In this document: piece after piece, positions 1-64,000 of the stretch
How positions within the stretch are numbered: position 1 is the first letter of the stretch
Layout: each line of letters begins with the position of its first letter
Assembly: GCA_900696465.1 (NCBI GenBank)
Contig: CAADGE010000048.1
Span: 186,001-250,000, forward strand
Length of the DNA: 64,000 nucleotides
Source of the DNA: an uncultured Planctomycetota bacterium
Lineage (GTDB): Bacteria > Planctomycetota > Phycisphaerae > UBA1845 > UTPLA1
Direction of reading: 5' to 3'
Made by a program: the position numbers and the translations under genes
The notes under the pieces: generated by a model
Told to the model about the DNA's origin: nothing
Databases searched by the model: none
The model's input: the letters and a program-made list of their open reading frames with translations, nothing else

Positions 1-13
1 GCGAGCGGTCATC

Positions 14-1246
14 GTGCAACTACTCGTTTTTGAGGATGCTGGCTATCGCAACCTGTTGCCGCTGGTCTACAGCCGGTGCACGTTCAACCTTCGCTGCGGC
101 TTCGACAATCTTCTCTCGAAGATTGAGGCGGCCGTTGGACGGACGGCAGAATCCATATTCGTCAGGAAGACGCTCGCAGCGGTCATGTCCGAACGGCAGA
201 CCCGCCGCGTCAATCAGCCCGCCACATCGGACGATCAGCTCTGGATCAACGGCCGTCTGCTCTTGCGATCAGAAATTCAAATCGCTTTGAATTCTGTAGT
301 CTGGCAGGCGAATACGCTACTAGTCGCGCGGGTGGATCGGGCGATCGGCTCGAAGTTGACGCCGGAAGTCCTGCAGGACCCGGCACGCCTGCGTGAAACG
401 CTTGCCGGCTGCAACCAGGCGACGTTGCCTGCAGAATCATGCACGCTCATTGATTATCCCTGGCAGCTTGTGCAGGAGAATCCTGCAGAGATCGCACGGC
501 AGTTCGCCCGCGACACGGGTGGTGCTCCCGCTGCATCGCAAGCTGGCGCGCATCTTGTGAAGCCCGGATCGATACGGATTGGCGACGGCAGTCGCATCAA
601 GCCGGGCGCGGTGCTGGATGCCGACAGCGGCCCGATTTTCATCGGCGAGAATGTCACCATCCATCCGTGCGCCGTGGTGCAGGGACCGTGCTACATCGGC
701 GATGGCTGCACGATACAACCCGGCGCGTCGATTCGCTCGGGTTGCAGCATCGGGATGGTCTGTAAGGTCGGCGGTGAAGTAGAAGGGACCATCTTCCACG
801 GCTACAGCAACAAGCAGCATGACGGCTTCATCGGGCATTCGTACATCGGCGAGTGGGTGAATCTTGGCGCCGATACGGTGGGCAGCGATCTGAAGAACAC
901 CTATGGTCCGGTGCGCGTGCCGATCAACGGCGCGTCGGTCGACACCGGCGAGACCTTCGTCGGGGCCTTCATCGGCGATCACACCAAGACGGCAATTCGC
1001 ACGACGTTGCCGACCGGCTGCGTGATCGGCTATGCGTGCAACATCGCGGTCAGTGGATTTGTGCCCACGTTTGTGCCGAGCTTCACATGGCTGACAGACG
1101 GCGGTCGACAGGTGAATGATCCGCAGAAGGCGCTGGCGCTGGCGCGCAAAGTGGTCGCCCGGCGAAATCGCAGCTACTCACCTGCCGAGGAAACTCTGTT
1201 TCTTTCGATACAGCAGACGGCAGGGAAACATGAGGCCATCGTCTGA
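14..1246 (+). CDS. GlmU-family sugar nucleotidyltransferase with left-handed beta-helix
   Basis: This 410-residue protein probably transfers a nucleotide to a sugar phosphate and/or acyl or acetyl groups to a nucleotide sugar, in cell-envelope precursor synthesis. The N-terminus (LLVFEDAGYRNLLPLVYSR) matches the shortened GlmU-like family known from Bacteroidetes and planctomycetes, which lacks the classical GxGTRM loop. From about residue 185 to 345 it shows hexapeptide repeats (IGDGSRIKPGAVL, IGENVTIHPCAVV, IGDGCTIQPGASI), the signature of a left-handed beta-helix acyltransferase domain. The start is a GTG only 13 bases from the window edge and the frame is open upstream, so a slightly longer protein cannot be excluded. 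Substrate is not determinable from sequence. Confidence 0.85.
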   Translation: MQLLVFEDAGYRNLLPLVYSRCTFNLRCGFDNLLSKIEAAVGRTAESIFVRKTLAAVMSERQTRRVNQPATSDDQLWINGRLLLRSEIQIALNSVVWQANTLLVARVDRAIGSKLTPEVLQDPARLRETLAGCNQATLPAESCTLIDYPWQLVQENPAEIARQFARDTGGAPAASQAGAHLVKPGSIRIGDGSRIKPGAVLDADSGPIFIGENVTIHPCAVVQGPCYIGDGCTIQPGASIRSGCSIGMVCKVGGEVEGTIFHGYSNKQHDGFIGHSYIGEWVNLGADTVGSDLKNTYGPVRVPINGASVDTGETFVGAFIGDHTKTAIRTTLPTGCVIGYACNIAVSGFVPTFVPSFTWLTDGGRQVNDPQKALALARKVVARRNRSYSPAEETLFLSIQQTAGKHEAIV

Positions 1247-1274
1247 TGCAGCAGCCCTTTTCAGGTTCGACGAG

Positions 1275-2492
1275 CTACTCTGACTGCTGGGCGACGCTGT
1301 TGGTTCCCGGCAGCGTGGTACCGTTGCGGGCGATCAGGTAGTAGAGCTTGCCCTCGCTGTAGGTGAAGCCGGCGTGCTTGCCTGCATCGTCGCCGATTCC
1401 CATGTAGATGTCCGTCCGGCCCGGCGCACGGATGGCGGCGCCGCGATCCTGATCCAGCACGAAGCAACGGAACGATCGCATCGACTCTCCAGGTACGAGC
1501 GGCACGCGCGTATCGAGAAAGGCCAGGGCCGCGCGCGGGAAGATTTCCTTGTCTGTGGCAATGCTGTGATACGGCGTGACGCGCTCGGCCAGGCAACCGT
1601 AGGGGCCGCCGCGCGACTCGCGGAAGAAGACATAGCGCTTGTTGCGGAAGAGGTACTCGTCGAGATCTTCCGGATGCTGCCGGAAGTGATTGATCATCGT
1701 ATCGAGCGAGAGGCGGAAGCGGTCGATCTTGCCGTCGGCCACTAGCAACTTGCCGATCGGCGTGTAGTCGTGACCATTGTGACCGGCGTAGCCGATCTCG
1801 TAGAGGGAGTTATCCGGCAGGCGGATGAAGCCGGAGCCCTGAACCGTAAACACGTAGGTTTCAAAACGATCGCCCAGCCAGACGATCTCGTTCCCCGCGA
1901 GCATGCCGCTGGTCTCGATCTCCTCCCGTGTGGCCCAGGGGCCGCCGATCGGGTTGCCCTCCTCGTCCTTCTTCAGGTCCGGCGGCAGGCGATACATCGG
2001 ATACTGGAACTGGTCGGTGCGTTCCAGACTGCCGTCGAAGATGGGCGAGTAATACCCGGTGAAGAGGACGGTGCCTTCGTCGTCGCACCCGATGGACATG
2101 TACACATCGAAGTTGTCACGAATAAGCTGATCGAGTTCCTCGGGGCTACGCGCCTGATCAAGCATGGTGGAAAAGAGCTTGAGACTGTGGACGACCTGCT
2201 CGTGGGTGATCGGTCCGAGGGGATAGTACTTTTTGCTGGAAGGTTTGCTCAGGTAGTTCAGACTGCCGGCGATGGCCTCCTTGAGGCCGACGCCCTTGGC
2301 CCGGTACCAGCCCTCGCCGAAGTTCGGATATTGCGAGGGGTCGAGCTTGCGCAGGGCAAACTGGCCCGGCGGCAGGGGACGGTCGTAATCCTTCGTAAGG
2401 TCCACCATCGGAATCGGTTCCGGCTTCTGGCAACCGACCGCGATGAGCAGGGCAAATCCAGCGAGGAAGAATCGAGAGGTACGGGAGAGCAT
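1275..2492 (-). CDS. mltA: MltA-type membrane-bound lytic murein transglycosylase (lipoprotein)
   Basis: Lytic transglycosylase that would cleave the glycan strands of peptidoglycan, forming 1,6-anhydromuropeptides, from the outer membrane. The 405-residue protein starts at an ATG preceded by AAAGGAG at good spacing (a GTG eight codons upstream is an alternative). It opens with a lipoprotein signal ending in AVGC. The central part carries MltA-domain blocks such as FTGYYSPIFDGS and FTVQGSGFIRLPD, and the C-terminus has the 3D domain (DQDRGAAIRAPGRTDIYMG) holding the expected catalytic Asp. It converges on the preceding nucleotidyltransferase gene with a gap of only 28 bases. Presence of a murein hydrolase implies a peptidoglycan wall. 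Confidence 0.9.
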   Translation of the reverse strand: MLSRTSRFFLAGFALLIAVGCQKPEPIPMVDLTKDYDRPLPPGQFALRKLDPSQYPNFGEGWYRAKGVGLKEAIAGSLNYLSKPSSKKYYPLGPITHEQVVHSLKLFSTMLDQARSPEELDQLIRDNFDVYMSIGCDDEGTVLFTGYYSPIFDGSLERTDQFQYPMYRLPPDLKKDEEGNPIGGPWATREEIETSGMLAGNEIVWLGDRFETYVFTVQGSGFIRLPDNSLYEIGYAGHNGHDYTPIGKLLVADGKIDRFRLSLDTMINHFRQHPEDLDEYLFRNKRYVFFRESRGGPYGCLAERVTPYHSIATDKEIFPRAALAFLDTRVPLVPGESMRSFRCFVLDQDRGAAIRAPGRTDIYMGIGDDAGKHAGFTYSEGKLYYLIARNGTTLPGTNSVAQQSE

Positions 2493-2769
2493 GACGCGAC
2501 TCCTTTCACGTATCACATGAGGGGCCGGGTTCCCTTCCGGCGCCGGCAGGGCGGTAGTTACACCTGCCGCTAAGAGTTTAACCGCGGAGGACGGGACGAT
2601 GCAACAATTTTGTAGGGTGGGCTGCCGGCGGGGGAGGTTTTCGAGAAAGGCAACGGGCCGGACGACTCATCCCTGCGCGTGGGTATGGAGTCGTCATTCG
2701 GCCCGATGTGCGATCGCTGTCGCACCTGCCTTCCCCCTTCGGAAAGCATCCGGAATATGTAAGCATTCG

Positions 2770-3024
2770 TCAGCGGGACGAGGCGTTCGAAGTTGCTGCT
2801 TCCCTGGCAGCGGGAAGGTCCTGAACCAGGTGGAGCTTTTCGAGGTCACCACGAAGCTGGAGATGCCCGCAGCTCTTGCACATCAGGGCGGTGACGGTGA
2901 CATCGGCCGTATGGAAAGTCATGAACTTGACCCCGCTGGGCCGAAAGTGCAGCGTGCCGGTGGACTGAAGACTACCGGAGACCATCGCGTCGTTGCCGCA
3001 GGCCGAACAAGTGGCTGATTTCAT
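2770..3024 (-). CDS. Small zinc-ribbon protein of unknown function
   Basis: An 84-residue protein with two CxxC knuckles: TCSACGN near the N-terminus and MCKSCGH about 45 residues later. The spacing suggests a zinc ribbon. The start ATG is supported by an AGGGAG site seven bases upstream. The segment between the knuckles (FRPSGVKFMTFHTADVTVTAL) resembles small nucleic-acid-binding or metal-binding proteins of planctomycetes annotated only as hypothetical. It lies alone on the minus strand between the MNIO cluster and mltA. No function is proposed beyond zinc binding. Confidence 0.6.
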   Translation of the reverse strand: MKSATCSACGNDAMVSGSLQSTGTLHFRPSGVKFMTFHTADVTVTALMCKSCGHLQLRGDLEKLHLVQDLPAAREAATSNASSR

Positions 3025-3201
3025 AAAACACTCCCTGTGAATCATCTTCGTTTGACGTCGGGTCTCTTTCGTTACCAGGACGAATCTCAGCGTCGGTGCA
3101 CGGATACCCGGCTGCCGTGAAGCTGGTCGTCGGGCAGTTCATCGGTCTGAAGCATTCCAGGGTTGAATCGTGCGTTATGACGGTGATCGAGTTCTCGGGC
3201 G

Positions 3202-4203
3202 TCAGGGCTTCGAGACCGAAAATCCTCCACTCGTATTGTGTGGTGGCAGTGACTTGTGGCGATCCTGACTCGTTGCTGCGAGCATGAGGATGCCTGATCT
3301 GAACCACTTTGCAAGCCGTTCGAAGAACTCGGCGAATAACAGTTCCTCGCTGCGGTGGTAGTCAGCCGGCAGTGCGGCCAGGTAGCGCCGTGCGAGATCA
3401 TCGACAAGCAGCAGTTCATCGCGAACGATCTCGGTGAACACGAAGCCGGGCTCTGCATCCTGTCGATGCCAGCAGGGCAGCAGCGTTTCGGTGTCTCGCC
3501 CGCAGACGAAGCGAACCGTGGGGCTGTCCTGATTGGACGCTGATTGCGCGATGGGCAGTGGATCGGGTAACTCGCGTGTCTTTCGCCATCGCGCGATGAA
3601 TGCGGGAGCGTTGAAAACATACGATCGAAATGCAACGTAAGATGGCACTGCGACGCGAAGCATCAGGAGTGCTTCGACCGTCAGGTTTGATAGCTCGTTC
3701 AGCTTCGCCGCTGTGACTCGCTCGAACGGCGGATCCGCTGCGTAGAAGACCTCCAGTTCGGTGCGTTCGAAATCCAGCAGGTCGGCCAAGCCGGCCCATG
3801 CGAGCAACCACTCCTGCCGCCGTGCACGAATGAACGCCTCAAAGTTCGCCGCCAACTGACGCTGCGAACTGCTGCGCCAAGGTCGCCAGCGGTGAAGCTC
3901 GCGTACCAGCTCGAAGTCGGCGAGACGGTGCGATTGTTCATCGCCTGCCGTCCGCCGAAGTCGATGAATGACGGCCAGACTCGCCGGGTAAACGTATTCG
4001 AGGGTAGATCGCTCACCGGCAAAGATCAGGTCGGTATAGACCCGAAGGCGTGCAGGGTCCATCTCGGCAAGGTCGGAGAGTTCGGATTGGTTCAGATGGG
4101 GAAAGCGTCGAGCCAGAGCATCTCGTTGCAGGTCGGCAGCTTTCACAGGATCGCTGTCGAGGATCATCTCACGTAGGGCAGAGAGATATGCGGGTAAGGC
4201 CAT
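3202..4203 (-). CDS. bufC: DUF2063-like partner protein of an MNIO enzyme (BufC-like)
   Basis: A 333-residue cytoplasmic protein encoded directly after the MNIO enzyme. Its ATG lies two bases past the stop of the preceding gene, so translation is probably coupled. The N-terminal third (LRVYTDLIFAGERSTLEYVYPASLAVI, then a stretch of LADFELV and WLLAWAGLADLLDFE blocks) has the layout of DUF2063 proteins, which recruit the RiPP precursor to the DUF692 enzyme in bufferin and related clusters. The C-terminal 130 residues (PCWHRQDAEPGFVF, then LFAEFFERLAKWF) look like the second, substrate-gripping domain of these partners. The similarity is recognisable but divergent, so the partner role rests partly on gene context. 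Confidence 0.7.
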   Translation of the reverse strand: MALPAYLSALREMILDSDPVKAADLQRDALARRFPHLNQSELSDLAEMDPARLRVYTDLIFAGERSTLEYVYPASLAVIHRLRRTAGDEQSHRLADFELVRELHRWRPWRSSSQRQLAANFEAFIRARRQEWLLAWAGLADLLDFERTELEVFYAADPPFERVTAAKLNELSNLTVEALLMLRVAVPSYVAFRSYVFNAPAFIARWRKTRELPDPLPIAQSASNQDSPTVRFVCGRDTETLLPCWHRQDAEPGFVFTEIVRDELLLVDDLARRYLAALPADYHRSEELLFAEFFERLAKWFRSGILMLAATSQDRHKSLPPHNTSGGFSVSKP

Positions 4204-4205
4204 AG

Positions 4206-5057
4206 CTAACTCGCGCGCAAAGCGGCCACATCGTCCATGAGCTTCTGGGCCATTTCCGCTTCCTGCAGCAGTCGATCCAGACTTGGAATCTCGGCGTCCC
4301 ATTCGACGAGGGCGGAACTCGGGCCGACCCGCTCGATGACCTTGCGATAAAGCCGCCAGGTCTCATCCGATACCGGTCGAGCGTGGGTATCAAGCAGCAC
4401 ATCGCCATTTTTTTCGAAGCCGGCCAGATGGAGCTGAATGACACGCTCCAGCGGGATGGCGTCGAGAAACGCCTCGGCGTCGTAGCCCTGGTTTGCCGCG
4501 TTGAGCACGACATTGGAGACATCCAGCAGCAGGCCGCAGTCGGCTCTCTCAAGTATTTGCGTGATGAATTCGGCCTCCGTCATCTGCGAGCGGGACGGGG
4601 CCACGTAGTAGGTGACATTCTCAAGGGCGAACGGTCGCTCGAGGATGTCCTGCACCACGCGAACCCGCTCGGCGACGTGGTGCGCCGCTTCTTCGGTAAA
4701 GGGCAACGGGATCAGGTCATTCAGATTGACATGATCCACCATCGTGAAGCATAGGTGATCGCTGAACCAGGGACTGTGAACGTCGTCGCAGAATTGGCGG
4801 ATTCGCCGCACATGCTCCAGATCGAGCGGGTCGGTACTCCCGATCGAGAGGGCTACACCGTGGGCGATGAGCGTGTAGTTCTCTGCGATTCTGCGAAGTG
4901 ACTCGGCGATGAATCCGCCGCGACCGATGAAATTCTCCGGGATGACCTCAAACCATCGGACCGGCGGCCGTCGATCGATGATCTCGGCGAAGTGCTGCCG
5001 GCGAAGGCCGATACCGGCACCGAGGCGAGGAAGCGACGCTCGTGCATTGAAGTTCAT
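4206..5057 (-). CDS. bufB: DUF692 multinuclear non-heme iron oxidase (MNIO), BufB-like
   Basis: A 283-residue TIM-barrel enzyme of the DUF692 family, whose members (MbnB, BufB, TglH and others) use two or three iron ions and O2 to modify cysteines in ribosomal peptides. Family motifs are all visible: HGVALSIGS near residue 66, SDHLCF near 99, ENVTYY near 146, LLLDVSNVVLNA near 177, QLHLAGF near 208, DTHARPV near 223 and ALVEWD near 250. These supply the conserved His, Glu, Asp and Asn iron ligands. The gene sits between a Cys-rich precursor gene upstream and a DUF2063-like gene downstream, the usual bufferin order. The exact cysteine modification (for example thiooxazole formation) cannot be read from the sequence. 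Confidence 0.92.
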   Translation of the reverse strand: MNFNARASLPRLGAGIGLRRQHFAEIIDRRPPVRWFEVIPENFIGRGGFIAESLRRIAENYTLIAHGVALSIGSTDPLDLEHVRRIRQFCDDVHSPWFSDHLCFTMVDHVNLNDLIPLPFTEEAAHHVAERVRVVQDILERPFALENVTYYVAPSRSQMTEAEFITQILERADCGLLLDVSNVVLNAANQGYDAEAFLDAIPLERVIQLHLAGFEKNGDVLLDTHARPVSDETWRLYRKVIERVGPSSALVEWDAEIPSLDRLLQEAEMAQKLMDDVAALRAS

Positions 5058-5165
5058 GCCAGCGACTCCGTTCCGGCTCGCTCAGGACAAGTTCGGCGGT
5101 TGAATTCCGTGCGACGCTGCGTCGCCCGCTCACCTCGTTACCAAGGACTTCAACGAAGCGGCATG

Positions 5166-5210
5166 TTATCATAAAAAAATGACCGCCGCGCCGACAAAGG
5201 CGCGACGGCC
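5166..5210 (-). terminator. Intrinsic terminator between the RiPP precursor and its modifying enzyme
   Basis: On the minus strand a hairpin of about 12 pairs has arms at 5199-5210 and 5181-5192, with a six-base loop. It contains two U-G wobbles and is followed by an A and seven T residues (5173-5179). It lies 34 bases downstream of the precursor stop codon and about 110 bases before the MNIO start. It probably lets most transcripts stop after the precursor, giving more substrate than enzyme. Confidence 0.75.
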
Positions 5211-5243
5211 TCGAGTTTTGTCAGTGCGAAACGACAGTGGGGA

Positions 5244-5441
5244 CTACTTGGTTTCTCCACCGCACTTCTTCTCTCCGCCGCACTTCTTGTCGCCGGAGCA
5301 GCTCTTCTCGCCACTGGCGCAGCACGCGCCGCCGGACTGCTCACTGCAACCGCTGTTCGTGGCCAGCAGGGCGCCGCCGCCGATCAGCCCCGCAACGACG
5401 GTCGCCTTGATCCCACCGAAGGCCAGTTTCCTGAGTTTCAT
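5244..5441 (-). CDS. Cys-rich bufferin-like RiPP precursor peptide
   Basis: A 65-residue peptide likely to be the substrate of the adjacent MNIO enzyme. It has an N-terminal secretion signal (KLRKLAFGGIKATVVAGLIG, then GGALLATNSG) followed by a hydrophilic tail with six cysteines at residues 32, 40, 41, 48, 54 and 60. The tail ends in two KKCGGE-type repeats, like the KCG repeats of known bufferins. The chosen ATG has an AAAGGA site eight bases upstream; two upstream in-frame ATGs would give 71 or 90 residues. Bufferins are exported copper-binding peptides, so copper chelation or export is the leading inference. The Cys32 context (NSGC) is not a good lipobox, so a lipoprotein is less likely. 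Confidence 0.8.
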   Translation of the reverse strand: MKLRKLAFGGIKATVVAGLIGGGALLATNSGCSEQSGGACCASGEKSCSGDKKCGGEKKCGGETK

Positions 5442-5944
5442 CAGATACGTTCCTTTCATAACGAACGAGTTAAGGTGTGCCGGCACCCACGGCCGGAACG
5501 TTGCTTCTTTGATCACCTCTTCCCCACCTGCAGGGCAGTCCTCGGCCGGGTTGAGACACAGACCGATTCAACCGCAGCCCTGCATGCACTCGTGCCCTGT
5601 AATAAACCATCGGCAGGTGTTAGGATTTCCTCTCATCCCAGCCCAACGCAGCAACCCGGTCACCCTTGAAGTGTACGATCAGCACCATACACGGCCACGG
5701 CCGATAAATACTCTGCACGACGGAATAGCAGGCGTCGCACAGAAAATTGGCCTCGCTCGGAGATTCGATGTCCTGATTTCTCCAGAGGTTACAGCATTAG
5801 TTGCTTGACGGGACGTTGGGATGCCACAATACTTAGTCATCGCGACCATTCACGGGGGAAGAAGATCCTCCCGCCGATCCTGCGGTCGTGCTACAGCGGC
5901 CTCGCCATCATTGCCGCTCTTTCGCGGCCCGGGAGTCTGATCTC
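5442..5944. other. Divergent intergenic region upstream of the RiPP cluster and the metzincin gene
   Basis: About 500 bases without a convincing gene. It must hold the promoter of the minus-strand precursor gene, but I could not settle on a -35/-10 pair for it. A plausible plus-strand promoter is listed separately. Nothing else was recognised. Confidence 0.5.
5805..5833 (+). promoter_or_regulatory. Putative sigma-70-type promoter of the metzincin gene
   Basis: TTGACG (5805-5810) is followed after 17 bases by AATACT (5828-5833). That is five of six and four of six matches to the consensus hexamers. Transcription would start near 5840, leaving about 105 bases of leader before the GTG start at 5945. 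Confidence 0.4.
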
Positions 5945-7033
5945 GTGCTCAAGAAGTACCTGTCTCTTCCCTTCCTGCTTTTATTCGTCACAGCGGGAAC
6001 TTCAGGACTGACCTGTTTTTCGCCCGGCATGATGCCCGGGATAGATTTGGGCAGTTCGTTTCTGACGGCGACCCCGATCACTCTCGATGCTGACGGAAAG
6101 GCAGTTTTCACGTCCCTGATTACCGGAAACAAGGTGGACGTGGCGGACCTCGGTCCCATGTCCCCTGGTGACCGGATCATTCTGACCGTCAAACCGACAG
6201 TCGGCAGCCCGCTCGATCCGGTAGCCGCATTGTTTGACGATAACCAGGAACTCTTCGCGCTGAACGACGACGTGGACTTTGTCCAGGGTCGGATCGATTC
6301 AGCGATCGACGAGATCGTGACCGTGGCGACGCCGCGGATGTTTCTCGCGATCACCAAGTTTCCGCTCGGCAACCAGGAAGGCGCCTACGAGGCATCTGTT
6401 CAGGTGATGCGCGGCCAGCCAATTCCGGTACCAGTTCCCCAGAAGTTGCTGTTGAATTTCGCCGGCGGCAGTGTGTCAATTCCCAGTGAAGGCAACATCA
6501 CGGTCGATCCCTTCGACGCAAAAGACATCAATCCCATCTACGACGGGCAGACCAACCAGATCAAGAACGTCATCGTCAACACGGTTCGTAATCGATTTGC
6601 GGGAATGGGCATTCAGATTGTGACCAGCGATGACATTCCTCCTCCTAACCCGCAGGATTGTCTGAGCGTCATTCTCTTCGGCGGCTTTTCACAGACCAAG
6701 TTCGGTGTGGCCCAGTCCGTCGATCAGGGAAATCGCGACCGCTGCGACGACGGCATCGTTTTCACGAACGACTTCACCAAGCCCTTTGCCCTGCCGCTTC
6801 CGTCGGCCGATGGCGTCGGCCAGGCCATCGGCAATGTCGCTGCCCACGAGGCCGGCCACCTGCTCGGCCTCAACCATGTCGCCGACATCACTGACCTGAT
6901 GGATACGACGGGAACGGCCAGTAGTCTTCTGGCCGAGCAGATCTTCAAGACTTCGCGCCTTGCAGCCAGTGTTTTTCCAATCGGCATGCAGAATGGGCCG
7001 GCGCTGCTGCACCGCGTGATTCCGCCTCCCTGA
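5945..7033 (+). CDS. Secreted metzincin-type zinc metalloprotease
   Basis: A 362-residue exported protein with a signal peptide (LKKYLSLPFLLLFVTAGTSG). The chosen GTG start has GGGAG nine bases upstream. The first half resembles a pre-peptidase or beta-sandwich domain (GDRIILTVKPTVGS, then VAALFDDNQELFALNDD). Near residue 300 it carries HEAGHLLGLNH, the HExxHxxGxxH zinc site of metzincins, followed about ten residues later by DLMD, which could be the Met-turn. It is therefore probably a matrixin- or snapalysin-like extracellular protease. The substrate is unknown. It precedes the DUF1800/DUF1501 pair in the same direction with a gap of about 120 bases, so co-transcription is possible but not shown. 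Confidence 0.75.
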   Translation: MLKKYLSLPFLLLFVTAGTSGLTCFSPGMMPGIDLGSSFLTATPITLDADGKAVFTSLITGNKVDVADLGPMSPGDRIILTVKPTVGSPLDPVAALFDDNQELFALNDDVDFVQGRIDSAIDEIVTVATPRMFLAITKFPLGNQEGAYEASVQVMRGQPIPVPVPQKLLLNFAGGSVSIPSEGNITVDPFDAKDINPIYDGQTNQIKNVIVNTVRNRFAGMGIQIVTSDDIPPPNPQDCLSVILFGGFSQTKFGVAQSVDQGNRDRCDDGIVFTNDFTKPFALPLPSADGVGQAIGNVAAHEAGHLLGLNHVADITDLMDTTGTASSLLAEQIFKTSRLAASVFPIGMQNGPALLHRVIPPP

Positions 7034-7154
7034 TCGTCTGCGGCGCGAGGAGTGAAGCCCTTCTGAGCGAGTCATGCCGGGCTGACAATACCTGAGCGAC
7101 CGGCGACGTTATGCCGGGAGGGTCGTCGGCTACTCGACACCGGAGGGTCGGGCG

Positions 7155-8711
7155 GTGCACTGCCGCATTTTAATTCTGCTGGCATCCTTACTTTTGCTGC
7201 CGAGTGAGATGTCGCTCGCCGAAGACTGGTCGCGCGATCATGCTGCGCATCTCCTGCGCCGGGCCGGTTTCGGTGGTACTCCAGATCAGATCGACTACAT
7301 GACGAAACTGGGCCGTCGCAAGGCCGTCGAATACATCGTCAATTACCATGCGGTGGACTGGCGGCCTCCGGAGATCGAAGTTGTATCTACCTCGATGCCT
7401 CCACGCTTACTGGAGCCAGACGCTGACCCGGAACGAATTGAGGAGCTTCGCGTCCTGCAGCGAAAGACCGACCATCGTCAGATCGCCGCGGTGGTGAACT
7501 GGTGGATCGAAACGATGACCGCAACTCCGCGTCCGCTGGAAGAGAAGCTCACTCTCTTTTGGCACGGCCACTTCACGAGCGGTCAGCGGGAAGTGCGCTC
7601 GAGCCGGGCGATGTACGATCAGAATCAACTGCTGCGCCGCCACGCCTCGGGAAACTTTCGCACCCTGCTGATCGACATCACCCACGATCCGGCGATGATT
7701 CTCTACCTGAACACACAGCAGAATCGTCGCAACAGTCCGAATGAAAACTATGCCCGGGAGCTGCTTGAACTTTTCACCCTCGGTCCGGGACGCTACACGG
7801 AGCAGGACATCAAGGAAGCCGCCCGGGCCCTGACTGGGATTGGTGTTGATCCGGAAACGGGCCGGCAGGTTTTCCGGCCTCGCCAGCACGACGACGGCGT
7901 GAAACGCTTTCTGGGTCGCAAAGGCCGCTTCGGCGCGGAGGAAATCATCGACATCATCCTGGTTCAGCCGCGCTCCGGGGAATTCATCTGCGCGAAGTTG
8001 TGGGAGTATTTTGCCGGGCAGGCGCCGCCGCAGCGAGTTGTTGAATCGCTCGCAGCAACGTTCCGCCGATCGCGTTACGAACTCAAGCCCGTGCTGATGG
8101 AAATGTTCAATCGTCGGGAGTTTTACGGCGAGCCGTGCCGCTTCACGCGCGTCAAAAGTCCCGTTGAGCTGATGGTGGGCACGATGCGGATGCTTGAAAT
8201 TGTCCCGGAGGACACGACGGCGATCAGTGCAGCCATGCGGCAGATGGGTCAGCAGCTCATGCAACCACCGAGCGTCAAGGGATGGGACGGCGGCCTGGCC
8301 TGGATCACCACGAGCTCGCTCTACACACGCTACAACGCCGCCTGTGCGCTGATCAGCGGCAATGATGAGCCACAGACGAGAAGCCGGCGCGAATTCCTGC
8401 GGAAGCGACTCGAAGAGACCTTCGGTGCGGAGGCCGTCCTGATGCCGGATTACCCCCTGTCTGAGCTTCAGCCCGCATACGATCCGTTGCCGGTCATCCG
8501 TAGTTATTCATTGACCACGCCGGGAAAAGTGGTCGATCATTACATCGACCGATTGTTGCAGCGCCCGATCGCCCCGGACAGCCGGCAGGTTCTGATCGAC
8601 GCTTTGATCCAGGATTGGCGGAACGCAGAGATTTCGGAGGAACAGCTCGCGCGGGCGGTGCGCGGCATTGTTCAGCTCATTGTGAGCATGCCGGAATACC
8701 AGGTGGATTGA
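7155..8711 (+). CDS. Secreted DUF1800 family protein
   Basis: A 518-residue exported protein with an N-terminal signal (HCRILILLASLLLLPSEMSLAE). The GTG start is supported by GGAGG eight bases upstream. It opens with the DUF1800 hallmark HLLRRAGFGGTPDQ and contains the conserved blocks LTLFWHGHFTSGQ, DPAMILYLNTQQNRRNSPNENYARELLELFTLG, split by normal spacing, and PPSVKGWDGG. DUF1800 proteins are nearly always encoded next to a DUF1501 protein, as here, and are abundant in planctomycetes. Their biochemical role is not established; an involvement in surface or polysaccharide-linked functions has only been suggested. Confidence 0.9.
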   Translation: MHCRILILLASLLLLPSEMSLAEDWSRDHAAHLLRRAGFGGTPDQIDYMTKLGRRKAVEYIVNYHAVDWRPPEIEVVSTSMPPRLLEPDADPERIEELRVLQRKTDHRQIAAVVNWWIETMTATPRPLEEKLTLFWHGHFTSGQREVRSSRAMYDQNQLLRRHASGNFRTLLIDITHDPAMILYLNTQQNRRNSPNENYARELLELFTLGPGRYTEQDIKEAARALTGIGVDPETGRQVFRPRQHDDGVKRFLGRKGRFGAEEIIDIILVQPRSGEFICAKLWEYFAGQAPPQRVVESLAATFRRSRYELKPVLMEMFNRREFYGEPCRFTRVKSPVELMVGTMRMLEIVPEDTTAISAAMRQMGQQLMQPPSVKGWDGGLAWITTSSLYTRYNAACALISGNDEPQTRSRREFLRKRLEETFGAEAVLMPDYPLSELQPAYDPLPVIRSYSLTTPGKVVDHYIDRLLQRPIAPDSRQVLIDALIQDWRNAEISEEQLARAVRGIVQLIVSMPEYQVD

Positions 8712-8744
8712 GTCGGCCTCGGTGATACGCGAGCGAGGTATTTT

Positions 8745-10028
8745 ATGAATCCCGACACCATCTACACGCGGCGAGACTTTCTGGGCGGCGGCCTCTCGAT
8801 GTTGTCCGCCTCGGCTACCGTACCGCTGTTCGTGGATCAGTTCGCACAGTATCTGAAGGCCGGATTCGGTGCGTCCGCGCGTCAGCTCAGCCGCGACGAG
8901 CCAATCCTGGTCGTCGTGCAGCTCGCAGGTGGCAACGATGGCCTGAACACCGTCGTGCCCTTCCGCGATCCGCTGTACTACAGGGCGCGACCGCGGCTTG
9001 CCATCGACGCCGGTACGGTGGCCCGTCTGAATGACGACATCGGCCTTCATCCCGCAGCGACCGGGCTCAAGTCGCTTCATGACGATGGGCTGCTCGCCAT
9101 CGTTCAGGGCGTGGGATATCCCAATCCCGATCGCTCACACTTTGTTTCCACGGACATCTGGGCGACGGGCGATCCGCGCGGGCGTCGGCACACCGGCTGG
9201 CTCGGTCGCTACTTCGACTGCACCTGCAAAGGCACACAGCGTGTGGAACCGAAGCTGGGGATCGCCGTTACTCAGGAAGCGCCACTGACGATGATCGGTG
9301 AACGCTTCAGTCCGGTCAGCTTTGCAAGCCCGGACGAACTCGCCTGGCGCGGCGGCGACCGGCCGTCGGCGCATGCGGCCTTCGAACGTCTCAATTCATC
9401 GACTGGCGCGGAAGGCATGCTGGGTTACCTGCAGCGCGCGGCGATGGATGCAAGGACCAGCGCGGCACAAATACGTGATGCAGCCGGTCGCGGGGATCGG
9501 CGGCGAAGACGTGATAGGCCAGGTTCCGGCGGACGATGGGGCGGCGGCGCACTCGCGCAACAGCTGGCGATGGTGCGGCGCATGATTGCCGCAGACCTGC
9601 CGACGCGCGTCTACTATGTAAGTCTGGGGGGATTCGATACGCATGCGAATCAGGCAGGGCGACATGCGACGCTGCTGGAAGAGCTGGGCAAAGCACTTGA
9701 GCAGTTTGCGCGGGGTCTGAGGGAGGACGGTCTGCTCGACCGCGTGTTGACGATGACCTTCTCCGAGTTCGGCCGTCGCGTCGCGGAAAACGGCTCACAG
9801 GGAACGGATCACGGCGCGGCCGCGCCGCTGTTCGTCATGGGCAGCCGAGTGCGGCCGGGCCTTCATGGCAGGCACCCCACATTAAAGACGGAGGAGCTGG
9901 ATCGCGGTGACCTGAAATGGAAGATCGACTTCCGCGCGATCTACGCAACGGTCCTCTCGGACTGGATGAAGGTGGATGCCGGTCGCATCCTCGGGGCGAA
10001 GTACCCGCGATTGCGATTTATTCAATGA
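8745..10028 (+). CDS. DUF1501 family protein, Tat-exported
   Basis: A 427-residue protein starting 33 bases after the DUF1800 gene, with a GAGG ribosome site. The N-terminus carries a twin-arginine motif (TRRDFLGGG) and a short hydrophobic stretch, so it is probably exported folded by the Tat system. DUF1501 blocks are clear: VVQLAGGNDGLNTVVP, PNPDRSHFVSTDIW, YVSLGGFDTHANQ, TFSEFGRRVAENGSQGTDHG. The fold is related to alkaline phosphatase and sulfatase enzymes. An Arg/Gly-rich linker (GRGDRRRRRDRPGSGGRWGG) at about residue 247 is unusual but stays in frame with conserved sequence on both sides. Partner of the DUF1800 protein. Confidence 0.9.
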   Translation: MNPDTIYTRRDFLGGGLSMLSASATVPLFVDQFAQYLKAGFGASARQLSRDEPILVVVQLAGGNDGLNTVVPFRDPLYYRARPRLAIDAGTVARLNDDIGLHPAATGLKSLHDDGLLAIVQGVGYPNPDRSHFVSTDIWATGDPRGRRHTGWLGRYFDCTCKGTQRVEPKLGIAVTQEAPLTMIGERFSPVSFASPDELAWRGGDRPSAHAAFERLNSSTGAEGMLGYLQRAAMDARTSAAQIRDAAGRGDRRRRRDRPGSGGRWGGGALAQQLAMVRRMIAADLPTRVYYVSLGGFDTHANQAGRHATLLEELGKALEQFARGLREDGLLDRVLTMTFSEFGRRVAENGSQGTDHGAAAPLFVMGSRVRPGLHGRHPTLKTEELDRGDLKWKIDFRAIYATVLSDWMKVDAGRILGAKYPRLRFIQ

Positions 10029-10058
10029 TCCGATCAAGTGTGGCGTCGAGTGAAAACA

Positions 10059-10088
10059 AAAGCCCGCGGCAGGCCTGCCACGGGCTTT
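10059..10088. terminator. Bidirectional intrinsic terminator
   Basis: An inverted repeat with eight-base arms at 10059-10066 and 10081-10088, extended inside by further pairs after one mismatch. On the minus strand it is followed by TTTTGTTTT, a good U-tract ending the lipoprotein gene. On the plus strand the T-run is short, so termination of the DUF1501 gene would be weaker. Confidence 0.7.
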
Positions 10089-10147
10089 CGCGAGATCAAC
10101 CTGTCATGGAAAGACTCGAAGTGTCAGAATAACGACACCCGGACCTG

Positions 10148-10531
10148 CTACATCTTCTTGCAGCAGGTGGCCGCGTCGGTGCAGCATTTACCGTCTTTGC
10201 ACGCCATACGACAGAGCGTCTGCGTCTTGCCCTCGTGAGTCACATGCAGGCAGCAGCCGTCGATTTTGGCGGTGTACTCGCGCTTGCTGTCCTTCATGCA
10301 GAGCTGAAGCTTGTCATTCTTCATCGTATAGCAGCCGCTCATGGCGTGCATCTTGCCTGCCCCGTAGTCGGCGCTGGCCGTGAACGTGCCGTCGTGGCAG
10401 AAAGTCACGGCGGTAATGGGGTTTTCCGGTCCGGAGGGCCCGCTGGCCTGCCAGGTGCCGGCAATCGGTCCACCGCAACCGACCACGAACGCTGCCAGTG
10501 CCAGTAACGTGATACCCAGTCGTGCTCGCAT
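10148..10531 (-). CDS. Lipoprotein with lipocalin-like body and Cys-rich tail
   Basis: A 127-residue lipoprotein: signal RARLGITLLALAAFVVGC with a lipobox, start ATG preceded by AAGGAG. The body (GTWQASGPSG, DGTFTASADYG, SGCYTMKNDKLQLCM) looks like a small META or lipocalin-like beta domain that follows the pattern GTW...DGTF...G.Y......L. The last 20 residues are unusually cysteine rich (CRMACKDGKCC, TDAATCCKKM), with six cysteines. Such a tail could bind copper or another soft metal, or could be modified, but this is an inference. The gene lies 136 bases downstream of nuoN on the same strand but appears to have its own promoter. Confidence 0.7.
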   Translation of the reverse strand: MRARLGITLLALAAFVVGCGGPIAGTWQASGPSGPENPITAVTFCHDGTFTASADYGAGKMHAMSGCYTMKNDKLQLCMKDSKREYTAKIDGCCLHVTHEGKTQTLCRMACKDGKCCTDAATCCKKM

Positions 10532-10604
10532 GTTGTGTGCTCCTTGTACGTGCAACCTCGAATTGACAACGATCATCGACGGACCGCGCCGCCGGTATCT
10601 GCGC

Positions 10605-10632
10605 ATTGTGAATTGACTGTCCAGAGTGTCAA
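10605..10632 (-). promoter_or_regulatory. Putative promoter of the Cys-rich lipoprotein gene
   Basis: On the minus strand TTGACA (10632-10627) is followed after 16 bases by CACAAT (10610-10605). The -35 is a perfect consensus match and the -10 matches four of six. Predicted transcription start is near 10598, about 65 bases before the ATG. Confidence 0.45.
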
Positions 10633-10667
10633 GCCAGTGTCCAGGATCAGCATGGTCTTCCGGCACG

Positions 10668-12257
10668 CTATTCCTTTGTCTGGCCGATGGTTATGGTGTT
10701 CGCCGGCGAAGCGTGTGCAGGGGTCATCTCGGCGACTGCGGCACGCGAAGGGCTCAGCAGGACCGACGGACGGAGGAAGACCAGCATCACGAAAATCGCG
10801 CAGATCAGCAGGCATGTACGCAGTGCTCCGCACGATGACGTGTAGCGGACGGCGGAAACCTCGGATGCAGGGCGAAGATAACACGCGGCGACAATCCGCA
10901 GATAATAGGCGGCGGCGATGGCGGCATTGAGGACGCCGAAGACGACCAGCACGATCATCGCCAGGTGGCGGGGACTGTCCGCGCTGCACGAGAGGGCGGC
11001 ACTGAAGACGTAGAGCTTGCCGAAGAAACCGCCGGTCGGCGGCATGCCCATCAGACTCAGCACACAGATCGCCAGTGCCAGCGACGCCCACGGATGTCGG
11101 CGTCCGGCACCGGCCAAGTCATCAAGCGTCTCTGCGGAATCCTCCTCGCCGTCGCCCGGTTTACGGAAGTAGGTCAACGCTGCGAACGCACCGAGATTCA
11201 TCACGCCGTAGACGGCAATGTAGAAGAGCAGTGCCGAGATACCGTCAGACAGCGGACCGGTCGCACCGGCTCCTGCGGCGGCCGGTCCGGCCAGCAGGGC
11301 GACCAGCATGTAGCCCGAATGGGCCACGCTGGAGTAGGCCAGCATGCGTTTGACGTTCTGCTGCATCAGTGCCAGCGTGTTGCCCACCAGCATGGTCGCG
11401 GCGGCCATCGCCCAGAGCAGCCAGAACAGACCGTCTGCGAAGCTCCAACCGGTCATGGTCAACAGGCGGATGATCGCCAGGAATCCGGCGAACTTGGGCA
11501 CAAAGCCCAGCAGGCCGGTGACCGGCGAAGCGGCACCCTGGTACACGTCGGCCACATAGAAATGCAGCGGGACGGCCGCAAGCTTGAACGCCAGTCCGAC
11601 AAGCGAGAGGAGCAGCCCCAGCACCACGAGCTTGTCGGCAGCGCGAGAGGGCAGTTCGAGGACAGCGGCGATCGAGGTCGGTGAATCCGGCGTCGGGTAA
11701 AGCTGCGTCGTCCCGGCCTCGCCATAGAGGAACGAGAAGCCGTACAGCATGATGGCCGCGGCGAAGGCACCGAGGAAGAAGTATTTGCCCGTCGCCTCCT
11801 GGGCGCGCAGATCGCGCCGTGAGAGCCCGATCAGGATGTAAGTCGGTACGCTGACGAGCTCGAGCGCCAGGAAGAGCAGAATCAGGTCGTTCGCCACGGT
11901 GACCAGACTGATACCGGCCAGCGAAAAAAGCAGCAGACTGAAGAACTCGCTACGTTCCTGTGGTTCGGGAACACTTCGGCAGGCGAGAAAGATCAGGCCG
12001 CCGATGCACAGCGTCACCATTCGCGCGTAAAAGACGAGCGAATCGGCATGAAGCGTCGCCACCGGTTCATCCGTGGGCGTGGTCCGTCGCCAAGTCCACC
12101 AAAGGGCCACCAGCAGCGTTGTCAGGGCGAGTTTCCACGCGCCGTCATCCTCCTGGCGCGCGCGGCGGAAGCTGGTCAGAAGCACGACGATTCCACCGAT
12201 CGTCAGGATCAACTCTGGAATCAGCGTATGCAACATAGCCATGCCGTCGGGAATCAT
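10668..12257 (-). CDS. nuoN: NADH-quinone oxidoreductase subunit N
   Basis: A 529-residue antiporter-like membrane subunit of respiratory complex I, one of the three proton-pumping subunits of the membrane arm. The family core is clear: LFLALELVSVPTYILIGL, FFLGAFAAAIMLYGFSFLYGEAG, FKLAAVPLHFYVADVYQGAASPVTGLLGFVPK and MLAYSSVAHSGYMLVAL, the last containing the usual region around the lumenal lysine. About 14 transmembrane helices are expected. The start ATG overlaps the nuoM stop in an ATGA arrangement. It is the last gene of the complex I operon. Confidence 0.95.
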   Translation of the reverse strand: MIPDGMAMLHTLIPELILTIGGIVVLLTSFRRARQEDDGAWKLALTTLLVALWWTWRRTTPTDEPVATLHADSLVFYARMVTLCIGGLIFLACRSVPEPQERSEFFSLLLFSLAGISLVTVANDLILLFLALELVSVPTYILIGLSRRDLRAQEATGKYFFLGAFAAAIMLYGFSFLYGEAGTTQLYPTPDSPTSIAAVLELPSRAADKLVVLGLLLSLVGLAFKLAAVPLHFYVADVYQGAASPVTGLLGFVPKFAGFLAIIRLLTMTGWSFADGLFWLLWAMAAATMLVGNTLALMQQNVKRMLAYSSVAHSGYMLVALLAGPAAAGAGATGPLSDGISALLFYIAVYGVMNLGAFAALTYFRKPGDGEEDSAETLDDLAGAGRRHPWASLALAICVLSLMGMPPTGGFFGKLYVFSAALSCSADSPRHLAMIVLVVFGVLNAAIAAAYYLRIVAACYLRPASEVSAVRYTSSCGALRTCLLICAIFVMLVFLRPSVLLSPSRAAVAEMTPAHASPANTITIGQTKE

Positions 12258-14134
12258 CGGAGGACCTCCCGGCGGGTAGTTGACGGGTTGCGAATCTCGG
12301 GTTGAAGATGCACAGGCATGCGATGCTGCCTGTCAGATTGTGAAATGGCATCGAGGTTGGACGCGTCCGCGTGCGAATCGACCGGATACGCGCCATCCAG
12401 CTCGACGGCCTGCTTATGCTTATCGCTCAAGTCGTAGCGTGCAAGTGAGGCGGATTCCTGCGGGACCATGCGAGCCAGGACGGCACGATCGAGTGCCGGT
12501 TCCATGATCTCGATGGCGGGCTTCGGATAAACACCGAGCAGAATGCAGCCGATCGCCAAGGGTGTCAGAACGCCGATTTCCCGCGGTGTCAGATCGCGCG
12601 TCAAGCCGGTCGATGAGTCGAACCCGTGACCCGGTTCCTTGACTGGTCCGAAGAGCACGCGGCCGACCATGTACAGCATGTAGATCGCCCCCAGCAGGAT
12701 GCCCGATGCCGCAGGAACGGCAAAGGCGATTCCCAGCGGTCCTTTAAAGCCGGGGAGGACGAATTTCTCAGAGTTGAAGGTGCCCAGCAGTACGAGGAAC
12801 TCACTGACAAAACCATTAAGCCCGGGCAGGCCGATGCTCGACAGGGCAAAGAGGATAAGGAAAAACGCCATGATCGGCATCTGTCGGGCCAGTCCGCCGA
12901 GGTGATCCATTTCTCGCGTGTGATAGCGTTCGTAGATCATGCCGACTACCAGAAACAGCGCGCCGGTGGAGAGCCCGTGGTTCACCATGTACAGCACCGA
13001 TCCGGTCAACCCGGCCAGGTGCAAACTGAACATGCCCAGCAGGCAGAAGCCCAGGTGGGATACGGACGAGTAAGCGACGAGTTTCTTTATGTCGCGCTGC
13101 ACCCATGCCGCCAAGGCGCCGTAGATGATTCCTGCCACGGCGAGCACACCGATGATCGGCGCGAGGGCGATGCTCGCCTCCGGCAGCATGGGGAGACTCA
13201 ATCGCAGGAAACCGTAGGTGCCTAGCTTTAGTAGTACGGCGGCAAGGATGACCGAACCGGCCGTCGGGGCCTCGGTGTGTGCCAGCGGCAGCCAGGTGTG
13301 AAGCGGGAAGAGCGGCACCTTGATGGCAAAACCGGCGAAGAATGCGATAAACAGCCACCACTGCGTGTTGAGCGAGAGGTGCCCATCCGCTGCCAGTTGA
13401 TAGAGTCGGTCCAACTCAAACGTGAAGACACGCAAGCCATCCGGACCGATCGGCAACAGCGAGGCCTTCCAGCCGAGAAAGAGGACACCGGCAAAGGTGA
13501 GCATGCTGCCGGACAGGGTATAGATGAAGAACATGTCGGCGGCCTTCTGCCGCTGCGAGCCGCCCCAGATGCCGATGAGAAAGTACAGCGGTATCAGCGT
13601 GAACTCGAAGAAGACGTAGAAGAGCAGCAGATCGCGCGCGCAGAAAACGCCGAGCATGGCCCCGTGAAGCAGTAGCATGAGGGCGTAGTATTCGCGATGG
13701 CGATCCTGAATCCCCGAGAAGCTCCCCCAGATGGCCAGCGGCGTGAGCAGCGCCGTCAGCAGCAGCAGCGGCAGGCCGATCCCGTCGACCCCGACGTAGT
13801 ACTGAATGCGCAGCGGCACCTGGTCATCTTCGCCCACAAGCCAGTCGGACCGCTCAACCAGTCGCCATTCCGCAGGCGCGATGCCGGGGCGATCGGAAAC
13901 ATAGATGAGCAGGGCGAGAACAGCAAAGAGCAGCGTGAGCAGACTGATGCCCAGGGCGAATCGACGGATGGATTCCGGCTGCCAGGCGGTGCGCGAAAAA
14001 AGCATCGCCGCCGCGATGATCGGCAGAAAGATGACGATCGACAGAATGTGATCGCCCAGCCAGGTGTCCGCAAGATAAAGCATCGAACCGTCCATTCGGC
14101 GGAAACGCTGCTCCGCCGGTCCTGTTGATGTCAT
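12254..14134 (-). CDS. nuoM: NADH-quinone oxidoreductase subunit M
   Basis: Second antiporter-like proton-pumping subunit of complex I. Diagnostic blocks include FYVFFEFTLIPLYFLIGIWGG (carrying the conserved Glu), FAIKVPLFPLHTWLPLAHTEAP, AAVLLKLGTYGFLRLS, LVAYSSVSHLGFCLLGMF and LPGLNGFVSEFLVLLGTF. The start is uncertain: the frame can begin at TTG 14149, ATG 14134 or ATG 14095; the 14134 ATG is used here (626 residues). The C-terminal 70 residues after the last helix are hydrophilic and longer than usual. The gap to nuoL is about 40 bases. Confidence 0.93.
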   Translation of the reverse strand: MTSTGPAEQRFRRMDGSMLYLADTWLGDHILSIVIFLPIIAAAMLFSRTAWQPESIRRFALGISLLTLLFAVLALLIYVSDRPGIAPAEWRLVERSDWLVGEDDQVPLRIQYYVGVDGIGLPLLLLTALLTPLAIWGSFSGIQDRHREYYALMLLLHGAMLGVFCARDLLLFYVFFEFTLIPLYFLIGIWGGSQRQKAADMFFIYTLSGSMLTFAGVLFLGWKASLLPIGPDGLRVFTFELDRLYQLAADGHLSLNTQWWLFIAFFAGFAIKVPLFPLHTWLPLAHTEAPTAGSVILAAVLLKLGTYGFLRLSLPMLPEASIALAPIIGVLAVAGIIYGALAAWVQRDIKKLVAYSSVSHLGFCLLGMFSLHLAGLTGSVLYMVNHGLSTGALFLVVGMIYERYHTREMDHLGGLARQMPIMAFFLILFALSSIGLPGLNGFVSEFLVLLGTFNSEKFVLPGFKGPLGIAFAVPAASGILLGAIYMLYMVGRVLFGPVKEPGHGFDSSTGLTRDLTPREIGVLTPLAIGCILLGVYPKPAIEIMEPALDRAVLARMVPQESASLARYDLSDKHKQAVELDGAYPVDSHADASNLDAISQSDRQHRMPVHLQPEIRNPSTTRREVLR

Positions 14135-14176
14135 TCGCGCGACGAGCAAGTCGCGCGGGGTGCTGCATGAGTCCTG

Positions 14177-16150
14177 CTACGTCGTCATCAACATCCACCA
14201 GAGCACGACGACAAGGCCCACGACCATGCCCAGGGCGTATCCCTGCATGGCGCCCTGCTGCCAACGCCGCAGGCCGAAGCCGATGCCGCGTGGCACCAGC
14301 GTGATCAGCCAAAGGACGCCGTTGATCAGGTAGCGATCCAGGTCGTAACAAATCTCGCCGACTTTGCGGAGCGGCCGCACAAAAACTCGGTCATATACCT
14401 CGTCGACGTAGTACTTGTGGTACAGAAGCCGATACACCGGCCCGGCGACAAGGGCGATGGCCATGGGGATTGTCGGTCGGCGACGGTAGAAGTACCACGC
14501 CGTGGCGATTCCCCAGAGCGCGATCAGCGAAGACACATACATCAGCAAATGCCCGCCGCCCTCGTGCGAGACTTCCGGCCGACCAAAGTTTCGGCTGAGA
14601 AAATCATGAAACGCGCCGTGCGGTTCGAAGATGCCGGCAAAGCCGCCCCGATGGATCGTGACGCCGAGGTAGCCCGCGCCGATTGCGCCGATTGACAGGA
14701 TGACCAAGGGTAGCGACATCCACGCGCCGGACTCATGGGCGTGCTCAACGCCTTCGGGCAGGCGCTCACGGCCGTAGAACGCCATGTAGATCATGCGGAA
14801 GGTGTAGAAGGCCGTGAGCCATGCCGTGACCACCGCGACCCACGCCAGCCACGGCATGTCGCTTTCAAACGCGGCGTGGATGATTTCATCCTTGCTCCAG
14901 AAGCCCGCGAGGAAGGGAAAGCCCGCCAGGGCCAGGCCGCCGATGAGGAAGGTCGCGTGGGTGATCGGCATCGACTTGCGAAGCCCGCCGAATCGGCGCA
15001 CGTCGATCTCGCCGGCCATGGCGTGCATGACGCTGCCGGCGCCGAGGAAGAGCAGGGCTTTGAAGAAGGCATGTGTGAACAGGTGGAAGATGGCCGAGTC
15101 GAACGCACTGACACCCAGGGCGAGAAACATGTAGCCGAGCTGGCTGAGCGTTGAATATGCCAGGATGCGCTTCATGTCGAACTGCGTGAGCGCGATCGTG
15201 GCCGCGAACAGTGCCGTGGCCGCGCCGATCGTGGCGACGATCCACATCGCATACGGCGAAGCGGCAAAGATGATATGACAACGGGCGACCATATAAACGC
15301 CGGCCGTGACCATCGTCGCCGCGTGAATCAGGGCGCTGACCGGCGTCGGGCCTTCCATCGCATCGGGCAGCCACACGTGCAGCGGAAGCTGCGCGCTTTT
15401 ACCCATCGCTCCGCAAAAGAGCAGCAGTGCGATGGTCGTCACGCGGGCGCTTTCGAGCGGCACGCCTTCGACCGTGACACCGGCCTGGATCATGCGGAAG
15501 ACGTTGGCGTACTCCAGCGTGCCGAAGGTGTAGTAGATGAGCAGGATGCCGAGGCCGAAGCCGAAATCGCCGATCCGGTTGACGAGAAAGGCCTTCTTTG
15601 CAGCTGCTGCGGCCGCAGGGCGTTGATAATAGAAGCCGATGAGCAGGTAACTGGAGAGGCCGACGAGTTCCCAGCCGACATAGAGCACGAGAAAATTGCC
15701 CGCCAAGACCAGCGTACACATGCTGAAGACAAAGATGGCGAGAAAGGCGAAGAATCGCTCGTAGCCGCGCTCGGCATGGCCGTGGTGATCGCGCATGTAT
15801 CCGACGGAATAGATGATCACCAGAAATGAGACGATCAGCACCGTCAGCAGCATGACGCAGGTGAGAGGATCGACGCGGAAGGAGACATTCAGCCACGAGT
15901 CGGGCCCGGCGAGCATCCACTGGTATATCGTGAACGACTCGAACATCTGCCGGACGCCGTGAGCGCAGGCCTGCGTGCTTGCCTGTACCTGAAAGTAGAG
16001 TTGCACGGCCAGGTACAACGAAGCCGCGACGGGAAGGATGACCAGCCAGTGCGATCGCGCGCGAAGCCCCCGAAGGCCGATGAGGCCGACGAGTGCTGCT
16101 CCGGCGAGCGGCAACAGGGGAATCAGGATCGCCATGGTCTGCTGGTTCAA
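14177..16150 (-). CDS. nuoL: NADH-quinone oxidoreductase subunit L
   Basis: The 657-residue distal proton-pumping subunit of complex I. It shows the canonical motifs LYVGWELVGLSSYLLIGFYY, LPLHVWLPDAMEGPTPVSALIHAATMVTAGVY, ILAYSTLSQLGYMFLALG and HAFFKALLFLGAGSVMHAM. The C-terminal region would include the long amphipathic lateral helix. The most upstream start is a TTG preceded by GGAAG; an ATG five codons further in is the alternative. About 105 bases separate it from nuoK. Confidence 0.95.
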   Translation of the reverse strand: MNQQTMAILIPLLPLAGAALVGLIGLRGLRARSHWLVILPVAASLYLAVQLYFQVQASTQACAHGVRQMFESFTIYQWMLAGPDSWLNVSFRVDPLTCVMLLTVLIVSFLVIIYSVGYMRDHHGHAERGYERFFAFLAIFVFSMCTLVLAGNFLVLYVGWELVGLSSYLLIGFYYQRPAAAAAAKKAFLVNRIGDFGFGLGILLIYYTFGTLEYANVFRMIQAGVTVEGVPLESARVTTIALLLFCGAMGKSAQLPLHVWLPDAMEGPTPVSALIHAATMVTAGVYMVARCHIIFAASPYAMWIVATIGAATALFAATIALTQFDMKRILAYSTLSQLGYMFLALGVSAFDSAIFHLFTHAFFKALLFLGAGSVMHAMAGEIDVRRFGGLRKSMPITHATFLIGGLALAGFPFLAGFWSKDEIIHAAFESDMPWLAWVAVVTAWLTAFYTFRMIYMAFYGRERLPEGVEHAHESGAWMSLPLVILSIGAIGAGYLGVTIHRGGFAGIFEPHGAFHDFLSRNFGRPEVSHEGGGHLLMYVSSLIALWGIATAWYFYRRRPTIPMAIALVAGPVYRLLYHKYYVDEVYDRVFVRPLRKVGEICYDLDRYLINGVLWLITLVPRGIGFGLRRWQQGAMQGYALGMVVGLVVVLWWMLMTT

Positions 16151-16256
16151 GTTTCTTCCACTGTGCGGTACACGTCGATTTACGAATTACAAAGGGAGGC
16201 GTAATCGGGTAGTTGTACCGCCATCGTCATTTGCGATTCGTCATCGGTAATTTCTC

Positions 16257-16559
16257 TCACCCTCTCATCCCGCGCCAACTTTCGGCGTCCAGCGTGCCGC
16301 GCCGTCGGTAGAGCATCACCACGATTGCCAGCCCCAGCCCCGCCTCCACGGCGGCAATCACCAATACAAAAAGGGCGAAGACCTGGCCTTGCAGGTTGCC
16401 GCGGGCCAGTCCCATTGCGACGAAGTTGATCAGCACACCTTGAAACATCACCTCGGTGCAGAGAAACATGATGATCAGGTTTCGTCGCGTGAGGAAACCG
16501 ACCACGCCGATCCCGAAGAGGGCCGCACCAAGTATGATGAGCGTCGTCGCAGTGGTCAT
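16257..16559 (-). CDS. nuoK: NADH-quinone oxidoreductase subunit K
   Basis: A 100-residue subunit with three transmembrane helices, matching the usual family length. The sequence LFGIGVVGFLTRRNLIIMFLCTEVMFQGVLINFVA contains the conserved membrane Glu of helix 2 (CTEVM), and a second membrane Glu is present in VIAAVEAGLGLAIVV; both belong to the proton channel linking the quinone site to the pumps. A GTG six codons upstream is an alternative start. Confidence 0.93.
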   Translation of the reverse strand: MTTATTLIILGAALFGIGVVGFLTRRNLIIMFLCTEVMFQGVLINFVAMGLARGNLQGQVFALFVLVIAAVEAGLGLAIVVMLYRRRGTLDAESWRGMRG

Positions 16560-16612
16560 GTTTTGCTTCGATTCCACAGGTTGGCAATGCCCACGCTGCC
16601 GGTCCTCTCACA

Positions 16613-17407
16613 TCAAAACGGCGATACGCGTTTGCCGATCTCGCCGGGAGCAAGCTCCGGCTCGCCTTCATCGTGCTGCGGAATACGTTTCCGCGCCAGT
16701 GCAATCGCGCCGACCATTGCGACGGTCAGCAGCAGGCCGGCCAGTTCCACGCTTACTGCAAAGTCGGTCAGCAGGACCCGGCCCAGCGCGAGCGTGTTGC
16801 CTTCGGCCGCGGTCGTCTTGTATTCCGCAAGACCGGTCCATTCATAGTTCACGATCACGCCGGCGATCGTGCCGACGAGTACGAACCCCACAAGCACCGC
16901 CGCCATCGGCTCACGGGAGTCGCGATCGTACTGAAGCGCCTGTGCAAACATACCGCCGGATTGCGGAGCAGACTGCTGGGCGAGCATGATCACGAAGACA
17001 TAAGTCACCAGAATTGCACCGGCATAGACAATTACCAGGGCCGCCGCGAGAAACTCCGCACCCACGAGCACCATGAGGGCCGCCGTACTGAGCACGACCA
17101 TCACGAAAAAAAGCGCCGCATAGACCGGCCGAGGATGCGTAACGACGCGGACGGCACCGCCAAGCGTCAGCAGCGAGAGCACATAGAAATAGACGCGCTG
17201 GCCTGCCTCGCCGAGCAACTGGCCCATGAGCAGCAGTAGCGCTCCGACGGCGGCGGCGACCAGCGTCAGCACGACGCCGCGCGAAGCCGGTCGGCCTTCC
17301 CGCGGGAGGGCCGCATAGACGGCTAACGCTCCCAGCGCGGCCGCGGCGTATGCGAGATAAACGAGCATCTGCTCCAAGCGAGTTCTCCACTTCGGGCGAG
17401 CCGGCAT
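16613..17407 (-). CDS. nuoJ: NADH-quinone oxidoreductase subunit J with N-terminal extension
   Basis: Complex I membrane subunit J. The family core starts near residue 72 (FYVLSLLTLGGAVRVVTHP) and continues through EFLAAALVIVYAGAILVTYVFVIML, which contains the conserved helix-3 region. The protein is 264 residues long, against roughly 170-200 for many NuoJ proteins. The extra length is largely two predicted transmembrane helices at about residues 15-33 and 44-66 before the core. An internal ATG at 17368 with a GGAG site would still include these helices. The C-terminal tail is hydrophilic. Confidence 0.92.
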   Translation of the reverse strand: MPARPKWRTRLEQMLVYLAYAAAALGALAVYAALPREGRPASRGVVLTLVAAAVGALLLLMGQLLGEAGQRVYFYVLSLLTLGGAVRVVTHPRPVYAALFFVMVVLSTAALMVLVGAEFLAAALVIVYAGAILVTYVFVIMLAQQSAPQSGGMFAQALQYDRDSREPMAAVLVGFVLVGTIAGVIVNYEWTGLAEYKTTAAEGNTLALGRVLLTDFAVSVELAGLLLTVAMVGAIALARKRIPQHDEGEPELAPGEIGKRVSPF

Positions 17408-17424
17408 CCTTGCCGAATGACCGA

Positions 17425-18051
17425 TTACGGGTAACCGGTGATCGGCGGGCTCTTGCGCGGCTTGTCGTCCTTCGTGCGGTCGAAAACCATCAGCAGCTTC
17501 TCTTTGTCGAAGATCATTTCTTCGCGGCTGGCTCCGACCAGGTGATACTCCGGGGTGAGTTCGATCGCGTCAACCGGGCAGGCCTCTTCACACATGCCGC
17601 AATAAATGCAGCGCAGTTCGTCGATATCAAAGCGGATGGGGTACTTCTCACGGTCGGGCCAGGGACTGTCGGCGCCTTCAATGTGGATGCAGTGCGCCGG
17701 GCACGCGGTCTCACACATGAAACACGCCACACAGGCCACGCGGCCCTGCTCATCACGGTTGAGGCGGTGCACTCCGCGATAATTCTCCTTTCGCAGGACG
17801 CGCTTTTGCTCGGGATACTGGACGACGGTCTCGTCACGCAGCTTCTTCCTGAACATGTGCCGCAGCGTCGTCTTCATTCCGCCGAAGATCTGCGGAAGAT
17901 AGAGCCGCTCGGACATCGTCAATTCGGGCTGGTCGACGCGGATGACATCCGTCTCTCGCCAGTTGCGCGGAGCGCCGCCTTCCGGCAGCCGCGGTGCAGC
18001 GACGGATTGCTCACGCTCGTCGAATCCTCGGATGTCAGATGCAGCGCTCAT
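17425..18051 (-). CDS. nuoI: NADH-quinone oxidoreductase subunit I (2x[4Fe-4S] ferredoxin)
   Basis: A 208-residue peripheral-arm subunit that carries clusters N6a and N6b, passing electrons from NuoG toward NuoB. Both cluster motifs are intact: CVACFMCETACPAHC and CIYCGMCEEACPVDA. The chosen ATG (sequence beginning SAASDIRGFDERE) lies 26 bases after nuoH. Relative to short NuoI proteins there is an N-terminal extension of about 60 residues before LPQIFGGMKTTLRHMF. Confidence 0.95.
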   Translation of the reverse strand: MSAASDIRGFDEREQSVAAPRLPEGGAPRNWRETDVIRVDQPELTMSERLYLPQIFGGMKTTLRHMFRKKLRDETVVQYPEQKRVLRKENYRGVHRLNRDEQGRVACVACFMCETACPAHCIHIEGADSPWPDREKYPIRFDIDELRCIYCGMCEEACPVDAIELTPEYHLVGASREEMIFDKEKLLMVFDRTKDDKPRKSPPITGYP

Positions 18052-18077
18052 GGCTCGACTCTTCGACTTCCTGGCGG

Positions 18078-19376
18078 CTATCGATACGCCATCAACTCGC
18101 CTTGGGCACGTCGCAGACTGTGCTGACGACCGGTGATGCGGCGGCCGCTGGCCACGCTGAAGACCGCGCCGACAAGGAGCAGGGCGGCGTTGCCGATCAG
18201 TGCCCACCACCGCCAGGCGTCAAAATACACGATCAGCACCTGGATCACGACAAGGGCCATAGTCAGCGGAACGAGCGACTTCCAGGCCAGCCGCATGAGC
18301 TGGTCGTAGCGAAAACGCGGCAGCGTCCAGCGGACGAGCATGTACAGGCAGATGAACAGGAAGACCTTCGCGCCCATCACGCCCATCCGGGCGAGCATGG
18401 CCGCGGCTGATTCACTGGTGTTGAGCCAGTGCCAGCCGGGAACGTGCGTCCCGCCGAAGTACAGGCAGACGATCAGCGCACTGGAGGTAATCATGTGGGC
18501 ATACTCGGCGAGGAAGAACATCGCCAGCTTCATGGCGCTGTACTCTGTGTGGTAGCCGCCGATGAGTTCCTGTTCCGACTCGGCAAGGTCGAAGGGCATC
18601 CGATTGGCCTCGGCCAGTGCTGTGATGAACAGGATCAGTGCGGCTATCGGATGGTACATCACCAGCCAGCCGTGCTGGGCCTGATATTCGGTCATCTGTT
18701 CCAGCCGCAGCATGCCGGTCGAGAGAATCGCGACCAGCACGGCCATGCCAAGGGGAATCTCGTAGGAGAGCATCTGTGCCGCGGCCCGCATGGCGCCGTA
18801 GAACGAATACTTGTTGTTGCTCGACCAGCCGCCGAGCACGACGCCGTACACCCCCATCGAGGAGACCGCGAGGATATACAGCAGGCCGATGTCGACGCTG
18901 GCAACCTGGGCCACGAGCGGCGGAGCATCGGCATCCATCCACGGCCAGCGAAATGCGCCGCCCCAGGGTATGACCGCGAAGCCCACGAGGCCGACGATGA
19001 AGATCATCCAGGGGGCGACCAGAAAGAGCGATTTGTCCACGTTGGCCGGGATGACGTCTTCCTTCAAGAGGAATTTAAGCCCGTCGGCAATCGGCTGAAG
19101 CACGCCGTACGGCCCGACGCGGTTCGGACCGTAACGATCCTGCACCCAGGCGGAGATCTTCCGTTCGAGAAGAATCGAATACGCAACAGCTCCCATGATG
19201 AGCCCGAACAGCACAAGCGAGAGGATTACGCTGAAGTAGAATTGATCGTCCAGGATGGCCTTGATCTGCTCGCTGAAGGCGGACCAGATCACCGCCGCGC
19301 CGACCAGCGTGCCGATCGCCAGCACGAAAAGTGCACTTAGCGCTGCAAAGATCGGATGTCGCCTGACGAACTCCAA
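18078..19376 (-). CDS. nuoH: NADH-quinone oxidoreductase subunit H
   Basis: Membrane subunit that forms much of the quinone chamber of complex I. Typical blocks: ERKISAWVQDRYGPNRVGPYGVLQPIADGLKFLLKEDVIP, split across two loops, ALAEANRMPFDLAESEQELIGGYHTEYS, and RWTLPRFRYDQLMRLAWKSLVP. The start used is a TTG with GGGAG seven bases upstream, giving 432 residues. An ATG at 19424 overlapping the nuoG stop by 11 bases is the alternative but lacks a ribosome site. Eight or nine transmembrane helices are expected. Confidence 0.94.
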   Translation of the reverse strand: MEFVRRHPIFAALSALFVLAIGTLVGAAVIWSAFSEQIKAILDDQFYFSVILSLVLFGLIMGAVAYSILLERKISAWVQDRYGPNRVGPYGVLQPIADGLKFLLKEDVIPANVDKSLFLVAPWMIFIVGLVGFAVIPWGGAFRWPWMDADAPPLVAQVASVDIGLLYILAVSSMGVYGVVLGGWSSNNKYSFYGAMRAAAQMLSYEIPLGMAVLVAILSTGMLRLEQMTEYQAQHGWLVMYHPIAALILFITALAEANRMPFDLAESEQELIGGYHTEYSAMKLAMFFLAEYAHMITSSALIVCLYFGGTHVPGWHWLNTSESAAAMLARMGVMGAKVFLFICLYMLVRWTLPRFRYDQLMRLAWKSLVPLTMALVVIQVLIVYFDAWRWWALIGNAALLLVGAVFSVASGRRITGRQHSLRRAQGELMAYR

Positions 19377-19413
19377 TTCGTTTCTCCCGTCCCTCGAATC
19401 CCAGGCCCGCCTC

Positions 19414-21039
19414 TCAGTGGGCATGCGCCGGCATCGGCGGTGGCTCATGCGGCGAGGCAAACGCCGGCATCGTAGCCGACATCAGCTCCCGAATCTTCGC
19501 CGGGTTGTAAAGGCCGCTGATACCGCAGAGCGCCGCCAGGAAATTGCCGTCTTTCTGACATCCTTCGATCGGAGCGATCGAGGCCTCAAACGGCTGCACC
19601 TTGCCATCCACGTTGACAAACGAACCCGATCGCTCGGCCCATGAACAGCTCGGCACGACGACGGTCGCCGCCTCGGTCACTTTGTTCGCGAAGAGGTCCT
19701 GCGCGAAGACCATCCGAATCTTGCCGAGGGCCTTCTCCAGTTCCGGCGTGACCCAGGGCTTGGGACTTCCGCTCGCGATCCACGCTGCGCTGAAGGCGCC
19801 CTCGCCTGCCTTCTTCACCCAATCGTCAAACGAGACGACGCTTCCACCCGCTGCAGCGAGCACCATCTCTACGCCGCGCCGGTTCGGGCACTTCTCCGCC
19901 CGAATCGTGAACCGCGTGTCTCGCCCATTGCCCTTCGGGAAGGTCTCGTCGCTGCCTTCCATCGGTACCGGTCCCATCGCCAGCGTCGCCTGTGGCGCAA
20001 TTTCGCGGATGAACTTTGCCAGCAGCCATGCCTCCTCACAGGCCATGAACGGTGAGAGCACCGCCCCGACCTTGTCCGCGCCATCCGAGGTTACGATCTG
20101 CTCAAGGCGAAATCGCGCGATCTCCGGCAGGGCGCTCCAATCCGGCATTTCTTCCTTCGCGCCGCGACGGACAATCAGACGATCGAGCCGCTTTGCATCG
20201 TGCACGTACTTCCAGCCGAATCGGCCCTCGTCGCAGATCCACCAGTCGTTCACGCCGGGGTTCCATCGCGGCTTGAGCCGCCAGACGACACCCTCGTTGT
20301 GATCGATTCGGATCGCGCAGCCCTGCGAACAACCGGCACAGATGCTCGGCGTCTCCTTGAGAAACCAGACGCGCTGCTTCATCAAAAAGTCCTTGTCAAG
20401 CAGCGAGCCGACGGGGCAGATATCTACCACATTGCCCTGAAGCGCGTTTTCGAGAGGAGCGCCAGGAAAGACGTCAATTTCTGCCCGGCTGCCTCGGTTT
20501 ACGATGCACAGTTCACCGGTCCCCGCAACTTCGTCGCAAAATCGAACGCAACGCGAACACATCACGCAGCGATCCTGATAGAGCAACGTCTTGCTTCCGA
20601 TGTCTTTCTTGGGATTCTTGTTCTTGTGCTCGACCATCCGGCTGGAGGCCTCGCCGAATTTCAAGCTGTAGTCCTGCAGATAGCACTCGCCGGCCTGGTC
20701 ACAGACGGGGCAATCGAGGGGGTGGTTCAGCAGGAAATATTCCATGCACGAGGACTGGTTCTCACGAACCTTGTCCGAATCGAACCGAACCTCAAGACCG
20801 TCCTTCACAGGGGTCTGACAGCTCGGAACCAGACGCGGCGACCAATCCATTTCCTTCGTGCGTGGATTGGGCATCTTCATTTCCATCAGGCAGAGGCGGC
20901 ACGACGCCACAATGCTCAACCCGGGGTGATAGCAGTAATGGGGAACATCCCAGCCCGCCTCGAGGGCGGCCTGGAGAACGGGGATTTTGTCCCGGCACTC
21001 GATCTGCTTGCCGTCGATGGTGATCTTGATGGCGCTCAC
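19414..21039 (-). CDS. nuoG: NADH-quinone oxidoreductase subunit G (short form)
   Basis: Peripheral-arm Fe-S subunit of complex I, 541 residues. The N-terminal ferredoxin-like domain has the [2Fe-2S] cysteines (HYCYHPGLSIVASCRLC, then a Cys in VPSCQTP). Next comes the HPLDCPVCDQAGECYLQD cluster region, then DRCVMCSRCVRFC with CPVG for a [4Fe-4S] cluster, and CAGCSQGC for a further one. The molybdopterin-oxidoreductase-like C-terminal region is much shorter than in E. coli (about 900 residues), as seen in several other phyla. It is the first gene of the G-H-I-J-K-L-M-N run. Confidence 0.94.
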   Translation of the reverse strand: MSAIKITIDGKQIECRDKIPVLQAALEAGWDVPHYCYHPGLSIVASCRLCLMEMKMPNPRTKEMDWSPRLVPSCQTPVKDGLEVRFDSDKVRENQSSCMEYFLLNHPLDCPVCDQAGECYLQDYSLKFGEASSRMVEHKNKNPKKDIGSKTLLYQDRCVMCSRCVRFCDEVAGTGELCIVNRGSRAEIDVFPGAPLENALQGNVVDICPVGSLLDKDFLMKQRVWFLKETPSICAGCSQGCAIRIDHNEGVVWRLKPRWNPGVNDWWICDEGRFGWKYVHDAKRLDRLIVRRGAKEEMPDWSALPEIARFRLEQIVTSDGADKVGAVLSPFMACEEAWLLAKFIREIAPQATLAMGPVPMEGSDETFPKGNGRDTRFTIRAEKCPNRRGVEMVLAAAGGSVVSFDDWVKKAGEGAFSAAWIASGSPKPWVTPELEKALGKIRMVFAQDLFANKVTEAATVVVPSCSWAERSGSFVNVDGKVQPFEASIAPIEGCQKDGNFLAALCGISGLYNPAKIRELMSATMPAFASPHEPPPMPAHAH

Positions 21040-21264
21040 CCTGGCGATCCTGCTCCCGGTCTTATAGGTCCTCGGCCGGGCATCTCGCCGCGTCCGGAAA
21101 GTTTGTGAATCTTATCACGAAGTGGCCGCCGTCGCCAATGGCAATGTCAAGCACATCAGAGCAAACGCCGAACCCGTTACGAATGGGCATTGTTCCGGCG
21201 GCACGCCGACTGTCAAATACCGCACACGGAAACACCGATCAAGAACCGATCGTAGGAGTCGAAT

Positions 21265-23412
21265 ATGAGCCGAAGCACGCAGGTCTTTCTGGTCGGTCTC
21301 CTGACCCTCATCGCTGCTGACGCGGTCCACGCACAGATCACAGGAAGGGGCACCGATTCATCGCAGGGGTCGGCTGGGGCGCTCAATTCAGATGAAGGTG
21401 CAGGAACTCCTCCGCACATCGAGATGATCGGCCTGCCGGATAAAGTGCGGCAGGAAATCACGGCCGGTTACGAGGCGGCGAAGGCATCACCCAAGGACGC
21501 CGCACGATGGGGCGAATTGGGATTGCTCTACGCAATGCCCTCTCCGCTTGATGCGGCGACGTGCTTCGCGACAGCCGCGCGACTCGAATCGGCGAGCTTT
21601 AAGTGGAAATACTTCGAAGGGCTTGCCTCGGCGGCTGGTTATCGTCGCGATGAGGCGGCGAGGGCCTTCCGGGAGGCGTCTCGTATCAATCCGACTTATG
21701 CACCCCTCTATGTTCATCTGGGCGATGTTCTCATGTCATCCGATGCCGCGGCTGCTGAAGAGGCCTACCGAAACGCTCTGAAGCACGCTCCGGGAATGGC
21801 CCGGGCGCATTTCGGGCTCGGCGAATGCGCCCTCAGGAAAGGCGACAAGGCGGCGGCGACCAGGCACTTCCAGGAGGCCGTTAACGCAGCGCCCCGGTTC
21901 GCGGCAGCCCATGCAAACCTGGCCGTGCTCATGGAGGAGGCCTCCGAGTTCCGTCAGGCACAGATTCATCGAAGCCGTCAGCAGGACGGTGCCTCGCCGC
22001 CGCCCGGCGACGATCCGCTGTTGATTGAGTTCTATTCCAGGTTCTCAGGAGGTACGCAACTTCTGGAGCTTGCGGAGGGTCTCGCGGGCGAAGGGCGGGT
22101 GGATCAGGCAGTGTCCGTACTTGAGCAGGCCATTAGCCGTAATGCAGCGGATGCCCAGTTGCATCATGCATTGGCCGTCTTGTGCAACAAAATGGGCCGC
22201 TATCAGCAGGCCGTAAGCCATTTCCGCGAGGTACTCGAGCTGGCCCCGGCACAGATGGAAACGTTGCTGCACCTCAGCCAGACCATGCTGCAGATCCATG
22301 ACTACAGCGGTGCGGCGGGTCTGCTCAAGGAGATCATACAGAATGAGCCGGAGAATCACCGGGCCCTCAGACTGCTCGCCGCTGCGTTCCTGCAGCTACG
22401 CAAGCCGGACGATGCGATTCCGGTGATCGATACCCTGATGAAACTTCGGCCGGCGGACGCCGAAAACCATCTCTTACTCGCCCTAACGGCGCTGAGTCAG
22501 GATCGCGTTGGCATGGCGGCCGAGCAGTACTCCGAGTTTCGAAAGAAGATGCCCGATCCGCGCGCTGTAGTCTCCAGCTTTGCCGCGCACGTGGCCAAAC
22601 TGATGGTCGATCAGCGGCGACCTTCCTCTCAGAAGCTCAAGGGCAGAAGGGCCATAACCCTTAACACGATCGATCGTTTTGCCGAGGCCCTTGGTTCCGT
22701 CGATCTTGCTGAAGATTCGCCCCCCTTTAAGTCTTTCGCCGACACCCTCGTTCATCAGGCATCACGACTGGCTCGGCAGGGCGATTTCAGCGATGCCGTG
22801 CTGCATCTGCGTGCCGGAATCGATGATCGTCGGGAGGCCAGCGTGGATGAGATGCTGAGGCGCGTGAAGGCATTGATGCAGGCGGAGCCGAGCGAACCGG
22901 CGATTCCGCATCTCCTGGCGCTTTTTCTGGTCTCGCTGGATAACCTCGATGCCGCAGGAAAGCAGTGGCGCGAGCTGCTTGATGCACACCCAGAGTATCA
23001 GGTCGCCGCGATCTCCTGGGCGTCGGAGTTGGTCCGTAAGGGCGAATGCGGGCAGGCCCAGCGGATTCTGCGGCTCTCGCGGAAGCACAATCCGGACTCC
23101 GTCTGGCTGGCCAATTCACTGGCCTGGTCCCTGGCGGTTGATCCCGCGATCGATACGGCCGCGGCCAAAGAAGCGGTCGAGCTGGCGACGTGGGTGTGCG
23201 AGAAGGCCGCTTCAGCTGAGCCGGCCTTCCTGGATACCCTGGCGACGTCCTATGCCGCAGCCGGGGAATTCAACAAGGCCCGTGACACGATGGAGGCGGC
23301 CCTTCAGGCGGCTGTCGCATCCGGCAAGACCGAATCAATGGCGGAGTATCGCAAACGGATGCAGATGTTTCGTGTCGGAGCGGCCTACAAAGTCGATACG
23401 CTACGCGAGTAG
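21265..23412 (+). CDS. Secreted TPR-repeat protein, paralogue 1
   Basis: A 715-residue exported protein: signal peptide SRSTQVFLVGLLTLIAADAVHA, start ATG with GGAG upstream. The rest is almost entirely tetratricopeptide repeats (for example YAPLYVHLGDVLMSSDAAAAEEAYRNALKHAP and its followers, ending in AFLDTLATSYAAAGEFNKARDTMEAAL). It aligns colinearly with the TPR protein at 25933-28308: shared landmarks are IGLPDKVRQ / VGLPEALRY, DDPLLIEFYSRFSGG / SDPLLVELLSRSGGG, and the closing repeat. TPR proteins act as scaffolds; a periplasmic or surface complex is likely, but no partner is identified. It is divergent from nuoG. Confidence 0.85.
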   Translation: MSRSTQVFLVGLLTLIAADAVHAQITGRGTDSSQGSAGALNSDEGAGTPPHIEMIGLPDKVRQEITAGYEAAKASPKDAARWGELGLLYAMPSPLDAATCFATAARLESASFKWKYFEGLASAAGYRRDEAARAFREASRINPTYAPLYVHLGDVLMSSDAAAAEEAYRNALKHAPGMARAHFGLGECALRKGDKAAATRHFQEAVNAAPRFAAAHANLAVLMEEASEFRQAQIHRSRQQDGASPPPGDDPLLIEFYSRFSGGTQLLELAEGLAGEGRVDQAVSVLEQAISRNAADAQLHHALAVLCNKMGRYQQAVSHFREVLELAPAQMETLLHLSQTMLQIHDYSGAAGLLKEIIQNEPENHRALRLLAAAFLQLRKPDDAIPVIDTLMKLRPADAENHLLLALTALSQDRVGMAAEQYSEFRKKMPDPRAVVSSFAAHVAKLMVDQRRPSSQKLKGRRAITLNTIDRFAEALGSVDLAEDSPPFKSFADTLVHQASRLARQGDFSDAVLHLRAGIDDRREASVDEMLRRVKALMQAEPSEPAIPHLLALFLVSLDNLDAAGKQWRELLDAHPEYQVAAISWASELVRKGECGQAQRILRLSRKHNPDSVWLANSLAWSLAVDPAIDTAAAKEAVELATWVCEKAASAEPAFLDTLATSYAAAGEFNKARDTMEAALQAAVASGKTESMAEYRKRMQMFRVGAAYKVDTLRE

Positions 23413-23801
23413 TGATTTAGAATGCGGCATCGCGTGATGCGGTCTCCCGCCTAACGGCGGCGTTCCAGAGCATTTCATTGTTGACTGGATCTTGGTCGCT
23501 GGTTGATAAGGAAGGTTGAAAGCCTATTCGCAAGACCTGAGGGAACGGGTCGTGCGGTAGGTGGACTTGGGGTTTTCGACGATCTGGATGATCTTGACGG
23601 TGACTTCGGTGAACGTCGCGATCTCGCCAATGCTGGCGAGGGCGGTGGCGTCATTCTTGTCGCCTTCCGTTTGCGGCTTCATTGAGGAACGGGCCGCTGC
23701 CGTCCCAGTCGAAACCCATGCCGTACGGGCTCCCGAGGCTCGCCCCGCGGCACAGATCAATGTTTGCACCCATGGGACATTTCGAAATCGTTGAGGCGTC
23801 G
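23413..23801. other. Intergenic region with a transposase remnant
   Basis: About 390 bases between the end of the first TPR gene and the end of the Cys-rich protein gene. Apart from the short IS630-like remnant listed separately I see no convincing gene; open frames on both strands lack ribosome sites and recognisable sequence. Confidence 0.5.
23516..23560 (+). pseudogene. N-terminal remnant of an IS630-like transposase
   Basis: Beginning at a TTG, the frame reads KAYSQDLRERVVR and then stops. This matches the very conserved first residues of IS630-family transposases and their winged-helix domain (KAYSxDLRERVVRA). Only the first 14 codons survive; the following sequence does not continue the transposase in any frame I could recognise. 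It is best explained as debris from an old insertion. Confidence 0.5.
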
Positions 23802-24539
23802 CTATTCAAGCGGTTCCTCGGTGAGCACGTCAACGGCGTCAAAGCGAACGCGTGAGCAGGAACTGCATGTGCAACCGAGCTGATCACAGCGGCACCGGCA
23901 GTCATAGCCGGCCGGACAGGTTTTGCTCGCGGAACAATTGCCTCCGGGAGGACCATCATATCGGCATTGACAAGAGGTTCCGTCGGCGGCTTCCTGGGCC
24001 GTGCCGTCCGACCGCCCATTTGGTGATTGAAGAACCGTTGCGTTCTTGAGGTTGAAGCGAGCGCGAAACGACTGCTTCGCACCTTCGACCCGGACCTCCA
24101 AATTACCGGTTGCTTCGTCGTAATCGAGCGTCAGGTATCCCGGTATATCGTAGACAATGCTGATTTTGGCCGCTTCTTCCGAATTCACGACGCCGAAACG
24201 ATGGATTGCAGTTTCGAGATTCTTGCCTTTCGAGAACGACACGATTGCATCGCGTTCGACCAAAGCCAGCCCCGTCGCTTTGAACTTGAAGGCCAGGCCA
24301 TCGTGATCTCCCGTTTCGATCATGACAAGACCGTCGGGGCCGATCCAGACCGAACCGAGGCCGTCGTAAGGAACGTCAAGTGTCGGGAATACGTTCGTTA
24401 CTTTCGGAGCGGAACGGTCGGCGGATGCCGGCCCGACCTGTGCGCACACCGATTCGCCATGGCCCAACCATCGAACGGCAGCAATGCCCAGACATGCAAC
24501 GATGAGGACGGCACTGATCGCGCGTTTTGCTCGAAACAT
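23802..24539 (-). CDS. Exported protein with Cys-rich C-terminus, unknown family
   Basis: A 245-residue protein with an N-terminal membrane anchor or signal peptide (FRAKRAISAVLIVACLGIAAVRW). The start ATG has an excellent GGAGGTG site. The middle (residues about 45-170) is probably beta-rich (IGPDGLVMIETGDHD, GYLTLDYDEATGNLEVRVEG). Residues about 189-229 contain ten cysteines (CQCRYDGPPGGNC, TCPAGYDCRCRCDQLGC, TCSSC), suggesting a disulfide-knotted or metal-binding module. I do not recognise the family. It lies between the two TPR paralogues and next to the PEP-CTERM gene on the same strand. Confidence 0.7.
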   Translation of the reverse strand: MFRAKRAISAVLIVACLGIAAVRWLGHGESVCAQVGPASADRSAPKVTNVFPTLDVPYDGLGSVWIGPDGLVMIETGDHDGLAFKFKATGLALVERDAIVSFSKGKNLETAIHRFGVVNSEEAAKISIVYDIPGYLTLDYDEATGNLEVRVEGAKQSFRARFNLKNATVLQSPNGRSDGTAQEAADGTSCQCRYDGPPGGNCSASKTCPAGYDCRCRCDQLGCTCSSCSRVRFDAVDVLTEEPLE

Positions 24540-24825
24540 ATGGCACCTCCCTCGAAATGGATTTGCGGGTAGCCATCTTCCGCGGGTCGCCCGGCATACA
24601 ATGCCGACCCGGCCCTCAAATCGAGGTCATTTTACCCCCCCCCGCTGGATTGCAAGGGTCGGGCGAGATTTTTTCACAATTACGCCGCTCCGGAGCCGAT
24701 TTGGTTTGTATTGCGACGCGGTCCTGCCTAAATTTTTCCCTCCAGCGATCGTAATAATGTTCTGGCGAGCAAAAAACAGGTTTTAGGAATCCTAGAATGA
24801 TATTAGCGTAGGCAAAAATAAAAGT

Positions 24826-24861
24826 AAAAGGCCTCGGCTCCACAAGGAACCGAGGCCTTTT
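24826..24861. terminator. Bidirectional terminator after the PEP-CTERM gene
   Basis: A perfect inverted repeat with 12-base arms (24826-24837 and 24850-24861), each ending in four A or T residues, around a 12-base loop. It starts 30 bases past the stop codon of the minus-strand PEP-CTERM gene and ends that transcript with a T-rich tract. It also isolates the Cys-rich protein gene as a separate unit. Confidence 0.85.
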
Positions 24862-24891
24862 AATTGAAACAGTCTAAGTCAGCCGGATCGC

Positions 24892-25551
24892 TTAGCGAGC
24901 GCGGCGGCGGACGAAGAGCAAGGCACCGAGGCCGAGGAGGCCCAGCGTTGCTGGCTCAGGAATCTTGTTGACAAAGTGAAGCTCGAAGCGTTCGATGCGG
25001 CCCGTGTCGCCGGCGGCATGATCGATGACATGCAGGGTCCAGGTTCCGGCCTTCGGCTTCTGGTCAAAGAGACTCAGCGGCTGCTCAGGGCGCCACGTAC
25101 CAGTGGGGTTATTGATGGGCGTGACGGGAACGTCATAGGTGCTATTGGCCTCGTCATCGAGGATGAACAGGGCACCCGTGTTCGGGTTGCCGTAGTTGTC
25201 GTTCGAGAAGCCAAACGTCGTCTGCGGATTGCCCGGCCGATTGACCAGCATCACGCTCTGTGCTGACTCGACGTGCGTCAACCGAATGCTGAGGTCACCC
25301 TGCCAGGTATGGCGGATGAGCAGACCGACGTTCAGGTCCCAGATCAGCGGGCAGGCCGGATCGACGTCCGGCACCGTGATTGAGGCGGTCACGCCAGTAG
25401 GATTATTGTCCGGAATGTTCGTCGGGACGCTAAACGAGAAAATCTTCGGCGTCGGATCGGGGCAGATGGCATCCGCGAAAGCGGGCACTGCGCCAGCCAT
25501 GACCGAAACAGCTATAGCAACTACGAGCGAAAGCTTGAATCCACGGTTCAT
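24892..25551 (-). CDS. PEP-CTERM protein with a P/Homo-B-type domain
   Basis: A 219-residue exported protein. It has a signal peptide (FKLSLVVAIAVSVMAGAVPAFA) and ends with the sorting signal IPEPATLGLLGLGALLFVRRR, so it should be processed and anchored or released by an exosortase. The start has a strong GGAGGAGGG site. The mature part resembles the P domain of proprotein convertases (GDLSIRLTHVESAQSVML, then PKAGTWTLHVIDHAAGD and RIERFELHFV), but there is no protease domain. It may act as a binding or surface module. No exosortase gene is in the window. Confidence 0.85.
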   Translation of the reverse strand: MNRGFKLSLVVAIAVSVMAGAVPAFADAICPDPTPKIFSFSVPTNIPDNNPTGVTASITVPDVDPACPLIWDLNVGLLIRHTWQGDLSIRLTHVESAQSVMLVNRPGNPQTTFGFSNDNYGNPNTGALFILDDEANSTYDVPVTPINNPTGTWRPEQPLSLFDQKPKAGTWTLHVIDHAAGDTGRIERFELHFVNKIPEPATLGLLGLGALLFVRRRAR

Positions 25552-25932
25552 CTGAACCCTCCTCCGATTGTCTGAGAACACCCCACTAGATTGCACTTGC
25601 AACGTGCCAGGGGATGCTTCTTCCAGATACCTCTCGACTCCGTATTGAGCAGAACACCCAAGAAACACAGGGCTCTTGCTCAATGCATGAAGTGCGCTGT
25701 CGCGCTACCCTCCTCCACGCAAGACGCAATGTACCAGATTCAGGACCCGAAATCAAGTGGCCAGAAGGAACAATTTAATCCTTCCTTCGTATTTCTGGAT
25801 GTAACGCGGGATGCACCCGGCAGGGCGGGCGCCGTTCCCCCCGTAAGGATTCCCCTTTACTTTTCAATAGCACGAACGTACTACAGGGTTAATGCCCTAT
25901 GTACGAGCCGCTCAGGTCGCTAAACTATTGCC
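25552..25932. other. Divergent intergenic region
   Basis: About 380 bases between the PEP-CTERM gene and the second TPR gene. It should contain promoters for both, but none is clear enough to report. No gene recognised. Confidence 0.5.
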
Positions 25933-28308
25933 ATGAAAGCATCTTCTGATTCGATTCTGAAAGTCTGCTTCCCCCTTGCCCTGTCGCTCCTGATAGGTCC
26001 GGGATGCGATAGGACCCCTGAAAAGGGCGAGAAATCTGCCCCGGAAAGCTCGGCGGTCCAGCAAACGGAGTCTGGCGTAGGTACCAATAAACCGGAAGAT
26101 AGCGCCTCCGAGCAGCCGAACACGCATCTCGAAAACGCACCGGTCAGCAAAGTCACCGTCCAGCCGGAACCGATTCTGCCAGCCGGCACATCCCTTGAGG
26201 AAATCGCCGAACGCGTCGACGAAGTCGATCCGGTCCGACCTCAGGCAGTAGAGCCCCGCAAGCGACGAGGGCCGGTCCCTACCACGCTCGATCCCGGTGA
26301 CAGCGGCCTGCCGACCATCGATCTGGTGGGTCTTCCTGAGGCCCTTCGATACGACGTCGTCACGGCATTTGAAGCAGCCAAAGCCGCTCTGAATAGTGCC
26401 ACCGCACTCGGCGAGCTGGGAATGTACTACTACGCGGCGGATTCGCCCCTCGCGGCCATCCCCTGTTTTGAGCGAGCCGCATCCATCGAACCGTCGTCGT
26501 TACGCTGGTGGTATTACCTGGGCCTTTCGTTTCTCGGGGCCTACGACGCAGAGCGCGCGGAGGAGGCGTTCACCAAGGCCGCCGCGACCGACGAAAAGTA
26601 CGCTCCGGTCCTTGTTGAGCTGGCCGAACTGAAACTGCGGCGGGACGTGAACGCTGCGCAACCTCTCTTCGAACGTGTTCTGGCGGTCAATCCTCAGGAG
26701 ACGCGCGCCCTCGTCGGACTGGCTGAATGCAAGATCGAAATGGGAGATTACGAAGCCGCCCGGGCTCTCCTGAAAGAGGCGCTCAATCTGGCCCCCAAGT
26801 ACGCAGCCGCACACGTTGCCATGACGACGGTTCTCCAGAAGCTCGGCCAGGAAGATGAAGCCCGTGCCCACCAGGAGGAAACGAAATTCGGCGGTCAACC
26901 CCCGCTGACCAGCGACCCGCTGCTTGTCGAGCTGCTCAGCCGGTCCGGCGGCGGGCAGGACTTGCTTGTCCTGGCGGAGCGGCTGGCGCGTGCCGGCCAG
27001 ATCTCACAGGCCATTTCCATGCTCCAGCAGGCAATCGACCGCAACGAGTCTGATCTCGGCGTGCGCCACGCCCTCGGCGTATTGCTCAGTATTCGCGGCC
27101 GCTATGTCGAGGCAATATCAGAATTCAGGACCGTCCTGAAGAAAAACCCGTACCAGTTCTCCACGCTCGTCGAACTGTCGCGGGCCCTCATGCGCCTCGG
27201 GGCCTATGCGGAGGCCGAGCAGCTTCTGCGGGAGGTCCTCAGCACGGCCACCAGCGACACCCGCGCGATCATGCTTTATGGCAGTCTGCTGATGAACATC
27301 GGCAAGTCGGAAGATGCGGTGCGCTACTTCCAGAAACTCGTGCAAACACGTCCCGATTACGCCGACGTTCACTGGGAACTTGCCAAGGCCTACACGGTCG
27401 ATAAGAAGTACGATCCCGCGGCACAGTCCTACCGCAAGTACACGCAACTGGCCGGGAGCAATGAGGATACCCCGCGCAAATTCGTCTGGGAGATGCTGCG
27501 CATCATGGTCGAGCAGCGTCGGGCTGCCGGCTCGGGTGTCGTCGTCGATCAGCGGCTCGAACCTGCGGTGCTGACGAACCTGGCCCGCTCTTTTGACGCC
27601 CAAGCCCTGCCAGATGCCGCTGCTGCGGCACGAGACTACGAAGGAATCATCGCCCGGGGTTCGTCGCGCCTCGCACGTCGCGGTGCGTTTCTGGAGGCCG
27701 AGCGCATCGCCCGGCTGGGACTTCCAGCTAACAAGACCACACAGGAACCGACCATCGTGAGACTGCTCCGGCAGGAGTTGTCGGACACGCCCGACGATCC
27801 CGGTGTGCGACACCTGCTGGCCCTGATTCTTGCTGCCTCTGGCGATGGTGCCGCGGCCGGCTCCGAATGGAGACAGCTCATTCGCCTGCGTCCGGAGTTC
27901 GAGCTGCCTTATGCTGCGTGGGGCATCCACCTGTTGAGCGAGTCGCAGCATAAGACGTCGGAGGAACTGTTCCGCAGCGGACTTAAGGTGCATCCGGAGT
28001 CGATCATTCTCCGCAACGCACTTGCCTGGCTCCTGGCCACGACGCCGGACGATTCCATTCGCAACCCGGAGGAGGCCGTTCGGCTCGCGGAGGAGGCCTG
28101 CAAGCAAACGGGTTTCCGCGATGCGGAATTGCTCGACACGCTGGCGGCAAGCTATGCCGCGTCCGGCAATTTCCGTGAGGCGACCCGCTTCGAGCAGGAA
28201 GCCATCAAGGCCGCGACGCAGGTCGGCCTGCGGGCCGCACTGGTGCGCTACCGTGAGCGACTGATTCTTTACGAGAAGGGGCTACCCTATCGTGAAGCGC
28301 GCCGGTAA
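25933..28308 (+). CDS. Lipoprotein-like TPR-repeat protein, paralogue 2
   Basis: A 791-residue exported protein with a signal ending in LLIGPGC, consistent with a lipoprotein. A low-complexity linker follows (rich in Glu, Pro, Ser to about residue 115). The rest is TPR repeats colinear with those of the protein at 21265-23412. Shared landmarks include the GLP motif near the first repeat, a conserved SDPLLVELLSRSGGG segment and a final repeat DAELLDTLAASYAASGNFREATRFEQEAI. It probably acts as a periplasmic or outer-membrane scaffold. The nitrilase-like gene starts 42 bases downstream and may be co-transcribed. Confidence 0.85.
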   Translation: MKASSDSILKVCFPLALSLLIGPGCDRTPEKGEKSAPESSAVQQTESGVGTNKPEDSASEQPNTHLENAPVSKVTVQPEPILPAGTSLEEIAERVDEVDPVRPQAVEPRKRRGPVPTTLDPGDSGLPTIDLVGLPEALRYDVVTAFEAAKAALNSATALGELGMYYYAADSPLAAIPCFERAASIEPSSLRWWYYLGLSFLGAYDAERAEEAFTKAAATDEKYAPVLVELAELKLRRDVNAAQPLFERVLAVNPQETRALVGLAECKIEMGDYEAARALLKEALNLAPKYAAAHVAMTTVLQKLGQEDEARAHQEETKFGGQPPLTSDPLLVELLSRSGGGQDLLVLAERLARAGQISQAISMLQQAIDRNESDLGVRHALGVLLSIRGRYVEAISEFRTVLKKNPYQFSTLVELSRALMRLGAYAEAEQLLREVLSTATSDTRAIMLYGSLLMNIGKSEDAVRYFQKLVQTRPDYADVHWELAKAYTVDKKYDPAAQSYRKYTQLAGSNEDTPRKFVWEMLRIMVEQRRAAGSGVVVDQRLEPAVLTNLARSFDAQALPDAAAAARDYEGIIARGSSRLARRGAFLEAERIARLGLPANKTTQEPTIVRLLRQELSDTPDDPGVRHLLALILAASGDGAAAGSEWRQLIRLRPEFELPYAAWGIHLLSESQHKTSEELFRSGLKVHPESIILRNALAWLLATTPDDSIRNPEEAVRLAEEACKQTGFRDAELLDTLAASYAASGNFREATRFEQEAIKAATQVGLRAALVRYRERLILYEKGLPYREARR

Positions 28309-28350
28309 CAGGTTCGCCTGACTTCCATCCGCGACTGCGGAACACTACTC

Positions 28351-29268
28351 ATGAAGCTTGTTGTCGCCACCACGCAGTTTCCAGTTTCCTCGGAGATTCC
28401 CCGTAATGCCCGTTACATCAGGCGGCAGATGAACGCAGCAGCGGAACGTGGCGCTGCCGTGGTCCATTTCTGCGAAGGCGCCCTCTCCGGATACGCGGGT
28501 GTCGATTTCCCCACGTTCGATAGTTTTGACTGGGATGCGCTGGAGCGATGCACCCACGAGATTTGCTCGCTCGCGGGTCAACTGGGCCTCTGGGTGCTGC
28601 TCGGCTCTGCACACCGCCTGACGGGTAACCGAAAACCGCACAACTCGGTCTATGTCATCAACGATCGTGGTAATATCGTTGACCGTTACGACAAGCGATT
28701 CTGTGCGGGTCGTCCGAACGATCCCGCAGCCGAACTGGTGCACTTTTCTCCCGGTAATCACCTCTGCATTATCTCGATTCGCAACGTGCGCTGCAGTGTG
28801 CTCATCTGCCATGAGTTTCGCTATCCGGAGCTGTATCGGGCGTGTAAGTCACAGGGTGTGCAAGTGGTGTTTCATTCCTTTCACGCCGGTCACGCTACCG
28901 GAAAACGACTGGCCTCCATGCGCCGGCAGGTCGGGCGCGACTTGTTACGCTGGAATCCAGCCGACACGCTTCCGGGCATCACCATGCCTGCAACCATGCA
29001 CGCTGCCGCAGCGAGCAATCATGTCTGGATCAGTTGCAGCAACACGTCGGCACGCGAGAGCTGCTGGCCGGCCTTCTTCGTACGGCCCGATGGTGTCATC
29101 ACCGGCCGGCTGCAGCGAAATCGTGCCGGTGTGCTCATCTCAACCGTAGACACAAACGCCAGATTCTACGATTCGACAGCGCCGTGGCGCGACCGGGCGA
29201 TGCGCGGAACGCTGCATTCCGGCAAGCTTGTCGATGACGCGCGTTCCCGCTGTCGGACGCGTCTTTAA
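28351..29268 (+). CDS. Carbon-nitrogen hydrolase (nitrilase superfamily)
   Basis: A 305-residue cytoplasmic enzyme of the nitrilase/amidase superfamily, hydrolysing a non-peptide C-N bond such as an amide or carbamoyl group. The catalytic triad is visible: Glu42 in FCEGALSGY, Lys115 in RYDKRF and Cys153 in LICHEFRYPEL. The sequence after Cys153 (FHSFHAGHATGKR) and the late SNHVWISCSNTS block fit the family. The substrate cannot be assigned. It follows the second TPR gene closely. Confidence 0.9.
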   Translation: MKLVVATTQFPVSSEIPRNARYIRRQMNAAAERGAAVVHFCEGALSGYAGVDFPTFDSFDWDALERCTHEICSLAGQLGLWVLLGSAHRLTGNRKPHNSVYVINDRGNIVDRYDKRFCAGRPNDPAAELVHFSPGNHLCIISIRNVRCSVLICHEFRYPELYRACKSQGVQVVFHSFHAGHATGKRLASMRRQVGRDLLRWNPADTLPGITMPATMHAAAASNHVWISCSNTSARESCWPAFFVRPDGVITGRLQRNRAGVLISTVDTNARFYDSTAPWRDRAMRGTLHSGKLVDDARSRCRTRL

Positions 29269-29301
29269 TGATGGCTCATTCTTGTTTGTGGTGTGGCGCG
29301 T

Positions 29302-30675
29302 TTAACCGGCGCGGTGATAGGTGTGACTGCCGCGCTGGCCGATGATGGGTAACTCATAAATCGCCGGGTTGAGCCGCTTGAGTACTTGCTCGACGCGGCC
29401 GGGCTCCTGCCGGCGAATGTGCTGCTCGAACTCGTCGCGGAACTTCTCAACGATCGTGCGGATCGGGTAGGCCGCGCCATCTGGAAGGCCGCAGATCGAG
29501 AGTCCCGGCATCATGCCCATCTTTCGCGTGACTTCACAGATCAGGTCCAGGTCGGCGATTCGCCCGGCGCCGAGGGCGATTCGCATGGCGATCTTGTACA
29601 TCCAGTTCGTGCCCTCACGACACTGGGTGCACTGCCCGCAACTCTCGTGGGAGTAGAAGCGCGCGACATTGGCCAGCACCTCGCGGATGTCAGCATCCTG
29701 CGGAATAACGATGGCGCCGGCCGTGCCCAGACCGAGCAGGCCGTACTTGCGGACCTCGTCAAAATCAAGTTTGCAGTCCAGCTCGCTTTCGGTGAGCACG
29801 CCGACCGAGAGCCCGCCGGGGATGCAGCCCTTGACCTTCCTGCCATCGATCATTCCCTGGCCGTAGTCATCACCGAAGATCAAGTCGCGACAGGTAATAC
29901 CAAGCGGGGCCTCGTAGCAGCCCGGCCGCTTGACCGGCCCGCTGATGGTATAGAGCTTCGGCCCGCTCGATCCTTCTGTACCGATGGATTTGAACCACGC
30001 CGCGCCGCGCTCGATGATGTGCGGCACGCAGCAGAGCGTCTCCACGTTGTTCACCACGGTCGGCCGACGGAAGAGCCCCTCTATCGCCGGGAAAGGCGGC
30101 TTGATCCTCGGCCAACCGCGCTTGCCTTCAAGCGACTCGATCAGGCCGGTCTCTTCCCCGCAGACGTAGGCCCCCGCACCGCGGTGGATGAAGCACTCCA
30201 GGTTGTAGCCGGTGCCGAAGAGATTCTTGCCGAACAGACCCGCCGCGTAGGCCTCGTCGAGGGCGGTCTGCAGAATGTGGAACTGCTCATGAAACTCGAC
30301 GCGCATGTAGATATATGCAGTCGTCGTCTGCGTGGCATATGCGGAGATGATGATACCTTCGAGTAGCTGGTGGGGGTCTTCTTCCATCAGCACTCGGTTG
30401 CAGAAAGTTCCCGGCTCGGACTCATCCGCATTGACGCACAGGTAGGTCACCTGGCGTTTCTCAGGCAGAAATGACCACTTCACGCCTGCGGGGAAGCCCG
30501 CGCCGCCACGACCGCGCAGGCCGCTTTCCTTGACGATTTCGACGATCTGAGCAGGGGTGTGATTCTTGAGGGCCTTCTCTGCCGCGGCATATCCGCCGCG
30601 TTCGCGGTAGACCTTCAGATTGCGAACGCCCTCAACGCCGACATTCTTCAAAAGGACGGGCTCGTACTTCGCCAT
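29302..30675 (-). CDS. nuoF: NADH-quinone oxidoreductase subunit F
   Basis: The 457-residue NADH-binding subunit of complex I, which takes hydride to FMN and passes electrons to cluster N3. Motifs: GLRGRGGAGFPAGVKWSF (FMN and NADH loop), VNADESEPGTFCNR, GAGAYVCGEETGLIESLEG, and the cluster motif ESCGQCTQCREGTNW with a later Cys in LSICGLPDG. It lies 8 kb away from nuoG and is separated from nuoE by two membrane-protein genes on the same strand. Confidence 0.95.
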   Translation of the reverse strand: MAKYEPVLLKNVGVEGVRNLKVYRERGGYAAAEKALKNHTPAQIVEIVKESGLRGRGGAGFPAGVKWSFLPEKRQVTYLCVNADESEPGTFCNRVLMEEDPHQLLEGIIISAYATQTTTAYIYMRVEFHEQFHILQTALDEAYAAGLFGKNLFGTGYNLECFIHRGAGAYVCGEETGLIESLEGKRGWPRIKPPFPAIEGLFRRPTVVNNVETLCCVPHIIERGAAWFKSIGTEGSSGPKLYTISGPVKRPGCYEAPLGITCRDLIFGDDYGQGMIDGRKVKGCIPGGLSVGVLTESELDCKLDFDEVRKYGLLGLGTAGAIVIPQDADIREVLANVARFYSHESCGQCTQCREGTNWMYKIAMRIALGAGRIADLDLICEVTRKMGMMPGLSICGLPDGAAYPIRTIVEKFRDEFEQHIRRQEPGRVEQVLKRLNPAIYELPIIGQRGSHTYHRAG

Positions 30676-30744
30676 GCGCGCTCTGATCTCCCTTACAACT
30701 GGTGCGGTGAGTATAGCAGGTGCCCTGCAGAAGGTAAGGGCATG

Positions 30745-32034
30745 TCATCCGCCAGGCGGGCGGGCGAGCAGCGCTGCGTTCGGAACGATCGCCTGGAAGT
30801 AAAGCAGACTCCACGCGATGCAGCAGACGGTCAGCCAGCTTCGCAGCCCGCCACGTGTCAGTGGGGCGATCACGACGAGCCAGATCGGAAGATAATCGAG
30901 CGCGAATCGATTCCAGCCCGCCTGGATAAATCCTGTGCCGTGATAACAGAGCAGCCCGAGCATGACCGGCAGGGTGCCGAGCATGAGCAGGCGCCGTTTC
31001 GGATCGCTCCACCATGCACGGATTCCGACGAGGACATACAAAAGCAGCGGCGTGGTCAGCCAGATACCGGTGCCCAGAAGATTCTTGGGCTTGATGTTGA
31101 TGTGACTGAAGGACACCTCTTCCAGGACCGGCGGGGCCAGGTGCATGTAGTAGAAGTTCTCGGGAATGAAGTGATGCGAGAAAGTGCCGTAAGTGGTGCA
31201 CTTGCGTGCGAGTTCCTCGGCTTCACGATTGACGTAGATATGTCGATAGCCGAAATCCAGTGGGTTGCCGAACTTCAGGTGATTGAGAACCAGAAGGGGC
31301 GCGGCGATGACCGCCAGACCGGCGAGACACAGGCCCAGCCGGCCGCGCTGTCGCGCAACCCACAGCAGCGGCAGGGCGTACAGAAACGTCATCTGCCGCG
31401 ACCATGTGGCGATCAGCAGGCCCAGCAGCCCCGGCCAGACGCGCTGTCGGCCGATCAGGTCTGCCGAGAGGATCAACAGGCCCACCTGCGAGGCGACGTG
31501 GTACATCTGCGCGAGCTGGCCTTCGCCTGCGTATGCGAGATTGGGCAGGACGGCCGTCCCGCCCATCCAGCCGAGTGTGAGCAGCGCCGCCCATGCCGAG
31601 TCACCCACTTGCCGACGGAAGACGAGGAAGCCCGTAATCGGCAGCGGCCAGAAGAACAGCAGCAGATGCGGCGTTCGGAGCCAGAGATCGGCGCGATCAA
31701 GGAGCAGTTTGTGCAACGGCGACAGAAGGACCGTGAGAAATCCGACCAGCGGCGGGAAGACGTTGTAGACCTTCCCGTTGTAGTAGGCCGTGTCATGCAT
31801 TCGATCCCGCGACGGGTCCAGTCCCTGGTCCGGCAGATCGAGGCGCCCGTCCATCCATGCGACGGCCTCGCGTATTCCGGCGTTATATTCAGCCGACGCA
31901 GCCCATTGTGAAAGCCGTATCTTTGGACCGAGGACAAGTTGAATTGCAGCAAGCAGAAGAAGAAAACAGATTACGGTCTTCCAGCGTGGCTCCCGACCGC
32001 CTGCGCTCAGCGATGATCCGTCAGTGGCATTCAT
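30745..32034 (-). CDS. Multi-pass membrane protein, possible GT-C-type glycosyltransferase (paralogue A)
   Basis: A 429-residue integral membrane protein with about ten hydrophobic segments. The first extracytoplasmic loop contains WMDGRLDLP, then RMHDTAYYNGKVYNVFPPLVGF, where the Asp residues resemble the catalytic loop 1 of GT-C lipid-linked sugar transferases. The ATG used is preceded by AGGA. It is clearly homologous to the next gene (32112-33377): the motifs GRL.LP, MHD and GKVYNVFPPL recur. The glycosyltransferase role is an inference from topology and the loop; donor and acceptor are unknown. Confidence 0.7.
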   Translation of the reverse strand: MNATDGSSLSAGGREPRWKTVICFLLLLAAIQLVLGPKIRLSQWAASAEYNAGIREAVAWMDGRLDLPDQGLDPSRDRMHDTAYYNGKVYNVFPPLVGFLTVLLSPLHKLLLDRADLWLRTPHLLLFFWPLPITGFLVFRRQVGDSAWAALLTLGWMGGTAVLPNLAYAGEGQLAQMYHVASQVGLLILSADLIGRQRVWPGLLGLLIATWSRQMTFLYALPLLWVARQRGRLGLCLAGLAVIAAPLLVLNHLKFGNPLDFGYRHIYVNREAEELARKCTTYGTFSHHFIPENFYYMHLAPPVLEEVSFSHINIKPKNLLGTGIWLTTPLLLYVLVGIRAWWSDPKRRLLMLGTLPVMLGLLCYHGTGFIQAGWNRFALDYLPIWLVVIAPLTRGGLRSWLTVCCIAWSLLYFQAIVPNAALLARPPGG

Positions 32035-32111
32035 CTTTCCTGCTCTACTGTTAGTGCATTGAACTGCGAACGTCCGAACATAGCTGGTCGCTATCCAACG
32101 GCCCCGTCGCG

Positions 32112-33377
32112 CTACCCGTACATCTCCGTCACAAGCCGGAAGTAGACCATGCTCCACGCGGATGCCGCGAGAATCCAGCGCAGCCGATCAGGCACCAGAA
32201 CACTGCGCGATGCCACGATTGCCAGCCAGGCCGGCAGAAAGTCCAGACTGAATCGATAGTAACCGGGTTGAATGTAACCCGTATTGTGATAGAGCAGCAG
32301 TCCGACGATAACGGCGAGCGTGGTAAGCATCAGACGTCGCTCTTCACAGACGCGCCACCATCGCCTGACATCAATCAAACAGAAGGCGAGCAACGGCATC
32401 GTGAACCAGATGCTCGCTCCTTGCGCGTTGAGCGTCGGGCGGATGCCGTAGGAACCGAGTTCCCATCCCGGCAGTTCAAAGTTCATGTGCCATGCGTTGC
32501 GAGGAATGTTCGCCGTGGAGAACAGGGCCTCTCGGCCTCGTCGGGCGAGCTCATCCTTGCGGCCTTCGTAGATGTAGCGGTAACCACTCTCGAAGGGTGA
32601 TCCGAACTTGGCCCACGACAGCGCCATGGGAAAGGACAGCGAGACGGCCACCGATGTGCAGACGGCTGTAATTCGTTTCGTGCGGCGTGGAGATGGATCT
32701 CGCCAGGCAGCCACGAACAGCGGTATCGCGTAGAGAATGCACGTCGGTCGTGACCATGTTGCGATCACCAGTCCGACAAGGCCGGGAGCATCGCTGCGGC
32801 GTCCGAGGAGCGAGCCGACGATCAACATCAGGCCCGTCTGTGAGAGCAGGTGGTTGACCTGGTTGATTCCGGCCTCCCGTGCGATCGAGAGGCACGGAAG
32901 CACCGGCGTGGCGAGTATCCAGATCGCGGTGAAGAGAGCGGCCCATGCGGGCCGTCCGACGACGCGGAGGAACATCCAGTATCCCACCAGCGGCAACGGC
33001 AGTGCCACCATCGCGACATACCAAGGCGCGTAAAACTGCCCCTCGGCGACGCCCAACAGTGGACCGACCGTGACAGCTGCATAAGCCAGGAGCGTAAGGA
33101 GAGGTGGGAAGACGTTGTAGACTCGCCCCTCGAACAAGGCGGAGTCGTGCATGCGACCGGGCAGGGTCAATCGCCCGTCGCGCCAGGCGAGCGCCTCGGC
33201 CAGGGCGTGGTTGGTCGCCGGATCGACGCGCCAGCTTGAAAGTTGAACAACCGGGCCAGCGGCCAGGTGCAGACCGACAAGCAGCAGCAGAAAACAGCCA
33301 ATGGTTTGGGATCTGGAGGCCGGGGCGGCCGTCGCCTGAGAATCGGAGATCGATGTCATTCCAGCCCGCGCCGACAT
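32112..33377 (-). CDS. Multi-pass membrane protein, possible GT-C-type glycosyltransferase (paralogue B)
   Basis: A 421-residue membrane protein homologous to paralogue A. Shared landmarks are AWRDGRLTLPGRMHDSALFEGRVYNVFPPLLTL, broken here by a few substitutions, WSRPTCILYAIPLF versus WSRQMTFLYALPLL, and the closing YHNTGYIQPGYYRFSLDFLPAWLA versus YHGTGFIQAGWNRFALDYLPIWLV. It starts 15 bases after the nuoE stop (a second ATG is at 33359). The two genes look like a tandem duplication lying between nuoE and nuoF. Confidence 0.7.
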   Translation of the reverse strand: MSARAGMTSISDSQATAAPASRSQTIGCFLLLLVGLHLAAGPVVQLSSWRVDPATNHALAEALAWRDGRLTLPGRMHDSALFEGRVYNVFPPLLTLLAYAAVTVGPLLGVAEGQFYAPWYVAMVALPLPLVGYWMFLRVVGRPAWAALFTAIWILATPVLPCLSIAREAGINQVNHLLSQTGLMLIVGSLLGRRSDAPGLVGLVIATWSRPTCILYAIPLFVAAWRDPSPRRTKRITAVCTSVAVSLSFPMALSWAKFGSPFESGYRYIYEGRKDELARRGREALFSTANIPRNAWHMNFELPGWELGSYGIRPTLNAQGASIWFTMPLLAFCLIDVRRWWRVCEERRLMLTTLAVIVGLLLYHNTGYIQPGYYRFSLDFLPAWLAIVASRSVLVPDRLRWILAASAWSMVYFRLVTEMYG

Positions 33378-33392
33378 TCCGGCCCAGCGGCC

Positions 33393-34028
33393 TTACGATT
33401 CTTTCATCTCGCGCACATCCGATGTTCGGGGCAGGTCCGCCGGGTCTGCCGTCGCTTTCTTCGCTGGTTTATCAAAGAGCGACGAACGCGGGAATGTGAT
33501 CTCATCGTTCTTGGCATCCTTGAGCAGCTTTGAAATCTGGTCCGGCTTGACGCGCTTGTGCATCTTTTCGTTGACCAGCACACACGGGGCATGGTCGCAG
33601 GCCGCCAGGCATTCCTCCGTCACGAGACTGTACTTGCCGTCCGGTGTAGTACCGTGTTCTTCAATCTTCAGCTCCTCGCGTGCCGCCTGGAGTACGGCAT
33701 CCGAACCCATGAGCTGGCAGGAAAGACTCCGACAGACGACCACGACTTTCTCGCCTTTGGCGTGGTCCCAAAAGTGTGTGTAGAAGCTCATCGTGTCCAG
33801 CACATCGCTCGGCGGAATCTCCAGCACCTCGGCGATCTCCTTCATCGCCTGGTGATTTACATGGCCAAGGGCATCCTGAACGACGTGCAGCGCAGGCAAC
33901 AGGGCCGCGCGCTTCGTCTCATACCGCGGAAAGAAGGAGCGAATTTTCTCCCGGACGGCATCGCTCAGAATCTGGGGGGCATCTTTATCAATGACCGGAT
34001 GAATGCGGTCGACGGCCTGCCATGCCAT
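33393..34028 (-). CDS. nuoE: NADH-quinone oxidoreductase subunit E
   Basis: The 211-residue thioredoxin-fold [2Fe-2S] subunit of complex I. Family blocks are SFFPRYETKRAALLPALHVVQDALGHV, MSFYTHFW and the cluster cysteines in CRSLSCQLMGSD and EECLAACDHAPC. The start has a GAGGAG site. The C-terminal 40 residues (SSLFDKPAKKATADPAD and on) form a charged tail beyond the usual domain. It is part of a minus-strand block with terC, a TrkH-like gene and nuoF, not of the main nuo operon. Confidence 0.95.
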   Translation of the reverse strand: MAWQAVDRIHPVIDKDAPQILSDAVREKIRSFFPRYETKRAALLPALHVVQDALGHVNHQAMKEIAEVLEIPPSDVLDTMSFYTHFWDHAKGEKVVVVCRSLSCQLMGSDAVLQAAREELKIEEHGTTPDGKYSLVTEECLAACDHAPCVLVNEKMHKRVKPDQISKLLKDAKNDEITFPRSSLFDKPAKKATADPADLPRTSDVREMKES

Positions 34029-34095
34029 GCTGCAAACTCCTCGTGGTTGATCTCGGGTGGAAAGTCTACCGGTCAGGCGCTCTTTGTGCCAGTCA

Positions 34096-35166
34096 CTACA
34101 TCGCCCGTTTGAGTGCGGCGATGGCCTGTTCTTCAAATTTCTTCGCACTCTGTAGGGCTTCGATCTGACGATCGCGCAACTCGCGAGGCGGCAGCCGATC
34201 GCCGAAAACGTGTTCCTGCGGGACATACTCGCGGTTGGACAGCAGCAGCCGCACTTCCTGATCGTAGAAATCCGCCGCCTGCGTGACGTGCATCTGGCGC
34301 GGCCCGAAGTCCTTCGCCACGCTGCGCAGATAACGCACGGCCGCGGCACGGGCATCTATAAGGCAGATATACGTCCAGAAGTTCGCATGGACGTACTTTG
34401 GATCGCTCACCGAGCGAAGACTCTGGCACCATTCGTCGAACGCCCGTGAACCCTGGGCAAATGGTCCGACGGCGCGTTTCTCGAACAGCTCAATGGCCCT
34501 GCGGAGCGCATCCAGCCGCATTTTCTCCCGTACCGGCGGTGGCTGCCGCTGTGTCAGCAGCACAACGGCCGTGGGCCATCCTGTGGCCAGCGTGTCGATC
34601 TTCTGGGCCGAGCCATTGTACGAGCGACACAGATAATCCGGCTCGCGCCGATAGCCCGTGATGATGCCCCAGTCCTCCGGCGGGATGACGTTGGCCGCCA
34701 GCACAGGCACCTGCTGATCAATGCTCAGGCGGATGGCGCGATGCATCGCGGCGGCCTCCGCGAATTCATCACTGCGAACCACGCGGACTTCGTACTGCCA
34801 GCCGATCGAAGCGAAGAGGTCGTCCAGGCGGCTGTCTCCCACGAGCGGATCGGAATTGCCGACGTCCCAGCGATCCACTCGAAACTGTGTCCGAAAGGCC
34901 ATGCCACTGACGGCCATCAATTCGTCGTAGCTGATCTTCCGGCCGACAGCGTCCAGAACGAGTTCCAGACAATGTACGAACGTGCAGTCCTTGCCCTTGG
35001 CGAAGCCGACAATCGGTCCCACACCGTCGACCCGGGCCTCGCCCGGTCGCTCGCGCACAAGCGAGACGCGGGCACGCTCGCTGACGACGGGCACTTCCTG
35101 AGAAGCCGGACAACCGAAGCAGATCAGTGCGAGGGGAAGTGCAAATAGACCATGCCATCGTCTCAT
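34096..35166 (-). CDS. Lipoprotein with BtrH-like (papain-fold-like) domain
   Basis: A 356-residue lipoprotein: signal RRWHGLFALPLALICFGC. Residues about 55-200 (GKDCTFVHCLELVLDAVG, YDELMAVSGMAFR, WQYEVRVVRSDEF, DQQVPVLAANVIPPEDWGIITGY) resemble the BtrH N-terminal or C39-like peptidase fold, in which the Cys at the start of a helix and a later His would be catalytic. No clear catalytic His is visible, so it may be non-enzymatic. The C-terminal half is helical. Its ATG overlaps the stop of the TrkH-like gene by four bases (ATGA), so translation of the two is coupled. Confidence 0.6.
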   Translation of the reverse strand: MRRWHGLFALPLALICFGCPASQEVPVVSERARVSLVRERPGEARVDGVGPIVGFAKGKDCTFVHCLELVLDAVGRKISYDELMAVSGMAFRTQFRVDRWDVGNSDPLVGDSRLDDLFASIGWQYEVRVVRSDEFAEAAAMHRAIRLSIDQQVPVLAANVIPPEDWGIITGYRREPDYLCRSYNGSAQKIDTLATGWPTAVVLLTQRQPPPVREKMRLDALRRAIELFEKRAVGPFAQGSRAFDEWCQSLRSVSDPKYVHANFWTYICLIDARAAAVRYLRSVAKDFGPRQMHVTQAADFYDQEVRLLLSNREYVPQEHVFGDRLPPRELRDRQIEALQSAKKFEEQAIAALKRAM

Positions 35167-36956
35167 TCAGTGCGATCCTGTGGTATCGACTTCGATCGAG
35201 CGACCGGCGGCGTCAGCGCCAGCAACCGGTGTGACACACCCAGCCAGATCAGCAACGGCGCCCATCGACCGGCGATCATCAGGAGCATCATGCTGATTCG
35301 CCCGAAAACGGTCAAATGCAGTGACAGCCCGGTGGTAAGGCCCACGTTGCTTGCCGTGCTGACACCGTCGAAAACACGTTCGTACACCGTGCCGTCGGTC
35401 GTCAGAAACAGCAGCATCACGGAGACAGCCGCCACTCCGCACATGACGGCGATCGCCTGCAGCGCACCGCGCAGCAGCAATCGGCGGACCTCGTAGCCGC
35501 CGGGGTGCGAGGTCCACGACAGCCGCGGTAAAAACGTACAGATGAGCGGCAAGAGCAGTGTGGTCGTTCGCATCCCTCCGGCCGTACCTGCGATCGAACC
35601 GCCCAGGAGCATCGCGCCGAGCATCAATATCCAGGTCGGCCAGGCGACAGCACCTTCGGAAAGCGGCATGCTCTGCATCCCCGCGGATCGGAGTGTCGAT
35701 GCGAGATAGACACTGCGCATCCATCTCTCGGCGTGCGACATGTCATCACGGATCGAGACCCGTCCTCCGCCGAAATCAACCGGTCGCGAGGTCACCATCG
35801 ATTCCGGCAGAAAGCGCGGCGTCTCCCACAGGAAGATGCATGCCGCACAGGTCATGAGTGCCACCAATGCTGCACCCGCCTCCCAGGATGCAAGCTGCTT
35901 CCAGGGTGGCACACCGCGCGGTGGCAATGAATCCGTCCATTGCGCCTGCGGCGCCTGAACCCGTCGCGCCCCCGCAATCAGGTCGAGGATATGCGGCAAT
36001 CCCAGCGACCCGGTCACAGCGAGAATCACGACGCAGGCAAACACGATCGGTTGTCGAAGGTATTCCCCGAGTCCGTCCGTGCGCAGCATCCAGCCGCTGT
36101 TCCACATCGCATCGGAAGCATGCACCAGCCCGAACCAGATTCGTGAAGCAGCGGCCGGCGCATCTGTCGCTTGCCAGCAGGGATACATCAGACACATCGC
36201 GGTAAGCTGCATGCCGAATGCAACGAGCAAAATACTCCGCAGTGAAATCGCCTGACGTAGAAAGGGATGCGCGGCTGCCAGCCCGAGCGCCGCGAACGCC
36301 ATGCCGGACAGTTGCGTCAACACGAACAGGATCGCCTGGCCGAAGAACGTGTAGTCCTCTCCGTAGCTATAGGCGCTGATGCCAACGAGACAGCCGGCGC
36401 TGACGGAGCTGAATGCGCTCTGGCCGACGTGCAGCCAGAAGTTATGGCGGTAATCGGGCACCGACGACTGTGTCGATAACGGCAGTGCCAGCAGAACGGT
36501 CCCTGCCAGCAGCATGAGCAGCCACGGCCTGAAGACCAGCACGGCAATTCGTCCCGGCTCCGTGATCGCCTCCTCGACGCGCGAACCGAGAGCATCCAGC
36601 CGCTCCATCAATAACATGCCCGCCACAAAAGTGGTTGCCGCGATAAAGCTCGCATCGACCGATTGTGCCTGAAGACCCAGGCCGACTGCCGTCAGCAGCA
36701 TTGCGAGGGTCAGCCCTTGATCTAATCGGGAGGCACGTACTTCACGCCGTCGTCCGGCGAATTGTTGCTGGCACCAGTGCAGCAGGGCCGGTAGCTGAAT
36801 GCAGCAGGCGATCCACATGGGGATCAGGTAATTACCGCCTGCGTCACGGGCCAGCATCGCCGCCACGGCCATGCCCGTGAGTGCGAATTGAAGGCGAGAG
36901 CCGCTTGGATTGTTGTACGGTAGGGGGGTAACGCCTGCGCGGCCATCCGATGGCAT
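35163..36956 (-). CDS. Divergent TrkH/KtrB-family cation transporter
   Basis: A roughly 600-residue membrane protein related to potassium-translocating TrkH/KtrB. The pore-loop glycines are recognisable in all four repeats: SSVSAGCLVGISA, DAMWNSGWML, SIAGTAGGMRTTTL and DGVSTASNVGLTTGL. The first two helices after residue 25 are followed by an unusual helical region before the first pore. It is therefore probably a K+ or Na+ channel-like transporter, but no TrkA/KtrA regulatory gene is nearby. The start is uncertain: ATG 36956 is used, with GTG 37001 as an upstream option. Confidence 0.7.
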   Translation of the reverse strand: MPSDGRAGVTPLPYNNPSGSRLQFALTGMAVAAMLARDAGGNYLIPMWIACCIQLPALLHWCQQQFAGRRREVRASRLDQGLTLAMLLTAVGLGLQAQSVDASFIAATTFVAGMLLMERLDALGSRVEEAITEPGRIAVLVFRPWLLMLLAGTVLLALPLSTQSSVPDYRHNFWLHVGQSAFSSVSAGCLVGISAYSYGEDYTFFGQAILFVLTQLSGMAFAALGLAAAHPFLRQAISLRSILLVAFGMQLTAMCLMYPCWQATDAPAAASRIWFGLVHASDAMWNSGWMLRTDGLGEYLRQPIVFACVVILAVTGSLGLPHILDLIAGARRVQAPQAQWTDSLPPRGVPPWKQLASWEAGAALVALMTCAACIFLWETPRFLPESMVTSRPVDFGGGRVSIRDDMSHAERWMRSVYLASTLRSAGMQSMPLSEGAVAWPTWILMLGAMLLGGSIAGTAGGMRTTTLLLPLICTFLPRLSWTSHPGGYEVRRLLLRGALQAIAVMCGVAAVSVMLLFLTTDGTVYERVFDGVSTASNVGLTTGLSLHLTVFGRISMMLLMIAGRWAPLLIWLGVSHRLLALTPPVARSKSIPQDRTE

Positions 36957-37069
36957 GGGGTGAACGGTATCAGGCGGACCCGGCTCGGGCAAGAAGTGCA
37001 CGAAGTCGAAAGATGCCGACCTCTGGTCCGGTCTGCATTGCGGCGGATCGCATACTTTGAGCGGATGCT

Positions 37070-37327
37070 TCAGGGCGAGCTTTTCAATTCCGATTCAACG
37101 CGATCCTTCTTGATGCGGCTCCGCACTTTCTGGATCATCCGGCGCGATGCGGCCTTGAGTCTCCGCAGCAGCCGGCGGCACCATTCGAACTCGGTCGCGA
37201 GGATCGCCAGTCCCGCGAAGACGACCAGCACACCCGGCCCCGGTAACGGCATCATCAACAGGCCGGCTAGCACGACCACGCCGCCGATGATGCCGACGAG
37301 AATCTTCTTGAACGTTCGAGTCAACAT
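37070..37327 (-). CDS. PGPGW-family small transmembrane protein
   Basis: An 85-residue protein with a hydrophobic hairpin: KILVGIIGGVVVLAGLLMMPLPGPGVLVVFAGLAILATEFEW contains the P-GPG motif that names this family of small inner-membrane proteins of unknown function. A basic, helical C-terminus follows. It starts six bases after terC and is probably co-transcribed with it. Confidence 0.85.
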   Translation of the reverse strand: MLTRTFKKILVGIIGGVVVLAGLLMMPLPGPGVLVVFAGLAILATEFEWCRRLLRRLKAASRRMIQKVRSRIKKDRVESELKSSP

Positions 37328-37333
37328 GCGGGC

Positions 37334-38350
37334 TTACTCCGGCTGACCTGCAGGGCGACGGACGGACCCGGCCGGATGCGGTGCAAACAAGAGCGATGAA
37401 ACAATCCCCGTGGTCAGCACTCCGGCGATGACGGCGAGCGAAATCCCGGTCGGTATGTGATAATGACCCGAGAGGATCATCTTCACGCCGACATAGACCA
37501 ACACGAGCATCAGACTCACCTTCAGATAGCGGAATCGGTCGAGGATCGAGGCAAGTGCGAAATACAACGCCCGCAGGCCGAGGATGGCGAAGACGTTGGA
37601 AGTAAAGACGATGAACGGATCCGTTGTGATCGCGAAAATCGCGGGGATCGAATCCACCGCGAACATGACGTCGGAACTTTCCACGACGAGCAGCACCAGA
37701 AACAACGGCGTGATCGCCCGCGCACCGTCCACCCGGGTGAAGAACTTCTGACCCTCAAAATCCGACGTCACCGGGTAAAAGCGTCTTGCCAGCCGCACGA
37801 GCGGATTGCGGTCCGGCTCCAGCTTGTCCTCACGAGTCATGAGCATTTTTACAGCTGTGAGAATCAGCAGGGCGCCGAAGACATAGATGATCCAACTGAA
37901 GCGTTGAATGAGCGCCACGCCGAGGGCGATCATGATGCCGCGGAGGATCAGCGCTCCGAGGATGCCCCAGAACAGCACGCGATGCTGGTAGATCGGGGGA
38001 ACGCCGAAGTAATTGAAGATCAGCGCGAAGACGAAGATATTGTCCAGCGATAGCGACTTCTCGACCACGTATCCCGTGAAGTACTTCAGCGCCGCGTCCT
38101 TGCCGGAAAGCGGCTCACGGATAGCCGTGCCGATTCCCAGCCAGTGGTGTTCATAGATGAAATAGACGGCGACGTTAAAGAGCAGACCGAGGAAGATCCA
38201 GAAGACCGTCCACATCAGCGCTTCGCGCGTCCGGATGACGTGCGGCCTGCGGTGCATCACGCCGAGGTCCAGCGCCAGGAGTCCCAGGATCAGTACGAGA
38301 AAGCCAACCCATAGCCACACCGTCATAAGGAAAACTTCCGAGTCGACCAT
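37334..38350 (-). CDS. TerC/Alx-family integral membrane protein
   Basis: A 338-residue TerC-family protein; members act in manganese or other divalent-metal export or in tellurite resistance. Family blocks: FTGYVVEKSLSLDNIFVFALIFNYF, HRVLFWGILGALILRG, PLFLVLLVVESSDVMFAVDSIPAIFAITTDPFIVFTSNVFAILGLRALYF (reported in overlapping pieces across two loops) with the conserved acidic residues in the membrane. Two ATGs are possible: 38350 with GGAGG close upstream, or 38326 with GGAAG eight bases upstream. It heads a long minus-strand gene block. Confidence 0.92.
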   Translation of the reverse strand: MVDSEVFLMTVWLWVGFLVLILGLLALDLGVMHRRPHVIRTREALMWTVFWIFLGLLFNVAVYFIYEHHWLGIGTAIREPLSGKDAALKYFTGYVVEKSLSLDNIFVFALIFNYFGVPPIYQHRVLFWGILGALILRGIMIALGVALIQRFSWIIYVFGALLILTAVKMLMTREDKLEPDRNPLVRLARRFYPVTSDFEGQKFFTRVDGARAITPLFLVLLVVESSDVMFAVDSIPAIFAITTDPFIVFTSNVFAILGLRALYFALASILDRFRYLKVSLMLVLVYVGVKMILSGHYHIPTGISLAVIAGVLTTGIVSSLLFAPHPAGSVRRPAGQPE

Positions 38351-38565
38351 CGCCTCCGAAGGTCGAGCATGTCCTGCCGCCCGATACAGCCGGGAGTATA
38401 GTCCGGCGCCTAAGGAAAGCACGGCCCGGGTCCCGCGCTTATAAAACGGTTGCGGTTCTCGAACCGGCGACCCTCGACGACGAACATGTCTGGAACAGAG
38501 AGCAAGGACCGCCGTCTATCGGCCAGGGACTTGCCGATATTATGAGGAACACCTGAGGCCCGGAT

Positions 38566-40083
38566 ATGTCTTCACATTCTGCGACTGAAACAACCCGCGT
38601 GAGCGTGGTCAACGGCATACACGAGTTGACCGATCCCGTTGTCGAGTCGGCTTTTCACAACGAAGACCTCGCCCCGACTCGCCTCGCAGACCGGAAGTGG
38701 GGCCTGAAGGACATCGCCGCCCTGTGGATCAGCATGGCCGCCTGCGTGCCGACCTACATGCTGGCGTCGAGTCTCATCGCCAACGGCATGAACTGGTACC
38801 AGGCCGTGCTCACCGTTTTCCTCGGTAACGTCATCGTGCTCATCCCGATGGTCATGAACGCCCACGCGGGTACCAAGTATGGCATTCCCTTTCCTGTCTA
38901 TTGCCGCGCGTCCTTCGGCATCCTCGGTGCAAACGTGCCTGCGCTGCTTCGCGCCTTGGTCGCCTGCGGATGGTTCGGCATCCAGGCGTGGATCGGCGGT
39001 TGGGCGATTTACACCATTGGTGCACAGTTCTTCCCTTCGTGGGAGCAGCTCCCCAACACCTGGCTGGGCATCAACAACGCCAAGCTGGGCTGCTTCCTCT
39101 TTTTCTGGGCGATCAATGTCTTCGTCATCTACCGCGGCATCGAGTCCATCCGCCTTCTGCTCAACATCAAGGCCCCGCTGCTGATCGTCCTGGGGCTGCT
39201 GCTGCTCGCCTGGGCTTACCGCCGCGCCGGCGGATTCGGTACCATGCTTGATCAGCCGTCGCAGTTCGTTCCTGGTGGCCCACAGGAAGGTCGCTTCTGG
39301 GCCGTCTTCGTTCCGTCGCTGACCGCCAACGTCGGCTTCTGGGCCACGCTTTCACTGAACATTCCAGATTTCACTCGTTATTCACGTACGCAGCGCGACC
39401 AGGTCCTGGGACAGACAATCGGCCTCCCGACGACGATGGGGTTGTACGCCTTCATCGGTGTCGCCGTCACCTCCGCCGCTTTCGTGATCTATGGGCATGA
39501 CGAGACGCTCTGGGATCCCGTCGTGCTTCTGTCACGCTTCGACAACAAGGCGGTGCTCATCGTCGCCATGGCGGCCCTCACCATCGCCACGCTGGCTACC
39601 AACATCGCCGCCAATGTCGTCAGCCCCGCCAACGACTTCGCCCACGTCTGGCCAAGGCGCATCACCTTCCGCGTCGGGGGATACATCACCGCGCTCATCG
39701 GTCTCATCATGCGGCCGTGGAAACTCGTTGAGGATCCCTCCGGCTACATCTTCAAATGGCTGGTCGCCTATTCCAGCTTGCTCGGCGCGGTCGGCGGCGT
39801 GCTGATCGCCGATTACTTCGTCCTGCGGCGCACACGGCTCGATCTGCCCGGCCTCTACGAGCATCGTGGGCCCTATTGGTATTCACTGGGCGTCAATCCT
39901 GTCGCCCTCATTGCGCTTGCCGCCGGTATTGCCCCCTGCATTCCCGGATTCATCGGCACGGTTACGACGATCGCTGTCCCGGCGTTCTGGCTGGAGGTGT
40001 ACCACTATGCGTGGTTTCTCAGCTTCGCCATCGCCTTTATTACATATGTAATGTTGATGAAGGCGTTCAGCCGCCGTGCTTAG
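38566..40083 (+). CDS. NCS1-family nucleobase/allantoin:cation symporter
   Basis: A 505-residue transporter with 12 predicted helices. Family signature segments are present: GLKDIAALWISMAACVPTYMLASSL, YGIPFPVYCRASFGILGANVPALLRALVACGWFGIQAWIGG and SLTANVGFWATLSLNIPDFTRYSRTQRDQVLGQ, the last being the highly conserved helix 6 region. Such proteins import hydantoins, allantoin, uracil or cytosine with Na+ or H+. The substrate is not assigned. It is divergent from terC and ends 23 bases from the convergent zinc-importer operon. Confidence 0.93.
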   Translation: MSSHSATETTRVSVVNGIHELTDPVVESAFHNEDLAPTRLADRKWGLKDIAALWISMAACVPTYMLASSLIANGMNWYQAVLTVFLGNVIVLIPMVMNAHAGTKYGIPFPVYCRASFGILGANVPALLRALVACGWFGIQAWIGGWAIYTIGAQFFPSWEQLPNTWLGINNAKLGCFLFFWAINVFVIYRGIESIRLLLNIKAPLLIVLGLLLLAWAYRRAGGFGTMLDQPSQFVPGGPQEGRFWAVFVPSLTANVGFWATLSLNIPDFTRYSRTQRDQVLGQTIGLPTTMGLYAFIGVAVTSAAFVIYGHDETLWDPVVLLSRFDNKAVLIVAMAALTIATLATNIAANVVSPANDFAHVWPRRITFRVGGYITALIGLIMRPWKLVEDPSGYIFKWLVAYSSLLGAVGGVLIADYFVLRRTRLDLPGLYEHRGPYWYSLGVNPVALIALAAGIAPCIPGFIGTVTTIAVPAFWLEVYHYAWFLSFAIAFITYVMLMKAFSRRA

Positions 40084-40106
40084 GCCGCGGAGCGCACGTA
40101 CTGCGC

Positions 40107-40934
40107 TTATCGCCAGATGAGCAGAGATGCCAGGTACACCGCGGCGGCCAGCACGATCATCGTCGCGCCTGCCGGCAGGCCGGGTCCGTAGCTCAGCGCC
40201 AGTCCGCCGGTCGTCATGAAGATGCAGATCGCCGTCGCCCAGGCCATCATGCGTAGCATCGTGCGGGAGAACTGGCCCGCCGTAGCCGCCGGCAAGGTGA
40301 GCAGTGCAATGACCAGGATAATCCCGACCACGCGCACAAGCACAACGACGGTCAGCGCCGTGAGGCACAGCAGCAAGAGATAGTAAAAGTCCACCCGTAT
40401 GCCCCGGAGCCGGGCGAATTCTTCATCGAAACAGACGGCGAGAAACTTGTTGTAGAACAGCAGGCCCGTCGCCACAACCAGCAGATCCAGGCAGACAATG
40501 AGCCAAAGATCCTCCTGCGTGACAAGCAGGATGTTCCCGAAGAGATAGCTCATCAGGTCTTTGTCATAGCCCGGCGTCTTGGCGATAAAGAGGATACCTA
40601 CCGCCATGCCCACGGCCCAGATCGCGCCGATGACCGTGTCTTCGCGCTGTTTGGCCCGCAGACTCACAACGCCGATGATCAGGGCCGAGAGCACCGCTGC
40701 GATCGCTGCGCCGCCCAAGGGGGTCAGCAGTGTCCACCCGTGAACGACCTCAAGGTAGCGAGCGGCACCTAATCCACCGAGCACGCTGTGCGAGATCGCC
40801 CCGGCGATGTAACTGATCCGTCGCGTCACGACGTACGTCCCGATGACCCCGCAGGCAACGCTGGCCAGGACGCCCGTCGCTACGGACATCTGCAGAAAGG
40901 GATGTTCAAACAGGGCCCGTATGAATTCGCTCAC
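40107..40934 (-). CDS. znuB: Metal ABC transporter permease (ZnuB/MntB-like)
   Basis: A 275-residue ABC-3 family permease with eight or nine predicted helices. Segments MSVATGVLASVACGVIGTYVVTRRISYIAGAISHSVLGGLGAARYL and RGIRVDFYYLLLLCLTALTVVVLVRVVGIILVIALLTLPAATAG are characteristic of the zinc/manganese importers. It is the last gene of a znuA-znuC-znuB operon, twelve bases after the ATPase gene. Confidence 0.92.
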   Translation of the reverse strand: MSEFIRALFEHPFLQMSVATGVLASVACGVIGTYVVTRRISYIAGAISHSVLGGLGAARYLEVVHGWTLLTPLGGAAIAAVLSALIIGVVSLRAKQREDTVIGAIWAVGMAVGILFIAKTPGYDKDLMSYLFGNILLVTQEDLWLIVCLDLLVVATGLLFYNKFLAVCFDEEFARLRGIRVDFYYLLLLCLTALTVVVLVRVVGIILVIALLTLPAATAGQFSRTMLRMMAWATAICIFMTTGGLALSYGPGLPAGATMIVLAAAVYLASLLIWR

Positions 40935-40946
40935 GATTTTATCCCT

Positions 40947-41702
40947 CTAGCGATGGGTGCAGGGGCCGTCGTGTTCATGATGCAGCAGGCGGACGTCCCG
41001 GCCGTAAAGCCGGATGATCGCCTCGCTGTCCAGATCGCCGCTGCTGTGCACATGCACGCTGCGATTCACGCAGACGACCGTCTTTACGAACTTCGACACG
41101 AAACCGACATCATGGGAAACCAGCACGACCGTCACCCTTGTGCTCAGTTGACGCAGAAGTTCGTAGAGATCGTCCTGCACGCGCAGGTCCAGATTGGCCG
41201 TCGGTTCATCCAGCAGTAGCAGATCGGGCTGACTGGCCAGCGCCCGGGCGATCAGCACACGCTGTCGCTGCCCGCCGGAAAGTGTTGAAAAGGGCCGCGA
41301 TTCCTGCTCCGCGAGACCGACCTCGTGCAGGGCCTGACGTGCAGCCGCTTTGTCGCTCGCGCGGTAGGGGCCGATTGTTCGTGTGATGCCCAATCGCCCG
41401 GTCAGAACCACATCGAGGACGCAGACTGGAAATTTGGGATCAAGCTGCGAGTGCTGCGGCATGTAACCGATGCGAGTGCGCACCCGATGCGGCGAAGTCT
41501 GGAAGATGCATACTTGACCGCGACGCGGTTCGATCAGACCGAGCATCAGTTTCAGCAGCGTGGTTTTTCCTCCCCCGTTGGGCCCGACAATCGAGGCAAA
41601 ATCGCGCTCGCCGATGGTGAAGTTGACATTCTCGAGGACGAGCGATTCGTCGTACCCGAAATCGACCCCATCCATCCGTATGACCGGTTCAACGTGATTC
41701 AT
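40947..41702 (-). CDS. znuC: Metal ABC transporter ATPase (ZnuC/MntA-like)
   Basis: The 251-residue ATPase of a zinc or manganese importer. It has an intact Walker A (GPNGGGKTT), Q-loop region (IGYMPQHSQLDPKFP), signature LSGGQRQRV and Walker B (LLLLDEPTANLD). The HVHSSGDLDSEAIIRLYG tail and final HHEHDG histidine cluster suggest metal contact, as in other ZnuC proteins. It is encoded between the binding protein and the permease. Confidence 0.95.
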   Translation of the reverse strand: MNHVEPVIRMDGVDFGYDESLVLENVNFTIGERDFASIVGPNGGGKTTLLKLMLGLIEPRRGQVCIFQTSPHRVRTRIGYMPQHSQLDPKFPVCVLDVVLTGRLGITRTIGPYRASDKAAARQALHEVGLAEQESRPFSTLSGGQRQRVLIARALASQPDLLLLDEPTANLDLRVQDDLYELLRQLSTRVTVVLVSHDVGFVSKFVKTVVCVNRSVHVHSSGDLDSEAIIRLYGRDVRLLHHEHDGPCTHR

Positions 41703-41739
41703 GACGTCTGCTCAATGACGCGCAGGATCGGACGTCCGT

Positions 41740-42738
41740 TCAACGGGGTCGTGTCTCGTCCAGCGCGCGGGCGATCTTCTCCGCCATCTGTTCCAGGTTT
41801 GTCAGATAATCTCTGGCCAACGGATCGATGGAGACGATACGCCCGCCGATCTCCCGTGCGATCGCCTCGGCGCTGGTCTCAGCGAACTGCGGCTGCACGA
41901 AGATCACACGTACACCCTCGACGCGGGCCTGTCGTACCAGCTCGGCGATCTGGCGCGCGGAGGGTTCCTTACCACTTGTTTCCACGCTGACCTGTGTCAG
42001 TCCGTAGGCATCTCCAAAGTAGCCGAACGAAGGGTGAAAGACAAAAAACGACCGACCCCGATGCGGCGCCAGGCGGGACGTTATACGTACGTGAACAGCG
42101 TCCAGGTCGGATTCAAAGGCGGCAAGGTTACGCTGGTATTGAGCGGCATTCGACGGGTCCGCCTCGCAGAGCGCTACTGCAATAGTCCTTGCCTGTTGCC
42201 TGACCAGACGGGGGTCCAGCCAGATATGCGGATCTCCTTCCTCCTCGTGATGGTGAGCGTGATCGAGCGCAGTATCGTCGGTATGGTCGTGCTCACAGGC
42301 GACAGCCGAGCGCAGCGTAATTCCTTCCCGTGTGTCTACGAGGCGAAGCTTCGGGTTCGCTGCGGATATCTTGCGAAGTAGCGCGGCTTCGAAGGGAACA
42401 CCGATTCCGAAGTAGAGCTTTGCATGGGTCGCCGCTGCTACCTGGCGGGGAGTCGGTTCATAAGTGTGATAAGACTGACCAGGCCCGACCAGGACATGCA
42501 CCTCAACCAGATCGCCTCCAATCCGCTCCACGAAATAGGCCTGCGGCGGGATGGTTACCATGACTTCGAGTCGCCCGGACGAGGGCCGGTCCGTTCGCTC
42601 GCAACCGCCGGCGTATCCTGTATACATCAGGGCAAGAACGATGGCGAGACCGCGCTGACTGACTCCGAAACAGGTGCTCGGACTGCGCTCTGCGTTGCAG
42701 CCATGAATCAATTTGCTGGGAAGTGCACCGGGCATCAT
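41740..42738 (-). CDS. znuA: Zinc/manganese ABC transporter substrate-binding lipoprotein
   Basis: A 332-residue solute-binding protein of the cluster A-I metal family. A lipoprotein-type signal ends at GYAGGC around residue 46, so the N-terminal leader is longer than usual and a later start is possible. Metal-site features: QSYHTYEPTPRQ (His), a His- and acid-rich loop (CEHDHTDDTALDHAHHHEEE) before DPHIWLDP, FFVFHPSFGYFGDAYGL and the late Asp in SIDPLARDY. The His-rich loop favours zinc. It starts the znuA-znuC-znuB operon, whose promoter lies about 60 bases upstream. Confidence 0.9.
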   Translation of the reverse strand: MMPGALPSKLIHGCNAERSPSTCFGVSQRGLAIVLALMYTGYAGGCERTDRPSSGRLEVMVTIPPQAYFVERIGGDLVEVHVLVGPGQSYHTYEPTPRQVAAATHAKLYFGIGVPFEAALLRKISAANPKLRLVDTREGITLRSAVACEHDHTDDTALDHAHHHEEEGDPHIWLDPRLVRQQARTIAVALCEADPSNAAQYQRNLAAFESDLDAVHVRITSRLAPHRGRSFFVFHPSFGYFGDAYGLTQVSVETSGKEPSARQIAELVRQARVEGVRVIFVQPQFAETSAEAIAREIGGRIVSIDPLARDYLTNLEQMAEKIARALDETRPR

Positions 42739-42795
42739 CCATCCCGTTCAGGATTCTATCACCCGATCTTGAGCGAACGTCGTTCACGCACGCGG

Positions 42796-42824
42796 GTATT
42801 ACATTGTAAGACATGCACCTTCAA
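42796..42824 (-). promoter_or_regulatory. Putative promoter and operator of the znuACB operon
   Basis: On the minus strand TTGAAG (42824-42819), a 17-base spacer and TAATAC (42801-42796). A perfect odd palindrome, TTACATTGTAA (42799-42809), overlaps the upstream edge of the -10 hexamer. A metal-sensing repressor such as Zur, MntR or Fur could bind there; the arms are too short to say which. Confidence 0.5.
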
Positions 42825-42878
42825 TGCCGCCAGCCGGTCGGGTGGGGGACCGTGGGAGCATTCGGGTGGCGTTCAGCG

Positions 42879-42917
42879 CAAAAAAAGAAACGGGTCGGCC
42901 GAGGCCACAACCCGTTT
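42879..42917 (-). terminator. Intrinsic terminator after the FlgM-like gene
   Basis: A nine-base inverted repeat (42886-42894 with 42909-42917) around a GC-rich loop, followed on the minus strand by seven T residues (42885-42879). It lies 76 bases downstream of the FlgM-like stop codon and shields the znu promoter from read-through. Confidence 0.8.
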
Positions 42918-42992
42918 CCATGGGCAATTTCGCAGCGGCAGCTGAATGAGCGCCGCTGCGCGACGTCGATTGGTCAGAATCCCCCGATGGGG

Positions 42993-43274
42993 CTAGCGAG
43001 ACAACTCCTGAAGCAGTCGTTCCGTTGCCGTGTCGAGCTTGTCGTCCGTGAGATACACCTCTTCCTGGATGGCGTTTCGAATGCTCACGATCTTGCGAGC
43101 CCGGGCATCCGGCAATTCGGCAAGCCGACTCAGAAAGACGGCCAGCTCAGAGATTTCCACGCGATCATCCAGAACCGCCGTGTTGGACGAATCGGACCTA
43201 TGCGGCGGCGTATCTGCCACAGCTCGGAAGGAGAAAGGAACGGCCGCACCCGAGATTCCATACAAGTCATTCAT
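42993..43274 (-). CDS. flgM: FlgM-like anti-sigma-28 factor
   Basis: A 93-residue protein. Residues about 36-91 (DDRVEISELAVFLSRLAELP, DARARKIVSIRNAIQEEVYLT, DDKLDTATERLLQEL) match the FlgM pattern of helices that wrap around the flagellar sigma factor FliA, including the ISELA and P-D-x-R landmarks and the acidic-Lys-Leu region. The N-terminal third is flexible, as in FlgM. The ATG has a GAGGTG site. The only other flagellar gene in the window is fliM, 11 kb away. Confidence 0.72.
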   Translation of the reverse strand: MNDLYGISGAAVPFSFRAVADTPPHRSDSSNTAVLDDRVEISELAVFLSRLAELPDARARKIVSIRNAIQEEVYLTDDKLDTATERLLQELSR

Positions 43275-43871
43275 CAGACACCTCGCTCAATTCGCGCCAC
43301 AAAAGCCAACATAATTGTTCAATACGAATGATTGCGCGGCGAAGTTCACAATCTCACAGCCGCAGGAAGCTCCACACGGGCCGCCTGCGTCTCGGGTCGT
43401 GCGAGCAGATTCTGCGCGTTGGTTTCCCATCGAACCTGCCATACATCCGATGATTTCGATATCGGCTGGTCCGCATTGACAACTTCAGCGTTTTTCGGCC
43501 ATACCACAACAGGTTGAGGCGCTCACGAAAGTGTGCATTTTTTCACAGCCGACTGGCGCGCGCATGCTTATCGGCCTGCCACCTATAAGTCCAGCATTTC
43601 CAGCACTTGCAGTTGCAGAGGCAAGAAACTAACAGGCCGCTGCGGACGGCGGATCTCCATCATCGGCCCCCACAACCTGTAGTGGGTAGCTCCGGTAACC
43701 ACGGTCCGGCAGATGATCGGACAGGTTTGTTGCGTCATCAGTCTTGTTTCGCGACCAGTCAATGAATCGGCAATTTTTGCCGCTTCGATGCCTCAGAGGC
43801 CTTCGAGATGAATCAGATGATCAAATCGCAGCCGGGGTGTCGCCGGGAGCGTCTCTCGTATAATTGGCGGA
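43275..43871. other. Divergent intergenic region with a sigma-28-like -10
   Basis: Nearly 600 bases without a recognisable gene or RNA. On the minus strand GCCGATAA occurs at 43575-43568, identical to the sigma-28 -10 consensus, but no TAAA-type -35 stands at the expected distance and it is about 290 bases from the flgM-like start, so it may be chance. On the plus strand TATAAT occurs at 43859-43864, seven bases before the next gene. Confidence 0.4.
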
Positions 43872-45218
43872 ATGAGTAAACCCGCTCCTCAGAATCATGC
43901 ATCGGAACTGGTCGCCCGTTTTGCCGAACTCGAACCACGGTTTACACCCGATGAAGCCGTCGCCGAAGCCGCGCGATGCCTGTTCTGTTACGACGCGCCC
44001 TGTACCAGGGCGTGTCCGACGCACATCGACGTGCCGAAATTCATCCGGCAGATTCTTCATAAGAACCCGATCGGCGCCGCCGAGACAATCTTCAACGCCA
44101 ACATCTTCGGTGGTTCCTGTGCTCGGGCATGCCCGACGGAAGTGCTCTGCGAGGGTGCCTGCGTCGACAACACGCTGCTCAAGTCGCCGGTGAAGATCGG
44201 CCGGCTTCAGCGCTTCGCCTGCGACGCGGCGCGCGACAAGAAGGTTCAATTCTTCGAGGCCGGCGCGCCCACCGGGAAGAAAGTGGCAGTCATCGGCGCG
44301 GGTCCCGCAGGTCTCACCTGCGCCCACGAACTTCGCAAGCGAGGCCACGCCGTCACCGTTTTTGAAGCTCGAGAGATGCCAGGAGGCATCAACACCTACG
44401 GCATTGCCTACTACAAGTATGACACGCAATTTGCCCTGTCAGAAGTCGAGCACGTTCTGGAAATCGGCGGCATCGATCTGCGCGTGAACACGCCCGTCAA
44501 GGCCGCGGACATTGCGAAGATGCTCGTCGAGTACGACGCCGTCTTCCTCGGCGTCGGCCTCGGTCGCACCGCATCGTTGGGTATCGAGGGCGAAGATCTG
44601 CCCGGCGTGTGGGAAGCGCTGGATTTCATCTTCCAGACGCACACCATGCCACTGGAGAAGTGCTCGTGCGGGAAGAACGTGTTGGTCATCGGCGGCGGGA
44701 ACACGGCGGTTGACGTGGCGACGGCGGCGGTGCGACTCGGCGCGGAACAGGTGACCATCGCCTACCGTCGCGGTGAATCGGACATGCCTGCGTTCAAGTA
44801 TGAGTATGAACTGACGAAGTTGGATGGAATCGCCTGGGAGTTTTTTGCGGCACCGCAGCGCGTCGTCTCTGAAGGTGGCAAGGCGGCGGGCGTCGAGTTC
44901 CTTCGCACGAAGCTCGTCGGGGAAGGCCGCAGCGCAAAACTGGAAACGATAGCCGGCTCCAACTTCGTGCTCGCGGCGGACATGATCGTCAAAGCCCTCG
45001 GTCAGGAGCCGCTGCTTGATCTGCTCAAGTCGGTGCCGGGCCTCAAGCTCGACAAGGGCAAGGTCGTCATCGATCGTGCGACGGGAGCCACGAGTGCGCC
45101 GAAACTCTTTGCCGGCGGCGACTGCATCAGCAAAGGAGGAGAAGTGGTCGACGCCGTCCAGCAAGGCAAAATCGCCGCGGGGGGGATTCACGCGATGCTC
45201 GGGAGCGCAAAGAGGTAA
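43872..45218 (+). CDS. PreT/GltD-like NAD(P)-dependent flavoprotein oxidoreductase
   Basis: A 448-residue two-dinucleotide-binding flavoprotein. The N-terminus has the Fe-S cysteines of the family: CLFCYDAPCTRACPTHIDVP and GSCARACPTEVLCEGAC, which bind two [4Fe-4S] clusters. Next are an FAD-binding GAGPAGLTCAHELRKRGHAVTVFE fingerprint (with GxGxxG), an NAD(P)-binding VIGGGNTAVDVA fingerprint and the closing LFAGGDCISKG. It best resembles the PreT subunit of dihydropyrimidine dehydrogenase or the small subunit of glutamate synthase; neither partner (PreA, GltB) is adjacent, so its electron acceptor is unknown. Confidence 0.88.
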   Translation: MSKPAPQNHASELVARFAELEPRFTPDEAVAEAARCLFCYDAPCTRACPTHIDVPKFIRQILHKNPIGAAETIFNANIFGGSCARACPTEVLCEGACVDNTLLKSPVKIGRLQRFACDAARDKKVQFFEAGAPTGKKVAVIGAGPAGLTCAHELRKRGHAVTVFEAREMPGGINTYGIAYYKYDTQFALSEVEHVLEIGGIDLRVNTPVKAADIAKMLVEYDAVFLGVGLGRTASLGIEGEDLPGVWEALDFIFQTHTMPLEKCSCGKNVLVIGGGNTAVDVATAAVRLGAEQVTIAYRRGESDMPAFKYEYELTKLDGIAWEFFAAPQRVVSEGGKAAGVEFLRTKLVGEGRSAKLETIAGSNFVLAADMIVKALGQEPLLDLLKSVPGLKLDKGKVVIDRATGATSAPKLFAGGDCISKGGEVVDAVQQGKIAAGGIHAMLGSAKR

Positions 45219-45266
45219 ACGGATTGAAGTGCTCTTCCGAGGGGAATCGAGAAGCCACTCCGTATC

Positions 45267-45485
45267 TTATTCGTTGGCTTCCTGGTACTCCTCTAGCCAA
45301 GCCATCTGGATCGCCTCGAGTTTGGCCTCGTTCGATGCCTTGGGGTCATCGCCGAAGTCCGGCAGCGCAACCACCCAATCGTGCAAATCTGTAAAGCGTA
45401 CCGTCAACGGATCAAGTTCCGGCATCTTCTCGTGCAGGAGTATTCCGATGTCTTCGGAGTCGAGCCAGGTCAGTTTTCGCGGCAT
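45267..45485 (-). CDS. iscX: IscX (YfhJ) Fe-S assembly adaptor
   Basis: A 72-residue acidic protein that binds IscS and modulates Fe-S assembly. The sequence is a clear IscX: LTWLDSEDIGILLHEKMPELDP, VRFTDLHDWV, and FGDDPKASNEAKLEAIQMAWLEEY. It is the last gene of the isc operon, nine bases after fdx, in the same position as in E. coli. Confidence 0.93.
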   Translation of the reverse strand: MPRKLTWLDSEDIGILLHEKMPELDPLTVRFTDLHDWVVALPDFGDDPKASNEAKLEAIQMAWLEEYQEANE

Positions 45486-45494
45486 GATGACACC

Positions 45495-45953
45495 TCAGTG
45501 GGTCGAATCGTCGTCGCGCTTTGTCGTCATTCCTTCCGCGCCGTGCGGTTCGCGGGCAAGGTTTCGATTCCAGGACGGGATTCGCACCTTTACATTGCGT
45601 GAACCGTCGGGCACACACTGGCAGCCGAGCCGACTGTTGGGCTTGAGGTCATAGGCCTCTTCCAGTTCATCCTCTTCCTGTTCGCTGGCTTCATGACAAC
45701 TCTCTAAGCCTTCGAGCACATGGACATGACACGTGCTGCACGCACAAACGCCGCCGCAGGCGTGGTCCAATTCGATGCCGTGGCCCATGCAGATATCGAG
45801 GATGCTGCCGGGCAGGCCGTGGTCTTCGTACGGAATCTTCGCCGGGTCGATCTCCAGCACGTGTTCCGTGCCTTTCTCGTCGATGATGGTCAGCGTGTAC
45901 TTCTGCTTGACTGGTGTTTCCTGGTCCTTGATGTAGGGGTTTTGACCGCCCAT
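45495..45953 (-). CDS. fdx: ISC-type [2Fe-2S] ferredoxin
   Basis: A 152-residue adrenodoxin-like ferredoxin that supplies electrons to the IscS-IscU machinery. Cluster cysteines are in ACGGVCACSTCHVHV and later in LGCQCVPDG. It has an N-terminal extension of about 18 residues and a charged C-terminal extension of about 25 residues compared with E. coli Fdx. It lies between hscA and iscX. Confidence 0.93.
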   Translation of the reverse strand: MGGQNPYIKDQETPVKQKYTLTIIDEKGTEHVLEIDPAKIPYEDHGLPGSILDICMGHGIELDHACGGVCACSTCHVHVLEGLESCHEASEQEEDELEEAYDLKPNSRLGCQCVPDGSRNVKVRIPSWNRNLAREPHGAEGMTTKRDDDSTH

Positions 45954-45997
45954 GATGTTACTCCGTCTTTGCGTATTTGCGGCGGGCCGTGCCCACT

Positions 45998-47932
45998 CTA
46001 CGACTTAACTTTCTCACGCTCAGCGCTGTCTTCACGAAGACTTTCCGTGATTGCCAGGTTCGCAAGATTGAGCGTCATCTTACCGAATTCATCCAAAGCC
46101 CGATGCAGCTTGTCGGCGTCATCGGTTGATTTCGCAAGCTTGCGGAGTACGCGAATGCTCTCCTCCAGGGACAGACGTTCTTCCGGCGGCAGCATGTGGC
46201 CGAACTTCGCCAGGGCCTGTTCCGTCTTGTGTGTGTCGAACTCGACCTGATTTCGCAGATCGATCATCCGATGCGCTGTCATGTCCTCCCGCGCGAAACG
46301 AATCGACTCCTCCTCGATGCGGCGAATTTCATCCTTCGTCAGTCCGTGCGACGGGATGACCTGGATCGACGCCTCCTTCCCGCTGCGCTGCTCGCGAGCG
46401 GTCACGTTCAGGATGCCGTTGGCGTCGATGAGGAACTGGACCTCGATCTTGGGGATTCCCGCCGGCATGGGAGGTATGCCAGACAGGTCAAAGGTCGCCA
46501 GACTGCGACAATCGGCGGCCAGTTCGCGCTCTCCCTGAAGCACGTTGATCTTCACATTTGATTGGCCGTCGACGAAGGTGGTGAACATCTCCGTCGCCTG
46601 ACAAGGGATGCGCGTGTTTCGCAGGATGAGCTTGCCCATGGCTCCGCCCATGGTCTCGATGCCGAGTGACAGCGGCGTGACATCCAGGAGGAGTGCATCG
46701 GAACGCTCGCCGGCGAGCACCTGACCTTGTACGGCGGCGCCGAGCGCCACCACTTCGTCAGGATTCAGTGCCGTGTAGGGCTTCCGTCCGAAGTATTCCT
46801 CAACGCGCCGTCGCACCAGCGGGATGCGCGTCGAACCGCCCACGAGCACGATCTGCCCGATCTGCTCCGGACGAACTTTGGCATCGGATATTGCCTGCTG
46901 ACAAGCGTTGATAGTCCGCTCGACGAGTGCGACGGTGAGCGATTCGAACTCCTGACGGGTGATCGTTCGGCGATACACGCGGCCGTCGCCCAGGTCGAGT
47001 TCGATGCTTGCGGACGCTTCCGTGCTCAGACGAATCTTCACCTGCTCGGAGAAGTTTCGCAGGGCCTGCCGCGTTGTCGGTGAATCGATGTCGACGCCGT
47101 ACTGTTCGTGAATCTCCCGCTGGACGAGAAGGGTGATCGCTCGATCAAAATCGTCGCCGCCCAGATGTGTGTCGCCGTAGGTGGAGATCACCTCAAACAC
47201 ATCGCCGGTCAGTCGAAGGATGCTGATGTCGAACGTTCCGCCGCCGAGGTCATAGACCGCGATGATCGAACCATCCGGGGGCGCTTGCGACCCGCCCAAT
47301 GCGTCGGATTCACTCGTGCATTTCGCTTTGTCGCCAATCGGCAGACTTCGAGCACGCAGCTTCTGTTTCGGCACTTCTCGCAATCCGATTCCATAGGCGA
47401 GGGCCGCGGCCGTCGGCTCGTTGACAATGCGGACGACCTCCAGACCGGCGAGCTTGCCCGCGTCGCGCGTCGCCTGCCGTTGGGCGTCGTCAAAGTACGC
47501 CGGCACGGTGATGACCGCTTTTCGCAGAGGACGGCCGAAGTGCTTTTCGGCACGGGCCTTCAGTTCGCGAAGGATCAGGGCGGAAATCTCCTGCGGCGTG
47601 AGAAGTTCGCCATCGATGTCGATCTTGATCACGTCGCGCTGGCCGGGCACGACGCGGTACGCCAGATAAGGCAGTTCCTTCTCGAGGTCCTTAATGCCCA
47701 GACCCATGAGCCGCTTGATCGAGTAGATCGTATGCAGCGGGTTTTCGACCGCATGACGCCGCGCTTCCCAGCCAATGGTCACCTTGCCGTCCGGAGCAAA
47801 AGCGATCACCGAGGGCACGCGGCCTTCGCCGTCCGCATCGCGGATGACCTGCGGGCCGCGCGCATCGGCATAGGCGACGAGCGAAAACGTCGTGCCGAGA
47901 TCGATTCCGAGGATGAGTTCACCGGTGCTCAT
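45998..47932 (-). CDS. hscA: HscA, specialised Hsp70 chaperone for Fe-S transfer
   Basis: A 644-residue Hsp70 that receives IscU-bound clusters with HscB. ATPase signatures are intact: [30 protein letters not shown] and [21 protein letters not shown]. The C-terminal peptide-binding domain ([15 protein letters not shown]-like, here [21 protein letters not shown]) is followed by the helical lid. An insert of about 25 residues ([20 protein letters not shown]) lies in the nucleotide-binding domain just before the DLGGGTFD strand. Its operon position identifies it as HscA rather than DnaK. Confidence 0.92.
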
Positions 47933-47950
47933 TCAAGTACAATGCCGGCT

Positions 47951-48568
47951 TCACAACTGCGCAAGCAGATTATCCAGATACTTCATCGCGTTGAGTTGCA
48001 TTCGCAACTCCCCTTTTATCGCATCGGAGTCGTTTGCAGTCAGCTCGGCACACAGATCGCTGATTCGCTGCTGAGCGGCCCTGCGGTCTTTCTCGATCGT
48101 CGCCCGCATCGTAGAGAGCGCTGCTGTATCACCACCAGCGCGGGCGTCTTCAATTTCTTCTCGTAGCATCATCACCTTGCCGAGCAGGTCCGGCGGGACG
48201 CGCTTGTCCTCTGCTGACGACTTACCGCCGGAAGATTCCAGCAGGTATTCCGCCCGTCGGTGCGGGTCACGAAGCACGTCGTAGGCCTGGTTGATGGCCG
48301 CCGAGGCACGCAGGGCGAAGGACTGCATCTCCGGCCCTGCACCGCCGAAACGGTCGGGATGGATGTTTCGGCTGATGGCCAGATACTTACTGTTAAGCTC
48401 GGCTTCGTCGATGTGATAGCGCCTTGTCAGCCCGAAAAGCTCAAAGTAATCGGCTCCCTGTACGTGCGCCAGCAGGGAATGACAGTCGGCGCAGACCAGC
48501 GGTGCCTGTTGCAGGACCTCGCAGGTCGCGCACTTGGTCGGCATCACGGTCAGGGTGTTGTCGGTCAT
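47951..48568 (-). CDS. hscB: HscB co-chaperone with N-terminal zinc-binding motif
   Basis: A 205-residue J-domain protein that delivers IscU to HscA. The J-domain has ADYFELFGLTRRYHIDEAEL and the HPD motif in NIHPDRFGG. Before it are two CxxC pairs (KCATCEV, VCADCHS), which are absent from E. coli HscB but present in the eukaryotic HSC20 and some bacterial forms; they probably bind zinc. The C-terminal helical bundle is the IscU-binding part. It is 18 bases upstream of hscA. Confidence 0.93.
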   Translation of the reverse strand: MTDNTLTVMPTKCATCEVLQQAPLVCADCHSLLAHVQGADYFELFGLTRRYHIDEAELNSKYLAISRNIHPDRFGGAGPEMQSFALRASAAINQAYDVLRDPHRRAEYLLESSGGKSSAEDKRVPPDLLGKVMMLREEIEDARAGGDTAALSTMRATIEKDRRAAQQRISDLCAELTANDSDAIKGELRMQLNAMKYLDNLLAQL

Positions 48569-48701
48569 GGAACTAGCGTCAGTCTCACAGAAACATTCGG
48601 CCCGCCTGCGGCCAGCCGTGGGGGGCGGCGCTCTCAGGCGGGCCGACATCGCGCCGCGTCTATTAACGATGCGGGCGAACATCCTCTCTCCGCGTCTGGT
48701 C

Positions 48702-49031
48702 TTACGCGCTGAAACTGCTGCCGCAACCACACGTGTGGGTGGCGTTGGGATTATTAAAGACGAAGCCGCGCCCCATGATCTCATCCTTGAAGTCCACCGA
48801 CGTACCTTGCAGGTAGATGTGGCTCTTGGGGTCGCAGACGACTTTGACGCCATTCACATCCCACTGCTCGTCGTTTTCGCTAACGTGTTCGGTGAGGTCA
48901 AGCGTGTAGGAGAAGCCGCTGCAGCCGCCGCCCTTGACGCCGACGCGCAGGTAGGTCTTCTCCGGATCCAGACTCTGTTGCTGGATGATCGTCTTAACTT
49001 CGCTTACGGCTCGGTCCGTTATGGTCACCAT
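48702..49031 (-). CDS. iscA: IscA-type A-type Fe-S carrier
   Basis: A 109-residue HesB/IscA-family carrier. The three cluster cysteines are present: GGGCSGFSY and the CGCGSSF tail. The position between iscU and hscB identifies it as the ISC-linked A-type carrier. Confidence 0.93.
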   Translation of the reverse strand: MVTITDRAVSEVKTIIQQQSLDPEKTYLRVGVKGGGCSGFSYTLDLTEHVSENDEQWDVNGVKVVCDPKSHIYLQGTSVDFKDEIMGRGFVFNNPNATHTCGCGSSFSA

Positions 49032-49111
49032 GGCTTATTGACTCCTTTGCCCGCCGAAACGTACGGACGAGGCAAGAAAAAACGGTTGATGCTATAGCCG
49101 GCGGTTCGACG

Positions 49112-49531
49112 TCAGTGTGCGCCCGCCGCAGCCGGATGGGCACCGGCGCTTTGTCCCTGCTTGGTTTTGTAGTCGTTGATCGCGGCGCGGATGGCGTCCT
49201 CGGCCAGCACGCTGCAATGAATCTTCACAGGCGGAAGCGACAGCTCCCGAACGATCTCTGTGTTCTTGATCTGCAAGGCCTCGTCCACCGTTTTGCCTTT
49301 GACCCACTCGGTGGCCAGCGAGCTTGAAGCGATCGCCGAGCCGCAGCCGAAGGTCTTGAACTTGGCGTCCACGATCCGCCCGGATTCGTCACACTTGATC
49401 TGAAGCTTCATCACGTCACCACACTCCGGCGCGCCGACGATGCCCGTACCGACGTTCGGGTCATTTTTGTCAAGCGATCCGACGTTTCGCGGGTGTTCGT
49501 AGTGATCTACGACTTTGTCACTGTATGCCAT
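49112..49531 (-). CDS. iscU: IscU Fe-S scaffold
   Basis: The 139-residue scaffold on which clusters are built. Cysteine ligands: APECGDVMKLQIK, FGCGSAIASSS and IHCSVLAEDAIRAA. The start HYEHPRNVGSLDKND is typical. The conserved LPPVK segment recognised by HscA is also visible (SLPPVKIHC). The C-terminus has a short Ala/His-rich tail (QSAGAHPAAAGAH) not found in E. coli IscU. Confidence 0.96.
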   Translation of the reverse strand: MAYSDKVVDHYEHPRNVGSLDKNDPNVGTGIVGAPECGDVMKLQIKCDESGRIVDAKFKTFGCGSAIASSSLATEWVKGKTVDEALQIKNTEIVRELSLPPVKIHCSVLAEDAIRAAINDYKTKQGQSAGAHPAAAGAH

Positions 49532-49601
49532 TTCAGTTACTCCTGCCTGTTCGGCGGTTTATTATCTTACTCGTTCAATCGCTTGCCGTTAAAGGGCTCC
49601 G

Positions 49602-50816
49602 TTAGTGTGCCGCCCACTGGACGGTGCTCAGGTCGATTCCTTCCTGTGCCATTTCGTACAAGGGGCTCATTTCCCGCAGCTTCTCGACGGCGACGCAGAC
49701 ACGCTCGATCGCGTAGTCGATTTCCTGCTCCGTCGTGAAGCGGCCGATCGAGAAGCGGATCGAGCTGTGGGCCAGGTCATCTCCTAGCCCCAATGCCTTG
49801 AGGACGTAGCTCGGCTCCAGCGATGCACTGGTGCAGGCCGAGCCGCTGGATACCGCGATGTCGCTGAAGCCCATCATCAGCGATTCACCTTCGACGTAGA
49901 GGAAGCTGATGTTCAGGTTGTTCGGGATGCGCTGCGTCGGATGACCGTTGAGGTAAATCTCCGGCAGGCGATTGAAGAGCCCATCCTTGAGCCGGTTGCG
50001 AAGCCGTGTGACATTTTCGATTTCGTGCGACTGGTTCTGCACACACAGTTCCGCCGCCTTGCCCATGCCGACGATGCCGGGGACGTTCAGCGTGCCGCTG
50101 CGCATGCCGCGCTCGTGGCCGCCGCCGTGGACCACCGGCTCGCAGCGGACGCGTGGCTTCTTGCGACGCACATACAGCGCGCCGACGCCCTTGGGGCCGT
50201 AAATCTTGTGTCCAGAGCAGGAGAGCAGGTCGATTCCCATCTGCTCCACGTCGATCGGCTGCTTGGCGAAGGTCTGGCAGGCATCAACATGGAAAAGTAC
50301 CTCGCGCTCTTTGCAGAGCTTGCCGATCTCACCGATCGGGTTAATCGTGCCGACTTCGTTGTTGCCATGCATGATCGTCACCAGGATCGTCTGGTCGGTC
50401 ATCGCCTCGCGCACCTGCTCGGCGTGGACCATGCCGTACTTGTCAACGGGCAGAAACGTCACGCGGAAGCCGTTCTGTTCGAGATACTTGCAAGGATCGA
50501 TGACCGCTTTGTGTTCAATCACGTTGGTGATGATGTGATTGCCCTTGTCGCGGTACATGTTCGCCACGCCCTTAATGGCGATGTTATTCGACTCCGTCGC
50601 GCCGCTCGTCCAGATGATTTCCTTGGACGTGGCGCCGATGGCCGAGGCCACCTGTTCGCGGGCCTTCTCGACAGCTTCCTCGGCCTGCCAGCCGAACGCG
50701 TGATTCCGGCTCGCAGCGTTGCCGAAGCGGTCCTTGAAGTAGGGCAGCATCTCTTCCAGCACGCGCGGATCGACTGGCGTGGTTGCGTTGTAATCCATGT
50801 AAATGGGCAGCTTCAT
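49602..50816 (-). CDS. iscS: IscS cysteine desulfurase
   Basis: The 404-residue PLP-dependent enzyme that releases sulfur from cysteine. The PLP lysine is in [14 protein letters not shown] and the catalytic cysteine in [17 protein letters not shown]. Other blocks: [16 protein letters not shown] and [12 protein letters not shown]. Length equals the E. coli enzyme (404). The ATG overlaps the iscR stop by four bases. Confidence 0.97.
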
Positions 50817-51295
50817 GGGGTGGACTCCATTCGGACCGTATGACCTTCAACCGAGACTTCGACACTCTGATCCGCGTAGTCGCGATCGTAGGCGATGTCG
50901 GCGAGGGTGACCTTGTTCAAAAAATCCGACAACTTCTCGTGTATCTTGCGAATCGGTCGCGAGACCGGGCAACACTCCAGCAGGTCGCATGCGTGTTCGC
51001 CCTGATCGGCATCGCTGGCGCACTGCACAAAACGCACCGGGCCTTCGATGGTCTCAATGATCGCGCCGAGGGTGATGCGATCCGCCGGCAGTGCCAGCGT
51101 ATAGCCACCCTTGACGCCGCGCATGGATCGAATCAACTCGCCCTGTGCCAGTTCCTTCAGAACCTTGATCAACAGTGCAGGCGGAACGCTGAAACGCCGC
51201 GCGATCTCTCGCGCGTTCACCAGTTGCCCCGGCTTTCGCGCCATGTCTGCCAAAGCGATGATGGCGTAATCCGTTTTCTTGGTCAGCGCGAACAT
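50813..51295 (-). CDS. iscR: IscR, Rrf2-family Fe-S-sensing repressor
   Basis: A 160-residue Rrf2 regulator heading the isc operon. The winged helix begins [21 protein letters not shown] and continues through [24 protein letters not shown] cluster-binding loop is present with four cysteines ([18 protein letters not shown]), close to the IscR pattern; the extra Cys pair makes ligand assignment uncertain. It likely represses its own operon when holding a [2Fe-2S] cluster, acting at the inverted repeat in the promoter. Confidence 0.92.
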
Positions 51296-51343
51296 TTCAG
51301 GAACTCCCCAGTGTGCGAACTCCTGAACACACCAGTCCCGTAG

Positions 51344-51372
51344 AATATAGTACCGAAAAGGTACTCATTCAA
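51344..51372 (-). promoter_or_regulatory. isc operon promoter with IscR-type operator in the spacer
   Basis: On the minus strand TTGAAT (51372-51367), 17-base spacer, TATATT (51349-51344). The inverted repeat AGTACC-N5-GGTACT (51349-51365) fills the spacer almost exactly. A protein bound there would block RNA polymerase. Transcription should start near 51337, about 40 bases before iscR. Confidence 0.7.
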
Positions 51373-51620
51373 GTTGAAAAGCGAGGAAATTAGAACTTCC
51401 TTGTCCGCTTCTAATACATTGTGAAGTATGTGGTTATGGATGTCGGTTGAGCCGATTCAATCACGATGTCAGATGTACGCATATTCTCGCAGTCCTTATC
51501 GATCAGTGAGAAGTAATGATTGTGAGCCGGAGACATTGGGAGCATGAGTGCACTCGGACAAGTTGAATGGGATGCGGAAATGCCCTACAAATGCGAGTGG
51601 GCGTTTCGACGCGTCCCCAC

Positions 51621-51693
51621 AGCGGCGTAGCTCAGTTGGCAGAGCAAGGGATTCATAAGCCCTGGGTCGCCGGTTCAAGTCCGGCCGCCGCTA
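51621..51693 (+). tRNA. tRNA-Met (anticodon CAT), elongator type
   Basis: A 73-base cloverleaf: acceptor AGCGGCG/CGCCGCT, D-stem GCTC/GAGC, anticodon loop TTCATAA, T-stem GCCGG/CCGGC with loop TTCAAGT, discriminator A. The first base pair (A-T) and lack of the C-A mismatch rule out an initiator; a CAT-reading tRNA-Ile is the alternative. The 3' CCA is not encoded. Confidence 0.9.
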
Positions 51694-51711
51694 GTTCTCC
51701 CGGATGTTCGT

Positions 51712-52209
51712 ATGACACGCCTTGAATTGCTCATCGACCGGCTACAGACCGCGCGGAAGTGGACGAAGAGTCTGCTCGCCGACATCGAGGAGGATCGCTG
51801 GTTTGAGATGCCGGCGGCGGGTGTCGGACACGTGGCATGGCAGGTCGGGCATCTCGCCGCGTCGCAAATCGTGCTCATTCACGTGCGCTGTTTCGATATG
51901 GCCTACACCGATGTCGCGCCGGATGCGATTCGCACCAGTTTCGGCCGCGGATCGACGCCGGTCGCTGGTCCGGCCGCGTATCCGCCGCTGACTGAGATTC
52001 GTTCGCTGTTTGACCGTATTCATGACGACGCGGTTCGGCGGATAGGGGGAATGACGGACTGCGAACTGGATGAGCGCGCCGGGCAGGAACCGCACCCGCT
52101 CTTTTCGGACAAGGCCGGCGCGATCGGGACGGCCGCGCTGCACGAGACTTTTCACGCCGGGCAACTTGCCATGATCCGTCGCATCTTCGGCAAGGCGCCA
52201 CTGCGATAA
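51712..52209 (+). CDS. DinB/YfiT-like metal-binding protein
   Basis: A 165-residue four-helix-bundle protein. The three potential metal-ligand histidines of the DinB fold are visible: GHVAWQVGHLA near residue 40 and HETFHAGQLAMIRR near 145. DinB-like proteins include thiol-dependent transferases and DNA-damage-inducible proteins; the exact activity here is unknown. It starts 19 bases after the tRNA. Confidence 0.8.
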   Translation: MTRLELLIDRLQTARKWTKSLLADIEEDRWFEMPAAGVGHVAWQVGHLAASQIVLIHVRCFDMAYTDVAPDAIRTSFGRGSTPVAGPAAYPPLTEIRSLFDRIHDDAVRRIGGMTDCELDERAGQEPHPLFSDKAGAIGTAALHETFHAGQLAMIRRIFGKAPLR

Positions 52210-52217
52210 ACGTGTAA

Positions 52218-52871
52218 CTATGCGCCGGTCGGGGCGGCAGAGGCCGACTGGGCCCCGCGCTCCTCTTTTCGCACGATTTCACGCACCCGTTTGAGGGCTT
52301 CGACATACGGCTCGCCGATGGCCCGTTCTTCGGCAGTCGTGTTCTGCATGATCCATTTCTGGAGTTCGTCCTGGCTCTTGGGGGCATCGCCACGGAAGCT
52401 GGCGGCGACACGCTTCGTGAACTCGGCCTGCGCGGCATATTGATCCAGCCGCTCGCGGATGAATTTGTCGCGTGCGGCGGGCGAGTCCTGCTGGGCATAG
52501 CGCCGGGCATCGTCAATGAAGGCGCGCTTGGCCTGTCGAACGACAACCGCAGTGAAGTTCTTGCGAACATCGTCGCTCAGATTGTCCATGCATTCCTTGA
52601 GTTCCTGATCGCGGCCCTCCTGTTGAAGATGGGCCTTCCACTGGTCGAGGAACTGCTGCTGCTCGATCTGCGTCAGTCGTCCGAGGCCGCGGTCGCTGGC
52701 GATGTAGGTGACGATTTCCGTGGCGCGGGCGGTGGCCAGGTCGGGCTGCGCGGGTGTCATGGCGATGTCATAGCCGAACCAACCGCCGATCAGCAGCAGG
52801 CCCGCCACGCCGCCGGCCACGGCGGCGGGGCGATGTCGTCGGAGGGTATGTTTCACTTCACCGGTGGTCAT
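52218..52871 (-). CDS. Single-pass membrane protein of unknown function
   Basis: A 217-residue protein: one transmembrane segment near the N-terminus (AAVAGGVAGLLLIGGWFGYDI), then a helical, charged, extracytoplasmic domain rich in Gln and Glu/Arg pairs (QIEQQQFLDQWKAHLQQ, KRAFIDDARRYAQQD, ERAIGEPYVEALKRVREIV). The start has a GGAG site. I do not recognise the family. It ends nine bases from the convergent DinB-like gene. Confidence 0.7.
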   Translation of the reverse strand: MTTGEVKHTLRRHRPAAVAGGVAGLLLIGGWFGYDIAMTPAQPDLATARATEIVTYIASDRGLGRLTQIEQQQFLDQWKAHLQQEGRDQELKECMDNLSDDVRKNFTAVVVRQAKRAFIDDARRYAQQDSPAARDKFIRERLDQYAAQAEFTKRVAASFRGDAPKSQDELQKWIMQNTTAEERAIGEPYVEALKRVREIVRKEERGAQSASAAPTGA

Positions 52872-52927
52872 TGTGCGTGTTCTCCATGATGCAACAGGCA
52901 AGTGGCTTTGTGTCGGAGTACATCATC

Positions 52928-53536
52928 TTATCGCTTTACGTTGTCGCGTGCGGTTCGCGGCGTCAGGTCGGCATTCAGGGTGTTGAAGGAGCCGCCGCCG
53001 TCGCCTTCGTGGAAGGGCTCGAACTCCGAAATCAGCGGCATGTCCGCCCGACCCATTCCGAAACCTTTGGCCGAACTTAACGACTCTGCTCCGACCTTTC
53101 GGCCGCAATAGGCCTCGCCCATAAGCCATTCATAACTGGTGCCTTCCGTCGCCCACCACGTGGTGGAGCCGCCGAACTGAGCAAACAACGGGCTGTCGGA
53201 TGACAGCTCACGCTGATCGGCGGGGCAGCGGAAGATCTCCGACCGGCCCGCGGTGTAGCGCTCGAGGATTTTCGGCAGGGTCGGCCAGGGCGGATCATGA
53301 ATGGGAAGGGAACGCAACTTTTCGACGCAGGGCCAGGTCTGGTCGCTGTCCTGCAGGTACGCGGTCAGTGCAGTGCCGACGGCGGCAAGATTGTTCAGGC
53401 AGATGGCGCGCTGCTCGGCACGTCTGCCGCTGGAAGAGACGGAGGGAACGACGAGCAGAATGAGCAAAGCGACCACGAAGAGGCCGATCAGCAGGTCGAT
53501 CTTGGTCACGGCATGTCGTGCGTACGTCGGATGCAT
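52928..53536 (-). CDS. Prepilin-like (DUF1559/GspG-like) protein
   Basis: A 202-residue protein with one N-terminal hydrophobic helix (KIDLLIGLFVVALLILLVVPSV), followed by QRAICLNNLAAVGTALTAYLQD and a globular part with FRCPADQ and SYEWLMGEAYCG segments. The layout is that of planctomycete pseudopilins, but the usual FTLIE processing site is replaced by VTKID, so cleavage by a prepilin peptidase is doubtful. It may be an anchored, non-polymerising relative. Confidence 0.65.
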   Translation of the reverse strand: MHPTYARHAVTKIDLLIGLFVVALLILLVVPSVSSSGRRAEQRAICLNNLAAVGTALTAYLQDSDQTWPCVEKLRSLPIHDPPWPTLPKILERYTAGRSEIFRCPADQRELSSDSPLFAQFGGSTTWWATEGTSYEWLMGEAYCGRKVGAESLSSAKGFGMGRADMPLISEFEPFHEGDGGGSFNTLNADLTPRTARDNVKR

Positions 53537-53942
53537 CGAACTCAGGCCGTCAGCGGCGAGCGACTTAAGTCAATGGGGCTCCAACCTCCGCCGTCCGCGG
53601 TAGGGGAGCCCTCACAGCGGGGAGCATAGGTACGGAACGACGAATGGTCAAGGAAGATGGAGAGACGCGAAAAAGCCACAACAGCTAAAACGCCATGAGA
53701 GCAGAGGGTATGAGCTTGCGGATTGCGATCGCAGTTCAAGTCGAACAAAAAAGGGTTAAAAACGCTTGAATTTTTTATGCCTCGACATCGCGCGGATTGA
53801 GCAGCAGCGCGTGCATCCGCACGTCGCGCGAAACCGACCGTGCTTCTTGTATCCAGTCGTACTCAGCGCTCGCGCCGCGTAACGTTTACTGAGCTGGACA
53901 CAACGTGATCTGGAGTCCCACTGAAAGCGGGCAGCCAGCGGT
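53537..53942. other. Intergenic region
   Basis: About 400 bases between the prepilin-like gene start and the end of the next minus-strand gene. Open frames here lack ribosome sites and recognisable sequence. No RNA or repeat recognised. Confidence 0.5.
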
Positions 53943-54545
53943 TTACATTGCCGAGGCGTTCTGGATGGGGCCATCCCACACGCGCACTTCGGTGATCTCG
54001 GGGACGATTCGAGAGACGTTTTTATCGCTGAAGCCGCGGACGACCAGGCGGCGTGTTTCCTGCGGGAGCAGCGGGCCGCGCCAGTCACCATCGATCTGAA
54101 GCGGCGTAGCAGCCCAGACCTGGCGCTCCTGGGTCGGCGCACCGTCCTGATCAAGACCAACGATTCGCATCGACAGCAGCGAGATCGTCCGGCTTCCTTT
54201 GTTTTCGATTTCGATGGTGGCGTTTCGCCAACCACGCGGTTCTGCCGCTGCGGAGAGACCAGCGCTGACGCGCAGCGAGTCGCGGTACTCCGGGGCCCGT
54301 ACGTCTTCGATGGCGTCGGCCAGCGCAGGCGGCAGCGCTTCGCGGAGTTCGGGAATGGTCCGGGCGGCTTCCTGAACCAGCTCGATCAGATTGCCGGTCT
54401 TCTTGTCCACGACGCGCAGGCCATAGAGGGCGATGCCGGTCGCGGAGAAAATCGTCGTGACCAGCACGGCGCTGAGCCCGAGGGCGGACGCGGCAAAGAA
54501 CCCCAAGGGCTTTTTCACGATGTGTCCGTCGGAATGATTGAACAT
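53943..54545 (-). CDS. Membrane-anchored beta-domain protein of unknown function
   Basis: A 200-residue protein with one N-terminal transmembrane helix (FFAASALGLSAVLVTTIFSATGIALYG). The C-terminal domain is probably beta-sandwich (NATIEIENKGSRTISLLSMRIVGL, GPLLPQETRRLVVRGFSD), similar in layout to small immunoglobulin-like modules. The start has a GGGAG site. No family assignment. It is divergent from fliM. Confidence 0.65.
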   Translation of the reverse strand: MFNHSDGHIVKKPLGFFAASALGLSAVLVTTIFSATGIALYGLRVVDKKTGNLIELVQEAARTIPELREALPPALADAIEDVRAPEYRDSLRVSAGLSAAAEPRGWRNATIEIENKGSRTISLLSMRIVGLDQDGAPTQERQVWAATPLQIDGDWRGPLLPQETRRLVVRGFSDKNVSRIVPEITEVRVWDGPIQNASAM

Positions 54546-54803
54546 GGTAATACTCCCAAGATGCAGCCGACCGCCGCTTCCTGTGGGCGGTGTGCGATCC
54601 AACAGGGTTGTATTGCAGGGATTCAGGGGAATATTTTGGATAATCGCACCGAGGGCTTCGCTCCGGCGAAGAATTGGGTGTCGATTTTTGCCGGATTCGG
54701 TCGGCGCTTCAGGTGACGTAAGTGCCTGTCCGATAAGAAGGCGAGCCCGTTGTGGCGCGTCGGCAGAAACTGCCGATGTTGTGACTGGCCGGCGGCAGCA
54801 CTT

Positions 54804-55811
54804 ATGGCGGATATCCTCGATCCCAGCGAAGTTGATGCACTGCTCGAAGCCGTGGCGGCTGGGGAAATGGATGCGCCGTACGACGGCTATCCCACGGAGG
54901 CCGAGGGGGAATCCGGATCGAAGATTCTCCCGTACGACTTCAAGCGGCCGGAGCGCGTCAGCAAGGATCAGATTCGCGCGTTGCAGGCGATCCACGAAGG
55001 ATTTGCGCGGAGCTTCGGTGCATCACTGTCGGCGTTTCTGCGGACGATCGTGGAGACGCGCGTGGCCACGACCGAGCAGCTGACCTATAGCGAGTTCATC
55101 CATTCTCTGCCGAGCCCCACCTGCTTCAATCTGCTGTCGGCTCCGCAACTGTCCGGGCAACTCTGCCTGGAGATCAGCCCGCTGATCGTCTTTCCGATCG
55201 TTGATCGCCTGCTGGGCGGGACGAACGCGGATATCTTCATCCCGCAGCGGCCGCTCACGGAGATCGAGCAACGGCTGGTGAGTCGAATCATCAATCGTGC
55301 CCTGACAAACCTTTCCGAGGCATGGTCGGACCTGATGGAGGTGCAATTCGAGGTGGCGGGGACGGAGAGCAATCCTCACTTGGTGCAGATTGTCGCCCCG
55401 AATGAGGTGGTGGTGGTCATCGGTTTCGAGATCAAGCTCGGCGCACGGGCGGGCACGATGAGCATCTGTCTGCCCTTCAACGTGATCGAACCGGTAATCG
55501 GGAAACTGGCCGCACAAAGCTGGTTGGGTTACTCGCGGCATGGCGGGGCGTCGGAGGAATCACGCAGAGTTGCGCGGAGCATTCGCCGAGCGGAAGTGGA
55601 AGTAGCCGCATTTCTCGGCGAGACGAAGATCACCGTGGAAGAGCTGCTGGGGCTGGCGCCGGGGGATGTCATTCAGCTCGACAAGCTCGTCGATCGCGAC
55701 TTCATCCTGCGCATTCGCGGGCAGAACAAGTTTGCCGGGCGGCTCGGGCAACTGCGCGGGAAGCGGGCACTTCAAATCACGCGCAAGGCCGATCCGGAAG
55801 AAGCACTCTGA
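54804..55811 (+). CDS. fliM: Flagellar motor switch protein FliM
   Basis: A 335-residue cytoplasmic switch protein. It starts with the CheY-P-binding segment in modified form (DILDPSEVDALLEAVAAG) and continues through the FliM middle domain (LPYDFKRPERVSKDQIRALQAIHEGFARSF, FPIVDRLLGG, LTEIEQRLVSRI, VIGFEIKLG) to the SpoA/FliN-like C-terminal domain (GDVIQLDKLVDRDFILRIRGQNKFAGRLG). No other motor gene is adjacent. Together with the FlgM-like gene it suggests a motile cell or life stage. Confidence 0.93.
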   Translation: MADILDPSEVDALLEAVAAGEMDAPYDGYPTEAEGESGSKILPYDFKRPERVSKDQIRALQAIHEGFARSFGASLSAFLRTIVETRVATTEQLTYSEFIHSLPSPTCFNLLSAPQLSGQLCLEISPLIVFPIVDRLLGGTNADIFIPQRPLTEIEQRLVSRIINRALTNLSEAWSDLMEVQFEVAGTESNPHLVQIVAPNEVVVVIGFEIKLGARAGTMSICLPFNVIEPVIGKLAAQSWLGYSRHGGASEESRRVARSIRRAEVEVAAFLGETKITVEELLGLAPGDVIQLDKLVDRDFILRIRGQNKFAGRLGQLRGKRALQITRKADPEEAL

Positions 55812-55836
55812 GTGTGTCGAACAGCACGCGAACGAA

Positions 55837-57258
55837 TCAGCCGCCTGCCGGACCGGCAGACGCGCCGGGCTCCGTCATCGCGCGGGGGTCGAGCAGTGCC
55901 GTGAGCCGATCCTCGGGGAGCACTTTTTCATCCAATGCGACCTGTCGCACGGTCTTGCCGGTGTCGAAGGCCTTCTTGGCAATTGCTGCGGCGCGGTCGT
56001 AGCCGATGACTGGCGCGAGCGTGGTGCACATGGCCAGACTCTGCTCGACGAGCTGCTCGGCACGTTTGACATCGGCCTCGATTCCGGAAATGCAGCGATC
56101 CTGAAAGATTCGAACGGCATTCGACAGGATGTGGACCGACTCGAGGAAGTGATGGGCCATGACCGGCATGCCGACGTGGAGGTCGAAGTTACCGAGTGTC
56201 GTGGCGGCGCTGGTGATGGCGGCGTCGGCGCCGATGACATGGGCCGAGGCCTGCATGAGCATCTCGCACATCACCGGGTTGACCTTGCCGGGCATGATGG
56301 AACTGCCTGGCTGAGTGGCGGGCAGACTGATCTCGCCGATGCCGCAGCGCGGGCCGGAGCCGAGGAAACGGATGTCGTTCGCGATCTTGATCATGCTGAC
56401 GGCGATGGTTCGCAGCAGGCCGGATGCCTCGACGAAGCCATCCTTGGCGTGTTGTGCTTCGAAATGATTGGCGGCTTCGACAAACTCGATGCCGGTCTTC
56501 CTGGCGAGCTGTTCGGAGACGAGCTTTCCAAAGCCCTTGGGCGTGTTGATGCCGGTGCCGACGGCCGTACCGCCGATGGGCAGCTCGCGCAGGGCGCGGA
56601 TGGCCTTCTGGGCGCGCAGGGCAGAGAGGCGGGCCTGCGCCGCGTATCCGGAGAACTCCTGACCGAGGCGGATGGGCGTGGCATCCTGTAAATGCGTGCG
56701 GCCGATCTTGACGATGGCGTCGAAGGTTTTCGCCTTGGCTTCGAGACCGGCAGCGAGGTGTTCAAGTGCGGGGATCAGCTCTTCTTTGAGTGCTGCGGCG
56801 GCGGACACGTGCATGGCGGTGGGGATGACGTCGTTCGAGCTTTGCGACTGGTTGACGTGGTCATTGGGATGGACCAGTCCTCGATCGCCGATGGCGCCGC
56901 CCGCGAGCTGAATCGCGCGATTGGCGATGACTTCGTTGGCGTTCATGTTGGTCGAAGTGCCGGAGCCGGTCTGAAAGACATCCACGACGAAGTGGTCATC
57001 GAGCTTGCCGTCGATGACTTCCTGTGCGGCCTTTTTGATGAGGTCTGCCTTGTCTTTGGGGATGATGCCGAGGGAGGCGTTGACCTCGGCGGCGCATTGC
57101 TTGATCAGTCCCATGGCCCAGACGAAGCGCCGACCGAGCCGATGGCCGGAGACGGGGAAGTTTTCGACGGCCCGTTGCGTGGAAGCGCCCCAGAGCGCGC
57201 TCGCGGGTACGGTCATGGGACCCATGGAGTCTTTTTCGATGCGTGTTTCCTGCGGCAT
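55837..57258 (-). CDS. fumC: Class II fumarate hydratase
   Basis: The 473-residue iron-independent fumarase, which interconverts fumarate and malate in the TCA cycle. Key motifs: QTGSGTSTNMNANEVIANRA, HPNDHVNQSQSSNDVIPTAMH, RTHLQDATPIRLGQEFSG and the signature GSSIMPGKVNPV with the catalytic Ser loop. The ATG has a GAGGTG site. It converges on fliM and is divergent from cysK. Confidence 0.97.
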   Translation of the reverse strand: MPQETRIEKDSMGPMTVPASALWGASTQRAVENFPVSGHRLGRRFVWAMGLIKQCAAEVNASLGIIPKDKADLIKKAAQEVIDGKLDDHFVVDVFQTGSGTSTNMNANEVIANRAIQLAGGAIGDRGLVHPNDHVNQSQSSNDVIPTAMHVSAAAALKEELIPALEHLAAGLEAKAKTFDAIVKIGRTHLQDATPIRLGQEFSGYAAQARLSALRAQKAIRALRELPIGGTAVGTGINTPKGFGKLVSEQLARKTGIEFVEAANHFEAQHAKDGFVEASGLLRTIAVSMIKIANDIRFLGSGPRCGIGEISLPATQPGSSIMPGKVNPVMCEMLMQASAHVIGADAAITSAATTLGNFDLHVGMPVMAHHFLESVHILSNAVRIFQDRCISGIEADVKRAEQLVEQSLAMCTTLAPVIGYDRAAAIAKKAFDTGKTVRQVALDEKVLPEDRLTALLDPRAMTEPGASAGPAGG

Positions 57259-57440
57259 GGTTGCACCTCGTGTGAATCGTCGTCGGTTGCGACGTACGGT
57301 GAGCATACAAGATACGTGCCAGTGCGATTGAAGGCCAGTAACGGGACGTGGGGCGGTGTTTGAGGCCGGCCGCAGCGGCGTTGCATGGTGCTCAGTGGTT
57401 CCGGAGTGGTGTGTCTGGGACGAGCAGGAGGTTCTGCGGA

Positions 57441-57470
57441 TTGACGGCGTGTTGCACGGCCAATTATGAT
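57441..57470 (+). promoter_or_regulatory. Putative sigma-70 promoter of cysK
   Basis: TTGACG (57441-57446), an 18-base spacer and TATGAT (57465-57470), each matching five of six consensus bases. Transcription should start near 57477, about 45 bases before the cysK ATG. Confidence 0.55.
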
Positions 57471-57522
57471 GCTTTTTCTGGGGAATTGTTCGGGATTGCA
57501 TGGGGCCAGAGGGAGAATTCAC

Positions 57523-58467
57523 ATGGGACGTCTATATCAGAACATCATCGAGACGGTCGGACGGACGCCGATGGTTCGGATCAATCGGGTGATTCAGTCA
57601 AAAGCGGAAGTCTATGCCAAGCTGGAATTCTTCAATCCGATGTCGAGCGTGAAAGACCGGATCGGCATGTCAATGATCGAGGCCGCTGAACAGGCGGGGA
57701 AGATCAAGAAGGACACGCACATCATCGAGCCCACGAGCGGCAACACAGGGATTGCCCTGGCGTTTGTCTGTGCGGCCAAGGGCTACACGCTGACGCTGAC
57801 GATGCCGGAGTCGATGAGCATGGAGCGGCGGATGCTGCTCCGCGGCCTGGGGGCCAACCTTGTGCTGACGCCGGCGGCGGAAGGAATGAAGGGCGCCATT
57901 GCAAAGGCGCAGGAGCTGGTGAAGTCGACGCCGAATGCCTTTATGCCGCAGCAGTTTGACAATCCGGCGAATCCGGAGATTCATCGCAAGACGACGGCCC
58001 TGGAGATCTGGGAAGACACCGACGGGAAGGCGGATATTCTGGTTTCGGGCATTGGGACGGGCGGTACGATCACCGGCGTCGGCGAGACCATCAAGAAGCG
58101 AAAGCCGACGTTCAAGTGTGTTGCCGTGGAGCCGGAGGAGTCGCCGGTGCTCACACAGACTCGTGAGGGTCAGCCGGTGAAGCCGGGGCCGCACAAGATT
58201 CAGGGCATCGGTGCGGGATTTGTACCGTCGGTACTGAACACGGAGATTTACGACGAGATCATCCGGGTCAACTCGGCGGATGCGATGGCATGGGCGCGGC
58301 GCTGCTGCAAGGAAGAGGGTATCTTCTGCGGCATCTCATCGGGGGCGGCCCTGTGTGTGGCGAACCAGGTGGCGACGCGGCCGGAGAATGCCGGGAAGAT
58401 GATCGTCGTGATCTTTCCATCCAGCGGAGAACGTTACCTGAGCACTGCGCTTTTCCAGGAAGGTTGA
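57523..58467 (+). CDS. cysK: Cysteine synthase (O-acetylserine sulfhydrylase)
   Basis: A 314-residue PLP enzyme that makes cysteine from O-acetylserine and sulfide. The PLP lysine is in [11 protein letters not shown], the substrate loop is [13 protein letters not shown], and the phosphate-binding loop is [13 protein letters not shown]. The ATG has a GGGAG site eight bases upstream. The following gene is the sulfate-activating enzyme cysC, so both serve sulfur assimilation; cysteine is also the sulfur source for IscS. Confidence 0.95.
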
Positions 58468-58526
58468 TTCCGTTATACTTTTCAGTTTATCTGCGCGCGA
58501 GCGTGGAAATGTACGGACGGCATGGT

Positions 58527-58552
58527 AGCCCACGGATTGCAATCCGTGGGCT
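58527..58552. repeat. Perfect 26-base palindrome
   Basis: A perfect inverted repeat with no spacer between arms, centred at 58539/58540, within the cysK-cysC gap. The arm begins AGCCCACGGATTG. It is followed by TTT only, so it is at best a weak terminator for cysK. It may instead be a dispersed REP-like element. Confidence 0.6.
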
Positions 58553-58605
58553 TTACACTTGAGCAGCACAGCTACAAACGCGAATTGCACCACGAAAGGA
58601 CATCC

Positions 58606-59229
58606 ATGACTGAGATCAAGGCGACGAACGTTGTATGGCACCATGGACATGTGGAGCGCGGCGGGCGCGAGAAACTTCTGGGTCAGAAGGGTTGCACGAT
58701 CTGGCTGACCGGTCTGCCGTCATCGGGCAAGAGCACGGTCGGATTTTCACTGGAGCACCTGCTGGTGCAACAGGGGCGCATGGCCTACGTGCTCGATGGC
58801 GACAACATCCGCCACGGACTGAATAAGAACCTGGGCTTTTCCGCGGAGGATCGGGCAGAGAACATCCGACGCATCGGCGAAGTGGCAAAGCTGTTTGCCG
58901 ATGCCGGCATTATTACGATTACCTCGTTTGTCAGCCCCTATCGAGCCGATCGCGACCTGGTTCGCAAGCTGCACGAAGAGGCCAAGCCGGCCCTGCCGTT
59001 CATCGAGGTCTATATCGATACGCCGGTGAACGTGTGTGAGGAGCGCGATCCGAAGGGGCTCTACAAGAAGGCCCGAGCGGGGGAGATCAAGAACTTTACC
59101 GGCGTGGATGATCCCTACGAGGCGCCGCTCAAGCCGGAGCTGGTGCTCAAGACGGCTGAGAAGAGTCTGGAAGATTGTGTCGCAGAGCTGGCGAGCTACC
59201 TACAGAAGCAGGGCTTTTTGCCGGCGTGA
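58606..59229 (+). CDS. cysC: Adenylyl-sulfate kinase
   Basis: A 207-residue kinase that phosphorylates adenosine 5'-phosphosulfate to PAPS. It carries the P-loop GLPSSGKST, the substrate segment [34 protein letters not shown] and [11 protein letters not shown], and the [11 protein letters not shown] motif. The ATG has an AAAGGA site. It lies downstream of cysK in the same direction. Confidence 0.96.
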
Positions 59230-59255
59230 GACGTGAGTTCGTTACATCACCGCAT

Positions 59256-59711
59256 TCAACCGGGCGATGGGAGCAGGTTAAAGAGTATCGCCAGGGCGGC
59301 GAGGGCCAATGCGCTGAGAATGACCGCGGCGATGGTCTGTCGGCGGGCCTGTTGCCGGCGCCATGCCGTCAAGCTCTCGTAGGTTCGATCGAGCAGTCCG
59401 CGCCATGCGGCGGGGTCGTCGATCGGTGGTGTGACGAGATCGATCCTGACGCCGGCCCTGTGCCAGGCATCGATTTTCGCCTCGCCTTTCCAGATCGGCT
59501 CCATCAGGGCATCCCAATCTGCAAAGATCACCCGTTGAAATCTGCCCTCGGACAGGGCGTTGTTCAGTTCGTCATCATCCTTCGGTAGAAAGTAAGTGAG
59601 TTCACCGGGTGGATGGGTCGCCAGGTACGCGTCCATGGCGCGCTGCATCGTAACGTCCTCGGCTCGTCGGACGGCCGTTGGAGTGGGTGGCGCTGAAGCA
59701 GGGGATGCCAT
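59256..59711 (-). CDS. Tail-anchored protein of unknown function
   Basis: A 151-residue protein: a soluble, acidic and mixed N-terminal part (MDAYLATHPPGELTYFLPKD, RFQRVIFADWDALMEPIWKG) and one C-terminal transmembrane helix (TIAAVILSALALAALAILFNLL). It could be tail-anchored in the inner membrane. The ATG is two bases after the CPBP protease stop, so the genes form an operon. The family is not recognised. Confidence 0.65.
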   Translation of the reverse strand: MASPASAPPTPTAVRRAEDVTMQRAMDAYLATHPPGELTYFLPKDDDELNNALSEGRFQRVIFADWDALMEPIWKGEAKIDAWHRAGVRIDLVTPPIDDPAAWRGLLDRTYESLTAWRRQQARRQTIAAVILSALALAALAILFNLLPSPG

Positions 59712-59713
59712 CG

Positions 59714-60511
59714 TCAAGGCACTCCGTAGTGTTGCAAGACGTAGCCGGTCAGGACCAGCAGGCCCGCGATGCCGATTAATCCGGCGAAAGGAAAGATGCT
59801 CGCGCCGGTCAGCCAGGCCGGGCCCCGATAGCGAACAAACGGCCGGAGCCCCATGATCATGAAGATGCCGCCGGCATGCAAACCCATCGCCAGCCAGAGC
59901 TGACCGGTCTGCGTGAAAGCAATGCAGAGCAGGACGCCGAGCATGACGTGGCCGGGAAATGTCCAGCGTCGTTTGACGGTGCGGACATAATGGGCAATGG
60001 CGAATACGCCTGCGCCGATGGCGATAGCGGCTTCGCGCGGCAGGGCAGAGATGCGAATCAGGTCCGCCAGCAGGATGCCGCGGAATATCAATTCTTCCAC
60101 GAGCGCGCCCAGCAGCGCCGTGGGAACCAGCAAGAGCAACCGGCGCGTCCACTTCCGCCGGGAATGGTGAACGTCGATCTGCAACCGATTGGTCGCCAGC
60201 CAGATGCCGAATAACACGCAGAGAAACAAGGTGGATGCGGCGAAACCATGGACGAAGTGCATGGTTTCACGTGTCGGGGGAAGCAGATCGGAGTAGTAGT
60301 CTGTCGGCCTTTGGCCGATGGCGAGCGGATAGATCATCACCACTGCAAGCAGACCAAGCTGCGTGGCGATTCGACCGGCCAATCGGACGGACGGCGGTGC
60401 CTGTCGGGCATCAAGCCGCCAGCGCATCGGCAGGCCGTGGAGCTTTAATAGCGCGTTCTGCACGAGCCAGAGCAGCAGGGGAAGGGCTGCGAGCATCGAT
60501 AGCGCGATCAT
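59714..60511 (-). CDS. CPBP-family intramembrane metalloprotease
   Basis: A 265-residue membrane protease (CAAX protease and bacteriocin-processing family). Motif 1 EELIFRG, with the two catalytic Glu and the Arg, is in LVEELIFRGILLADL. The two His-containing motifs are FAIAHYVRT and GLHAGGIFMI. Seven or eight helices are expected. It overlaps the acyltransferase gene by four bases (ATGA) and is followed after two bases by the tail-anchored protein. Confidence 0.88.
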   Translation of the reverse strand: MIALSMLAALPLLLWLVQNALLKLHGLPMRWRLDARQAPPSVRLAGRIATQLGLLAVVMIYPLAIGQRPTDYYSDLLPPTRETMHFVHGFAASTLFLCVLFGIWLATNRLQIDVHHSRRKWTRRLLLLVPTALLGALVEELIFRGILLADLIRISALPREAAIAIGAGVFAIAHYVRTVKRRWTFPGHVMLGVLLCIAFTQTGQLWLAMGLHAGGIFMIMGLRPFVRYRGPAWLTGASIFPFAGLIGIAGLLVLTGYVLQHYGVP

Positions 60512-61566
60512 GCAATGCCCTCCGTTTCGTGTCGGGCGGGGGCGTCGCTGCCATCATTCGTTCCTTTGGAGGACGGCAGTGCTCCCTGATAGCGCGGGTC
60601 ACCGCGAAAGACACTCGACCAACGGCTGTCGGCCCAGAGGAACCACGCCTGCGGGCAGGCGCGAAGAAAATCAGCGAAGCCGTCTGCCCAGGTTTGCATG
60701 GCGCGATGGAGTGCCATCTGTCGGCCACCCTCTGCACGAGAAAATGTGGGCACGTAAATCGGAGGTGCAGCGGTGATGACATGGCGATAGCCGTATGCGC
60801 TTTTTTTCGCGGGCGTTTCGGGGTGGTCGGTGCGTTCGAGTCGGCCGAATACCGGAACGAGCGGCGCCTCGGCCAGCATGGCAATCGACGCCGGGCCGGC
60901 GGGCAGGTAAGGCACATGATCGAACAGGCGGACGGGCACACCCTTGTCGCGGTCTTTCTGGGCGATGTCCGGTGTCATAACGAGGGCATTTCCGCGTCGC
61001 AGTGCTTCGACGCAGGCGGCGGCCCGTCCGGCGGGGTTGGCGGCATCCGGCGGTTCGAGGATCACCGGCAGGCCGACGGCGCGGCACCAGGCGTGTTTGA
61101 GTTCCTGTTTTCGCGGCTCATGCGACCAGCGCAGATAGACGGTGATGGGGATTTCCTGATTGAGTCGTGCAAGGGTGAGGACGTAGTTGCAGACATGCGG
61201 CGCGGCCACGACGGCGCCACGGCCGGCAGAGAGTGCATCGCGCAGATGAAGGATCGAATCATCCAAGCCGATCTGATCGCGCGCCAGCGCAGCGATCTCT
61301 TCCGGCCGACGTGCGTCCTTGAAGATGCGAAGAATGTTGGCCAGGTGCAGGCCGGCCTGGTCGAAGTACGCTCGATGTACCGTGGGGTTGTAGAGGCCGG
61401 CGGCTCGCATGTTCCTGCGAACGTGACCCGCGAGCAGCGGCATGGTCGGCCCGAATTTCCGCAGCCAGGCATGGAAGAGGCGGATGCCGGCGTCCGGCAT
61501 GGTAGGGGCGGCCGATCGGACGGCGAGCGTCAACTTCGCAGTGAGCCATCTTCTCGCGCTTCGCAT
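60508..61566 (-). CDS. LpxL/HtrB-family acyltransferase, divergent active site
   Basis: A 352-residue protein of the lipid A biosynthesis acyltransferase family. Recognisable blocks are GRGAVVAAPHVCNYVLTLARLNQ, YLRWSHEPRKQELKH, LRRGNALVMTPDIAQKDRDKGVPVRLFDHVPYLPAGPASIAMLAEAPLVPVFGRLE (in overlapping pieces). In active members the motif reads H-x4-D/E; here it is HVCNYV, so the acidic residue is missing. The enzyme may use another residue or have a different activity. It is the first gene of a three-gene operon with the CPBP protease and a membrane protein. An upstream GTG could add two residues. Confidence 0.8.
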   Translation of the reverse strand: MRSARRWLTAKLTLAVRSAAPTMPDAGIRLFHAWLRKFGPTMPLLAGHVRRNMRAAGLYNPTVHRAYFDQAGLHLANILRIFKDARRPEEIAALARDQIGLDDSILHLRDALSAGRGAVVAAPHVCNYVLTLARLNQEIPITVYLRWSHEPRKQELKHAWCRAVGLPVILEPPDAANPAGRAAACVEALRRGNALVMTPDIAQKDRDKGVPVRLFDHVPYLPAGPASIAMLAEAPLVPVFGRLERTDHPETPAKKSAYGYRHVITAAPPIYVPTFSRAEGGRQMALHRAMQTWADGFADFLRACPQAWFLWADSRWSSVFRGDPRYQGALPSSKGTNDGSDAPARHETEGIA

Positions 61567-61781
61567 CGACACGCCTGAATCTTCCCTGCGGTTCAGACAT
61601 CGGCCGTCCGGTGGAAGTCAGCGATCCATCCGACGGGACATCGATCAGCACTTTAGGGCGTGATCGCACTCGTGACAACGCGGCTGGTTGATCCGGAATC
61701 GCACGGTAGAATGCCGCGACTCGTGCGGTCGGTGCATGCGCCGTGTGCGCGAAGCATCAAAAGTCTTTGAGGAGTTTGCCG

Positions 61782-63821
61782 ATGCGATTGAAGTTCTGTC
61801 TGATGCTCTCGGTCGTTTGTTTAGTCGCCCCCATTGCCGGGGCGGACCCGACGCACCCCTTCAGCGTTCATGACATGGTGGCGATGGATCGTATATCCGA
61901 TCCGCAGATTTCGCCGGACGGGCGCCTTATCGTATTCGTTGTTCGGGTGACGGACCTCGAAGCGAACAAGGGTCTCACGGACCTGTGGCTGGTCAATACG
62001 GATGGAACGAACCTGCGCCGCCTGACCTCACATCCGGCGGCGGATGTCAGCCCGCGGTGGATGCCGGATGGCAAGTCCTTGCTCTTCCTGTCATCGCGCA
62101 GCGGTTCGATGCAGGTCTGGCGGATTCCGCTGGACGGCGGGGAGGCCGAGCAAATCACGCGTGAGCCGCTCGACGCGGACCACCTGGTGATCGCGCCGAA
62201 CGGGAAGCTGATTGCGTACGCGATGGAGGTCTTCCCCCGGCACAGTCCGGAGGAGACGCGGCAGCAACTCGATGAGATTGCATCGCGAAAGGCGACGGGC
62301 CGGATTTACGACCGGCTCTTCATCCGACACTGGGACACCTGGAAGGACGGTCGCCGATCGCATGTGTTCGTGCATCCACTGGAAGGCGGCGAGGCGGTCG
62401 ATGTCATGCGCGAGTTGGACATGGATGCGCCGACCAAGCCGTTCGGCGGCTCCGAGGAAATCAGCTTCACGCCGGACAGCCGGCAGATCATCTTTACGGC
62501 ACGCAACGCCGGTCGCGATGAAGCATGGTCGACGAATCTTGATCTGTTCCTTGCGCCGGTGGATGCATCCGCCGCGCCGAGGTGTCTGACGGAATCCAAC
62601 CTAGCCGTGGATACCAACCCGGTTTTCTCACCGGACGGCCGGACGCTGGCGTATCTGGCGATGGAACGTGCCGGTTACGAAGCGGACCGGATGCGGATTA
62701 TGGTGCGAAGCTGGCCGGACGGCGAGACGAGGGCATTGACCGACCTGTGGGATCGATCGGCGGACGGCATCTGGTGGTCCGCCGACGGCAAGACGATCTA
62801 CACCACGGCACAGAACATCGGACAACGATCGCTCTTTGCCATTGATGCCCAAAGCGGGAAGGAGCGCGTACTGGTTTGGGAAGGGAGCGTGAACCAGCCG
62901 ACTCCCGCGGGAGATCGGATCATCTACACGATGAATCATCTTCGCGGTCCGGCGGAGATCTACAGTGTCAAGCCCGACGGCACCGACGTGCAGCGCCTGA
63001 CACGCATCAATGACGAGAAGCTGGCCCGAGCCCGCATGGGCGAGCCCGAACAGTTTTCGTTCGCCGGCTGGAATGACGAAAAGGTGTACGCCTACGTCGT
63101 CAAGCCGGTCGATTTCAATCCGGCGAAAAAGTACCCCGTCGCCTTCCTGATACATGGCGGCCCTCAGGGATCCTTCGGAAACGATTTTCATTATCGGTGG
63201 AACCCGCAGGCCTATGCCGGGGCGGGCTATGCCGCGGTCATGGTGGATTTTCACGGTTCGACGGGCTATGGGCAGGCCTTTACCGACTCGATCCGCGACG
63301 ACTGGGGTGGTAAGCCGCTCGAGGACCTGCAACTTGGTCTGGCGGCGGCATTGGAGAAATATCCGTGGATGGATGGTGACCGGGTAGCGGCACTCGGAGC
63401 GAGCTACGGCGGTTACATGATCAACTGGATTGCCGGGAAATGGCCGGATCGTTTTCGCTGCCTGGTCTGTCACGACGGTAATCTTTGTGAACAACTGGCC
63501 TATTTCGACACGGAGGAGCTTTGGTTCCCGGAGTGGGAGCGTCACGGAACGCCGTGGGAGAATCCGCGCAGCTACCAGGAGCATAACCCGATCAACCTCG
63601 TCAAGAACTGGAAGACGCCGATGCTGGTGATTCACGGGGCGCTGGATTTCCGGGTGGTCGATACGCAGGGGATGTCAACGTTCACCGCTTTGCAGCGTCG
63701 CGGCATACCTAGCAAGTTCCTTCACTTTCCTGATGAGAATCACTGGGTGCTCAAGCCGGCCAACAGCATTCTCTGGCATGAGACGGTAATCGGCTGGCTG
63801 GATGAGTGGACGAAAAAGTAA
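61782..63821 (+). CDS. S9 family (prolyl oligopeptidase-like) exported peptidase
   Basis: A 679-residue serine peptidase. It starts with a signal peptide (RLKFCLMLSVVCLVAPIAGA) and the ATG is supported by GAGGAG. The N-terminal half is a beta-propeller with PQISPDGRLIVFVV-type TolB-like repeats. The C-terminal alpha/beta-hydrolase domain has the nucleophile GASYGGYM, an oxyanion region IHGGPQGSFGNDFHYRWNPQ, Asp in GALDFRVVD and His in DENHWVLKP, completing the triad. It probably acts as a dipeptidyl or acylaminoacyl peptidase in the periplasm. Confidence 0.93.
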   Translation: MRLKFCLMLSVVCLVAPIAGADPTHPFSVHDMVAMDRISDPQISPDGRLIVFVVRVTDLEANKGLTDLWLVNTDGTNLRRLTSHPAADVSPRWMPDGKSLLFLSSRSGSMQVWRIPLDGGEAEQITREPLDADHLVIAPNGKLIAYAMEVFPRHSPEETRQQLDEIASRKATGRIYDRLFIRHWDTWKDGRRSHVFVHPLEGGEAVDVMRELDMDAPTKPFGGSEEISFTPDSRQIIFTARNAGRDEAWSTNLDLFLAPVDASAAPRCLTESNLAVDTNPVFSPDGRTLAYLAMERAGYEADRMRIMVRSWPDGETRALTDLWDRSADGIWWSADGKTIYTTAQNIGQRSLFAIDAQSGKERVLVWEGSVNQPTPAGDRIIYTMNHLRGPAEIYSVKPDGTDVQRLTRINDEKLARARMGEPEQFSFAGWNDEKVYAYVVKPVDFNPAKKYPVAFLIHGGPQGSFGNDFHYRWNPQAYAGAGYAAVMVDFHGSTGYGQAFTDSIRDDWGGKPLEDLQLGLAAALEKYPWMDGDRVAALGASYGGYMINWIAGKWPDRFRCLVCHDGNLCEQLAYFDTEELWFPEWERHGTPWENPRSYQEHNPINLVKNWKTPMLVIHGALDFRVVDTQGMSTFTALQRRGIPSKFLHFPDENHWVLKPANSILWHETVIGWLDEWTKK

Positions 63822-63919
63822 CGCCCGCGGATTCAGTTGTGAGCGCGATCGAACGGCAGCTCAACGAAGTTGATACGCCGGCGAGGTTACGATGTCGGTG
63901 TAATTGAGGAGTTGATTGC

Positions 63920-64000
63920 ATGTCGGGCAACCAGCGATTTTCAACGGTCGGCCGATCACAATGGGGCTTGATCGCCCTGGTGTTTCTCGGCGCCTGCGCG
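63920..64000 (+). CDS. Lipoprotein, N-terminal part only
   Basis: The window ends 27 codons into this gene. The ATG has a GAGGAG site eight bases upstream. The visible residues (SGNQRFSTVGRSQWGLIALV, FLGACA) form a signal peptide with the lipobox LGAC, so the protein is an exported lipoprotein. Its function cannot be seen. Confidence 0.55.
   Translation, partial: MSGNQRFSTVGRSQWGLIALVFLGACA

Follow-up and report, generated by a model that had tools for sequence, protein, structure and literature searches.

A captophorin-like MNIO gene cluster with a [DE]KxC[GS]-repeat precursor in Planctomycetota

The window analyzed here, 64,000 nucleotides from an uncultured planctomycete of the class Phycisphaerae (contig CAADGE010000048.1), carries near one end three minus-strand genes, which encode a small Cys-rich precursor peptide, an MNIO (DUF692) enzyme and a partner protein (Table 1). 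The partner gene begins 2 nt past the MNIO stop. An earlier note, made from the sequence alone, had proposed these genes in this place and order, as an MNIO RiPP cluster arranged like bufferin clusters; the open reading frames confirm both the genes and their bufABC order. Is this, then, a bufferin cluster?

Table 1. Features of the locus, in window positions
Feature	Position	Strand	Basis
Precursor peptide, 65 aa	5244..5441	(-)	Conserved in 10 genomes
MNIO (DUF692) enzyme, 283 aa	4206..5057	(-)	PF05114, NF050167 BufB
Partner, 333 aa: DUF2063-like helical domain and RRE-like C-terminal domain	3202..4203	(-)	AF2 model
GC-rich 12-bp hairpin, then T7, separating the precursor gene from that of the enzyme	5181..5210	(-)	Folding
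Small CxxC...CxxC zinc-ribbon-like ORF past partner	2770..3024	(-)	Sub-cut-off zinc-ribbon matches only
Matrixin-like metalloprotease ORF, divergent, adjoining precursor	5888..7033	(+)	PF00413, 22.5 bits, under cut-off of 24

The precursor has 65 residues and six cysteines, as the note had read it. The first of these, Cys32, closes the signal MKLRKLAFGGIKATVVAGLIGGGALLATNSG (TNSG-C); ACC and the repeats follow, with the other five. The KKCGG repeats claimed earlier account for two of the units. The third reads EKSCSG, so the precursor has three units of the form [DE]KxC[GS]. The note set its six cysteines against the four conserved ones usual in bufferin precursors; four is right for Buf1, but not for Buf2 (six or twelve) or for a third family, Buf_EGKCG/oxazolin, which has EGKCG repeats (PMC12452194).

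Against NCBIfam and Pfam, DUF2282 included, the precursor gives zero matches at E<=1. It is a true gene family despite matching no model: it aligns as a conserved protein in 10 genomes and is therefore beyond chance. Compared with G002 its dN/dS is 0.41, and with G010 0.08, the latter at a saturated dS of 2.6. In all ten precursors the signal ends in Gly-Cys and is followed by 3-5 [D/E]-K-x-C-[G/S] units. This comparison of tails among related planctomycetes, which the note had suggested, places the shorter KCGG repeat tail it described at one end of a range. Lys follows none of the six cysteines in the window precursor and 4 of 67 across all ten. We rejected a link to the radical-SAM SbtA precursors (TIGR04081): locus L016 alone matches, at E 0.02 and over the signal segment only.

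Cys32, invariant in these relatives, may be a lipidation site, and the peptide is perhaps membrane-anchored. At -3 of the lipobox-like Cys stands Asn in the window precursor; Asn, Ser, Thr or Gln occurs there in 8 of the 10, Ala and Val in one each, and Leu never. Among 178 ORFs, 11 have lipoprotein-like N-termini, and of these 8 carry Gly at -1. The lipobox-like Cys at the signal end is absent from seven Myxococcota precursors adjoining their MNIOs.

The enzyme matches PF05114 with E 2.3e-104 (348.8 bits, cut-off 25), and H66, D100, H101, E146, D179, N182, H210, D223, H225, E252 and D254 are invariant in 11/11 aligned rows. Its active-site motifs are intact and align with those of 3BWW, so the note's assignment to the DUF692/MNIO family, motifs included, holds; the failure of active-site residues to align that it had allowed for did not occur. 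The NF050167 BufB model is passed narrowly (326.6 bits, cut-off 310; three Buf enzymes score 366-372). The HvfB model gives about 286 bits (285.8), under its cut-off of 360, and in most of the window clade the HvfB score is not above that of Buf enzymes.

The enzyme has an Arg19-Arg20 pair and an Ala directly after the catalytic Asp254. The second Arg is present in 9 of 10 window-clade MNIOs and in 5/5 enzymes of EGKCG systems, as against 0/30 among the best-scoring other planctomycete MNIOs; the L128 enzyme also carries Arg-Arg in the tree alignment. After the catalytic Asp, the five EGKCG enzymes have an aromatic residue (Phe in four, Tyr in one), in place of which 8 of 10 window-clade enzymes have Ala, Val or Ser. 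Myxococcota MNIOs have Arg-His where the window enzyme has Arg-Arg. Given this and the Ala after the catalytic Asp, substrate reading is therefore not identical across these systems.

The partner was modeled with AF2 (pLDDT 86.2). The model resembles NGO1945 (3DEE; Z 15.1, 199 residues aligned) and TglI (8hi7; Z 13.8), and its predicted fold suggests an RRE-like domain. NGO1945/NgoC is the partner of gonophorin. The note's DUF2063-like label is borne out by the fold but not by Pfam, where the DUF2063 score is 17.5 bits against a cut-off of 27.2; of the 10 proteins in the homologue set, 8 reach E<=0.1 with this model, the best of them 0.0014. An hmmsearch of the partner alignment against the PDB returned zero hits at E<=1. 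The Pfam DUF2063 signature has been tied to signal-bearing precursors (Antoine et al.); the window partner is without it.

A stable hairpin lies 3' of the precursor gene in 11/11 loci folded, with at most 2 of 100 shuffles equally stable, and that of the window is possibly an intrinsic terminator or attenuator. A generic scan for terminators across 2500-6000 gave 2 sites where 2.9 would be expected, and Rfam over 2500-6500 gave nothing above gathering score. The zinc-ribbon-like ORF also lies downstream of the partner in G002 and G010, and the metalloprotease ORF adjoins the precursor in the same two genomes, in G010 away from the MNIO; the roles of both are uncertain. The scanned neighbors (MltA, the zinc-ribbon ORF and the metalloprotease) include no copper, DoxX or sigma/anti-sigma gene. 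A copper operator was considered and rejected: no common operator was seen upstream in the window, G002 and G010, which share little besides AAAGGAACG, a ribosome-site-like sequence, and the search of this upstream DNA found one 8-bp inverted repeat. A larger conserved cluster was likewise rejected, as the window's flanking proteins match only the G002 and G010 loci among 14 searched.

Homologous clusters, whose absence from related genomes would have told against the note, do exist. Among 114 genomes of the order, 10 carry the window MNIO type, and all ten have the precursor (E<=4.6e-18). The other 104 contain no precursor better than E 5e-5 and just two weak matches: a Cys-rich lipoprotein-like peptide in G481 (5.6e-5) with neither repeats nor MNIO, and G473 (6.3e-4), where no convincing precursor was seen. 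G060 matched a first precursor profile at 0.0033, with no such ORF in the stretch examined. The precursor adjoins the MNIO in 8 of the 10 genomes and is unlinked in G010 and G044. Because all rows of the ten-row profile come from the co-occurring genomes, only these two count as independent recovery: a profile built without them retrieved both unlinked copies (E 5.7e-25 and 1.4e-20). Searched phylum-wide, the precursor profile also matched G405 (E 2.0e-5), with EGKCGG repeats, and G086, where the two stretches examined were unconvincing; neither has a listed PF05114 match. In a sister clade in Myxococcota (the class of L019's genome, so labelled), 7 of 8 loci have a Cys-repeat precursor immediately upstream.

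The enzyme tree places the window MNIO with these Myxococcota MNIOs, which have similar precursors (support 99/99), and outside a clade of Buf1 and Buf2 enzymes (96/98 with 28 rows, 100/99 with 27). The deepest split of the 27-row tree is weak (62/87); there L129 is unresolved and L128 is placed next to the Buf clade, weakly supported. The trees took 15 (28 rows) and 12 (27 rows) of the 30 loci L030-L059, which are the best-scoring PF05114 loci kept and not a random sample. L089, L071 and L011 were left out of the 28-row tree as long branches, and L019 (the same enzyme as L123), L033, L055 and L057 before the 27-row tree. An acidic residue stands at -3 of Cys in 45/67 cases in the window clade (ten precursors, from proper starts), 34/38 in Myxococcota and 27/28 in EGKCG systems, against 1/26 in Buf1 and 13/153 in Buf2, with L048, L116, L117 and L128-L131 left out. 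The note's description of the cluster as bufferin-like is supported in part: the gene order fits and the BufB cut-off is passed, but the enzyme lies outside the Buf1/Buf2 clade, and the note overlooked the nearer EGKCG relatives, which the window precursor resembles around each repeat Cys.

We consider it likely that the locus belongs to a separate captophorin branch, probably lipid-anchored, whose peptides carry 5-thiooxazoles and bind copper as RiPP metallophores. By analogy with characterized relatives, the partner's RRE-like domain would bind the precursor signal/leader in the cytoplasm and present the tail to the MNIO. Using iron and O2, the enzyme would form a 5-thiooxazole from the Cys in every [DE]-K-x-C-[GS] unit, with the Arg19-Arg20 pair reading the acidic residue at -3. 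Sec would export the modified peptide, which in Phycisphaerae would probably be lipidated on the invariant signal-end Cys. The resulting membrane-tethered buffer would bind a soft metal, Cu(I) being the likeliest. The hairpin past the precursor gene may allow more precursor than enzyme to be made. Characterized MNIO-PME1 clusters are described as installing 5-thiooxazole and generally binding copper, and FonB Arg16 as favoring Glu at substrate position -3 of Cys (PMC13097082). We count against this reading the Ala after Asp, the Myxococcota Arg-His, the lipobox residue at -3, the lack of a DoxX or copper neighbor, the sub-cut-off DUF2063 score, the G405 repeat precursor without PF05114 and a related Microbulbifer cluster whose copper protection is described as not robust (PMC12538549).

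NCBIfam would call this a bufferin. Could the locus indeed encode an ordinary one, of Buf1 or Buf2 type, whose precursor has diverged? The BufB equivalog score, bufABC order, Buf2-like six-residue Cys spacing and unremarkable HvfB scores of most of the clade would fit. The tree already disfavors this, however; moreover, DUF2282 finds no match, and the precursor lacks the Cys-Lys (Buf2-type) pattern seen at 26 of 30 other planctomycete loci, the best-scoring ones, so we regard it as unlikely. Since the enzyme lineage is separate, a different MNIO modification, an oxazolone-thioamide or another ring, might be made. An Ala where Phe would follow the catalytic Asp agrees with this, and other MNIO clades are reported to perform different chemistry (PMC13419390), but the window enzyme branches beside MNIO-PME1 systems, of which all those characterized so far install 5-thiooxazole according to PMC13097082; we think another ring rather improbable.

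There is a minor but real possibility that the peptide serves to buffer a metal other than copper or to counter redox stress: the scanned neighbors offer no copper gene, responses to gold and to calcium are mentioned for related operons (PMC8692599; PMC12452194), and the Microbulbifer product points the same way, set against the general copper binding of characterized 5-thiooxazole peptides (PMC13097082). Very improbable, in our view, is an unmodified metallothionein-like Cys-rich lipoprotein that is a chance neighbor of an unrelated MNIO. A Cys-rich lipoprotein-like peptide does occur without MNIO (G481, L066), G405 has an EGKCGG-repeat ORF, and a terminator-like hairpin separates the genes, which are unlinked in two of ten genomes; yet co-occurrence extends to all ten, the unlinked ones included, and the association recurs in a second group, the Myxococcota.

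Returning to the captophorin reading, the chances seem even that the branch is a captophorin family of its own across Planctomycetota and Myxococcota, with [DE]KxC[GS]-repeat precursors and an MNIO clade peculiar to it. In this reading its peptides would carry a lipid anchor in Phycisphaerae, and several genomes would encode the precursor at a distance from the MNIO, which would modify it in trans. We found no published description of the branch, although supplementary lists of PMC12452194 and PMC13097082 may include these precursors, and no characterized member in either phylum; among the literature matches listed for KKCGG, GDKKC, EKGCGG and KKCSG, there was no MNIO-titled paper. With the branch, a large class of metal-handling peptides gains an enzyme clade and a precursor motif. 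Its Arg-Arg pair, combined with a missing Phe, offers a natural test of the way MNIOs read residues around Cys, and its enzyme-unlinked precursors would escape cluster mining confined to MNIO surroundings.

How does the window system compare with known ones? It shares MNIO ligand motifs with TglHI and MbnBC, and TglI matches its partner in fold, but their precursors lack signal peptides (PMC12452194), their chemistry is other and their sequences are distant. With Buf1 (DUF2282, the gig operon) it has in common bufABC order and an MNIO with an RRE partner, but not the DUF2282 match, the four-Cys pattern or, among scanned neighbors, sigma/anti-sigma or DoxX genes. Buf2, about 16% of which is predicted to be lipidated (PMC12452194), resembles it in gene order, signal peptide and six-residue Cys spacing; unlike Buf2, it has no Cys-Lys motif, an acid at -3 (rare in Buf2) and an MNIO outside the Buf1/Buf2 clade. 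Closest are the Lys-Cys captophorins of Buf_EGKCG/oxazolin (HvfA-C, FonA-C, NgoA-C and NedA-C); NedA, a demonstrated RiPP lipoprotein, has been made in E. coli as a tri-acylated oxazolin with 4 Da lost per EGKCG (PMC12636315). By our motif comparison, EGKCG repeats are absent from the window precursor, whose units are [DE]K[KS]C[GS]. Cys spacing is mostly 6 rather than 5 or 11, Lys lies mainly at -2 in the window family and not there in EGKCG, 8 of 10 enzymes lack the aromatic residue that follows the catalytic Asp in EGKCG systems, the HvfB score is below cut-off and the clade is its own. The captophorin gene set is nonetheless here, a Cys-rich precursor, an MNIO and an RRE-bearing partner (by predicted fold) side by side, and the window system shares with these captophorins the acid at -3, the small residue after Cys, the Arg-Arg pair (in Phycisphaerae), repeats after a Sec signal and a partner that is RRE-like by predicted fold.

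The minus-strand MNIO cluster proposed in the earlier note is borne out: precursor, MNIO (DUF692) enzyme and partner follow one another on contig C48 of a 4.14 Mb genome.

Genes of the MNIO cluster (window coordinates)
Gene	Position	Strand	Details
Precursor	5244-5441	minus	sequence MKLRKLAFGGIKATVVAGLIGGGALLATNSGCSEQSGGACCASGEKSCSGDKKCGGEKKCGGETK
MNIO	4206-5057	minus	PF05114 E 2.3e-104
Partner	3202-4203	minus	start 2 nt past MNIO stop

Judged by sequence, the three genes are a captophorin-class cluster for a putative RiPP metallophore. The precursor matches no Pfam or NCBIfam family at E<=1. All seven motifs attributed to the enzyme (HG, SDH, EN, LDV-N, H-AG, DTH and E-D) are seen against 3BWW, and 11 aligned rows show no variation at the key positions of these motifs. 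In HvfB, replacing N, D and H residues killed activity (PMC13419390), and Asp249 is the proposed base in FonB (PMC13097082). The motif residues of the window enzyme include counterparts of these, assigned by motif rather than by direct alignment. Supplementary precursor lists aside, we did not find the window-type branch described in the literature searched.

The partner had been called DUF2063-like. Its predicted fold supports this and its signature does not: it scores 17.5 bits in Pfam against a DUF2063 cut-off of 27.2, and 25.8 for NCBIfam HvfC against a cut-off of 142. Structures similar to the AF2 model (pLDDT 86.2, pTM 0.80) are 3DEE/NGO1945 (Z 15.1, rmsd 3.2, 199 of 200 residues) and TglI (Z 13.8). 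For the C-terminal part of the model there are further alignments with RRE-bearing or RRE-like proteins: TbtB and NisB at Z 6-8, PqqD at Z 4.8. On these matches, the protein is probably an MNIO partner with an RRE whose sequence has moved away from the DUF2063 signature. Antoine et al. report that precursors with a signal go with partners bearing that signature (PMC12452194); the window group is an exception to this pairing or a divergent case of it. At locus L016 (6840-7742) the partner gene lies in two ORFs of 203 and 70 aa, a frameshift or an assembly error.

How closely are precursor and enzyme associated? A scan of genome contigs gave 8 loci, and an MNIO is present in 10 of 61 near genomes. 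Precursors of 65-94 aa lie upstream of the 8 close MNIOs and away from the MNIO in two further genomes; they share a signal that always ends in Gly-Cys and carry 3-5 [DE]KxC[GS] units. Among 114 genomes of the order, the window-type MNIO (E<1e-95) occurs in 10 and the precursor (E<=4.6e-18) in exactly the same 10, the source of all rows of that precursor profile. Three more genomes have other MNIOs alone, and two others give weak precursor matches. Profile A1, built without G010 and G044, independently recovered the precursors of both genomes. These two lie far from the MNIO in the interior of long contigs (G010: C3:958291 of 1,179,204 bases versus MNIO at C1:177822 of 346,492; G044: C16:130931 of 229,719 versus C11:245047 of 345,458), and the one in G010 retains its metalloprotease neighbour. 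This divergent matrixin-like gene (window 5888-7033) adjoins the precursor in three genomes, G010 with its distant MNIO among them. In G001, of the same genus, neither the precursor nor the MNIO profile matched.

Each of the 11 folded loci has a stable hairpin 3' of the precursor gene; three of the 11 are unlinked copies, one from the Myxococcota-labelled genome. At no locus were more than 2 of 100 dinucleotide-shuffled sequences as stable. A T run of at least 5 follows it in five of eight adjacent loci and is missing from three. Around the window genes, a generic scan for terminators gave no more sites than expected (2 versus 2.9). The hairpin may act as a transcriptional attenuator ahead of the enzyme genes.

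The Gly-Cys ending the signal suggests that the precursor is lipidated. Among 178 ORFs there are 11 lipoprotein-like N-termini, 8 of them with Gly directly before the Cys. At -3 of the signal-end Cys, 8 of 10 precursors have Asn, Ser, Thr or Gln, which leaves lipidation likely rather than shown. The principle of a lipidated, modified peptide is already known, since NedA, a tri-acylated oxazolin, was produced and modified in E. coli (PMC12636315). At L016:5602-5826 the signal segment has a weak match (E 0.02) to TIGR04081, the family of SbtA thio(seleno)oxazole precursors. L066 (G481, C45) encodes a lipoprotein-like, Cys-rich peptide whose signal end, STGCAS, is similar; the search for MNIOs gave none in G481.

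Trees of the window clade (the window MNIO and its close Phycisphaerae relatives) with reference MNIOs taken from plasmids place it outside the Buf1 and Buf2 enzymes, with support of 96/98 (28 rows) and 100/99 (27 rows), and beside the EGKCG enzymes, not within them. It groups at 99/99 (27 rows) with eight enzymes from the class of the genome carrying L019, labelled Myxococcota, seven of which have a Cys-repeat precursor directly upstream. The precursor profile matched in 8 of 45 genomes of that class. An MNIO was found in 11 of 12 searched (the 8 and 4 others), including three of the four without a match; of these three, one carries a related precursor overlooked by the profile, another an EGKCG type and the third a different kind. 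By score, NCBIfam puts the window clade near BufB (cut-off 310): the six Phycisphaerae enzymes scored all reach 311-327, L019 301, three Buf enzymes 366-372 and one EGKCG enzyme 287. For HvfB (cut-off 360), Buf enzymes (269-274) score much like the Phycisphaerae enzymes (262-286), whereas the EGKCG enzyme scores far higher (407).

Of 392 genomes sampled across the phylum, 110 encode an MNIO and 8 match the precursor profile (E<=0.001), not all convincingly. The 30 best-scoring other planctomycete MNIO loci carry a Cys-Lys precursor, Buf2-like on inspection, in 26 cases and NGCGG repeats in one (L048); at three no precursor was visible. Repeats upstream of the MNIO are six-residue and without acid at L048 (G272; NGCGGP/Q) and L128 (G289; [SA]KGCGG); at L129 (G131) the repeat is GDKSCGG and the signal ends in VTGC. 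The L129 enzyme has an Arg-Arg pair and no resolved place in the tree. KSCG-repeat matches lie apart from Arg-Arg MNIOs in G112 (L132 on C4, L130 on C59) and G087 (L133 on C68, L131 on C6); unlinked precursors may therefore recur across the phylum. At L101 (C4 of G405, a genome for which no PF05114 match is listed), an ORF with a signal-like start goes on to six-residue EGKCGG repeats. Other MNIOs at L009 and L010 (G007 and G008, of the same taxonomic family as the window's genome) follow large membrane-protein-like ORFs with Cys/Gly-rich C-termini, which from literature descriptions we take to resemble TIGR04222 proteins.

What might the enzyme recognize? In FonB, Arg16 is reported as likely to make a productive contact with Glu at -3 of Cys, and in a model Phe250 contacts the residues before and after Cys (PMC13097082). 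Nine of the ten window-clade enzymes carry the second Arg; none of the 30 best-scoring other planctomycete MNIOs does. It recurs in L128-L131, chosen because their genomes matched the precursor profile, so the Arg-Arg pair may track precursor type rather than clade alone. After the catalytic Asp, the ten window-clade enzymes have Ala (5), Val (2), Ser (1) or Phe (2). This is consistent with an acid still being needed and the residue before Cys being relaxed. Myxococcota enzymes have Arg-His, and the rule is therefore not strict.

The peptides compare as follows. An acid stands at -3 of Cys in 45 of 67 cases in the window clade (ten precursors, Cys after the signal end), 34/38 in Myxococcota, 27/28 in EGKCG, 1/26 in Buf1 and 13/153 in Buf2. 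Lys at -2 is found in 46/67 in the window clade and a fraction of 0.76 in Myxococcota, and is absent in EGKCG. Successive Cys most often lie 6 residues apart in the window clade (38/57), Myxococcota and Buf2. EGKCG systems share the acid at -3 with the window clade but differ in having Lys at -1 (0.71) and a spacing of 5 or 11, whereas Buf2 shares the six-residue spacing and rarely has the acid.
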